A stretch of DNA of 38,545 nt from Deltaproteobacteria bacterium (lineage in GTDB: Bacteria > Desulfobacterota > Dissulfuribacteria > Dissulfuribacterales > UBA3076). Both the position numbers and the translations under genes were made by a program. Below, piece by piece: positions 1 through 38,545 of the stretch; position 1 is the stretch's first letter; the number at the start of each line of letters is the position of its first letter. The notes below the pieces were generated by a model that did not search any database, was not told where the DNA came from, and was given only the letters and a program-made list of their open reading frames with translations. The stretch covers positions 1-38,545 of the forward strand of contig DQXT01000070.1 in the NCBI GenBank assembly GCA_011042225.1. Reading direction: 5' to 3'.

Positions 1-438
1 CGCATATCCCGCACCCCACCTGTATAATTTCTTGCCGACACCTGCAGTAAGAAAAGGGGACGGCTTTATACTCAAATAGGACTCATAGACATCTGCCGTA
101 TCAGTCCAGCCAAGATTATCCTGCTGTGCAGAGGCATTAAGAACCCAATTGAAACTAATTATCTCTCTGGTGTAATAACCGTCAATCTGAAGACTGCCGT
201 AAAAACGATCAACTGTAGAACGAGGTTGATCTAGATTTAGTATGGCAAAAGCAGAATCATGGTTAATATCCATGTGCTCAAACTTTAGTTCTGCATAACC
301 TCCGTTTTCCAAGGTCTTTCTTTCAAACTCCTCCAGTTCAAAACTGAATTCGTCATCTGCACGCAAGAGAGAGGAAGAGAGAAAAAGCAAGCCAAGCAGA
401 AAGCAGAGGAGACAGAAGCCGATGCTATCGCAATTCAT
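1..438 (-). CDS. Outer-membrane protein, N-terminal part (cut by window edge)
   Basis: This reading frame starts at an ATG at 438 and stays open for 146 codons to the edge of the window, so the C-terminus is missing. Residues 1-27 look like a signal peptide: a long Leu/Phe/Cys-rich hydrophobic run ending near LLRADDEF. The mature part alternates polar and aromatic residues (for example YAELKFEH, RFYGSLQIDGYYTREI, SYLSIKPSPFLTAGVGKKLYRWG), which suits strands of an outer-membrane beta-barrel. The start overlaps the stop of the upstream LolA-like gene by 14 bases, so translation is probably coupled. I do not recognise a named family. From context (Lol-like ATPase, permease and LolA-like protein upstream) I infer it is the outer-membrane component or client of that export operon. 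Confidence 0.72.
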   Translation of the reverse strand, partial: MNCDSIGFCLLCFLLGLLFLSSSLLRADDEFSFELEEFERKTLENGGYAELKFEHMDINHDSAFAILNLDQPRSTVDRFYGSLQIDGYYTREIISFNWVLNASAQQDNLGWTDTADVYESYLSIKPSPFLTAGVGKKLYRWGAGYA

Positions 439-1192
439 CAACCTTGGGCAGATAATTGAGGGTAAACACCTCGTCCGCCAGTTCTTTCTCTTTGATTTCG
501 GCAAAAAGCATTACGGACCGATACCCCCTATGGAGTGGGCTGTCCGTCTCAAGCATTGACGGTCTAATGATACCTTGGCCAAAATCCTTGATTTTCGTAT
601 AGTGCAGGGTCTTGATGAGCATGCCGCTGACCGCATAACACTCGATAGTAAAAGGCAAAAGGGTCTTTTTGTCTACCTTCATCTTTAAGTGATTATAGGC
701 AACTGAGGAGGACTTGGCCTTTAGTTCAAGCATATAGGTATCACCTTGGTCGATTATCTTTTCCGCATTATACTCTACACTATAGTCCAGTCTCAGAATA
801 TCGGAATTATTGAATATCCCGCCCACAACTGACTGAAGACTGGTGATACGTAAAGGTCTGCCTACATCAGGGATATAGAGCCACATATTATCACCCAGCC
901 GTAGAGTAGAACGGCCCTTTTCACTGGCCGGCGAGATAAACAGGGCTACCATTTTGTCCTGTCCCTTCTTAACCGTATAAAGTACAAACTCCTTTTTTGA
1001 GCCATCGGGCTCTATGTTGATCAGCTTCCGGTACATCTCATAGGACCGGGGCTGCATGTTTTTATCGACCTGGCTCAGGATATCGTTGCCATCCAGAGCA
1101 AGGACGGCGGGTGTCCAGAGAAAAAAAAGAGAAATGACTACCGGAATAGTAATCCGGCTAACGGTCTTGAATAATTGATTGAACCACATCAT
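425..1192 (-). CDS. LolA-like outer-membrane lipoprotein-sorting family protein
   Basis: This 255-residue protein resembles the exported LolA-like family (COG2834 / TP0789-like), whose members are periplasmic lipid or lipoprotein binders. The N-terminus has a hydrophobic signal segment ending near PAVLALDGND. The mature part carries family-typical stretches such as SPASEKGRSTLRLGDNMWLY and IPDVGRPLRI, followed by a beta-rich domain. I chose the ATG at 1192 because GGAG lies six bases upstream; an in-frame ATG at 1216 lacks such a site. The gene overlaps the NifX-like gene upstream by 35 bases and the outer-membrane gene downstream by 14 bases, so it sits inside a tightly coupled operon. It is not a classical LolA by length or position, so substrate transport is inferred from the family and from the neighbouring ABC exporter. 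Confidence 0.8.
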   Translation of the reverse strand: MMWFNQLFKTVSRITIPVVISLFFLWTPAVLALDGNDILSQVDKNMQPRSYEMYRKLINIEPDGSKKEFVLYTVKKGQDKMVALFISPASEKGRSTLRLGDNMWLYIPDVGRPLRITSLQSVVGGIFNNSDILRLDYSVEYNAEKIIDQGDTYMLELKAKSSSVAYNHLKMKVDKKTLLPFTIECYAVSGMLIKTLHYTKIKDFGQGIIRPSMLETDSPLHRGYRSVMLFAEIKEKELADEVFTLNYLPKVDELR

Positions 1193-1559
1193 AAGCAACT
1201 CCGGTTTGCTCTGCATATTCGATCTGGTAGTCCATCAGGGCCTGTTCCATTTTAGATCCGATACTACCAGCGATAACGAGGGTCACCCCTTTGTCGGCAA
1301 GAAATATAGCTGCCCTCGGCCCAGCGTTGCTGGGCTGATCGCAGAAAGGATTCTCTAAGGCCTCGATAAAATTACCTTTGCCATCAAAAAATAGAAAAAA
1401 CGGTGTTTTGGCAGCCCTTTGGCTTATGATTGTATCTTTTCCCGGCCCGTTGGTGGCCACGGCAATTTTCATTGAATCTGCAGAAGCGCTTATAGCAAGA
1501 CCCAAAAAAAAGAACAAAAATAAATTGACAATACTGGTTGACATGCTTCTAATTTTCAT
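1158..1559 (-). CDS. Secreted NifX/NafY-like (dinitrogenase iron-molybdenum cofactor domain) protein
   Basis: The protein has 133 residues. Residues 1 to about 27 form a signal peptide (Lys/Arg, then a Leu/Phe-rich core, then ISASADS). The rest matches the dinitrogenase iron-molybdenum cofactor domain (PF02579): MKIAVATNGPGKDT at its start, FFLFFDGKGNF, an ALENPF strand, then AIFLADKGVTLVIAGSIG and a C-terminal helix. Family members bind Fe-Mo or Fe-S clusters, or are of unknown function, and are normally cytoplasmic. The start at 1559 is set by GGAGG five bases upstream; an ATG four codons earlier lies too close to that site. No nif genes are nearby. It lies between the export permease and the LolA-like gene and overlaps the latter by 35 bases, so it is probably produced with the exporter. 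Its periplasmic role is unknown. Confidence 0.82.
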   Translation of the reverse strand: MKIRSMSTSIVNLFLFFFLGLAISASADSMKIAVATNGPGKDTIISQRAAKTPFFLFFDGKGNFIEALENPFCDQPSNAGPRAAIFLADKGVTLVIAGSIGSKMEQALMDYQIEYAEQTGVAYDVVQSIIQDR

Positions 1560-1667
1560 AGGTTCCTCCACTTAGCCTTTTAATCTGAAGGTAGGGAAAC
1601 AAGGGCCAAAAACTATAACGGTTTTATACCTCTCGGTCTTCTATCCTTCACCTATCTGTTTGCCGAC

Positions 1668-2912
1668 CTATACATGCCGCAGGGCCGTTATGGGATCCAT
1701 CCTTGCGGCTTTCCACGCCGGCTGCAGGCTGGCAAGTACGGCTATAGTAATGACAATTCCAGAAACCGTGACCACATCATTTAAAGCAATGGTCGGTGCA
1801 AGAAGCAGTCCTTCCTGACGGCCGAAATTAAAACTAATCCGGGCCGTATTCATTCCGGCAATGATGATAAGGCTGATAACAATGCCTATTAAAGTACCGA
1901 ATACGCCGAGCAGAAAACCCTCCATCACGAAAAGGGAAAGAATCTTGCCAGGCACAGTCCCAATGGCGGCCATAGTGCCGATTTCGTTGATGCGTTCATA
2001 AACAGCCATGATCATAACGTTCATAATACTTACCAAAACAATGGCTACCAGCATGATCTTGATGAAAAAGGTCATCAAGTCAATCATCTCGGCGATATTA
2101 AAAAATGGTGAAAGCTTCTCCCAGGTATGCACCTCAAAGAGCGGCTTGCCGTTTTTGTCTTTAATAGATCCAAGCCGGTCCTCCAACTGATCAAACGCCT
2201 CATTCATAAGGCCCATGCCTTTCAAACGTATGGAAATTTCGCTAATCTCTTTGTCCTCGATACGCAACAGGGTCATGGCATCGTCAAGATGGATTAAGCC
2301 GTCCCGGCCGCCCGGCCCGGAAATGCCTTCCAAAATACCACGTACCACAAATGGCTGCCCGTTCACCGATCCATCCTTGTTGGTGGCAACCAGTACAACA
2401 GTATCGCCGATCTTGATCTTCATTCCCTTGGCAATGAGTTCAGGGACAAGGATTTCTCCCTTTTCAAGGAGGCCTTCCTTTTTTCCATCGATGATGCGAT
2501 CAATAAGCCTGGGGACTGTCTGCATCTCTTGTTTTGGATTTACCGCGTTAAGCCTAATACTGGTTGTCTCTGAAAAATTGCTGAACATGGCTCCCAGCTT
2601 AATACGCATGGAATAGGCCTCCACGGCATCATTGCCTTCCAGAATTTTCTTTACTTCGGCAACCTGTTTGCCTTTCATGTTACGGTCAAGGGGCAGGCTG
2701 TCAATGGAGGCAAGATATCCCTTGCGATGCACCTGCAGGTGGCCCAACATGGAATCTGTGATCTGACCGATCATCATGGCCTTGAAGGAACCGGATATGG
2801 AAACGAAAAGCAGCACCGCCACCACTCCCAGGGTTATCAAAACAGAGGTAAGCAAGGTTCGTCGCCTATAGCGTCGCAGATTCCGGATAGCAAATTTAAA
2901 TATACTAAACAT
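1668..2912 (-). CDS. ABC exporter permease, FtsX/MacB/LolC-E type
   Basis: This 414-residue inner-membrane permease has the FtsX/MacB layout. There is an N-terminal transmembrane helix at about residues 20-45 after the basic start NLRRYRRRTLL, then a periplasmic domain of roughly 230 residues (MacB-PCD type). Three C-terminal helices begin near FIKIMLVAIVLVSIMNVMIM, with the conserved coupling stretch YERINEIGTMAAIGT between the first two. Such proteins transmit ATP hydrolysis to the periplasm and extract lipoproteins or lipids, or pump out peptides; they do not form a classic channel. Only one permease gene is present, so the complex is probably a homodimer (LolF/MacB-like). The ATPase gene lies 58 bases upstream. 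No clear ribosome binding site precedes the ATG, so the start could be adjusted slightly. The substrate cannot be deduced. Confidence 0.9.
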   Translation of the reverse strand: MFSIFKFAIRNLRRYRRRTLLTSVLITLGVVAVLLFVSISGSFKAMMIGQITDSMLGHLQVHRKGYLASIDSLPLDRNMKGKQVAEVKKILEGNDAVEAYSMRIKLGAMFSNFSETTSIRLNAVNPKQEMQTVPRLIDRIIDGKKEGLLEKGEILVPELIAKGMKIKIGDTVVLVATNKDGSVNGQPFVVRGILEGISGPGGRDGLIHLDDAMTLLRIEDKEISEISIRLKGMGLMNEAFDQLEDRLGSIKDKNGKPLFEVHTWEKLSPFFNIAEMIDLMTFFIKIMLVAIVLVSIMNVMIMAVYERINEIGTMAAIGTVPGKILSLFVMEGFLLGVFGTLIGIVISLIIIAGMNTARISFNFGRQEGLLLAPTIALNDVVTVSGIVITIAVLASLQPAWKAARMDPITALRHV

Positions 2913-2970
2913 AAAATTACATGGATTGTTTAGGTATAGGATGATTTCTTCCCATCAGTCTATCCATCCT

Positions 2971-3645
2971 TCAGCCCTTCCATCTTCCGTCTTCCAGGGT
3001 AAAAACGGTTTCAGCATTTTTCATTACTTTGGGGTCATGGGTAGAGAAGATAAAGGTGGTGCCGAACTCATCCCTCATATCTTTCATAAGTTCAATAATA
3101 CGGTTGGAGGTCTTACTGTCCAAGTTGGCAGTGGGTTCATCGGCAAGCACCAGTTCGGCATTGGTAACCAAGGCACGGGCTACTGCCACCCGCTGCTTCT
3201 GGCCGCCCGAGATCTGGCTCGGGTATTTATTTGCCTGATCCGCCATCTCTACTGATTTCAACAACTCCCGTACCCGTTTTTGCCGTCTCTGCTTCGGCCA
3301 ATTTTGCACCATGAGCAAGGGATATTCCACATTCTCAAATACAGTGAGTACGGAAATCAGGTTGAAATCCTGAAAAATGAAACCAATATGCTCCCCCCTG
3401 AAACGGGCCGATTCCTTTGAGCGGAGACGTGTCACATCCTGGCCTGCGACTTCGAGAAAACCACCGGTCGGAAAGTCAAGGCAACCAATCATGTTCAGCA
3501 GCGTACTTTTCCCGCTTCCTGACGGGCCGACAAAGGAAACAAATGAGGCCCGTTCAACGACAAAATCAACTCCGCGTATAGCCCTGACGGTAATTTCGCC
3601 GGCTATATACGTTTTCTCAAGTGCTTTTGCCCTGACAAGTGACAT
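2971..3645 (-). CDS. ABC exporter ATPase, LolD/MacB-N type
   Basis: This 224-residue ATP-binding subunit shows the whole nucleotide-binding set: Walker A GPSGSGKST near residue 40, a Q-loop in FIFQDFNL, the signature SGGQKQRVAVARAL near 145, Walker B LVLADEPTANLD with the catalytic Glu, and an H-loop in FSTHDP. Length and sequence fit the LolD family that powers FtsX-type permeases. It is the first gene of the export operon and drives the permease encoded 58 bases downstream. An AGGT-containing site lies in front of the ATG. Only 43 AT-rich bases separate it from the nucleotidyltransferase gene upstream, so it may share a transcript with that group or have its own promoter there. Confidence 0.93.
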   Translation of the reverse strand: MSLVRAKALEKTYIAGEITVRAIRGVDFVVERASFVSFVGPSGSGKSTLLNMIGCLDFPTGGFLEVAGQDVTRLRSKESARFRGEHIGFIFQDFNLISVLTVFENVEYPLLMVQNWPKQRRQKRVRELLKSVEMADQANKYPSQISGGQKQRVAVARALVTNAELVLADEPTANLDSKTSNRIIELMKDMRDEFGTTFIFSTHDPKVMKNAETVFTLEDGRWKG

Positions 3646-3688
3646 AAACTTAACCTAGTTAATTAAAAACTTAAATCAAGTCAATCAG

Positions 3689-4594
3689 TCAAGAACTGAT
3701 ATTTCCATAAGGACTAAAAACACAGTCCTCAAGAACTGCTCCGGAAGGGACATCACTTCCCCCCCAGATCACACTTCGACAAAGCCTTATATCAGATCCC
3801 ATACTCACTCCGGGTCCTATAGAAACCCAGTCCCTCCATATGAGATCACCTGGCAACTCAGTGCCCCGTCCAACCAGACACCTGTTATTTTCATTTTCAA
3901 AAAGCACTTTATGGGCAGAAAGATACCCTTTGGGCGATCCTATATCCTCCCAAATGTAATGACCGGCAAATTGATCAGCTCTTAAGGCCTGCAGGCGATC
4001 GCCCTTATTAATCACGACCTTGAACGCATCAATCAAGGAACTCGGACAATCTTCAGTGATAGTCCTTATAAACCCAGGTTCCAGCACGGAAATACCCGTA
4101 AAGGCCAAGGCATATGGCCCACTCTCATCAAAACCCAAGATCTTTTCGTCCATTACAGCTACATTGTTCCACGGTTCTCTCTTGTGAACAACTAGAGATG
4201 CCATAGCTCCATGGTACCGATGCCGATCAACTATCTGGGCGGGATTAAGATCCATTACCACATCTCCGTTTACAACCAGCAGGGGGGCATCCTGAGAGAT
4301 ATGAGGCAGGGCATTTCTAAGCGCCCCGCCGGTTCCCAGCAGTGATGGTTCCACCAATGTAATAATTTCCGCGCTTCTTCTATAAGACCCCACCGACTCC
4401 AGTATCAGATGTGCAAGGTGAAAGCAGTTGATCACAATTTTTTTGAACCCGGACTCCTCAAGCCAGCAAATTAACCTGTGAAGCAAGGGAATATTCAATA
4501 CCGGGAATAAAGGCTTGGGCAAATAAAACGAGACAGGCTGCAGTCGTGTGCCCAGTCCTGCGGCTAAAATCATGGCTTGTTTACAGAAAGGCAT
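3689..4594 (-). CDS. Nucleotidyltransferase (sugar-1-phosphate NTP transferase family)
   Basis: The protein has 301 residues. The N-terminus carries the pyrophosphorylase signature AAGLGTRLQP followed by LPKPLFPVLN, where the Lys contacts the sugar phosphate. LLGTGGALRNAL and the metal-site strand LLVVNGDVVMDL follow. This is the fold of mannose-1-phosphate guanylyltransferase, glucose-1-phosphate thymidylyltransferase and MurNAc-1-phosphate uridylyltransferase (MurU). The C-terminal 60 residues look like a short, degenerate left-handed beta-helix (VSIGPGVSMGSD, VIWGGSDVPSGAVLEDCVF). The sugar and the nucleotide cannot be fixed from sequence alone. No glycosyltransferase is adjacent; neighbours are tatA on one side and the Lol-like ATPase on the other. 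No ribosome binding site is evident for either candidate ATG (4594 or 4573), so the start is uncertain. Confidence 0.85.
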   Translation of the reverse strand: MPFCKQAMILAAGLGTRLQPVSFYLPKPLFPVLNIPLLHRLICWLEESGFKKIVINCFHLAHLILESVGSYRRSAEIITLVEPSLLGTGGALRNALPHISQDAPLLVVNGDVVMDLNPAQIVDRHRYHGAMASLVVHKREPWNNVAVMDEKILGFDESGPYALAFTGISVLEPGFIRTITEDCPSSLIDAFKVVINKGDRLQALRADQFAGHYIWEDIGSPKGYLSAHKVLFENENNRCLVGRGTELPGDLIWRDWVSIGPGVSMGSDIRLCRSVIWGGSDVPSGAVLEDCVFSPYGNISS

Positions 4595-4627
4595 ACTACA
4601 CTATACTAAGCGTAATCCGTGAAGCCG

Positions 4628-4852
4628 TTAAACCTTTTTTTTACTTTCTGTATCTGTATCTGACGAACTGTTGGATTTGTTATCTGGAAGCCTTCCCGAA
4701 TCGACATCATTTTCAATGTCTTTTAAACCGGACTTGAATGCCCTCAGCCCCTTTCCAAGTCCTGCGCCTATTTCCGGAAGCTTCTTGCCCCCGAAGATAA
4801 AAAAGGCGATTACCAGGATTATTAACAGCTCTTGTGTGCCTAAGCCAAACAT
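4628..4852 (-). CDS. tatA: TatA/TatE-type twin-arginine translocase subunit (copy 1)
   Basis: This 74-residue protein has the TatA plan: a short periplasmic N-terminus MFGLGTQE, one transmembrane helix ([14 protein letters not shown]), the FG-KKLPEIG hinge, an amphipathic helix ([14 protein letters not shown]) and an acidic/Ser-rich tail ending in basic residues. TatA oligomers form the translocation element for folded proteins with twin-Arg signals. The start at 4852 follows an AGGGGG site; an in-frame ATG 24 bases upstream would place that site inside the gene. It lies downstream of ccsB and 33 bases before the nucleotidyltransferase. A second tatA-like gene lies at the head of the same cluster. 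No tatB or tatC is present here. Confidence 0.92.
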
Positions 4853-4954
4853 TAAGCCCCCTTTAGCCTTTTGCAAAACTATTAGTAGTATTTAAGACAA
4901 AGAATATGATTTTTTTGATCCTAACAATTCCTTAATCCTATAACTCTATAATCC

Positions 4955-5803
4955 CTATTGTGACCCGTAACTGTGTAATCCTGAAAGGAGAAAATTCACA
5001 CCAAAGTATGTGAACATAACTGAAACAAAACCTATTATAGATAAGTAAGCGATCCTGCGACCGGTCCAGCCTCTGACAAATCTTGCATGAAGGGCCGTAG
5101 CATATACAAACCAAGTTATTAAGGACCATGTCTCCTTTGGGTCCCAACTCCAGTATGTTCCCCATGCATCATTGGCCCAGATGGCCCCTGTAATTATGCC
5201 GAGACTCAACCACAGAAAACCGAAGATGATTGTTTGATGTATCAACTCATCCAGGATTTTGCAATCAGGTATAACATCTATTAGCGCTCCCGATGCCTCA
5301 CTGAATCTATTTTTAAAAAGATACATAATGCCAAGTCCGCAGGCAACGGCAAAAGATGCATATCCGAGAAAACACGTTAAAACATGGGCAATGAGCCAAT
5401 TGCTCTTAAGTGCCGGTATTAGAGGCTGTATTTTATCCTCAATATTAGGATTAAAAGATGCATAGGCCATAGAGAGGGACGCAAATGGAGTTGTAAAGGC
5501 CCCAATCACACGCTGTTTGGTCTGCCATTCTATAATCAAGTAAACCAGCACTGTTATCCAGGAAAAGAATACCAGGGACTCATAAAGATTTGATAGGGGC
5601 GCGTGGCCATAGCCTAATTGGTAAGACTCTATCCACCTCAGACCTATTCCGACCGTCTGAATTATTAAGCCTCCAATTGTAACAAACGTAGCCAGCAACC
5701 CCACTTTACGCACCCTGAAGATCCAGCGTATCAAATACAGGGCAGCCGCCCCCATGTATATGAAAGTAGTTAAACCGAAAAGGTATGAACTGGAAAAGGT
5801 CAT
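4955..5803 (-). CDS. ccsB: Cytochrome c biogenesis protein CcsB/CcsA (ResC) family
   Basis: This 282-residue multispanning membrane protein belongs to the haem-handling half of System II cytochrome c maturation. The family-defining WWD-like tryptophan-rich segment is clear near residue 215: WGTYWSWDPKETWSLITW. It is flanked by candidate haem-ligand histidines (LIHQT before, ALHARF after, and GLHSYG at the C-terminus). About eight hydrophobic helices can be picked out. The start at 5803 has AGGAG seven bases upstream, inside the end of resB, and begins two bases after the resB stop, so the two are translationally linked. Together they carry haem across the inner membrane and attach it to CXXCH motifs. 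Naming differs between lineages (CcsA, CcsB, ResC). Confidence 0.93.
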   Translation of the reverse strand: MTFSSSYLFGLTTFIYMGAAALYLIRWIFRVRKVGLLATFVTIGGLIIQTVGIGLRWIESYQLGYGHAPLSNLYESLVFFSWITVLVYLIIEWQTKQRVIGAFTTPFASLSMAYASFNPNIEDKIQPLIPALKSNWLIAHVLTCFLGYASFAVACGLGIMYLFKNRFSEASGALIDVIPDCKILDELIHQTIIFGFLWLSLGIITGAIWANDAWGTYWSWDPKETWSLITWFVYATALHARFVRGWTGRRIAYLSIIGFVSVMFTYFGVNFLLSGLHSYGSQ

Positions 5804-5805
5804 TA

Positions 5806-7161
5806 CTATACTCCTAAATTGGAATTCAAGGCCTCTTCAATCTTTTTCATGTCTTTTTCCAACCGCAACTTGTTCTTATTGGTCTGACCGGACAAAATCA
5901 CAACCGTCCTGCCCTTCCGGTGGCCTATCCATAGCCACATACGTCTATGCGGGACCCAGAATACCACGGCAAAACCAACAATGAGGACTGTACAGCCCAA
6001 CCACACTATCAAGACTCCTGGGTCTTTCTTGACTTGCAGTCCTGTCAGATATCGCTGTTTGGCATTGGTCAGAGAAATCTTATACAAATCTTCACCTTGT
6101 TTAAATTCTCTTTCTCTTCCTTGCAGAAGCCAGATATTACCAGCTCGACCTTCATTATCAGCAATCCATATCTGAGCTGCGGGTCTGCCATGGACACTGG
6201 GCTGATACTGAATCAAACCAAAGCTCAGTTGTTCTTCAGGCCACAATGTCTTTTGAAATGCAGAAATGCTAAGGGAACGCTGTAATTTATCGGAGTTGGA
6301 GACCTTTACAGTTATTTCAGGAATGGCCCGATAACTTGCCTGATAAAAGGTAATCCCCCTATATTTCATAGGATCATTAACAACAATGGACTTATGGAAG
6401 ACCTCCTTATCCCCATTTAATACTGTTAAGTCAGATCGGTACTCTTTGGGTGCGCCATTATCGTAAAAAGAGATATTAAAACGATTACAACGGACTGAAA
6501 AGTTCAGAGGTATGCGCTTTCCAGTCTGTCTGTTTATAATATGATCTATTGTCTCACCCTCTGGTAACATGATGCTGCCCTTAAAACCCAGGAATAATCC
6601 TACCAGGGCACCGATAAAAATAATCAGTATACTGCCATGCAGAGCATAGACGCCCCAGTAACTCCATTTTCCGCGTTCCGCCAGAAAGAGCCTGCCCCCA
6701 TCTACCCCATCGCGTTCCTCGGTTTTACCAGCGACCTTTTTAAACGATGCAATGATCGATCGAGTAGAATCATTATCCAGTTCCTTTTTTGTCTCCCAAT
6801 CTTTTTTAAAGGGCATCTTTAAGAGACGCTCAAAATCCACTGACAGGTTGTCTCTCCTGAAAAGTTTGAGAGTGAACGGCAAACGTCTCAGCGTACATAT
6901 TATCAGGTTAATGCTAAAGAGTCCGAGTAAAGCCAGATACCACCAGGAATGATAAGTATCATATAAATGTAGGACCTTTATGGTTCGAAAAAGATTGGGG
7001 CCAAATCTTTCCAGATAGAACTGAAGTGATTCACCCTGGGGTATAACCGTACCGACAATAGATGTTATTGCCAAAGTTATTAAAAGAAATACAGCCAGAC
7101 GAACCGACGAAAAAAAACGCCAGATTGAAGTATCTTGATAAGTCGAGAATGATATTTTCAT
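5806..7161 (-). CDS. resB: ResB-like cytochrome c biogenesis protein
   Basis: The protein has 451 residues and the ResB layout. Two N-terminal helices come first, one at about residues 15-40 (SSVRLAVFLLITLAITSIVGTVIPQ) and one near WWYLALLGLFSINLIICTL. A third lies at about 175-195 (VYALHGSILIIFIGALVGL). A large periplasmic domain follows with the family stretch VVNDPMKYRGITFYQASY, and a last helix lies near VLIVWLGCTVLIVGFAVVFW. ResB partners with CcsB/ResC in the System II haem lyase. The ATG at 7161 lies 62 bases downstream of the tatA copy 2 stop, and the stop is followed two bases later by ccsB. The pair implies that the organism makes c-type cytochromes, though none is encoded in this window. 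Confidence 0.93.
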   Translation of the reverse strand: MKISFSTYQDTSIWRFFSSVRLAVFLLITLAITSIVGTVIPQGESLQFYLERFGPNLFRTIKVLHLYDTYHSWWYLALLGLFSINLIICTLRRLPFTLKLFRRDNLSVDFERLLKMPFKKDWETKKELDNDSTRSIIASFKKVAGKTEERDGVDGGRLFLAERGKWSYWGVYALHGSILIIFIGALVGLFLGFKGSIMLPEGETIDHIINRQTGKRIPLNFSVRCNRFNISFYDNGAPKEYRSDLTVLNGDKEVFHKSIVVNDPMKYRGITFYQASYRAIPEITVKVSNSDKLQRSLSISAFQKTLWPEEQLSFGLIQYQPSVHGRPAAQIWIADNEGRAGNIWLLQGREREFKQGEDLYKISLTNAKQRYLTGLQVKKDPGVLIVWLGCTVLIVGFAVVFWVPHRRMWLWIGHRKGRTVVILSGQTNKNKLRLEKDMKKIEEALNSNLGV

Positions 7162-7223
7162 AAAGCGGATTTAGGCCTGGGAGCCATGCTTGGGAGATAT
7201 GGCCGGCCTTAAGGAGGTACTAG

Positions 7224-7427
7224 CTACTTTTTATGATCCGGTGATGGAACGGTCTTTTCCCCTTGGCTGGCATCATCTCCAATCTCGTCTTTCTCCTTTA
7301 TAGACTTTTTGAAGTTGCTGATGCCTTTCCCAAGGCCTTCACCAATTTTGGGCAGCTTACCAGCACCAAAAATGACAAGAATTATAACTAAAATTATCAG
7401 CAGCTCAGGCACTCCCAACCCAAACAT
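7224..7427 (-). CDS. tatA: TatA-type twin-arginine translocase subunit (copy 2)
   Basis: This 67-residue TatA protein starts [10 protein letters not shown], spans the membrane once ([11 protein letters not shown]), and has the AGKLPKIG hinge, an amphipathic helix ([14 protein letters not shown]) and a short charged tail. An AGAGG-containing purine-rich site precedes the ATG. It is the first gene after a sigma-70-like promoter at 7497-7525 and heads the cluster tatA-resB-ccsB-tatA-nucleotidyltransferase. It is clearly a paralogue of the gene at 4628-4852, with the same opening and hinge, but the tails differ. Having two TatA-type subunits suggests one could act in the TatE/TatB-like position; which one cannot be told here. 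Confidence 0.93.
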
Positions 7428-7778
7428 CCTCTATTCCTCTCCTAAAAGAAAGACTGTCATACGTTAAAAAGACAGGCATAAATTTTATTTCAATACAATG
7501 TACTGTTCAACATATGCTATGTCAATCAAAGTAATTCTTTACCACCTGCAAAAAGTTGCTGACCGCCACAAGTCGGCCTTTATAAAGGTTTAGGTAATTC
7601 TTCATTCTCCGGTCTCTACTTATTCACAAAAAAATTACATTATGGAACCGACCGTTAGATAACGAACTGGAAATTCAATAAAAAAATAGATCCATCAGCC
7701 ATGACTTTAATCTCACTGCCAAAGCACAAGATCAAAAAAATTAAAACTATAAACTGCTTTTGGTTTGCCTGCGGAATC
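7428..7778. other. Intergenic region, 351 bases
   Basis: The half next to tatA holds its promoter (7497-7525, minus strand). The remainder (about 7530-7778) is AT-rich and lies downstream of the response-regulator stop. It contains several A/T runs but no hairpin followed by a clear T-run, so I cannot name a terminator. I see no convincing small gene or RNA in it. Confidence 0.6.
7497..7525 (-). promoter_or_regulatory. Sigma-70-like promoter for tatA-resB-ccsB
   Basis: On the minus strand a perfect TTGACA (7525-7520) is followed after exactly 17 bases by TACATT (7502-7497), four of six matches to the -10 consensus. It lies about 70 bases upstream of the tatA copy 2 ATG and points toward it. 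No upstream gene runs through it from close by. The call rests on sequence only. Confidence 0.6.
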
Positions 7779-9062
7779 TCATAAACCCAATTTTTTCATC
7801 TTATTAAAAAGGGTTTTATAACTGACCTTAAGAGCGCGGGCCGCAGCGGCCTTATTACCTCCGGTTGCCGTCAGTGCCGCGCCTATTAGTTCTTTTTCCT
7901 TTTCTAAGACATGGCCCCTGCTTTCCGACCAGAAATCACCCGGCACCGGCTTATCTTCAGGAGGAGGGCTTAAAAACGATCTGAGGGAGTTATAAGTAAT
8001 GTCGCCTCCTGTCAAAACTGCAGTCCGATCCAATAGATTGAAAAGCTCTCTTACATTTCCCGGGAAATAGTAGTCCAAAAGGAGTTCCTTAGCACTATCT
8101 GATAAATGGATCCTACGGCCAAGCACCTGTTTAATCCTTTCAAGGTGATGGTTAACCAAGGGAATAATGTCGTCTTTTCTGTCCATGAGAGACGGAACAT
8201 GAATTGGAAAGGTTGAAAGACGAAAGTGTAGATCTTTCCTGAAATGGCCCTTTTTTACAGCCTTTTTAAGGTCTTTGTTTGTTGCTGCAATAATCCGGGC
8301 ATCGCTTTTGGATTCTTGGCTGCTACCCAATGTTAAATAACAACCAGAGTCTAAAAATCTCAAAAGCTTTGCCTGAAGGGAAAGCGGTAGCTCTCCAATC
8401 TCGTCCAAAAAAAGAGTTCCTCCTTTGGCTGCAGAAAGAAGGCCTTTACGGGTCTCTATCGCCCCTGTGAAACTGCCCTTTAGATGACCAAAAAGCATTG
8501 AATCCGCCAATTCGTGTGGCACGCTTGCACAGTTGAGCCCTATGAATTTCCCCCGGCCGCTGTGCCGATGGATATAACGAGCCAGCACATCCTTTCCGGT
8601 CCCAGTATCTCCCGTAATAAGAACAGGGAAAGGTGTGGAAGCCACACGATCAGCCATTTGCAGTATCTCAACCATCTCGGATGATTCAGCTACGAGCTCT
8701 TTTATCCCCTGCAAAGGGAACAAATCCTGAAAGCGCTGTACCAGGGCCTCAAGATCCACAGGCTTCTCCAGAAAATCAGTAGCCCCCAATTTTAAAGCCT
8801 CAACTGCTTTCTGGATGGTGCCATAAGCTGTAACTACAATTATCACACAGGACGGATTTATCTGCCGAACAGGCCTGATAAGACTCAGGCCATGGCCATC
8901 CGGAAGCTGGAGGTCCAATAAGAGACCATGGATACCATCTAGACAGGACTTGGCCTGTTTTAAACCATAGACAAGACGTGTATCATACTCGTCGCCCAGG
9001 GCCTCTCGAAAAAGGCATGCCAGCTTTTGATTGTCTTCAACTATAAGGATCTTGTATTTCAT
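7779..9062 (-). CDS. NtrC-family sigma-54-dependent response regulator
   Basis: This regulator of about 427 residues has three domains in order. The receiver (residues 1-115) has the acidic pair in IVEDN, the phospho-acceptor Asp near residue 50 in LLLDLQLPDG, Thr in VVTAYG and Lys in LEKPVD. The AAA+ domain (about 125-350) has Walker A GDTGTGKD, the sigma-54 contact loop as GSFTGA instead of GAFTGA, Walker B GTLFLDEIGEL and the sensor region FPGNVREL. A Fis-type helix-turn-helix ends the protein (GGNKAAAARALKVSYKTLFNKMKKLG). I chose the ATG at 9062 (MKYKILIVEDN) because receivers normally begin this way; an earlier ATG at 9107 adds 15 unconserved residues and neither has a strong ribosome site. 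No histidine kinase is adjacent and no clear -24/-12 site was seen nearby, so targets are unknown. Confidence 0.92.
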   Translation of the reverse strand: MKYKILIVEDNQKLACLFREALGDEYDTRLVYGLKQAKSCLDGIHGLLLDLQLPDGHGLSLIRPVRQINPSCVIIVVTAYGTIQKAVEALKLGATDFLEKPVDLEALVQRFQDLFPLQGIKELVAESSEMVEILQMADRVASTPFPVLITGDTGTGKDVLARYIHRHSGRGKFIGLNCASVPHELADSMLFGHLKGSFTGAIETRKGLLSAAKGGTLFLDEIGELPLSLQAKLLRFLDSGCYLTLGSSQESKSDARIIAATNKDLKKAVKKGHFRKDLHFRLSTFPIHVPSLMDRKDDIIPLVNHHLERIKQVLGRRIHLSDSAKELLLDYYFPGNVRELFNLLDRTAVLTGGDITYNSLRSFLSPPPEDKPVPGDFWSESRGHVLEKEKELIGAALTATGGNKAAAARALKVSYKTLFNKMKKLGL

Positions 9063-9291
9063 TACTACATGGCATTTCTTTCTTTGACAGTTCGCCGACC
9101 ACTTCATTAGACTTTACGGAAAATAGAATCATTTGCATAAGTTCCTATGGAAAATTTTCACTTATGGGACTGTACATTGAGCAGCTTCTCAGCCGCATGA
9201 ACTACAAAAAATGAGGAAATGAATTATTATGCAAATAAATTTAAGTAACTGTCTTGGGACTACACAGTGGAGTTATAACTGTTTGCGGACC

Positions 9292-11301
9292 TTACTCACT
9301 GAGGTGATGCAGCGTTCTGCCCATGGCCATGAGCGGGAAATAATGTCGATACATATTATAGTTTAACATAAAACCTCTGGAAAGCTCGCTGCCTTGATTC
9401 AGGTTATCCGCCGCTTTGGCAATGTCGGTGCGTTCGCCGGTTCCATAGCCGGGGAAACCGGTGCCGGTATATTGTGGCTCATTCCAGGTACCATCAGTCC
9501 GTTGCGTGGCCAGCAGCCATTCCAGCCCCCTTTCAATTACGTGATCATAGGCATGGGATCCGGTGGCCACAAGGGCCATGAGGGCCCAACCGGTCTGTGA
9601 CGCGGTACTGGGGCCACATCCTCTGAGTGTGATATCCATATAAGAGCCGCAGCTTTCGCCCCAGCCGCCGTCCGGGTTCTGGTGATCCACTATCCATTGA
9701 GCAGCCTTTTGAACATAAAGCGCATTCATGTCTTCGCCAATGGCCTTCAGAGCCGGCAGAACCGCGGCTGTCCCATAAATATGATTGACCCCCCAGCGGC
9801 CGAACCAGCTACCATCATTTTCCTGTTCCGCCCGTATATATCTGTAGGCCCTGGCAACAACAGGATCATCCAATCCCCGTCCCAGTAGCCCCAATGCCTC
9901 CAGTACATGGGCAGTAACATCAACGCTCGGCGGATCCAGCGTTTCACCGAAATCACAGAAGGGAATAAGGGTAATACAGTGGCTGTTGTTGTCCTTGTCG
10001 AAGGCACCCCAGCCCCCGTTTGAACTCTGCATGGCATTCATCCAAGCCACTGCCCTGTTTACAGCCAAATCAACCCGGCTCCTCAGGCCGGAGGGCAAAA
10101 CAGGCAGCAATCTGAGCAAAACAATTAAGGCCACTGCCGTATCATCTACATCGGGATAAAAGTCATTTTGTAGCTCAAACGCCCATCCACCCGGCTCCAC
10201 GTCTTTGACGTAGACCTGCCAGTCTCCCCCTGCCATAACCTGTTCGTTCAGGATCCAATCCAGAGCGGATTGCATCTGAGGTGTTGCAGTGAAATCCTGA
10301 TCGCAGTCCAGGACGGCCAGGAGTGAAAGCAGGGTATCCCACACAGGCGTATTGCTGGCTTGGAGATAGGTAGCACCATCTTTCTCGAATTTCCAGTATT
10401 TATTCCAGGCATCAAGTCCTGCCGCCAGCACCGGATGATCAAGGGCATATCCCTCTGCATGCAACGCCAACAAAGAATAGATCCATGGCGGCTGAATCCC
10501 GCTCCATGCACCATCTGCTTCTTGATGACGAATAATCCACTCCAGACATTTCCGGATGGCCAATTCCCTGCCAGGACAAAAGGGAAATCTGTTATACCTG
10601 CTCAACAACCTGTCAAATAAATAAAAGGGGCGCTGCCTTAAGGAAGTATTTTTTTTCCTGACCGATCGGTAGTCAAAACGGCTTCTTGACTCAGGAAAAA
10701 GCTCGTCAATCCGATATTCAGGCGAGAGTTTTCTTACAGTCCGCCTGGCCCTCAGCACTGTCAAAGGGATGATGGTGCCCCGGGCCCAAGAGGCGAACCG
10801 ATAGACATTAAACGGTGCCCAGGATGGCAGGAATATGATTTCCGGAGGCAGGGCCGGAGTAACATCCCAGGGCCATTCACCAAACAGGGCAAGCCAGTAT
10901 CTGGTAAAGACCCGGAGTCCAACCAGCCCGCCATGCTCCAAAATCCACTCTCTCGCCTTGCGGAGAGGTGGCGAATCAACCGGCATACCGGAAGCCCTGA
11001 GCGCTGTATAACACTCTACTGTGACGTTGATATCGCCCATGGGCGCCTGATAATATACCTCCCAGGAACCGTCAGGCCGCTGTTCATTCAGGATTGCCCG
11101 TATTACCGATTCAAACTTTGGATCATCTTCCACACCAAGGAAATGCATGGCCAGGACCCATTCAGCTTCCATGCAAGAATTGGTTTCCAGATTCCCCAGC
11201 CAGAAACCTTCCGGCCGCTGGTTATCCAATAACCATGCTATCCCCTTTTCAATCCCATATTGCAGGCTTTGTATGATCGTGCTATGAGGGGTCAAATTCA
11301 T
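9292..11301 (-). CDS. shc: Squalene-hopene cyclase
   Basis: This 669-residue class II triterpene cyclase converts squalene to hopene/hopanol at the membrane and is the committed step of hopanoid synthesis (HpnF). The catalytic acid motif DVDD lies at about residues 384-387 (FYPDVDDTAVAL). Several QW-type repeats are visible: RPDGSWEVYY, EADGAWSGIQP, SNGGWGAFDKDN, ENDGSWFGRWG, NPDGGWGESCG and RTDGTWNEPQ. Length is normal for the family. I chose the ATG at 11301 because AAAGGTGAT lies just upstream at a good distance; a GTG at 11313 would consume that site. It diverges from hpnG with about 41 bases between the starts, so the two genes must share or overlap control sequences. Squalene-forming enzymes are not in the window. 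Confidence 0.97.
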   Translation of the reverse strand: MNLTPHSTIIQSLQYGIEKGIAWLLDNQRPEGFWLGNLETNSCMEAEWVLAMHFLGVEDDPKFESVIRAILNEQRPDGSWEVYYQAPMGDINVTVECYTALRASGMPVDSPPLRKAREWILEHGGLVGLRVFTRYWLALFGEWPWDVTPALPPEIIFLPSWAPFNVYRFASWARGTIIPLTVLRARRTVRKLSPEYRIDELFPESRSRFDYRSVRKKNTSLRQRPFYLFDRLLSRYNRFPFCPGRELAIRKCLEWIIRHQEADGAWSGIQPPWIYSLLALHAEGYALDHPVLAAGLDAWNKYWKFEKDGATYLQASNTPVWDTLLSLLAVLDCDQDFTATPQMQSALDWILNEQVMAGGDWQVYVKDVEPGGWAFELQNDFYPDVDDTAVALIVLLRLLPVLPSGLRSRVDLAVNRAVAWMNAMQSSNGGWGAFDKDNNSHCITLIPFCDFGETLDPPSVDVTAHVLEALGLLGRGLDDPVVARAYRYIRAEQENDGSWFGRWGVNHIYGTAAVLPALKAIGEDMNALYVQKAAQWIVDHQNPDGGWGESCGSYMDITLRGCGPSTASQTGWALMALVATGSHAYDHVIERGLEWLLATQRTDGTWNEPQYTGTGFPGYGTGERTDIAKAADNLNQGSELSRGFMLNYNMYRHYFPLMAMGRTLHHLSE

Positions 11302-11342
11302 GAATTTTATCACCTTTCAATCTTACTTTACCGGCAAACGCA

Positions 11343-12149
11343 ATGCATACTGACTCGTATCCCACCATTGGCGTCTTAGCAGCCCTCCCTGCTGAAGCCA
11401 GAATATTGACTCGGACAACAGGCAAAATGGTGCAGAAATCGTCTACAAAAGGGAAAATAATTGTCCGTAAGTCAGGAATCGGCATGCAGTATGCTCGCAA
11501 ACAGGCTGAATACCTGGCTGGCATAAGTGAAGTGCTCGTATCATTCGGCATATCAGGCGGCTTACATCCCCGCCTGAAGACTGGAGACCTGGTACTGGCC
11601 GATCTGGTACTGATCTGGGATCCCGAACTGCATGGACTTCCCCCTACACAAGTTATGCCTGCCGGTTTCAGAGCCGACGCAGATATCAACAATTATATTG
11701 CAGAAAAATTTCAAGAAAACATCGTCCACTTTCATCAAGGCCCTATACTCTGTTCATCTAAACCGATCTTAACCGCAGCCTCAAAACTGAATGCTCATAG
11801 ATTGACTGGAGCATTGGCAGCTGATATGGAAAGTAGAGCGATTTGCGAAGTCGCCGCAGAGGCAGGACTTCCCTTTTTCTGTCTGCGGGCCGTCTGCGAC
11901 CCGGCCGATCAGACTGTAGCTGACACCTTACCGGAAATGGTTGATAAGCAAGGCAATCCCAGAATCGGGCATATACTGGCACATCTTGTGCGGCGTCCCT
12001 GGCTCCTGGGTGACATGATACGAATGGCCAGCCAGTTCCGCCAGGCGTTGGTTGCCCTGGAAAAGGCATGGCTCCTCGTCGGTGAACAGTTTCTATCATC
12101 TGCCGATGCACGACAAGCTATCTCCCCGGTCCGCGCAGGCAAACGATGA
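11343..12149 (+). CDS. hpnG: Hopanoid-associated phosphorylase HpnG
   Basis: This 268-residue protein belongs to the nucleoside phosphorylase/MTA-SAH nucleosidase fold. Typical parts are the opening TIGVLAALPAEARIL, the glycine-rich KSGIGMQYARKQAEYL, VSFGISGGLHPRLKTGDLVL, and the substrate-site strand AADMESRAICEVAAEAGLPF with the conserved Met-Glu. The family role is removal of adenine from adenosylhopane to give ribosylhopane, the step after HpnH. The adjacent hpnH, which converges and overlaps by 32 bases, strongly supports this over a general purine phosphorylase. No strong ribosome site precedes the ATG at 11343, but the conserved start makes it the best choice. It diverges from shc. Confidence 0.92.
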   Translation: MHTDSYPTIGVLAALPAEARILTRTTGKMVQKSSTKGKIIVRKSGIGMQYARKQAEYLAGISEVLVSFGISGGLHPRLKTGDLVLADLVLIWDPELHGLPPTQVMPAGFRADADINNYIAEKFQENIVHFHQGPILCSSKPILTAASKLNAHRLTGALAADMESRAICEVAAEAGLPFFCLRAVCDPADQTVADTLPEMVDKQGNPRIGHILAHLVRRPWLLGDMIRMASQFRQALVALEKAWLLVGEQFLSSADARQAISPVRAGKR

Positions 12150-13125
12150 ATGCCCGCCAGGGATGTTTAACGGTGTCAAGGACAGCACTTGCCTCAAATC
12201 CACAGTGGAGCATACAGTCAGCACAGCGGGGATCACGTCCCACCCCGTAACGGTTCCAATCGGTATTCTCTATCAGCTCACGGTAAGTGGCCACATAACC
12301 GTCATTAAGCAAATAACACGGCTTTTGCCAACCGAATAGGTTTCTGGTCGGATTTCCCCAAGGGGTGCATTTATAATCACGGTTTCCTGCCAAAAAATCA
12401 AGATACAGACTCGAGTGGTTAAAGGTCCAGCAAGGTTTGGTCTGATGGAGAATGTTGCTGAACAGCTCTTTTGTGCCTTCCCTTCCCAAAAAGCACTCCT
12501 GATCATCGGCTGAATCATAATTAAAACCGGCGGCAACAGTCATGGCCTCAATTCCCAGAGAGCTCAGATAGTCAAACAAACGAACCGCATCTTCCACTGT
12601 CCGTCCTTTGAAAAAAGTGGTATTGGTGGTTACCCTGAAACCAGCCCCCACTAGCCTGCAAATGGCTTCAGTAGCCTCTTTAAAAGCACCCTCACGGCAG
12701 ACGGCCTGATCATGATGTTCATACATACCGTCCAGATGGACATTGAATGTGAGATAAGGACTAGGTGAAAAATCACGGAACCGTTTTTTCAACAACAGGC
12801 CATTGGTACAAAGATATATAAACCGTTTGCGGCTGATTAGCTCATCAACAATACCGGTGATCTCCGGATGGAGCAATGGCTCGCCCCCGGCTATACTTAC
12901 AACAGGCGCGCCGCATTCCTCAGCCGCTTCCACACATTCTTTAACACTGAGATGTTTGCGCAGTATCTCCGGAGGATAATTCACCTTTCCGCAACCTTTA
13001 CAGCGCAAATTGCAGCGAAAGAGAGGTTCAAGCATCAGCACCAGAGGAAAACGCTTATGGTTCATCAGCATCTGCCTGATTATATATTTCCCGATACGGG
13101 CTTTTTGAAAAATTGGTATTCCCAT
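12118..13125 (-). CDS. hpnH: Radical SAM adenosylhopane synthase HpnH
   Basis: This 335-residue radical SAM enzyme has the cluster motif CxxxCxxC as C38, C42 and C45 (RCNLRCKGCGK), the SAM-contact strand VVSIAGGEPLLHPE, and a C-terminal Cys-rich stretch (DPRCADCMLHCGFEA). HpnH couples a 5'-deoxyadenosyl radical to diploptene and makes adenosylhopane. The start sequence (FQKARIGKYIIRQ) and length match the HpnH family rather than generic radical SAM proteins. It is the last gene of a minus-strand run ispH-DUF116-hpnH and its 3' end overlaps the convergent hpnG by 32 bases. The enzyme is oxygen-sensitive by mechanism, consistent with an anaerobe but not proof of one. Confidence 0.95.
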   Translation of the reverse strand: MGIPIFQKARIGKYIIRQMLMNHKRFPLVLMLEPLFRCNLRCKGCGKVNYPPEILRKHLSVKECVEAAEECGAPVVSIAGGEPLLHPEITGIVDELISRKRFIYLCTNGLLLKKRFRDFSPSPYLTFNVHLDGMYEHHDQAVCREGAFKEATEAICRLVGAGFRVTTNTTFFKGRTVEDAVRLFDYLSSLGIEAMTVAAGFNYDSADDQECFLGREGTKELFSNILHQTKPCWTFNHSSLYLDFLAGNRDYKCTPWGNPTRNLFGWQKPCYLLNDGYVATYRELIENTDWNRYGVGRDPRCADCMLHCGFEASAVLDTVKHPWRAFIVCLRGPGR

Positions 13126-13192
13126 TAATTTACTCGGAACAAATCATTGATGGGGGAGCGAGGTTCATCATTCAGGGCACTCTGACTACAGC

Positions 13193-14143
13193 CTATCTGA
13201 CTTCAAGGAGTCCTTCTTTGACATAGGCTGTTTCTTTGCCATAGTAATCCTGATTTTGATGTAGATTTTCCGGATAGTATTGGGGTTGCATAAATCTGCG
13301 CACGGCCCATTCTACATTTTCTATAGAGACCTGGGTATCGCGACAAGGGCCGTGAGGCCTGGTATTCAAAACCCCATAGACAGGCAACGGATAGGCATAC
13401 TGGATACCACTTGCCATATCTCGTTCGCAGGCTACGGCAATGATCATCTTCGGACGCCTCTGAACCACGACTCTACGGGCAATTGTTCCACCAGTAGCAA
13501 TGGCCAAATAGACAGAATAACGTTCGCTTAAGGAGATCAAGTCACTAATGGGACATTTGCCGCAGCGCTTGCAGTTATAGATTGAATAGGTCAGGCGCAT
13601 CTTGCATGTGGATCTCTGCAAACAATGAGGCATGAGCAGCAGCATCTCGTCCGGCTTATAGCGCGCTGCTGTCTTCAGGATGAGCTCGTTATTTACCTCC
13701 ACGAATGATGAACGGACCTTGTTTTTTGATATTCCTATAGCCTGACCAAACACGACCATAAACGGCAAAAACAGCTTGACTATCAACCCCCGCAGCCGGG
13801 GGAAAAAGGGCAGGACTTTACCGAACCTGACGCTGAGAATGAAGCTTAACGATGACAAACCGATAAGCATTATTATACAACCGATGACAAGTCCTAAAAA
13901 TATAGGTCCTAATGGATGGATATGGGCAAGGTCGAAGGTCGCCAAGGCCCAGACCAGAAAAAGAAAAAAAACCACCATTCCGTTGGTGGCCATGACCAGT
14001 CCGATAAACAGACGCTTTTTTGCCTTATCAGCCTTTTGGTCTTCCTTATCAAAGGCCTCCAGAGTCTTTAACGAGATAAGTTTCCCAGTGGCTGGATGGC
14101 CTCCAGATAACGGCTTGGCTGATTCTTCCGTATCTTCTTTCAT
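13193..14143 (-). CDS. DUF116 membrane protein with cysteine cluster
   Basis: This 316-residue protein has a cytoplasmic charged N-terminus (residues 1-43). Two or three membrane helices follow at about 45-70 (FIGLVMATNGMVVFFLFLVW), 78-104, and possibly 118-137. A soluble C-terminal domain matches DUF116. That domain holds C174, C180, C191, C194 and C197 (MPHCLQRSTC, then NCKRCGKC), plus C239 and C267, a pattern that could bind an Fe-S cluster or zinc. The family has no established biochemical function. It lies between ispH and hpnH on the same strand, with 61 and 67 base gaps, so co-transcription is likely. I infer a link to isoprenoid or hopanoid metabolism from position only. Confidence 0.85.
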   Translation of the reverse strand: MKEDTEESAKPLSGGHPATGKLISLKTLEAFDKEDQKADKAKKRLFIGLVMATNGMVVFFLFLVWALATFDLAHIHPLGPIFLGLVIGCIIMLIGLSSLSFILSVRFGKVLPFFPRLRGLIVKLFLPFMVVFGQAIGISKNKVRSSFVEVNNELILKTAARYKPDEMLLLMPHCLQRSTCKMRLTYSIYNCKRCGKCPISDLISLSERYSVYLAIATGGTIARRVVVQRRPKMIIAVACERDMASGIQYAYPLPVYGVLNTRPHGPCRDTQVSIENVEWAVRRFMQPQYYPENLHQNQDYYGKETAYVKEGLLEVR

Positions 14144-14204
14144 CGCCTTAATAACCCTTCACATTCCTTGACTGTCGCCGGGAAAAGAATAATTCAGCAT
14201 CGCT

Positions 14205-15131
14205 TCAACTCAATTGTTCTTCAAGCTCTGCCGGCTCGAATATTACCTCCTCTTTTTTGCCGGCCATCTCCTGAAATTTTGTTGCCCCGTGATTCCGCAG
14301 CCAATTGATTACACCATCAACCAGCCGCTCCGGAGCGGAAGCGCCGGCAGTCACGCCGACACGTTGTATACCCTCAAGCCAAGCCGGATCAATATCGCCG
14401 GCATCATCAATCAGGTAGCAATTAATGCCCTGGCGCATCCCCACTTCCTTGAGCCGGTTGGAGTTGGAGCTGTTTTTTGAGCCTACCACAAAAAGCAGGT
14501 CTGTTTTAGCGGCCAGTTCTTTTACGGCATTTTGCCTGTTTTGAGTGGCATAACAGATGGTTGAGGCCGGTCCTTTGATACCTGGAAACCGATTTTCCAA
14601 AGCTTGGCGTACTTCGACAATATCATCATGGCTTAGGGTGGTCTGAGTGACGTAGGCCATGCGTGCCGAATCATTCACCTTCAAGGTACTGACTTCTTCG
14701 ACGGTTGATATGAGATGGACATGCCCATCGATTCTTCCGGCAGTTCCCTCCACTTCGGGATGATCACGATGGCCGATGATGATCACACTATATCCTTCTT
14801 TATGGTATTTATTCACCATTCTATGGACACTGGCAACCAGAGGACAAGTCGCGTCGATAGTTCTAAGCCCTAGTTCAGAGGCTTGTTTTTCCGCCGCCAG
14901 GGAAACTCCATGAGCGCTGAAAATGGTAACGGCCCCCGTTGGAATATCTGCGAGACTTTCAACAAAAACCGCACCTTGTTCCCGGAATTCCTTGACCACG
15001 TGCTTATTGTGAACAATTTCATGCAGAACATAAACAGGCGCGCCGTATTTCTCAAGAGTGAGCCGGACCGTCTTGATGGCCCGGATAACACCCGCACAAA
15101 ATCCCCTCGGATTGGCCAGAATGATTTCCAC
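14205..15131 (-). CDS. ispH: 4-hydroxy-3-methylbut-2-enyl diphosphate reductase
   Basis: This 308-residue enzyme carries out the last MEP-pathway step, reducing HMBPP to IPP and DMAPP with a 4Fe-4S cluster. The three cluster cysteines are recognisable: C12 in NPRGFCAGV, one in TIDATCPLV and one in TICYATQNRQ. Substrate-binding residues sit in EIVHNKHVV and SAHGVS and in the GSKNSSNSNRL loop. Length is normal. The 5' region is AT-rich and may contain the promoter for ispH-DUF116-hpnH, but I cannot define it. Dxs and Dxr of the same pathway are also encoded in this window, in separate operons. Confidence 0.96.
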   Translation of the reverse strand: MEIILANPRGFCAGVIRAIKTVRLTLEKYGAPVYVLHEIVHNKHVVKEFREQGAVFVESLADIPTGAVTIFSAHGVSLAAEKQASELGLRTIDATCPLVASVHRMVNKYHKEGYSVIIIGHRDHPEVEGTAGRIDGHVHLISTVEEVSTLKVNDSARMAYVTQTTLSHDDIVEVRQALENRFPGIKGPASTICYATQNRQNAVKELAAKTDLLFVVGSKNSSNSNRLKEVGMRQGINCYLIDDAGDIDPAWLEGIQRVGVTAGASAPERLVDGVINWLRNHGATKFQEMAGKKEEVIFEPAELEEQLS

Positions 15132-15248
15132 TTTTTACCCTATCTGTTTATGTATAGTTTAATAGACATTTTAAATTTTAGAGTAATTTTACATAAAGAA
15201 TTGTCGGTAATGTAAAATATCTTTTATGAATCTGAAAACTAGAAAAAA

Positions 15249-15306
15249 GGCACTTTCCCCTGTAATGTTTTGATACTCAAAAAATCAGACCGAAAGGAGA
15301 AGTGCC
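15249..15306. repeat. Imperfect inverted repeat next to transposase-like remnant
   Basis: GGCACTT at 15249-15255 is matched in inverted orientation by AAGTGCC at 15300-15306, with further partial pairing of the flanking C/G-rich bases (CCC against GGAG) and a loop of about 35 bases. The right arm ends directly at the ATG of the transposase-like fragment. It may be a leftover of an insertion-sequence end or the leader hairpin of that element. Confidence 0.35.
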
Positions 15307-15420
15307 ATGAATTTAAAAATTAGAGTACCTGAGATAACGGAAATTTTCAAGGAGACCCGGGAACGGCCAGAGAGACCTTTGAACGTGAATGGACACATCT
15401 GGAAACCACCAACATCATAA
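15307..15420 (+). pseudogene. Possible N-terminal remnant of an IS256-type transposase
   Basis: An ATG at 15307 preceded by AAGGAG opens a 37-codon frame beginning MNLKIRVPEITEIFKE and continuing TRERPERPL before it degenerates and stops at 15420. The segment PEITEIFKExxExPE resembles, from memory, the start of IS256/mutator-type transposases in related bacteria. Nothing after about codon 25 looks like a transposase, and the next 150 bases have no open continuation. If correct, it is an old, mostly deleted element between ispH and mlaA. It could also be a chance small ORF. Confidence 0.35.
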
Positions 15421-15572
15421 GAAAGAATGTATAATAATATGCCATCTCCAAAGAATCGGCCTGCGAGAAATTTACACAAAAAAATGACGATACGGGCTCT
15501 GTTTACATACCACAATAAATAAGTCAATAGCTTAAACCTGAATTATACATATATTGCAGAAAGGATGATTGG

Positions 15573-16391
15573 ATGAAAATTATTTGTATATTTACTATAT
15601 GCATGTCATTTATCATTCAAACAGTCCATGTTCAGGCAGACCAGATCTTGCCGTCTCATATACTTCAGATTGAATCCGACTCAGCATCACAAAAATTCTA
15701 TACCGAAATCTTCGAAGAGAAGGACAACAAAAAATTCAAGGAGGATTGGGAAAAAGATCTCTTTTTTGAAGAAGAAATCGAGCATATCGCCGATCCGATA
15801 GAACCCTTTAACCGTGCAATATTTCAGATAAACGACAAATTATATTATTATCTTCTCAAACCTGTCTCCAAAGTCTTTTCATTTGTTATTCCCAAGGATC
15901 TGAGACTGGCCCTTGGGCGCGCTATAAATAACAGCAAGACGCCGATTAGCTGCGCCAACTGTCTGTTGCAGGGGCGCTTCAAGGATGGAGAAACCGAATT
16001 TGCCCGCCTTATTATAAATACTACACTCGGATTAGGCGGTCTATTCGATCCTGCAAGAGACTGGTGGGACATAAGAGCAAAAAAAGCTGATTTTGGCCAA
16101 ACCATGGGACATTATGGCCTAACCCATGGATTTTATATGGTCCTCCCGTTGCTTGGCCCATCCAGCGCAAGAGATGGAATTGGGACCTTTGCCGGGTATT
16201 TTACATTGCCTCAGAATTATTTCATGAACTTTCAACACAAACTCATTGTATTTTCGGTAGATATTGTCAATCATGTATCTATCAATCCAGAAGAATATGA
16301 TAATCTCAAGAGAGATGCCTTTGACCCATATATCTTTTTCAGGGATGCCTATATTCAGCACCGGGCTGAATTAATAAGGGAAAGTAGATAG
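15573..16391 (+). CDS. mlaA: MlaA/VacJ family lipid-transport protein
   Basis: The protein has 272 residues. A signal peptide spans about residues 1-22 (ICIFTICMSFIIQTVHVQAD). An unusual acidic linker (about 35-72) follows, then the MlaA domain: IADPIEPFNRAIFQINDKLYYYLLKPVSK, a TTLGLGGLFDPA core, and the C-terminal DPYIFFRDAYIQHRAE. MlaA proteins form a ring in the inner leaflet of the outer membrane and move phospholipid. The usual lipobox is missing: C5 and C10 lie inside the signal core and no Cys follows the likely cleavage site, so it is probably not lipidated. C127 and C130 form a CxxC in ISCANCLLQG. No mlaFEDB genes are near; it heads a hopanoid gene run, 39 bases before hpnA. Confidence 0.92.
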   Translation: MKIICIFTICMSFIIQTVHVQADQILPSHILQIESDSASQKFYTEIFEEKDNKKFKEDWEKDLFFEEEIEHIADPIEPFNRAIFQINDKLYYYLLKPVSKVFSFVIPKDLRLALGRAINNSKTPISCANCLLQGRFKDGETEFARLIINTTLGLGGLFDPARDWWDIRAKKADFGQTMGHYGLTHGFYMVLPLLGPSSARDGIGTFAGYFTLPQNYFMNFQHKLIVFSVDIVNHVSINPEEYDNLKRDAFDPYIFFRDAYIQHRAELIRESR

Positions 16392-16430
16392 TTACAATTG
16401 AAATATAATTTCAGAAACAAAAAGGATTCG

Positions 16431-17426
16431 ATGAATCTTGTAATCGGGGGAAGCGGTTTCATAGGCAGTCACCTCGTCAGGGAACTAGTAAAACAGGGAG
16501 AAAGGGTAAGGGTATATGACCTGAATCCGTTTCCTGAAGACGAAACGTATCAAACCGTTGAAGTAGTCCGAGGAGACATCTTGAACCTTAGCCAGCTATC
16601 TCCCGCCATGGACGGTTGCAGTACGGTCTATCATCTGGGCGGCACTCCCCAGCTATGGAGCAGAGACCCAAAATTTTTTGACCGTACAAATCACGAAGGA
16701 ACCATCAATGTACTCAATACGGCCAGGCGATCAGGAATAAAACGGCTTATCTTTACCAGTACAGAGTCCATTCTTGCCACACCTTCCGGAAAGGAACCTA
16801 TCACGGAAGACATTAAGCCGCGCATTGAAGACATGGTTGGCCCGTATTGCCGCTCCAAATTGCTGGCTGAGCAGGCCGTTTTCAGGGCTGCAAAGGAAGG
16901 TCTTCCGGCAGTTGCCGTATGCCCTACCCTGCCCATAGGACCCGGGGACAGAAATCTAACTCCTCCAGGACAAATGATATCGGATTTCCTCCAGAGAAAA
17001 ATTCCAGGTTACCTCGATTGTACACTCAATTTCATCGATGTTCGTGACGTGGCTACAGGACACCGCCTTGCTGCAGAATACGGCCGGCCGGGACGCAGAT
17101 ATATACTGGCCGCTCATAATATGACCCTCTACGAATTTTTCCAACATCTGAGCAGGATAAGTGGGGTACCCTGCCCCAAAATTAAAATCCCCTATCTTGT
17201 AGCGTTGGCCTGGAGCTATATGGAACATTATATAGGTATTGTGACGGGCAAGAGACCGAGAAGTTCAATTACCGGGGTTAAGCTATGCAAGCGTTCCCTG
17301 GAATTTAACAGCATTTGGACGTGGAAGACGTTGGGGCACCGGCCACGCCCCCTGGATGGTACTATCAGGGATGCCGTAAACTGGCACAAAAAATTTCTGG
17401 AATCAAAAAAAACGGCTATGGCTTGA
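16431..17426 (+). CDS. hpnA: Hopanoid-associated NAD-dependent sugar epimerase HpnA
   Basis: This extended short-chain dehydrogenase has 331 residues. The N-terminal Rossmann motif is GGSGFIGSHLV, the active-site YxxxK is in GPYCRSKLLAEQ with the preceding Ser/Thr in FTSTES, and NFIDVRDVATGH is typical of HpnA. The family is found with hopanoid genes; its exact substrate is not settled, though a sugar or side-chain role is assumed. I chose the ATG at 16431 because AAAGGA lies four bases upstream; a TTG at 16398 would add 11 residues but has no site. The stop overlaps the convergent sulfotransferase by 11 bases. It follows mlaA closely on the same strand. Confidence 0.88.
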   Translation: MNLVIGGSGFIGSHLVRELVKQGERVRVYDLNPFPEDETYQTVEVVRGDILNLSQLSPAMDGCSTVYHLGGTPQLWSRDPKFFDRTNHEGTINVLNTARRSGIKRLIFTSTESILATPSGKEPITEDIKPRIEDMVGPYCRSKLLAEQAVFRAAKEGLPAVAVCPTLPIGPGDRNLTPPGQMISDFLQRKIPGYLDCTLNFIDVRDVATGHRLAAEYGRPGRRYILAAHNMTLYEFFQHLSRISGVPCPKIKIPYLVALAWSYMEHYIGIVTGKRPRSSITGVKLCKRSLEFNSIWTWKTLGHRPRPLDGTIRDAVNWHKKFLESKKTAMA

Positions 17427-18543
17427 AACCATAGGCCTCAAATATAGTTCCGAGATCTCGGTATATGGTATCCTTATTAAGGCCGAAAGACTCAAGTGAA
17501 TAATGGTGTCTGCTCTTGTATTGTCTGGCCTTCAGAGTCTCTTTTTCAAGGGCCACCTCGTATCCACGGCTTAATTCCATACCAAATGCCCGGTAGATCC
17601 CGCATATTGCACTGCGGGGATCAGAAATCATATCCTCGTAGCGTACTTCTAAAAATTGATCTTCTGGAAGATTTTTTTTAAATTCATACAGATATAAATA
17701 ATATCTGCAGGTCAAATCAGCCAGTTCCCGTTTGGCCCGGGCGTCCTTTCCGGCATGAGGATCCAGCGCCTTCCATGCCGCATCAAACATACTGACCAGA
17801 GACGGTATGGGTTCGTAGGGATTCCTGACTAAATGCACAATACGAATGTCAGGCAGCAGTTCGTAAATGGAATGTAGGCGTCCGGCAATAAGAGCGACCT
17901 TTTGGAGAAGTATTTTGTCCGGTCCTGTTGCATACATATGCCTCTGCAGACAGTCCCTGTAGTAAAACATTAGTTTTTGCCGCTCTTTGTAAGGCATAAG
18001 ATCGACAAAGGTTGCCTCCTCCAGATCTTTTAAATATGGAAACAAAAGACCAAGCAAGGGACTGAGCATGGCATAAACAAAAAACATCTCATCAGACTCA
18101 GCCTTGTTAGGGCCGGTTTGGTGAATCGTTTCCCAACCTTTGAACCCCTTCTTGCTGATCCCGTTCAGTAATTTTGCTGCAGGATTGCCGAATATCCGGT
18201 CGATTTTACCTGCTGTTTCAAAAAATTTATAACAAATCACAGAAGGAAAAATCGTATGATAGAGCTTCAGATAAGAAAACTGCCGGTCCAATGCCATCAA
18301 ACGATGAGTGAATGTGGTTCCGCTGCGTGGATTTCCAATGATGTAAACCGGTGTTTTCAGGGCCTGTTTTCGAAAACCAGGGAAAAATATGTGATCAAGA
18401 AGACGCATAGAGCAAACAAATGTACGCAGGCACAGAAATGGAACAAGAAAAACGAACGTAAGACACGCATGTCGCAGTGAGAAGTGTTGTCGTGAGAATG
18501 AGAGACGTAATATCTTAAACAAAGTAGGGTAATGAAAATACAT
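17416..18543 (-). CDS. PAPS-dependent sulfotransferase family protein
   Basis: This 375-residue protein has both cofactor motifs of sulfotransferases (Sulfotransferase_3 type). The 5'-phosphosulfate loop is IGNPRSGTTFTHRLM at about residues 69-83 and the 3'-phosphate site is HLVRNPYEPIPSLV at 237-250, with the family Arg and Ser. QFLEVRYEDMISDP and the C-terminal helix with YRDLGTIFEAYGF also fit. A hydrophobic stretch at about 26-46 could anchor it in the membrane. It transfers sulfate from PAPS to a hydroxyl group in characterised relatives. It is encoded alone on the minus strand between hpnA and hpnL, with its own candidate promoter. A lipid acceptor such as a hopanoid or its sugar head group is an inference from position; no PAPS-making genes are in the window. 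Confidence 0.88.
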   Translation of the reverse strand: MYFHYPTLFKILRLSFSRQHFSLRHACLTFVFLVPFLCLRTFVCSMRLLDHIFFPGFRKQALKTPVYIIGNPRSGTTFTHRLMALDRQFSYLKLYHTIFPSVICYKFFETAGKIDRIFGNPAAKLLNGISKKGFKGWETIHQTGPNKAESDEMFFVYAMLSPLLGLLFPYLKDLEEATFVDLMPYKERQKLMFYYRDCLQRHMYATGPDKILLQKVALIAGRLHSIYELLPDIRIVHLVRNPYEPIPSLVSMFDAAWKALDPHAGKDARAKRELADLTCRYYLYLYEFKKNLPEDQFLEVRYEDMISDPRSAICGIYRAFGMELSRGYEVALEKETLKARQYKSRHHYSLESFGLNKDTIYRDLGTIFEAYGFKP

Positions 18544-18628
18544 ATTAGTAAATTGTAGAATCCATGAAAAGTGCCCAAAGGCAAGGGCAGGTAAGATAGA
18601 GTCTCTATATTGTATTCAAATTTTGTTA

Positions 18629-18657
18629 AATATGGCTAATGGCTGTCAAAATGTCAA
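18629..18657 (-). promoter_or_regulatory. Candidate promoter of the sulfotransferase gene
   Basis: Minus-strand TTGACA (18657-18652) is followed after 17 bases by CATATT (18634-18629), four of six matches to the -10 box. It lies about 90 bases upstream of the sulfotransferase ATG. A second TTGACA overlaps the spacer but has no matching -10. If functional, the sulfotransferase is controlled apart from the flanking plus-strand hpn genes. Confidence 0.45.
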
Positions 18658-18742
18658 GGATTGATGGTGAAACATTTCCACACAACGGTTATAAAAAGGA
18701 TAAATTTTTTATACTTTCAGCAAACGGATCGAAATTTTAAGG

Positions 18743-19732
18743 ATGTCCAAGAGTCGTTTAATCTCCCTGTTTTTTTCTTTCATGGGTTTTACCCTTTTCA
18801 TATGGTTATTCATCCGTGAAGATCTCACAGGTATCTTCGCCATACTATCCATTGTCAAGTGGAAGTTCTTCTGGATAGCCAGCTACCGTATCATACCCAT
18901 CACAATAGATGCATTCGGCTGGTTGAAGCTTTTTGAAAAGGATATAATCCCGCGATTCTCTAATCTCGTTTCAGCCAGATGGATATGCGAGGCATTCAAC
19001 ACACTGTTGCCCGTAGCACAGATAGGCGGGCATTTCCTGCGTGCTAAACTGATAGGAAAAAACATCGTGGACAAAGCCAAAGCAGGAGCTACTGTGGTTG
19101 TCGATTTTACAATCGGGCTTGTCACCCAAATCCTGTTTACAATAGGTGGTCTGATTCTTCTGATACAGGAATCACAGGAGGAAGACATATATTCATGGAT
19201 TATTATAGGAATTATTGCAGGATTAGTAGCGGTTTCAGGTTTCATCTTAGCCCAGAGGACAGGCCTATTCTCCATTGGTGCAAAGGGCGTTAATCTGCTC
19301 TTAAGAAGCCGAAAAATAATGGGCCTCATAGAAAGTTCCCGCAACCTGGATCAACAAATTTCAGACTCCTATAGCCGAAAAGACAGACTCGTTTCCTGCG
19401 GATTATGGCGACTTGCGGGATGGATCGCTAAATCAGGTGAAATCTGGCTTTTTTTATATTTCGCGGGTTCTCCTGTCACTATACAAGAGGCCATGATTCT
19501 GGAAAGTCTGAGCACGGCATTCCGGAGCGTCGCCTTTGCCATCCCTGGCGGCCTTGGTGTTCAAGACGGTGGAATACTTCTTATAGGTATTATGATAGGC
19601 CTCAGTCCTGAAAAAGCCCTTGCATTGGCGCTTGTAAAACGTTTCCGTGAAATTGTCGTCGGAGTCCCTGGATTGATCTACTGGTTTATCGTCGATGGAC
19701 ATCAAGCAACTCCTCAACTTACCGGCAAGTAA
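18743..19732 (+). CDS. hpnL: HpnL-like integral membrane protein (UPF0104/LPG-synthase TM family)
   Basis: This 329-residue protein has about eight hydrophobic helices and the family stretches FNTLLPVAQIGGHFLRAKLI, AGATVVVDFTIGLVTQ and AFAIPGGLGVQDGGILLIG. These occur in the lysylphosphatidylglycerol-synthase membrane-domain/UPF0104 family that includes HpnL, a hopanoid-associated protein of undefined activity. Position between hpnA/sulfotransferase and hpnN supports HpnL. The ATG at 18743 has AAGG directly in front, which is too close for a normal site, so translation initiation may be weak or the start may differ. It is followed nine bases later by hpnN. Confidence 0.82.
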   Translation: MSKSRLISLFFSFMGFTLFIWLFIREDLTGIFAILSIVKWKFFWIASYRIIPITIDAFGWLKLFEKDIIPRFSNLVSARWICEAFNTLLPVAQIGGHFLRAKLIGKNIVDKAKAGATVVVDFTIGLVTQILFTIGGLILLIQESQEEDIYSWIIIGIIAGLVAVSGFILAQRTGLFSIGAKGVNLLLRSRKIMGLIESSRNLDQQISDSYSRKDRLVSCGLWRLAGWIAKSGEIWLFLYFAGSPVTIQEAMILESLSTAFRSVAFAIPGGLGVQDGGILLIGIMIGLSPEKALALALVKRFREIVVGVPGLIYWFIVDGHQATPQLTGK

Positions 19733-19741
19733 AATTAGTAT

Positions 19742-22396
19742 ATGTTCAAATACTTGAGAAGTTATGGATTTTGTCTGCCGTCCTGGTGGATACCTTGGGT
19801 GCTGAAACATTCATTTATAGTGTTGACAGCGGCAATATGTCTGACCTGTGTTCTAACGTCTTTCATGATAGGTCATTTCAAGATAAATGCCGACCTCACG
19901 GAAATGATCTCAAATGATTTGCACTTCCGTAAGGTGGCAAAAATCTTCCACAATGCCTTTCCTGCATTACACAACACCATCGTAGTCGTGATAGAAGCCG
20001 ATACGCCGGAACAGGCGGCACAGGCACGGGACCTTCTGGCCCTGAATCTGCGTAGCGACAGAAACATTTTCAAATCCGTTTATACTCCAGGGGGAGGACC
20101 TTTTTTCCATAAAAACGGACTGATGTATATGAGCCCTGAAAAGATCGAGGACCTGACAGACCGATTATCCGAAATTCAGCCTTTTATCGCCATTTTATCA
20201 CAGGATTTCTCTCTGCAGGGCCTCTTATCATTAATAGAAAAGTCAGTTGTTAAACATGATGAACTCATCCAGGACCACCAAGACCTGATATCTTTTTTTG
20301 ACCGCTTAAGCAGCACCTTCGAGAAGGTTGTGCATGGAACGAATCATCGCATGTCTTGGCAAGAACTCATGTTTGAACAGGAAACAAACACCCCATCAGG
20401 TTATCAATTCATTATTATACAGCCTTTTCTGGATTACCGTGCGACTCAACCTGCCCAAAAGGCCTTAAAAAGAATTCGAGGCATTGCCGATGAGCTTCAT
20501 ATTAACAAAGAAAACGGCATAAAAATCAACATAACCGGAAGACTTGCCATCAATCATGATGACTTGCTCAGTGTTCGGAGAGATATTGGAATAGCGGGCA
20601 TAGTTTCCATTATTTTGGTCGGCATCATCCTATATGTAGGACTCGGTTCAGCCCGCCTTGTGTTTGTCAGCCTTTTTACTTTATTCACGGGCCTTATCTG
20701 GACATTAGGTTTTGCCCTCCTCTTTATCGGAAGTCTCAATTTGATGTCCATTACCTTTATAGTCCTTTTTATAGGCCTCGGAATTGATTACAGCATTCAG
20801 ATCTGTTTACACTATAAAGAACTGCGATCTTCAGGACTGACAAATCCTGAGGCCATCTTAAAAGGGGTCCGGAGCGTAAGTAATACCCTCATACTATGTT
20901 CAATAACTACGGCCATCGGATTTTACGCCTATGTACCTACGGCATATGTTGGGGCGTCGGAATTGGGGCTCATCGCCGGAACCGGAATGTTTCTTAACCT
21001 GCTGGCGAACATCACCGTATTGCCCGCCCTGATGAATCTTATACCCCCGCAAAAAAGTAACTATCTGGCCCTTTCCTTAGGCAGACATATTTCAAAACTC
21101 CTTGATGCTTATGCCGTGCCGATTGTTGTGGGGGCAATTGTTTCCGGAATGGCCGCTGCTACGATCATGCACAAAGTATCTTTTGACGCAAATCCACTTA
21201 ATCTTTCGGATCCGACAACGGATTCAGTCGTCACCGCACGCGGTCTTCTTGGTACTGACAGAGGTAGTCTCTGGACAATATCAATTTTGGTATCTGACAG
21301 ACAGGAAGCCCGGAATATCGCAAAACGGCTTAGAAAGTTGAACGAAGTTGAAACGGTGATTACTATTTATGACCTCGTTCCGGAAAACCAGATCGAAAAA
21401 CTGGACCTTATTAACGATATGGCTCTCATCCTGCCCCCTGCACCGGAATTAAAGCGAGGCGCTTCATATACCCCTGAGCAAAACAAGAAGGCCCTGGAAA
21501 GTTTATACCATGTCCTAGTGGAGACGATTAACTCAAATGTTACAGACGACAAAAGTTACATTTCAGCAATTACTCGTCTTTTGGAAAATATTCAAGAATT
21601 CAGCAGACTCCTGGCAGATACCGGGAAAGAAAGAGAGCTGTTTAAGGCCCTTGAAACCAGTCTCTTGTCAAACCTTGAAATCCTTCTTGAAAATTTTAAT
21701 GACTTAATGCAGGCAGAAAAAGTTGAACTTGCAGACTTGCCTGAAGATCTAGCCCGTCGTTATGTCTCTGATGATGGCCTTTACAGGGTCCAGGTATTCC
21801 CACGAAATGACATAACCGATAGACAAAATCTGAAAAAATTTGTAACAGCGGTGCGGACAATAGCACCTGATGCCACCGATAAACCCGTCACCATCCTGGA
21901 GTCCGGCAAAACAATCTCCTCTGCATTTAAAACCGCAACTCTATTAGCCTTTGTGCTGATTACATTATTCTTGAGGATCGTATATAAAAGGTGGGTTGAG
22001 GTGTTACTTGTTATGTTTCCTGTCTTACTGGGGCTGCTATATACAATGGCCGCGACGGTGTTGCTTAATATTCCCTTCAACTTCGCCAATATTATTGTCA
22101 TTCCACTCTTACTGGGAATCGGATTGGATTTCAGTATTCATATCATGAACAGGACCAAAGAAAATCTTGGACCAAACACCGATGTCCTGGAGACCAGTAC
22201 GTCCCGCGCCGTCTTATTCAGTGCCCTTACAACCATTATCAGCTTCGGAATACTATCTTTTATGCATCACGCCGGGACCGCCAGCATGGGTAAGCTGCTT
22301 ACCATCTGCATCAGCTTCATGATCATATCTACCCTTCTGGTACTTCCTGCACTTTTGAAAATATATAAACCCTACAAACAACAGGACCCTTCATAG
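19742..22396 (+). CDS. hpnN: Hopanoid-associated RND transporter HpnN (MMPL family)
   Basis: This 884-residue inner-membrane protein has the duplicated RND/MMPL plan. The first helix is at about residues 20-45, followed by a periplasmic domain with FRKVAKIFHNAFPALHNTIVVVIEA and a first helix bundle with GLGIDYSIQICLHY. The second half contains a long periplasmic part and a bundle with LLGIGLDFSIHIMNR. The Asp in both bundle motifs is typical of proton-coupled RND pumps. HpnN is known in alphaproteobacteria to move hopanoids from the inner to the outer membrane. It follows hpnL by nine bases. The hpnM gene converges on its 3' end. No ribosome site stands out before the ATG, which fits translational coupling to hpnL. 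Confidence 0.93.
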   Translation: MFKYLRSYGFCLPSWWIPWVLKHSFIVLTAAICLTCVLTSFMIGHFKINADLTEMISNDLHFRKVAKIFHNAFPALHNTIVVVIEADTPEQAAQARDLLALNLRSDRNIFKSVYTPGGGPFFHKNGLMYMSPEKIEDLTDRLSEIQPFIAILSQDFSLQGLLSLIEKSVVKHDELIQDHQDLISFFDRLSSTFEKVVHGTNHRMSWQELMFEQETNTPSGYQFIIIQPFLDYRATQPAQKALKRIRGIADELHINKENGIKINITGRLAINHDDLLSVRRDIGIAGIVSIILVGIILYVGLGSARLVFVSLFTLFTGLIWTLGFALLFIGSLNLMSITFIVLFIGLGIDYSIQICLHYKELRSSGLTNPEAILKGVRSVSNTLILCSITTAIGFYAYVPTAYVGASELGLIAGTGMFLNLLANITVLPALMNLIPPQKSNYLALSLGRHISKLLDAYAVPIVVGAIVSGMAAATIMHKVSFDANPLNLSDPTTDSVVTARGLLGTDRGSLWTISILVSDRQEARNIAKRLRKLNEVETVITIYDLVPENQIEKLDLINDMALILPPAPELKRGASYTPEQNKKALESLYHVLVETINSNVTDDKSYISAITRLLENIQEFSRLLADTGKERELFKALETSLLSNLEILLENFNDLMQAEKVELADLPEDLARRYVSDDGLYRVQVFPRNDITDRQNLKKFVTAVRTIAPDATDKPVTILESGKTISSAFKTATLLAFVLITLFLRIVYKRWVEVLLVMFPVLLGLLYTMAATVLLNIPFNFANIIVIPLLLGIGLDFSIHIMNRTKENLGPNTDVLETSTSRAVLFSALTTIISFGILSFMHHAGTASMGKLLTICISFMIISTLLVLPALLKIYKPYKQQDPS

Positions 22397-22405
22397 GGCT
22401 TCCCC

Positions 22406-23026
22406 TCAGTCTTTCTCAATTGAGGAAAGCTCTCTCACTTTTTCCTTTAAGCCAGCATTTAATGCATCGAATCCCTCGTCTTTAAGCACTTGCTTGAATT
22501 GTGCGCGATTCATGGCCAACTGGCTGACACCGGAAACTTGAATATCAACAACACGCCAGCTTCCTTTATTTTTTAACAGAAGATACCTGAATTCTATTAT
22601 TTCCTTATTCGCTTTTATTAGGTTACTCTTAACGCCCATGACCTGTGGTCTGAATTCGGATTCTGAGACCGGTTCGAAACCTTGTCCCTTGTAATGGCTA
22701 AAACGTTGGGCATACTTGGCTATGGTCCAGACAGTATAATTATTTAAGAGCATTTTTCGCTGGTTTTCGTCCATATCCTTCCAGTATTTACCGGTAACTT
22801 TTTTGATTATATATGGGAAATCAAAGCAGCTCTTTATGACAGGCTCCAAAAGCCTGTAGCGCCCTGGAAAGCCAAGCTCATCTCCATTTTTCATGGATTC
22901 AACAAGAGCAGCATTTAATTTTTCAATTACATCGGCAGCTTTGGACTGGAGAGGCTGTCCCAATAGAGGCGATGCCGATACAATCATCAAAATGTAATAA
23001 ATGGTGATCCGTTCAAGGTTTTTCAT
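22406..23026 (-). CDS. hpnM: MlaC/HpnM family periplasmic lipid-binding protein
   Basis: The protein has about 206 residues. A signal peptide (MKNLERITIYYILMIVSASPLLGQ) is followed by a Ttg2/MlaC domain: LNAALVESMKNGDELGFPGRYRLLEPVI, CFDFPYIIKKVTGKYWKDM, a YAQRFSHYKGQGFEPVSE stretch and WRVVDIQVSGVSQLAMNRAQF at the end. MlaC relatives carry lipids across the periplasm; HpnM is the hopanoid-associated form. I chose the ATG at 23026 because it gives a proper signal peptide; the frame is open up to 23158, but that extra 44 residues are unconserved in look. The gene converges on hpnN with nine bases between. It lies on the opposite strand to hpnN, so its own promoter is needed. Confidence 0.9.
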   Translation of the reverse strand: MKNLERITIYYILMIVSASPLLGQPLQSKAADVIEKLNAALVESMKNGDELGFPGRYRLLEPVIKSCFDFPYIIKKVTGKYWKDMDENQRKMLLNNYTVWTIAKYAQRFSHYKGQGFEPVSESEFRPQVMGVKSNLIKANKEIIEFRYLLLKNKGSWRVVDIQVSGVSQLAMNRAQFKQVLKDEGFDALNAGLKEKVRELSSIEKD

Positions 23027-23406
23027 TTTTTGATTGCTCTTTGGTGATCTCAAAAAGTTTGGGATTATCATATACAGAATTGGCTTTACCTTAATATTGG
23101 CCATCATAACAGTTCTGGAAATCCGCCACCAGCCATTCGCCAGATTTATATGCAACAAACTGCTTTAGATAACAGAACTTTCCCAAATCAGAGGAGGTCT
23201 TTTATTTGCCCTTTATTGAATATAAACACGGAACCGTTACAGAAAAACACGATTGCTTATTGTAACTTCTCAAAATCAACATGTTTCTTTCTCTTTCCCC
23301 GCTATTGAATTAATATCAAGGTATTATATTTTCAGAAATGAATAAGAAATTATGAGAAAAAAACACCCCATATCCCACATATCCAAATACTCATTTTTGT
23401 GCAGTG
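23027..23406. other. Divergent intergenic region hpnM / Ppx-like gene, 380 bases
   Basis: This AT-rich gap lies upstream of both hpnM (minus) and the Ppx-like gene (plus) and should hold their promoters. The first 130 bases keep the hpnM frame open but lack a conserved protein pattern. A short inverted repeat ACGG-AA-CCGT lies at about 23230. A TTGAAT at about 23305 with AT-rich bases downstream is the best, but weak, plus-strand promoter candidate. I see no RNA gene. Confidence 0.5.
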
Positions 23407-25828
<2,422 letters not shown>

Positions 25829-25845
25829 TATTTTTATATAATGCC

Positions 25846-26418
25846 CTAGATTTCCTGCCCTAGTGCCTTGTTCCGGTCCTGGACCGAGTGGAATTTCCTC
25901 CACTTCCACATAAACCGCCCTTTAAGGTCTCCAGGGACCATAGATCCCATTACTTGTGCCACCCGGCTCAAAGCTGGATAAAGACATGACTTCCTGAGCA
26001 GGGGATTATTCGATTCTAAAAAAATGGTTAACATAAACACAATAGCTCCTGCCAGAACCAGGCCTTTAGCAAGACCCACACCAGCCCCCAAAAGCCTGTC
26101 AACCCAACCCAAATTAAGGATTTTGAACATCCTTTGGACTATGATCCCTGAAATAAAAAAAATCAGATATACTACAAGAAATATTAATATAAATGAAACG
26201 AAAGAGCGCCACATCTCATCCTGTATCCATGCTGAAAGCTTGAATGATATGGATGGAAATCGGTGACTGGCCACCCAAAAACCAAATATTAACCCGAGAA
26301 GAGAGGCTAACGACCTGCTAAAACCCGTCCAAAGACTGCGGCCAATGAAAAAAACAAGCATTCCTCCAAGAAAAATGTCCAGCCAGTTAAAATGAAAAGA
26401 ATTAAAATGAAAATCCAT
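25846..26418 (-). CDS. cvpA: CvpA family membrane protein
   Basis: This 190-residue protein has four predicted membrane helices and the CvpA pattern: NWLDIFLGGMLVFFIGRSLWTGFSRSLASLLGLIFGFWVA, a second pair beginning FVSFILIFLVVYLIFF, and GWVDRLLGAGVGLAKGLVLAGAIVFML. CvpA proteins are linked to colicin V production and to envelope stress or bile tolerance in enterics; the molecular activity is not known. It lies nine bases downstream of the DUF374 acyltransferase stop-start junction on the same strand, so the two probably share a transcript. Confidence 0.88.
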   Translation of the reverse strand: MDFHFNSFHFNWLDIFLGGMLVFFIGRSLWTGFSRSLASLLGLIFGFWVASHRFPSISFKLSAWIQDEMWRSFVSFILIFLVVYLIFFISGIIVQRMFKILNLGWVDRLLGAGVGLAKGLVLAGAIVFMLTIFLESNNPLLRKSCLYPALSRVAQVMGSMVPGDLKGRFMWKWRKFHSVQDRNKALGQEI

Positions 26419-26427
26419 GATTCACCC

Positions 26428-27114
26428 TTAACCTATGGTATCCTCGGCAATGCGAGTTAATGCATTCAGACTATCTTCGAGTTTTCTTCGAAATTCCTCT
26501 ATAAATGCCCCCCTTGCATCCGGTGGTACTGTAATCGGCTGCCCGAATACCATAACCACTTTGCTTCCTGGGAACGGCAGAATGGTGCGGTCCCAGCTGT
26601 TGAATCTATAGGCCGGCCTGGCAGCGAAACCAGTCGGCACAATAGGTGCCCCCGTCTCCCTTGCCAGAACAACTGCGCCTTTTTGAGCTCTCGAGGCAGG
26701 CCCTTGTGAACCATCGGCCACTATACCGGCATTACAACCCTGCTGCCGCATTATCTCTACCATCTTTTTAATAGCCAGAACCCCCCCCTTATGCCTGGAG
26801 CCACGTATTGGAATCTGCCCCCAAACCCTTAATAACCTTGCCACCCATTCACCGTCGTTACTGCCGCTCACCATGATGACTCCGGGATGATGTCTGAAAT
26901 AAAAAAGGGTGTATATCAAGTTCGCATGCCACAAAGTTGCTATGGCGGGATGACCTGGCCCAAACAGAGGCCTCAGGGCATTCATTCCAACCATGGTGAA
27001 ACGGCAAGAGGTCAGCCATAATTCAAGAAGGCGGAATAATAATACGTGTATCCCTGAACATGCTTTATCACCTATTGTATTTGAAAAACCTGTTATGGCC
27101 TCTGGCACTTTCAT
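26428..27114 (-). CDS. DUF374 lysophospholipid acyltransferase-like protein
   Basis: This protein of about 228 residues matches the DUF374 branch of the glycerolipid acyltransferase superfamily. The active-site block is ATLWHANLIYTLFYFRH (His-containing, in place of HxxxxD), then VSGSNDGEWVARLL, IPIRGSRHKGGVLAIKKM, and ADGSQGPASRAQKGAVVLARETGAPIVPTG. Related proteins act in lipid A or phospholipid acylation; the acceptor here is unknown. I used the ATG at 27114; the frame extends to a TTG at 27150, only 14 bases from the divergent xseB start, and neither start has a clear ribosome site. It is followed closely by cvpA. Confidence 0.87.
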   Translation of the reverse strand: MKVPEAITGFSNTIGDKACSGIHVLLFRLLELWLTSCRFTMVGMNALRPLFGPGHPAIATLWHANLIYTLFYFRHHPGVIMVSGSNDGEWVARLLRVWGQIPIRGSRHKGGVLAIKKMVEIMRQQGCNAGIVADGSQGPASRAQKGAVVLARETGAPIVPTGFAARPAYRFNSWDRTILPFPGSKVVMVFGQPITVPPDARGAFIEEFRRKLEDSLNALTRIAEDTIG

Positions 27115-27164
27115 AAGGCATGAGGTAACATATAGCAATATATTGATCAAGCTTTAGGAAAGAC

Positions 27165-27404
27165 ATGAAAAAGAAGCTGGATTTTGAAAAGGCCCTCAAA
27201 GAACTTGAAAAACTTGTAAAACAGCTGGAAGAAGACGATCTACCGCTAGACAAGGCTCTGAAGACCTTTGAACATGGTATAGAGCTCTCCCGATACTGTG
27301 CCAAGTGCCTAGATGACGTAGAAAAGCGAATACAGCAGCTTTCACGAGACGAAAACAATGAGCTTGTGTTAAATGCATGGGAAGGAGATAGTGAAGATCT
27401 TTGA
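27165..27404 (+). CDS. xseB: Exodeoxyribonuclease VII small subunit
   Basis: This 79-residue protein has the XseB pattern: DFEKALKELEKLVKQLEEDDLPLDKALKTFEHGIEL followed by the second helix with CAKCLDDVEKRIQQL and an acidic tail. It binds the large subunit XseA (not in the window) to form exonuclease VII, which degrades single-stranded DNA to oligonucleotides. GGAAAG stands in front of the ATG. The 3' end overlaps the probable GTG start of ispA by 14 bases, which is the usual xseB-ispA-dxs order in many proteobacteria. Confidence 0.95.
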   Translation: MKKKLDFEKALKELEKLVKQLEEDDLPLDKALKTFEHGIELSRYCAKCLDDVEKRIQQLSRDENNELVLNAWEGDSEDL

Positions 27405-28290
27405 CCTCAGTACCTATCTTAAAAAACAACAGGAGATAATTAACTCCGCTCTAGAAAAATGGCTTCCCCTGCCTCATGGACCTTCAGGTCCGGTGGTTGA
27501 TGCCATGAGATACAGTCTGATGTCCGGTGGAAAGAGAATACGGCCTATTTTATTAATGGCCGGGGCCGGAGCAACGGGCGGTGATCAGAAGGCGCTTCTT
27601 CCGGCAGCCTGCGCCCTTGAATGCATCCATACTTATTCCTTAATTCACGATGATCTTCCAGCAATGGACGATGACGACTTGAGAAGAGGCAGGCCCACTT
27701 GTCACAAGGTCTACGGTGAGGCCATTGCCATTCTTGCAGGTGACGGCCTTCTCACCTATGCGTTTGAACTCATGTGTAACCCTGAGTTTACACAAAACAT
27801 GTCCCCCCTCTCAGTCGGTGAAGCAATTTATCTTCTTGCAAAGGCTGCGGGTGTCTCCGGAATGGTAGGAGGCCAAACGGCGGATATCTTAATGCAAGGA
27901 CGGCCGGTGGACGCAGAAACCCTTTCATTCATACACAGGCACAAAACTGGATCACTGATACAGACATCCGTAGAGATAGGGGGATTACTGGGTAAGGCGA
28001 ATGATAAGGAGCTATATCATCTGAAAAGGTACGGCGAATCACTGGGGCTGGCCTTTCAGATTAAAGACGATCTTCTGGATGTGGAAGGGGACCAGGAAAT
28101 TCTTGGAAAACCGGTAGGTTCGGATAATCGCAATCTAAAGGCCACCTATCCCGCTCTCTTCGGAATTAAAGAGACCAAAAAGAGGGCTCAAGAGCTCCTG
28201 GAAAAAGCCCTATCCGAACTGGAACTCTTTGACGACGGCGCGGAGCCTTTGAGATCCATAGCAAAATATATAATAAAAAGAGACAGATAA
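27391..28290 (+). CDS. ispA: Farnesyl/geranylgeranyl diphosphate synthase
   Basis: This trans-prenyl synthase has about 299 residues. The first Asp-rich motif is LIHDDLPAMDDDDLRRGRPTCH and the second is FQIKDDLLDVEGD; GGKRIRPILL lies near the N-terminus. It condenses IPP onto DMAPP/GPP to give C15 or C20 diphosphate, feeding quinone, UppS and squalene synthesis. The GTG at 27391 has AAGGAG only three bases upstream, while an ATG at 27373 has no site; I prefer the GTG but the first ATG is possible. Chain length is not safely read from the sequence: two residues separate the acidic D pairs, the common FPP/GGPP type. It lies between xseB and dxs. Confidence 0.95.
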   Translation: MKIFDLSTYLKKQQEIINSALEKWLPLPHGPSGPVVDAMRYSLMSGGKRIRPILLMAGAGATGGDQKALLPAACALECIHTYSLIHDDLPAMDDDDLRRGRPTCHKVYGEAIAILAGDGLLTYAFELMCNPEFTQNMSPLSVGEAIYLLAKAAGVSGMVGGQTADILMQGRPVDAETLSFIHRHKTGSLIQTSVEIGGLLGKANDKELYHLKRYGESLGLAFQIKDDLLDVEGDQEILGKPVGSDNRNLKATYPALFGIKETKKRAQELLEKALSELELFDDGAEPLRSIAKYIIKRDR

Positions 28291-28308
28291 TTAGGGAGCA
28301 TAACTTCG

Positions 28309-30252
28309 ATGTCAGATCTACTTGAATCTATAAAAAGGCCGCAGGACATAAAAGAACTGAAGCCGAAGAAACTGATGCAGCTTGCCTCTGAAATACGCCG
28401 CAAGATAGTAGAGACCGTAGCTGAGACAGGGGGTCATCTGGCCCCCAGCCTCGGCGTAGTGGAGTTGACTATAGCCCTTCACTATGTCTTCGATGCCCCC
28501 AAAGACCGACTAATTTGGGATGTAGGACATCAGGCCTATGCCCATAAACTGCTTACCGGAAGAATAGATAAATTCCATACATTACGTCAGGACGGGGGAA
28601 TAAGCGGCTTCCCCAAACGTAGTGAAAGCCCCTATGATACCCTTGATACCGGTCACAGCAGTACCTCTATTTCGGCCTCTCTTGGAATGGCTACCGCCCT
28701 TGATCTCAAGGGTGAAGACTCCAGGGTGGTGGCGGTGATCGGAGACGGCTCAATGAGCGCCGGCCTTGCCTTTGAGGCGCTTAATAATGCCGGCCATCTT
28801 AGAAAAGATCTTGTAGTTATATTAAACGACAACGAGATGTCGATATCCCCAAATGTAGGGGCCTTATCGTCTTTTCTGAGCAGAAAGCTGACAAGCCGCC
28901 CGGCGACCAGACTTAAAAAAGAACTTGAATCCTTTCTTAAAAGATCGGGTGTCGGTGAAAATATTTGGGCTGTTCTGAAGCGCAGCGAGGATTCCTTAAA
29001 GGCACTATTAACGCCCGGAATGCTTTTCGAGTCCCTGCAATTCGAGTATTTGGGTCCGTTACCGGGCCATCACATGGAATCCCTGATTCAGACACTCAAA
29101 AACGTGCGCACCATACCCGGACCGGTGCTGGTCCATGTGCTTACCAAAAAAGGCAAGGGTTATCCACCGGCTGAACATCATCCCGACCTGTTTCATGGCG
29201 TCGGCCCATTTGACATTTCAACCGGAAAACCGAAATCTTCATCAAAAATCAAACCGCCTTCATATACAACAATCTTCAGTCGGACACTTGTGCGTCTGGC
29301 CAAGGAAGATCCAAAGATTGTAGCAATCACGGCGGCCATGCCTGCCGGCACCGGACTCAATGCCTTTGAAAAAGAAATCCCGAATAGATTCTTTGATGTG
29401 GGAATCGCTGAACAGCATGCCGTAACCTTTGCAGCAGGTCTGGCACTGGAAGGGCTCATACCGGTAGTGGCAATCTACTCAACCTTCCTCCAGAGGGCCT
29501 ATGATCAGATTATCCACGATGTCTGCCTGACGAATCAACATGTGGTTTTTGCGATTGACAGGGGGGGGCTTGTAGGTGAAGACGGACCTACTCATCACGG
29601 GGCCTTTGATCTCTCTTATATGAGGGCTATTCCAAACCTGGTTATAATGGTTCCCAAGGACGAAAATGAGCTCCAGCATATGCTATATACCGCACTGATG
29701 CATAATGGACCTGTGGCTCTCCGTTATCCGAGGGGATCGGGTACAGGGGTAAGTCTTGACTGGCAGTTGAGAGAAATCCCTATAGGCAAGGCAGAGATTG
29801 AGATGGAGGGACCTGATGTGGGAATAATTGCCTTAGGACACCATGTAAACACTGCAAGAAACGCAGCAAAAGAGCTGGCTCATTACGGGATAAAGGCCTC
29901 GGTAATAAATGCACGCTTTGCCAAACCCCTGGACAGGGACCTGATAACAGAAATAGCTAGCAAAACCAGTTATATACTTACAATTGAAGAAAATTCTTTA
30001 GCAGGTGGATTCGGATCAGCAGTCCTGGAGTGTCTCTCCGACAATGGAATAGTATCTGTCAAGGTCTGTCGTCTTGGACTCCCCGACAGGTTTGTGAAAC
30101 ATGGAAGTCAGAAGACCCTGAGAAAGTCTGTTGGTCTTGACGTCCCATCTATAGTTGATTCTGTAAGATCAATGATAAAATCCAAAGAAACTAAATTAGT
30201 CAATTCAGCAAAAGTAAGTAAACTGCCTGTCTCAGGAGCTGTCCGCAAATAA
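28309..30252 (+). CDS. dxs: 1-deoxy-D-xylulose-5-phosphate synthase
   Basis: This 647-residue thiamine-diphosphate enzyme joins pyruvate and glyceraldehyde-3-phosphate, the first MEP-pathway step. The TPP motif is [18 protein letters not shown] with the partner loop [16 protein letters not shown]. The N-terminus has [14 protein letters not shown] and [15 protein letters not shown], and the central domain has [15 protein letters not shown] with the catalytic Glu. The C-terminal transketolase domain contains [13 protein letters not shown]. Length is normal. GGGAG stands 11 bases before the ATG, a little far. It is the last gene of xseB-ispA-dxs. No terminator with a T-run follows; a 6-base-pair hairpin lies 37 bases downstream. 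Confidence 0.97.
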
Positions 30253-30288
30253 CTTGAGTATCCTGCGCGGCCCTTTCATCTGATCTTA

Positions 30289-30308
30289 CAGACACAACAG
30301 CCTGTCTG
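30289..30308 (+). terminator. Hairpin downstream of dxs (weak terminator candidate)
   Basis: CAGACA and TGTCTG pair perfectly around the loop CAACAGCC, 37 bases after the dxs stop. The bases after the stem are mixed and not T-rich, so a rho-independent terminator is doubtful. It could instead protect the 3' end of the dxs transcript. Confidence 0.25.
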
Positions 30309-30496
30309 CACATATCTCCAGAGATACACCTAAATTGGCTTTTCATGACCACTTATGTCAACTACTTGACATTATATTTTTCCTCGTTTCATCCTTCTCA
30401 ACCAATAATTTTAGCAATCTTTGATAGTTTAACTGCCCGGGATTAATAAGCTTGGTGGTTCTTGAAAGAGATGCTAATTTTAGGCACAAATCTTGC

Positions 30497-30525
30497 TTGA
30501 CAAAATATAGTATCTATTGTTTAAT
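30497..30525 (+). promoter_or_regulatory. Near-consensus sigma-70-type promoter of the small Cys-rich ORF
   Basis: A perfect TTGACA (30497-30502) is separated by exactly 17 bases from TTTAAT (30520-30525), five of six matches to TATAAT. Transcription would start near 30532, about 20 bases before the ATG at 30552, leaving room for the GGGAG ribosome site. It is the best promoter match in the window. Confidence 0.7.
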
Positions 30526-30551
30526 AGAAAATTAACAAGGGAGATTAATAA

Positions 30552-30665
30552 ATGAGATGCTTAAAAAACCCCAACAGGCCTACTCAGCCTGCCATATGCA
30601 ATAATTGCAGACGCAAATGTGAATTGGCTGGAAAACGACGCAGCCTCAGAAAGACCAAGTCCTAG
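30552..30665 (+). CDS. Small Cys- and basic-residue-rich protein, 37 residues
   Basis: An ATG at 30552 follows AAGGGAG with an eight-base spacer and a near-consensus promoter. The 37-residue product begins MRCLKNPNRPTQPAIC and continues with NNCRRKCELAGKRRS before a Lys/Arg-rich end. C3, C16, C19 and C23 give a CxxCxxxC group with one outlying Cys, which could bind a metal. The last 18 residues are strongly basic, so nucleic-acid or acidic-membrane contact is possible. I do not recognise a family. It stands alone, convergent with the zinc-ribbon gene at 30685-30960 with 19 bases between. It would be missed by callers with a length cut-off. Confidence 0.6.
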   Translation: MRCLKNPNRPTQPAICNNCRRKCELAGKRRSLRKTKS

Positions 30666-30684
30666 CTATTGCCGCATATAGAAA

Positions 30685-30960
30685 TCAGGATGGTTTTTCA
30701 TCAAATTCCCCATCTACTGAATAACCTGTTATATCGTCCCGCCACCTGCGCCTCTCTCTCCAGTAACCAAATATGAGGGCAATTGCGGCACCGGCGGCCA
30801 GTCCTGCGAAGCCTGCACAAATCCAGTTGGGATAACATAAATTATAACATTCGGGATCGTTGTTTGGCTCGAGCTCTCTGCCGCAATACCGGCATACAAG
30901 GGCATTTTTTTTGACTCTTTCTTTGCAATAGGGACATGTTTTGCCTAACCTGGAAATCAT
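30685..30960 (-). CDS. Zinc-ribbon, single-helix membrane protein
   Basis: This 91-residue protein begins with a zinc ribbon: CPYC at about residues 9-12 and CRYC at about 23-26, followed by G-RELEP. A membrane helix (WICAGFAGLAAGAAIALIFGYW) at about residues 46-67 and a charged tail follow. Zinc ribbons of this type bind one zinc and act in protein or nucleic-acid contacts; no function is established. The start ATG overlaps the tsaB stop (ATGA, four bases), so it is translationally coupled to the last genes of the long operon. It appears to be the last gene of that operon. Confidence 0.82.
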   Translation of the reverse strand: MISRLGKTCPYCKERVKKNALVCRYCGRELEPNNDPECYNLCYPNWICAGFAGLAAGAAIALIFGYWRERRRWRDDITGYSVDGEFDEKPS

Positions 30961-31718
30961 AATATGCTCTCCTGCTCCTTCAATGTCGTCCTTTTTGCCT
31001 CTGCCTCAGATGGACGGACATAAATTGGTTTCAATGTCTTAAGATCATCACGCCTTCCGTCTTTTTGCCACCTGCGCTCCGCCATTATCCCTACAGATGC
31101 AGCCCTTACATGTGCCATATGGCTTGGGACCACAACCGCCCGATCACCAAATCCATTTATAATATCCTGATATAGCAAAAGGCCACCTCCAAGCAACAAC
31201 ACCCTTTGGCCATGAGGCACAAAGGCCGGCAGATCCTTCGGGGAAATGGCCTGGTATGGGCGTATTCTCTCTAATTCGCCGGAATTTCCAACCTGATACA
31301 GGGCCGTATAGACCTGGGACTTCCTGGCATCCTGCACAGGGCACACAAAATCCCCCTTGCATGCAACAACATGACTCGCAAGGGCGTCCAGGGTCGGAAC
31401 ACCAATCAATGGTAAACCTAATGCAAAGGCCAATCCCTTTGCAGTTGAGAGGCCTATCCTGAGTCCGGTAAAACTACCTGGACCCAGGCTTACAGCAAGC
31501 AGACCAATCTCAGACCAATCAAATCCCAGCCCCTGCATCAACCATTTAATAGTGGCCATCAATCTTCGAGAATGAGTTTCCTTGCTGGTAAGGACCACTT
31601 CCGCCACAGGATGACCATCGCGTATCAGAGCCACTCCTCCAGTGCAATCAGATGTCTCGATGGATAAAGTAACCACAAATCCGCCAATAACCAAATTATT
31701 CAATTGGTCAATTTTCAC
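30957..31718 (-). CDS. tsaB: tRNA threonylcarbamoyladenosine biosynthesis protein TsaB
   Basis: The protein has 253 residues. The N-terminal ASKHA half shows LSIETSDCTGGVALI, THSRRLMATI and LAVSLGPGSFTGLRIGLSTAKGLA, the hallmark of TsaB, followed by GVPTLDALASHV and DARKSQVYTALYQ. TsaB pairs with TsaD and TsaE to put t6A on tRNA position 37; TsaB itself is usually catalytically inert. The start overlaps the rseP stop by four bases (ATGA) and the stop overlaps the zinc-ribbon start in the same way. An internal Met/Val start near VVTLSIETS is possible because about 14 residues precede the usual family start. Confidence 0.92.
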   Translation of the reverse strand: MKIDQLNNLVIGGFVVTLSIETSDCTGGVALIRDGHPVAEVVLTSKETHSRRLMATIKWLMQGLGFDWSEIGLLAVSLGPGSFTGLRIGLSTAKGLAFALGLPLIGVPTLDALASHVVACKGDFVCPVQDARKSQVYTALYQVGNSGELERIRPYQAISPKDLPAFVPHGQRVLLLGGGLLLYQDIINGFGDRAVVVPSHMAHVRAASVGIMAERRWQKDGRRDDLKTLKPIYVRPSEAEAKRTTLKEQESIL

Positions 31719-32791
31719 CCTGAAGGAATGAATCCCAACAGTCGAGCAATGTCATTATAAAAAATCAATACCATCAAGACCAGAAGAATAAAAATTCCCA
31801 TCTGCTGGGCAACTGCTTTCTGACGCATGGTAAGAGGACGGCCCGTGATGCCCTCTATTGCCAGAAAGGCCAGGTGACCGCCATCCAGGACAGGTATGGG
31901 AAGCAAATTCAGAAAACCTATGTTTATACTGAGAAGGGCCATGAAGTAAAAAAGATTGAGTATACCCAGTTCAGCTTGCTGGCCGGCCATCTGGGCAATC
32001 ATTATGGGCCCGCCCAAGGTGGAAAGAGGAATTACACGTTCAAACAGTTTCACAATAACCTGTCCGGTGAGAACTATAAGTTCCCAGGTACGAGAAAATG
32101 CCTGCCCAATCGCATTTAATGGACTCAATTTTTCAATCTCCATGTCACCGGATGCTGAAACTCCTATCATGGGCACCTTAATCTCTTCACCAAATATGTT
32201 TTTAAGCTCATAAATCTTGGGAATAATGTCTACCGATATGGTTTTCCGGCCCCGCTGCAACGTCAGGAGTACAGCATCCCCCTTATTCGCCTCGATCGCC
32301 TTAGAAACCTCTTCCCATTTATGCACCTCTTGCCCGTCTATAGCAACTATTCGATCTCCGGGCATCACCCCGGCCTTCTCTGCAGGAGAACCGGATTGGA
32401 CATCACCGATATTGGTTAAAATAACGGGTTTCCCATAACCCAAAAATATTACGAAAAAGATAAGCCAGGCGAAAATAAAATTGAAAACCGGACCTGCTGC
32501 TACCACAAAGGACCTCTGCCAGGCCGGTTTATGTGAAAAGGACCAGGTCCTCTCCTCCGGGGGTACTTCCTCGTCCGGCTGCTCGCCCAGCATCTTTACA
32601 AACCCACCAAGAGGAAGCGCCGAAATGCAGTAGTCGGTCGCCCCTCTCGCTACCCCCCAGACCCTGGGCCCTATACCTATAGAAAACTTCAAAACCCGGA
32701 TGCCGAAACTCCTGGCTACAATAAAGTGACCAAACTCATGGACCAGTATTATGCCGGTAAGTACTAATAAAAATGACCAGGCAGTCGTCAT
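31715..32791 (-). CDS. rseP: Site-2 protease RseP (zinc metalloprotease)
   Basis: This 358-residue intramembrane protease has the zinc motif VHEFGHF in its first helix and the third ligand in PVLDGGHLAFLAIEG near the C-terminus. One PDZ domain lies in the middle (GSPAEKAGVMPGDRIVAIDGQEV). Four membrane helices are visible. RseP cuts anti-sigma factors such as RseA and leftover signal peptides. Single-PDZ forms of about 350 residues are common outside the gammaproteobacteria. The start overlaps the dxr stop by four bases and the stop overlaps the tsaB start by four bases. Confidence 0.96.
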   Translation of the reverse strand: MTTAWSFLLVLTGIILVHEFGHFIVARSFGIRVLKFSIGIGPRVWGVARGATDYCISALPLGGFVKMLGEQPDEEVPPEERTWSFSHKPAWQRSFVVAAGPVFNFIFAWLIFFVIFLGYGKPVILTNIGDVQSGSPAEKAGVMPGDRIVAIDGQEVHKWEEVSKAIEANKGDAVLLTLQRGRKTISVDIIPKIYELKNIFGEEIKVPMIGVSASGDMEIEKLSPLNAIGQAFSRTWELIVLTGQVIVKLFERVIPLSTLGGPIMIAQMAGQQAELGILNLFYFMALLSINIGFLNLLPIPVLDGGHLAFLAIEGITGRPLTMRQKAVAQQMGIFILLVLMVLIFYNDIARLLGFIPSG

Positions 32792-33963
32792 ATCGATTTC
32801 TCCATATTAAATACAATGCCTTCGGCCCGCAATCGCGCCAGGGCATCTGCCTTCAGCACGTCTTCAAGATCTCTAATATCCTCAACAGGAAAGGCTTCTA
32901 TCACTTTTCTAACTACTTCCTGTATCGCCGTAAAACCTATGCGTCTCTGGAGAAAGGCCTCCACAGCCACTTCATTTGCCGCATTAAGGGCCGTAGTGGC
33001 AGTACCTCCCTTCTTTGCCGCATCATATGCCAATCCAAGGCATGGGAATGTCTCCAAATGTGGCATCTCAAAATTAAGAGGACCCGACTCAATCAAATCA
33101 AGACTGGGAAGATCCAGTTCCAGACGTCCAGGCCAGGCCAGGGCATATGCTATGGGCACCCTCATGTCAGGGATTCCCATCTGCGCTATTACAGAACCGT
33201 CTATGAATTCCACCATAGAGTGTACAATGCTCTGAGGATGCACTACTACATCTATACGATCCAGGGAAACATCAAAAAGCCAGTGTGCCTCTATCACCTC
33301 AAGCCCTTTATTCATCAAGGTAGCGGAATCCACCGATATTTTAGCCCCCATGGACCATCTGGGATGTCTTACAGCGTCCTCCGGTTTCACCTTGATCAGA
33401 TCGTGCCTGTTCATGTCTTTACATGGACCACCGGACGCAGTCAGCACTATGCGCCTGACTTCTTTTTTGCGACATCCTCTGAGACACTGAAAAATGGCGG
33501 AATGTTCGCTATCTATAGGTATTAAAGCGACTCCTTTTTTTCTTGCAATAGATGTAACCAAAGGCCCGGCAGTCACCAAGGATTCCTTATTGGCAAGGGC
33601 AACATCTTTCCCTGCTTCAATAGCGGCGAGCGTTGGTATCAAACCTGCCGCACCCACCATAGCCGACACAATAAGATCCGCATCATCAAACGTTGCAACC
33701 GCCTTATAACCTTCTTTACCATAAAGGACCTCTACATCGGGAAAATCAATCATGGATCGGACTTGATCGGCAAGCTCGGCTGTCATTACCGATACGACTT
33801 TAGGCCTGAATTGTCTTATCTGCTCTGCAAGGAGTTCAATATTCCGTCCGGCAGCAAGACCACTAACTGAAAAATGCCGTTTGGAGCGTCTTACGACATC
33901 AAGGACGTTTGTGCCGATAGATCCTGTAGATCCCAACAGAGATATATGTCTGGTTTCTTTCAT
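32788..33963 (-). CDS. dxr: 1-deoxy-D-xylulose-5-phosphate reductoisomerase
   Basis: This 391-residue enzyme converts DXP to MEP using NADPH, the second MEP step. The NADPH loop is LLGSTGSIGTNVLDVV, and ALANKESLVTAG and IPIDSEHSAIFQCLRG hold the metal and substrate residues. The flexible loop contains RHPRWSMGAKISVDSATLMNKGLEV. The ATG at 33963 forms an ATGA overlap with the cdsA stop and gives the usual family start; an ATG 14 codons earlier lies inside cdsA. The stop overlaps rseP in the same manner. Confidence 0.97.
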   Translation of the reverse strand: MKETRHISLLGSTGSIGTNVLDVVRRSKRHFSVSGLAAGRNIELLAEQIRQFRPKVVSVMTAELADQVRSMIDFPDVEVLYGKEGYKAVATFDDADLIVSAMVGAAGLIPTLAAIEAGKDVALANKESLVTAGPLVTSIARKKGVALIPIDSEHSAIFQCLRGCRKKEVRRIVLTASGGPCKDMNRHDLIKVKPEDAVRHPRWSMGAKISVDSATLMNKGLEVIEAHWLFDVSLDRIDVVVHPQSIVHSMVEFIDGSVIAQMGIPDMRVPIAYALAWPGRLELDLPSLDLIESGPLNFEMPHLETFPCLGLAYDAAKKGGTATTALNAANEVAVEAFLQRRIGFTAIQEVVRKVIEAFPVEDIRDLEDVLKADALARLRAEGIVFNMEKSI

Positions 33964-34775
33964 TTGATCAAAATATCCTCTATATTGCACAAGTACAGGA
34001 CCCAATAGAGAAAAGGAGAAGCCAACAGCACCGCATCGGCTCTATCTAGAATACCCCCATGCCCTGGAAGTATGCCGCCTGAATCTTTGATGCCGGCAGA
34101 ACGTTTAACCATTGATTCAAGCAGGTCCCCTACCTGGCCGACTGCTCCGATGACCAGAGCCAGCGGCACCAGAACCCTTGGATCAATTTCCCTAAAAAGC
34201 ATAAACCAGAGAAAAAAGGCCGCTATTGCATTTAAGATCAACCCGCCGGCAGCCCCCTCAACCGTCTTTCCTTTACTCACATTGGGGCACAACCTGTGTC
34301 TTCCAATTCCCTTTCCTATATAATAGGCCCCTGCATCACCGCAAGAGATCGTTACCAGAAGAAACAGGACCCATTCCTTGCCCATAGGTTGGTAACGCAA
34401 TAGCCCCAAATGGGCCGCGCAGACACCTACATATGCTATCCCCATGAAATGTGCTGACAGATTCCATATAATATTGGACCACCTGCTGTATGAAACGAGA
34501 AATAATAAAGAACTTCCCAGAAAGGCCGCATAAACAGCAGGCACCATAAGCGCGGGTTCCCCCCACAGTAGCACTGAACACAAGGGGAAAAGGCCGAGTA
34601 CAAGCCCGAAACCCTGTATTAAGCCGAATCCTGAAAAACAAATAGTAAAGTATTCATACAGACAGAAAGCAGTTACCACCAAGAGCACCAGGTCGAACAG
34701 TCCGCCCCCCCACCAGAGCACTATGAAGAATAAAGGGCTTAGGACCGCTGCAGTTAAGAGCCTTTGGCGGTGCAT
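33960..34775 (-). CDS. cdsA: Phosphatidate cytidylyltransferase
   Basis: This 271-residue integral membrane enzyme makes CDP-diacylglycerol from phosphatidic acid and CTP. The CdsA signature is at the C-terminus: MVKRSAGIKDSGGILPGHGG followed by ILDRADAVL, with the Asp residues that hold metal. ISCGDAGAYYIGKGIGRHRL and KGKTVEGAAGGL are also family landmarks. About seven helices can be placed. The start overlaps the end of uppS by 22 bases, and the stop overlaps the dxr start by four bases. Confidence 0.95.
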   Translation of the reverse strand: MHRQRLLTAAVLSPLFFIVLWWGGGLFDLVLLVVTAFCLYEYFTICFSGFGLIQGFGLVLGLFPLCSVLLWGEPALMVPAVYAAFLGSSLLFLVSYSRWSNIIWNLSAHFMGIAYVGVCAAHLGLLRYQPMGKEWVLFLLVTISCGDAGAYYIGKGIGRHRLCPNVSKGKTVEGAAGGLILNAIAAFFLWFMLFREIDPRVLVPLALVIGAVGQVGDLLESMVKRSAGIKDSGGILPGHGGILDRADAVLLASPFLYWVLYLCNIEDILIK

Positions 34776-35524
34776 GATTCGGAGTGCTGTTCGTTCGTCA
34801 ACCCAAAACGACGTTCTCTATTCTGATACTCGAAAAGGGCCTTCAATAGCTCACTTTCGTCAAAATCCGGCCAAAGGGCAGGCGTAATATAAAACTCTGA
34901 ATATGCCGTCTGAAAAAGCAGGAAGTTGCTGAGCCTGTTTTCTCCGCTTGTGCGAATAAGAAGGTCTGGATCAGGAAGCCCGGCTGTATGAAGGTTTGAA
35001 GCAAATATTTTTTCGTCTATTGCTTCCGGATTAAGTGTCCCCGAAAGACATTGGTGTGCAAGACGTCTGGCTGCCCGTACTATCTCAGCCCTGCCCCCAT
35101 AGCTCAAAGCGAGGTTGAGCACCATGGCGGTATTGGAAGAGGTCTTCTCTATGGTATCCAGAAGACAGGTCCTGACCCGTTCAGGAAGGTTCTCGATCTG
35201 TCCGGTAGCCCGAAGAGAGATCTGATTTCCAAGCATCTCATCAAGCTCGCTCTTCAGGTAATCATACAGTAGGTCCATTAATGCATTTACTTCTTCTTTT
35301 GGACGGCCCCAATTTTCCTGTGAAAATGCATACAACGTCAAGACTTCTATATTTAACTTTCTACACAGACGCACTGTAGAACGTACGGCCTTTACCCCCT
35401 GCCGGTGGCCCATGATCCTGGGGAATCCTCTACGCTTGGCCCACCTGCCGTTGCCGTCCATAATGATGGCAACGTGTCTCGGCAGCCGAGTGAGTTCCGG
35501 TAGTTTAGCTGTTCTTTTTATCAA
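34754..35524 (-). CDS. uppS: Undecaprenyl diphosphate synthase (isoprenyl transferase)
   Basis: This 256-residue cis-prenyl transferase extends FPP with IPP to C55, the lipid carrier for peptidoglycan and O-antigen. Motifs are [17 protein letters not shown] near the N-terminus (catalytic Asp), [18 protein letters not shown], and [19 protein letters not shown] with SEFY. The start overlaps the frr stop by four bases (ATGA); the stop region overlaps cdsA by 22 bases. It is placed to use IspA product made from MEP-pathway IPP. Confidence 0.97.
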
Positions 35525-36078
35525 AACTCCAGTATCTCTTTCTCCTTATCAGAAATAATTCCTTCTATCTTCATGATATGATCGTCCGTTATCTTTTGAA
35601 CTTCATCCTGGAGCTTGAAGAGATCATCTTCTGAGATCTCTTTTTCTTTTTTCCGGTTCTTCAAAAATTCAATGGCCTCCCTTCGCACATTCCTTATCGC
35701 CACCCTGCAGTCTTCAGACATCTTTTTTACTACTTTGACCAATTCCTTTCTACGTTCCTCTGTCAAGGGTGGTACATTAACCCTAATAATCTTGCCGTCA
35801 TTAGAGGGAGTTAGCCCAAGATCGGATTTAAGAATGGCCCTTTCTATATCTTTCAGGATATTGATATCCCATGGCTGTATGGACAAGAGGCGGCTCTCCG
35901 GTACAGCAATGGAAGCCACCTGATTAAGCGGCATAAAGGTACCATAGCAGTCGACGTTAATTCCTTGCAGTAGTGCGGCAGAAGCCCTTCCGGTCCGTAC
36001 TCGAGCAAGATCCCGCTCAAAGGCGGCAATGGCCTTATCCATCTTGGCGCTTGCCTTTTGTATCCAAGCTTTTTTCAT
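35521..36078 (-). CDS. frr: Ribosome recycling factor
   Basis: This 185-residue protein has the normal RRF length and pattern: [87 protein letters not shown], and the long coiled helix to the end. With EF-G it splits post-termination ribosomes. GGAGGTGA lies at the end of pyrH a few bases before the ATG, an excellent ribosome site, and only two bases separate the pyrH stop from the frr start. Confidence 0.97.
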
Positions 36079-36080
36079 TT

Positions 36081-36818
36081 TCAGTCACCTCCTCCAATCC
36101 GTGTACCGACCCTTTCACCTTTCACGGCCCGCTCTATATTCCCGGGGATCTGCAAACTAAACACAACCACCGGAAGACCTGCATCTCTGGCAAGAGATAT
36201 GGCAGCGGCATCCATAACTTTAAGGCCCTTTTCAAGAACATCCTGATAGGTCAGGCTATTATATCTCTTTGCATCAGGGGTGACCTCCGGGTCCTTATCA
36301 TATACACCGTTTACTCTTGTGGCCTTGAAAAGGACTTCGGCATTTATCTCTAGGGCCCTGAGGGCTGCTGCGGTATCAGTGGTAAAGAACGGATTTCCAG
36401 TCCCTGCAGCAAATATGACTATCCGGCCCTTCATCAAATGGTTGAGAGCCCTTCCTCTTATAAACGGCTCTGCGATTTGCCCCACTTCTATAGCTGAAAG
36501 CACCCTTACCTGGACGCCGTGCCTGTTTAATGAATCCTGAAGGGCCAGGGAATTCATAACCGTTGCAAGCATACCCATCTGATCGGCGGCCGTCCTGTCC
36601 ATCCCCTGGGCAGAGCCGGCGACCCCCCTGAATATATTACCTCCCCCTACGACCAATCCGATTTCAACACCCAGTCCATGTACCCTTACAATCTCGCGGG
36701 CAAGGAGATCCACGACCGCCGGGGATATCCCATATGACATATCCCCCAGCAGGGCCTCACCGCTGAGTTTCAGCAAAATGCGTCTATGGCCTGTTGATCC
36801 CTGAGCAGTTCCAGACAT
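36081..36818 (-). CDS. pyrH: UMP kinase
   Basis: This 245-residue bacterial-type UMP kinase phosphorylates UMP to UDP with ATP. It shows the amino-acid-kinase landmarks: [63 protein letters not shown] and [13 protein letters not shown]. The start comes two bases after the tsf stop. It is the third gene of rpsB-tsf-pyrH-frr, the near-universal bacterial order. Confidence 0.97.
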
Positions 36819-36820
36819 TA

Positions 36821-37423
36821 TTACGCTTCCACACCGACCTGGAAACGAGAAAAGCGCCTTATACTGATATTCTCACCCGTCTTGGCAATGAGTTCATTTA
36901 AAAGGTCCTGGACAGTTATATCCGGATCCTTCACAAAGGGCTGTTCAAGCAGGCATACTTCCTTGTAGAATTTTTCAATGCGACCACCGATAATCTTTTC
37001 AATTATGTTATCCGGCTTGCCGGACTCCTCAGCCTGCTTGCGAAGGATCTCTTTCTCCTTCTCTATAAGATCCGAAGGAGTATCTTCACGTTTTATACAG
37101 ACAGGATTGGTGGCTGCAATATGCATGGCCACGTCTCTTGCAAATCCGATAAACTGATCTGTCTTTGCCACGAAATCCGTCTCACAATCGACCTCAACCA
37201 TAACACCAAGCTTGTTGCCAGCATGGACATAACACTGAACTGCGCCTTCAGAGGTTGACCGCCCCGCCCTCTTGGCGGCAACTGAAAGCCCCTTCTGACG
37301 CAGCCAGTCAGAGCTTTTCTCCATATCTCCACCGCACTCCTGAAGTGCCTTTTTGCAATCCATCATACCTGCCTTGGTCCGCTCTCTGAGTTCTTTGACC
37401 ATTGCAGCAGTAACTTGAGTCAT
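36821..37423 (-). CDS. tsf: Translation elongation factor Ts
   Basis: This 200-residue EF-Ts exchanges GDP on EF-Tu. The N-terminal UBA-like part is [24 protein letters not shown], followed by the [17 protein letters not shown] block and the conserved [14 protein letters not shown] that contacts EF-Tu. It is the short form, about 200 residues as in Thermus, not the 283 residues of E. coli, so one of the core repeats is missing. The ATG at 37423 is favoured because GGAGG lies nine bases upstream; an ATG at 37432 touches that site. The rpsB gene is 102 bases upstream. Confidence 0.96.
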
Positions 37424-37525
37424 TATTTCCATCCTCCAAATCTATTCTAAAAGTTCAATAGTCACAGGTAACACGCGACATATCCAATCTAACGGACAGA
37501 CATAAGCAAGGGCTATGATCTATTG

Positions 37526-38341
37526 TCAGACACTTGCCTCAACGGCATCCTCGCCTGCAGTGACTTCGCCGGCTGCTGCTTCCCTCTCAATTGTGGTATC
37601 ATCGCCAGCCATTTCCTCTTGAGCCTCTTTATCAGAAGCCGCCTGCTGAGCCTCGGCAAACTTTTCCATGCCTTCCAGACATGCATTCGCCATTAAAGAT
37701 GAAATGAGGCGAATGGCCCGAATGGCATCATCGTTGCCAGGAATAATATAATCTATACCATCAGGATCACAGTTGGTATCAACTATAGCGATCACAGGAA
37801 TCCCAAGCTTATTGGCTTCCTTTACCGCAATCTGCTCCTGCCTTGAGTCAACAACAAAAACAGCGGAAGGCAACGTCCCCATATCCTTTATTCCACCAAG
37901 GTTGCGATCCAGCTTCTGGCGCAGCCTATCCATACGAAGGACCTCTTTTTTGGGAAAACGCTCGACAGTGCTGTCTTCAAACATGGCCTCAAGACGCTTA
38001 AGGCGATCGATGCCCTTTTGGATGGTCTGGAAATTTGTAAGCATCCCGCCCAGCCAGCGGCTGTTCACATACGGCATTGAGCATCGGTTGGCCTCCTCAA
38101 CTATAGAATCCTGAGCCTGCTTCTTTGTACCGACAAAAAGCAACTTCCCACCCTGGGCAACGGTATCTACTACAAAATCGTAAGCCACTTTGAAGAGCTT
38201 TACGGTCTTCTGTAAATCTATAATATAGATCCCGTTTCTGGCACCAAAGATGTAAGGCTTCATCTTGGGATTCCATCGTCTGGTCTGATGCCCGAAGTGG
38301 ACACCTGCTTCAAGCAACTGTTTCATTGTAACGTAAGCCAT
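37526..38341 (-). CDS. rpsB: 30S ribosomal protein S2
   Basis: This 271-residue S2 protein has the family blocks [72 protein letters not shown], and [37 protein letters not shown]. About 40 extra residues form an acidic Ala/Glu-rich tail that is not part of the S2 core. GGAG lies six bases before the ATG. It is the first gene of the long minus-strand operon. The leader of more than 100 bases contains a hairpin and a candidate promoter. Confidence 0.97.
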
Positions 38342-38389
38342 AGTTTCTCCTTGAATAAATGTGGTTTTTCATCCGTCCAGCCAAAAGAC

Positions 38390-38429
38390 ATCCTTCCACC
38401 GCCTGGATGGTCAGGCAGCACCACCGGAT
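38390..38429 (-). promoter_or_regulatory. Structured leader of rpsB (possible autoregulatory element)
   Basis: In the rpsB leader the RNA can form an inner stem GCCTG/CAGGC with a six-base loop (38401-38416). It is enclosed by an outer ATCC/GGAT helix (38390-38393 with 38426-38429), separated by G/T-rich internal loops. The element lies 49 to 88 bases before the ATG. In several bacteria S2 represses its own mRNA through a leader structure. This is inference; the stems are short. Confidence 0.35.
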
Positions 38430-38452
38430 CTCACTGAACGTGCGTTATTGCG

Positions 38453-38468
38453 TTATAATGCATTATAA
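38453..38468. promoter_or_regulatory. 16-bp palindrome with face-to-face -10 boxes upstream of rpsB
   Basis: TTATAATGCATTATAA is a perfect 16-base palindrome and contains a consensus TATAAT on each strand (38454-38459 plus; 38467-38462 minus). The minus copy lies 121 bases from the rpsB start and the plus copy 25 bases from the ATG at 38485. I cannot find good -35 boxes for either, so promoter activity is plausible but not certain. Confidence 0.4.
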
Positions 38469-38484
38469 ACAGTAAAGAGGCTCT

Positions 38485-38545
38485 ATGTACCATCTAAGAG
38501 ATGATTTAGCAAGCTACTCGTGGTCCCGCTGGAAAGCCAAAAAAA
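38485..38545 (+). CDS. Start of a possible divergent gene, cut by window edge
   Basis: An ATG at 38485 follows AAGAGG with a five-base spacer and remains open for 20 codons to the window edge. The product begins MYHLRDDLASYSWSRWKAKK. A consensus -10 box lies 25 bases upstream. Twenty residues are not enough to name a family, and a chance frame is possible. Confidence 0.35.
   Translation, partial: MYHLRDDLASYSWSRWKAKK

Follow-up and report, generated by a model that had tools for sequence, protein, structure and literature searches.

A NifX-like protein with a predicted export signal recurs as an optional component of a Lol-like envelope operon, with indications of single-gene exchange between lineages

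A small NifX-like protein (PF02579), predicted to be exported to the periplasm, is encoded within a Lol-like envelope operon of some sulfate-reducing bacteria, and comparison of its gene with the flanking genes indicates that it was exchanged alone between three distantly related lineages. The gene was studied in a stretch of 38,545 nt from a Deltaproteobacteria bacterium (contig DQXT01000070.1, assembly GCA_011042225.1; Dissulfuribacterales; UBA3076), the whole of which is hereafter called the window. As listed in Table 1, five consecutive genes on the minus strand, in the order LolD-FtsX-NifX-LolA_like-OMP, lie within the first 3.7 kb of the window.

Table 1. Operon features, in window positions unless another locus is named
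Feature	Position	Strand	Remarks
LolD-like ABC ATPase, 224 aa	2971..3645	(-)	PF00005; best NCBIfam model TIGR02211 LolD, 220 bits
MacB_PCD/FtsX-type permease, 414 aa	1668..2912	(-)	PF12704 + PF02687; TIGR02212 lolCE, 120 bits
Shine-Dalgarno stretch GGAGGAACCT	1560..1569	(-)	abuts ATG 1559; read as translation, part of MEEP
Exported NifX-like (PF02579) protein, 133 aa	1158..1559	(-)	predicted signal peptide residues 1-27, ASA|DS
LolA_like periplasmic carrier (PF17131)	425..1192, ATG 1216 possible	(-)	144.9 bits, cut-off 30; alignment
Outer-membrane-type protein, N-terminal 146 aa	1..438	(-)	truncated at contig end; 436 aa in L034
Tandem NifX-like genes (L077, G091:C223)	2019-1633 and 1623-1126 of L077	(-)	second gene with an insert of about 32 residues

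The open reading frame of the NifX-like gene matched PF02579 with an E value of 2.5e-11 and 44.1 bits, above the curated cut-off of 26.3, in agreement with its assignment in a preliminary description of this DNA, and profile matches to the two upstream neighbors confirmed the proposed operon membership with a LolD-type ATPase and an FtsX-type permease. No nif genes were found within the window, as had also been stated. The ATG of the OMP gene lies before the LolA_like stop, and the two genes overlap by 14 bases. For the LolA_like gene we favor the ATG at 1192, which has GGAG ahead of it in the window sequence and gives the 35-base overlap with the NifX-like gene reported earlier; the ATG at 1216 is also possible and would turn this overlap into 59 bases. 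The full-length outer-membrane-type protein returned no Pfam match in the profile search, an AlphaFold2 model built from four sequences had a pLDDT of 32.5, and its barrel is to be read as predicted.

The preliminary description allowed that translation might begin at the internal Met of MKIAVATN, which would leave the protein without a signal peptide. GGAGG lies 5 bases upstream of the ATG at 1559, a normal spacing, and a Shine-Dalgarno-like stretch was present at the equivalent start in all 21 exported genes tabulated. At the position aligned with the internal Met, just 12 of the 24 exported relatives have a Met, and therefore it cannot be the general start; together with the conserved upstream stretch, this speaks against the internal start, which we rejected. 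Signal-peptide calls were made by a rule-based reading of sequence features, by which the window protein carries two basic residues, a hydrophobic stretch and an ASA|DS site, at the cleavage position near SASADS noted before. In all 24 exported sequences the PF02579 core is preceded by an extension of 24-39 residues that contains 1-3 basic residues and a hydrophobic stretch and has small residues where cleavage could occur; this extension was absent from all 13 cytoplasmic homologues compared. In one genome, G423, the NifX body is deleted and the signal peptide plus about 20 residues are in frame with the LolA body (L046, 1351-2184), so the NifX body would be dispensable there and the signal usable; unless it is an assembly error, this fusion suggests that the NifX signal works. 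Export of the NifX-like protein to the periplasm is thus a well-supported prediction.

Looking up the protein in named genomes returned six full-length relatives (L034-L039), 61-88% identical to it, and one cytoplasmic homologue (L040). When 60 relatives of the window genome were searched, four other members of the genus were found to have the NifX-like gene at 65-88%; G005 and L034 yield an identical protein. Wherever contigs reach, the full-length relatives kept the order LolD-FtsX-NifX-LolA_like-OMP, the conservation of which the preliminary description had proposed to check. Within the window's genus the LolA_like gene was present in five of eight genomes, all five of which also have the NifX-like gene, and the remaining three have neither; it was not found in the other 23 relatives of the same search. 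The concern that the neighborhood might be unique to this genome did not hold, as the operon recurs in relatives and across the phylum sample described below. The proposal that the predicted periplasmic protein is associated with a Lol-like envelope transporter is well supported by the signal peptides together with a synteny that is kept across many genera.

The phylum sample comprised 395 genomes, 73 of which were matched by the LolA_like profile at E <= 1e-20. We examined 55 core operons, namely 54 places at E <= 1.6e-82 and G294, in which the gene is split over two contigs; the permease-LolA junction could be read in all but G404, which lies at a contig edge, leaving 54. An exported NifX-like gene occupied this junction in 11 readable operons (G000, G154, G275, G186, G164, G126 on C285, G238, G091 on C223, G201, G234 and G294), one (G423) had the fused remnant described above, and 42 had neither gene nor remnant there, including G400, where the NifX-like gene lies just upstream of LolD. 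The G091 operon has two exported NifX-like genes in tandem, of 128 and 165 aa (Table 1), and in G181 an unrelated small exported, charged protein (L071) is encoded between permease and LolA_like. Seven weaker LolA matches were read; six had a visible permease, and in none of these six was there a gene at the junction. A profile of the exported sequences matched 147 of the 395 genomes at E <= 1e-12, and the loci read from that search (the operon loci and L118-L137) included at least two further exported members, G346 at a contig end and G340 apart from any core operon, the remaining loci read being cytoplasmic. On the core-gene tree the presence of the NifX-like gene required 10 changes (9 without one duplicated genome, L050/L138), compared to a mean of 17.1 with shuffled labels, and none of 500 shuffles was as low as observed. 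We conclude that the Lol-like envelope system is common in the phylum and that the NifX-like gene, judged by its distribution, is an optional part of the operon that recurs. Since nifD had no match in the window genome (G000) and was likewise undetected in several other carriers, a link to nitrogen fixation is not required, and we rejected it as a requirement. Restriction to syntrophic partners was also rejected for the gene itself, because carriers were found in some ten families of the sample; it is the exchange alone that is limited to three lineages.

Protein identity between the window and L006 was 76% for NifX, 87% for LolA and 91% for FtsX, and by such alignments the NifX-like protein evolves faster than the operon core. 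In every pair computed pN was below pS (0.12 and 0.28, respectively, for window-L006).

Seep-SRB1a and Seep-SRB1g are partners of methanotrophic archaea (ANME). In Table 1 of PMC10553843, as far as that paper was available to us, four of the six named relatives are present, JABZFQ, JAJSZO and JAJSZP as Seep-SRB1a and MAXM as Seep-SRB1g, and JAFDFO and JAGYNZ are not among them. Three lineages were compared: the window's genus, Seep-SRB1g (L036), and L035 with L037-L039 (Seep-SRB1a and one unassigned MAG). The available part of the same paper places Seep-SRB2 in Dissulfuribacterales, and our guess is that the window's genus may be Seep-SRB2.

Between L036 and the Seep-SRB1a sequences L037, L038 and L039, pS was 0.76-0.83 in LolD, FtsX, LolA_like and OMP, and 0.31-0.35 in NifX. 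Codon bootstraps were run on 15 loci (105 pairs), and a pair was flagged when its NifX pS interval lay wholly below the FtsX interval. Thirty of the 105 pairs were flagged: 27 of the 29 between the three lineages (window-L036 and L007-L036 were not), three of the six within the L035/L037-L039 group, all involving L035, none of the 10 within the window's genus and none of the 60 with or among the other five operons. At third positions, L036 and L037 had an identity of 0.41 through FtsX, 0.78 in NifX, 0.86 in the first 22 codons of LolA_like, about 12 of them overlapping NifX, and about 0.45 thereafter; with boundaries this sharp, the exchanged piece would be the NifX gene and little more. A clade of L036 with L037-L039 was rejected on the core tree (quick tree, AU p 4.6e-32), and the NifX tree joined L036 with L035 and L037-L039 with a support of 100/99. 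The converse test, on the short NifX alignment, was no more than suggestive: a grouping of L036 with the window genus, as in the core tree, was not rejected at 0.05 (AU p 0.0625). In the NifX tree the L035-L039 sequences were nested among those of the window's genus (support 93/97 and lower), which is a weak hint at the direction of transfer. Since the flanking core genes differ far more at synonymous sites than NifX does, our data indicate horizontal exchange of the NifX-like gene alone between the three lineages.

Synonymous-site constraint is an unlikely cause of the low NifX divergence, as NifX/FtsX pS ratios were 0.77-1.26 in the 60 pairs involving L042, L043, L047, L060 or L067, none of which was flagged. 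MAG contamination is also unlikely, for the swapped gene lies between lineage-typical core genes on a single contig, in separate assemblies. A gene exchanged among lineages that include ANME partners offers a specific candidate for a protein that is under common selection in such consortia.

Within the window's genus, L007 (G006) and L008 (G007) differ from the window with a pS of 0.43 in NifX versus 0.24-0.28 in FtsX, a pattern as if the gene had been replaced there too. The NifX tree also placed three cytoplasmic sequences inside the exported group, and a single origin of the 24 exported sequences had an AU p of 0.29. Near the exported sequences in this tree are the proteins of L141 (4503-5123) and L142 (4255-4839), which are NifX-like, cytoplasmic and have an SPRPGRARFY loop; the gene for a small membrane protein precedes theirs.

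What has been shown at the level of sequence is a predicted export signal, a conserved position, optional presence, tandem duplication, fast evolution and an apparent lone-gene transfer. We propose, giving it an even chance, that the NifX-like protein is an optional periplasmic adaptor or chaperone of a Lol-like trafficking operon. By analogy with known families, the core operon probably serves to bring a lipidated or hydrophobic substrate to the outer membrane: the ATPase and permease would extract it from the outer leaflet of the inner membrane and pass it to the LolA_like carrier, for delivery to the outer-membrane partner. In the least certain steps of this scheme, the NifX fold would be a scaffold that binds ligands or proteins and has no conserved Cys/His metal site, and the protein would act as an exchangeable adaptor or chaperone, tuning which material is carried. 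The exported member of G340, away from the core operon, and the 42 operons of 54 without gene or remnant at the junction argue against such a role.

The preliminary description had favored metal or cluster binding, and in that reading, which we consider doubtful, the protein would bind Fe-S, thioferrate or thiometallate material in a sulfidic, iron-rich periplasm, sequestering metal sulfide species or handing them on, and the transporter would remove them. The fold is consistent with this reading: the best PDB profile matches of the exported set were MTH1175 (1eo1, E 2.8e-16) and the other NifX-fold proteins 1rdu, 1o13, 1t3v, ORP 2wfb and 2yx6. In the available sections of the respective papers, a 3Fe-4S cluster is bound by the Di-Nase domain of MrpORP, a PF02579 relative (PMC6345978), thioferrate is linked to IssA, which has the same fold (PMC8351635), and a NifX domain occurs in the magnetosome protein FmpB (PMC4287615). 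The loop Arg is retained in 21 of the 24 exported sequences, in which Asn-Pro (70-71), Gly 62 and Gly 101 are invariant. Against metal binding, the alignment of these 24 has no shared His or Cys column (His in at most 4, Cys in at most 2), the FGR-loop Phe found in 10 of 13 cytoplasmic homologues is Ala in 21, changing the loop from FGR to xAAR, and the CXHFGHCE and CDH motifs, the proposed cluster ligands of MrpORP (PMC6345978, in part), are absent from the exported sequences. On the precedent of IssA and thioferrate, a ligand could be bound without Cys or His. The link of IssA to thioferrate runs via a cationic tail according to PMC6345978, and no cationic tail is seen in the window protein. 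Taken together, these observations weaken the metal-binding proposal. An AlphaFold2 model of the mature protein from seven sequences was poor (pLDDT 57.6), and thus we make no surface argument for any role.

It is unlikely that the NifX-like protein is instead itself the cargo, exported or displayed at the surface, for example in contact with a partner cell. Such a role would fit the rapid evolution of the protein, its duplication, its optional presence and its exchange as a single gene, as well as the different small exported protein in the same slot of G181 (L071); optional presence and exchange suit cargo as well as adaptor. The NifX-like proteins have no lipobox for LolA-type handling, however, no surface-retention motif was recognized by eye, and the slot is empty in most core operons. 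That the gene is a drifting passenger with no lasting operon role, as its presence in a minority of core operons and the loss of the NifX body in G423 might suggest, is very improbable given that, per site, every pair computed has fewer amino-acid than synonymous changes, that start, Shine-Dalgarno stretch and signal peptide are kept in the copies examined (21 and 24 for the latter two) and that the gene recurs at the same operon place. Extending the adaptor reading, one could also imagine, although we hold it to be quite unlikely, that the protein is a partner-interaction or niche module, passed as a single gene among sulfate reducers associated with methanotrophic archaea, where it replaces a resident copy or fills an empty operon slot, its fold having turned from cofactor carrier to periplasmic specificity subunit of an envelope transporter.

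LolCDE hands lipoproteins to LolA, and the operon resembles this system in its LolD-like ATPase, its permease distantly like LolCE and its LolA-fold carrier. It differs in that the ATPase and permease scores (Table 1) fall below the cut-offs of TIGR02211 (307.75 bits) and TIGR02212 (362.45 bits), in having one permease gene and an outer-membrane partner, and in a carrier that meets PF17131, not PF03548 (LolA proper); a profile search of the genome found one PF17131 gene and no PF03548 match. A canonical LolCE (C2, 390 bits, above the cut-off) is encoded at another place in the genome, and therefore the operon is a second, distinct system. No MacA-type adaptor or TolC-type channel of a MacAB-TolC system was found among the operon genes, the OMP being without a Pfam match. 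The window also contains, at 9292-30252, what we take to be a hopanoid/isoprenoid set, with squalene-hopene-cyclase-like, HpnH-like radical SAM, HpnN-like RND and MlaA/MlaC-like proteins, IspH, IspA and Dxs. In Castellaniella defragrans, according to the available part of PMC6394551, AmeA-D comprise an RND pump encoded with a LolA-superfamily DUF1329 protein and a DUF1302 outer-membrane protein, and are linked to monoterpenes. Both systems couple an inner-membrane pump to a LolA-fold carrier and an outer-membrane protein, and AmeA-D are likewise tied to hydrophobic compounds, but the pump is of the RND type there and ABC here, the outer-membrane protein and LolA subfamilies are others, and that account includes no NifX-like part.

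The NifX-like protein belongs to the same fold family as NifX, ORP and MTH1175, as its PDB profile matches indicate, and differs from these PF02579 relatives in its predicted export, its xAAR loop, its lack of conserved His/Cys and its Lol-like operon. It has no nif neighbors in the window, and G000 has no nifD match, which sets it apart from NifX of nitrogenase cofactor assembly. The MrpORP model scored 23.9 bits against 450, and a separate Mrp-NifX gene pair lies on C98. To a family regarded as cytoplasmic carriers of cofactors, our results add an exported branch that lacks the known ligand motifs, and they tie PF02579 to an uncharacterised Lol-like envelope system.

The closest parallel for a location outside the cytoplasm is FmpB (DMR_41100) of Desulfovibrio magneticus RS-1, in which a NifX-type domain is part of a magnetosome protein (PMC4287615, in part). 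Its relatives L010, L144, L145 and L146, which combine magnetochrome, PDZ and NifX domains as well, have an N-terminal hydrophobic anchor, and L010 and L144, the two FmpB-like sequences included in the NifX tree, fall outside the exported group. By inspection, some of the four adjoin cation-diffusion-facilitator-like and PDZ genes; their loci are probable magnetosome loci. Among the papers listed by a literature search of titles and abstracts, with subscription journals mostly outside its reach, none appeared to describe a secreted stand-alone NifX or NifX in a Lol-like operon, so the preliminary judgment of an unrecognized combination stands for the operon and not for the extracytoplasmic domain, which has its precedent in FmpB. 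From the available part of that paper, FmpB shares with the window protein a NifX-type domain that we infer to be extracytoplasmic, but is a multidomain magnetochrome-PDZ-NifX protein, while the window protein is a single domain of 133 aa; what appears to be new is an exported, stand-alone NifX in a Lol-like operon.

Follow-up and report, generated by a model that had tools for sequence, protein, structure and literature searches.

A sulfotransferase gene paired with a variant hpnA in a bacterial hopanoid cluster: a probable two-gene tailoring module

Gene content of the locus

The window, by which we mean the whole stretch of 38,545 nucleotides analysed here, belongs to a draft genome of 2.05 Mb that is 96% complete. 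It holds a hopanoid (hpn) gene cluster in which a PAPS-type sulfotransferase gene (SULT) is embedded:

9292..11313, minus strand: squalene-hopene cyclase, SHC (TIGR01507, 654.2 bits, cut-off 431)
11343..12149, plus strand: HpnG-like phosphorylase (TIGR03468, 149.2 bits, under the cut-off of 187; the best match, in a fitting position)
12118..13125, minus strand: HpnH, adenosylhopane synthase, a radical SAM enzyme (TIGR03470, 515.6 bits, cut-off 225)
13193..14143, minus strand: DUF116 protein, conserved beside hpnH, in relatives likewise (PF01976, E 7e-55)
14205..15131, minus strand: IspH, isoprenoid supply (TIGR00216, 318 bits, above cut-off)
15573..16391, plus strand: MlaA-like lipoprotein, directly upstream of hpnA2 (PF04333, E 9e-62)
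16431..17426, plus strand: HpnA2, a variant hopanoid-associated SDR (TIGR03466, 319 bits, below the cut-off of 367.65)
17416..18543, minus strand: SULT, 375 aa, ATG start (PF13469)
18743..19732, plus strand: HpnL, flippase-like membrane protein (TIGR03476, 270.5 bits, cut-off 195.65)
19742..22396, plus strand: HpnN, RND-type hopanoid transporter (TIGR03480, 910.6 bits, cut-off 751.85)
22406..23158, minus strand: HpnM, MlaC-like periplasmic protein (TIGR03481, 174.5 bits, cut-off 160.1)

The cluster is a genuine one, with SHC, HpnH, HpnN, HpnM and HpnL all above their curated cut-offs at a single locus. The HpnG-like protein is diverged in relatives too, and this group may have its own form of the nucleosidase/phosphorylase step. 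A DUF116 membrane protein lies between ispH and hpnH in nearly all related hopanoid loci seen and is a candidate hopanoid-pathway gene. The MlaA-like gene (15573-16391) and the MlaC-like hpnM (22406-23158) flank the hpnA2-SULT region; lipid transport to the outer membrane may here be dedicated to hopanoids. In three genomes (G001, G002, and G007), a second flippase-like gene of LPG_synthase_TM appearance is located upstream of ispH-DUF116-hpnH (L016:2723-3697, L032:2804-3739, and L037:3649-4620, respectively), accompanied by glycosyltransferase-like and ABC-exporter-like genes, which may hint at a glycosylated hopanoid.

The sulfotransferase and its sulfate donor

SULT matches Sulfotransfer_3 (PF13469) with E 1.1e-25 and 91.6 bits (cut-off 27) over profile positions 1-214 of 216, as well as Sulfotransfer_1 (E 4e-11), and it is the only Sulfotransfer_3 gene found in this draft genome. 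The sequence-only reading of the locus had described intact PAPS-binding motifs, and these are indeed in place: the 5'-PSB motif GNPRSGTTF occupies residues 70-78 and the 3'-PB motif LVRNPYEPIPS residues 238-248. GNPRSGTTF, R240, P242 and S248 are identical in 14/14 orthologues, all of which also begin with MYF or MYL, and transfer of sulfate from PAPS is the predicted activity. For close orthologue pairs, dN/dS is 0.09-0.145, which indicates purifying selection acting on a real gene and not a chance open reading frame. Ahead of the catalytic domain, at approximately residues 26-46, there is a hydrophobic segment whose 19-residue mean hydropathy is 1.97-2.5 in every copy tested. This conserved N-terminus suggests that SULT is attached to the membrane and, hence, that its acceptor is also found there. 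An AlphaFold model built from four sequences reached a pLDDT of 42.

As the same reading held, the gene is antiparallel to both of its neighbours, the hpnA-like gene, with which it shares an 11-bp overlap of 3' ends, and hpnL, from which it diverges across 199 bp. The promoter that had been proposed for SULT is a weak candidate: two promoter-like elements (TTGACA-N17-CATATT and TTGACA-N18-CAAAAT) precede the ATG at a distance of 77-114 bp; however, the region holds 8 such sites against 5.4 +/- 2.4 in its shuffles, which is chance level.

PAPS can be made in the organism, since its genome encodes Sat-CysC, a bifunctional sulfate adenylyltransferase/APS kinase (844.6 bits), at a locus (L024) whose other genes resemble, by eye, surface-polysaccharide genes. 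Another carrier, G009, has an APS kinase gene (14039-14482) on its SULT contig, roughly 1 kb upstream of SULT itself (15540). APS kinase was not detected in two of the eight carriers checked, G005 (97% complete) and G010 (89%). It was discarded as a discriminating marker, being present in 26/46 genomes of the order irrespective of SULT.

HpnA2, a variant of HpnA

The hpnA neighbour of SULT had been taken as canonical and as an established side-chain gene; neither assumption holds. A 2025 survey (PMC12583986) lists hpnA, hpnB and hpnL as genes without an established function, and the protein encoded here, which we call HpnA2, scores 319.3 bits against TIGR03466, under the equivalog cut-off of 367.65. 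What is new here is that this neighbour belongs to a separate, non-canonical clade. Across the order to which the window's organism belongs, 18 genomes score 470-521 bits with this profile, whereas the six SULT carriers reach 311-329, under the cut-off; the SULT-adjacent copies of G424 and G425, from a second order, score 298 and 318. In aligned sequences, HpnA2 proteins are 51-90% identical to one another and 31-39% identical to canonical HpnA, and they form their own clade with support of 100/100 in a tree drawn without an outgroup.

The open reading frame of hpnA2 opens at 16398 with TTG, and an ATG follows at 16431. The protein has the active-site motifs TSTES and YCRSK and, at the end of beta-strand 2, the NAD-type VYDL. 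Asp is found at this place in every HpnA2 with its N-terminus present (VYDL, VFDL, VFDR, and VLDR), whereas canonical HpnA has Arg there in nearly all copies (ALVR, VLAR, VLTR, etc.) and Asp in none. For SDR enzymes, Asp rather than Arg at this position points to NAD, not NADP, as the cofactor. Thus, HpnA2 would be expected to use NAD. A search of 395 genomes from the phylum gave no other HpnA2: the window copy scores 635 bits and the next best 310, and those top matches below the window copy that were inspected bear the canonical motif. Among solved structures, the nearest to HpnA2 is the putative oxidoreductase 3wj7 (213 bits); next comes 6jkg, a sterol-4-alpha-carboxylate 3-dehydrogenase (106 bits).

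Distribution and co-inheritance of the pair

The order of the window's organism was represented by 46 genomes, 23 with HpnH above its cut-off and 23 without. SULT orthologues occur in 6/46 (G000, G002, G005, G007, G009, and G010; 634-698 bits), that is, in 6/23 HpnH-positive and 0/23 HpnH-negative genomes (Fisher p 0.02). A contig scan, the one search that reached beyond the window's phylum, revealed close relatives in three MAGs: on JAGYNZ010000008, where SULT has the same coordinates as on G005:C78, and on CALZIH010000011 (G424) and DRKI01000167 (G425). The order of G424 adds eight orthologues among 258 genomes, including G424 and G425 themselves. This gives 14 carriers in two orders, all with SULT inside an hpn cluster or right beside hpnA. 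The 395 genomes searched across the phylum yielded no additional orthologue, scores dropping from 736 bits to 297. It should be noted that all these genomes are drafts, so that the absences carry error. The sequence-only reading had linked the gene to hopanoids, a claim that turned on whether its relatives are scattered; the orthologues are not.

The order hpnA2-SULT-hpnL, with SULT antiparallel to both neighbours, is found in eight carriers (G000, G005, G424, G425, G448, G449, G453, and G456). Contig ends cut the view short in G452, after hpnA2-SULT, and in G451, where hpnL-SULT is seen. G007 has hpnA2-SULT together with hpnN-hpnM, and G009 and G010 have the hpnA2-SULT pair alone, with hpnH on another contig. 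In G002, SULT lies between hpnN and mlaA in an shc/hpnH cluster, with no adjoining hpnA or hpnL. The neighbourhood is kept across two orders at 54-67% identity. Relatives that lack SULT (G030, G035, G039, and G040) have hpnA abutting hpnL on the same strand.

Within the window's order, SULT occurs with HpnA2 in 6/6 genomes and with canonical HpnA in 0/18 (p 7e-6, a statistic that ignores shared ancestry), and HpnA2 accompanies SULT in all carriers of both orders where it is visible. The two trees are alike in their main shape: G007 stands apart, G009 groups with G010, and the window group is placed beside the second order. The pair of the window group is closer to that of another order than to that of its genus-mate G007, which suggests that SULT and HpnA2 can move between lineages as a unit. 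G009 and G010 retain both genes together at a distance from hpnH. G002 departs from the shared shape of the trees: its SULT has 87% identity to that of the window, whereas its HpnA2, on another contig, groups with those of G009 and G010; that both genes are kept although they are separated and have different histories argues for a functional tie. The displaced hpnA2 on G002:C17 (L030:9760-10755) is 81-85% identical to the G009/G010 copies, which are from another genus, and represents a gene replacement within the pair.

The phylum also holds more distant homologues (about 150-297 bits), which were not counted as members because they fall outside the orthologue clade, which has 100/99 support, and have no hopanoid genes around them; the weak homologues of G032 (156 bits) and G012, with 24-28% identity, were assigned to another subfamily. 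Homologues with approximately 24-35% identity occur in contexts without hopanoid genes; thus, hopanoid specificity does not extend to the entire family. Other families within the phylum contain sulfotransferases with 30-35% identity (L021 and L059-L071) in the vicinity of genes that are SDR-like, ketosynthase-like or of MMPL/RND type, and at least one of these proteins, in G046, shares the hydrophobic N-terminus. This set may comprise lipid sulfotransferases with other acceptors.

Proposed function and alternatives

We consider it probable that the two genes at positions 16431-18543 form a hopanoid-tailoring module: HpnA2 would modify the side chain or head group, and SULT would sulfate it from PAPS. 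From the genetic linkage described above, we infer that the acceptor is a hopanoid, and our best inference for the product is a sulfated hopanoid or a sulfated hopanoid-linked sugar. In such a pathway, SHC, HpnH and HpnG would yield ribosylhopane or a bacteriohopanepolyol, and HpnA2, an SDR with an NAD-type pocket, would oxidise or epimerise the polyol or sugar of the C35 side chain or head group. SULT, presumably held by its N-terminal segment at the cytoplasmic face of the inner membrane, would then move sulfate from PAPS made by Sat-CysC onto a hydroxyl, and the resulting anionic hopanoid would be carried outward by HpnN with HpnL, HpnM and MlaA. The action of HpnA2, the sulfation and the export by HpnN are all read here from the co-occurrence of the genes.

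It is conceivable, albeit unlikely, that SULT modifies some other envelope molecule, such as a surface polysaccharide, lipid A or another lipid, and that the cluster is simply an envelope-lipid region. The surroundings of Sat-CysC would fit such an acceptor, as would the MlaA and HpnM/MlaC-like phospholipid-transport genes of the same cluster, the distant homologues in non-hopanoid contexts and the location of the pair outside the cluster in G009 and G010. However, no orthologue is found in the 23 hopanoid-negative genomes of the order, and the partner is, strictly and in two orders, even when the genes lie apart, a variant of HpnA, a family named solely as hopanoid-associated.

It is very unlikely that sulfate transfer has been lost or that HpnA2 and SULT use sulfate as a leaving group, in a CurM-type sulfation/elimination that would leave the final hopanoid sulfate-free. 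The profile does match the CurM and OLS-type sulfotransferase domains (4gbm and 4gox), and the two carriers in which APS kinase went undetected could be read in the same way; however, the PAPS motifs are invariant in 14 orthologues, the similarity to CurM is low (26 bits) and confined to a portion of the C-terminal half, and no elimination partner (thioesterase) is seen adjoining SULT. An accidental neighbourhood, in which an unrelated sulfotransferase was inserted once beside hpnA and then inherited by descent, would be consistent with the antiparallel orientation of SULT as its own transcription unit and with a co-occurrence statistic that takes no account of ancestry. Nonetheless, it appears highly improbable given the degree of divergence at which the neighbourhood is kept in two orders, the presence in G002 of both genes despite their different histories, and the fact that canonical HpnA is never found with SULT in the window's order.

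The tailoring module thus remains the preferred reading. A more specific version of it, which we regard as evenly balanced between being right and wrong, is that the bacteria in question produce anionic hopanoids of an undescribed class, namely sulfate esters of a C35 bacteriohopanepolyol or its sugar head group. A dedicated two-gene branch would be responsible, in which the NAD-type HpnA2 replaces canonical HpnA and readies the side chain for a membrane-attached SULT, and which moves between lineages as a unit.

Significance and comparison with known systems

Hopanoids are the main bacterial sterol surrogates, the counterpart of cholesterol, and a leading geological biomarker. If the above interpretation is correct, sulfated hopanoids would constitute a new class of anionic lipids, produced by uncultured, anaerobic bacteria of the Desulfobacterota type. 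They would be a candidate biomarker specific to this source, and their head group would carry a fixed charge, in contrast to the known amino and cyclitol groups. A search of 5.39 million open papers, with subscription literature outside its scope, returned no sulfated hopanoid, in line with the earlier impression that the modification is undescribed. Moreover, the exchange of canonical HpnA for HpnA2 makes the step catalysed by HpnA testable, as it provides two clades with differing cofactor signatures, one of which is tied to sulfation.

Amino and cyclitol-ether head-group routes have been described, whereas the enzyme that converts ribosylhopane to bacteriohopanetetrol is unknown (PMC12583986). 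Like the HpnO (amino) and HpnI/HpnK/HpnJ (cyclitol ether) routes, SULT and HpnA2 would be accessory factors that modify the C35 side chain once HpnH and HpnG have acted (PMC12583986); unlike the proposed SULT branch, however, neither route uses PAPS or adds sulfate. HpnA2 resembles canonical HpnA (TIGR03466, hopanoid-associated sugar epimerase) in its SDR superfamily, its length, the Y-x-x-x-K pair and its place next to hpnL, but differs in its separate clade, 31-39% identity, sub-cut-off score, Asp for Arg at the end of beta 2 and occurrence only with SULT. The closest solved relatives of SULT are the Sulfotransfer_3 (PF13469) chains 2zq5 and 2z6v, which were deposited as uncharacterized proteins and have the same domain with the 5'-PSB GxPRSGTT and 3'-PB RxPxxxxxS signatures. 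They are distant (best 40 bits, or 67 with a profile), and SULT differs from them in its extra conserved hydrophobic N-terminus and its linkage to a hopanoid cluster. The sequence similarity of SULT to the CurM/OLS-type sulfotransferases is only remote.
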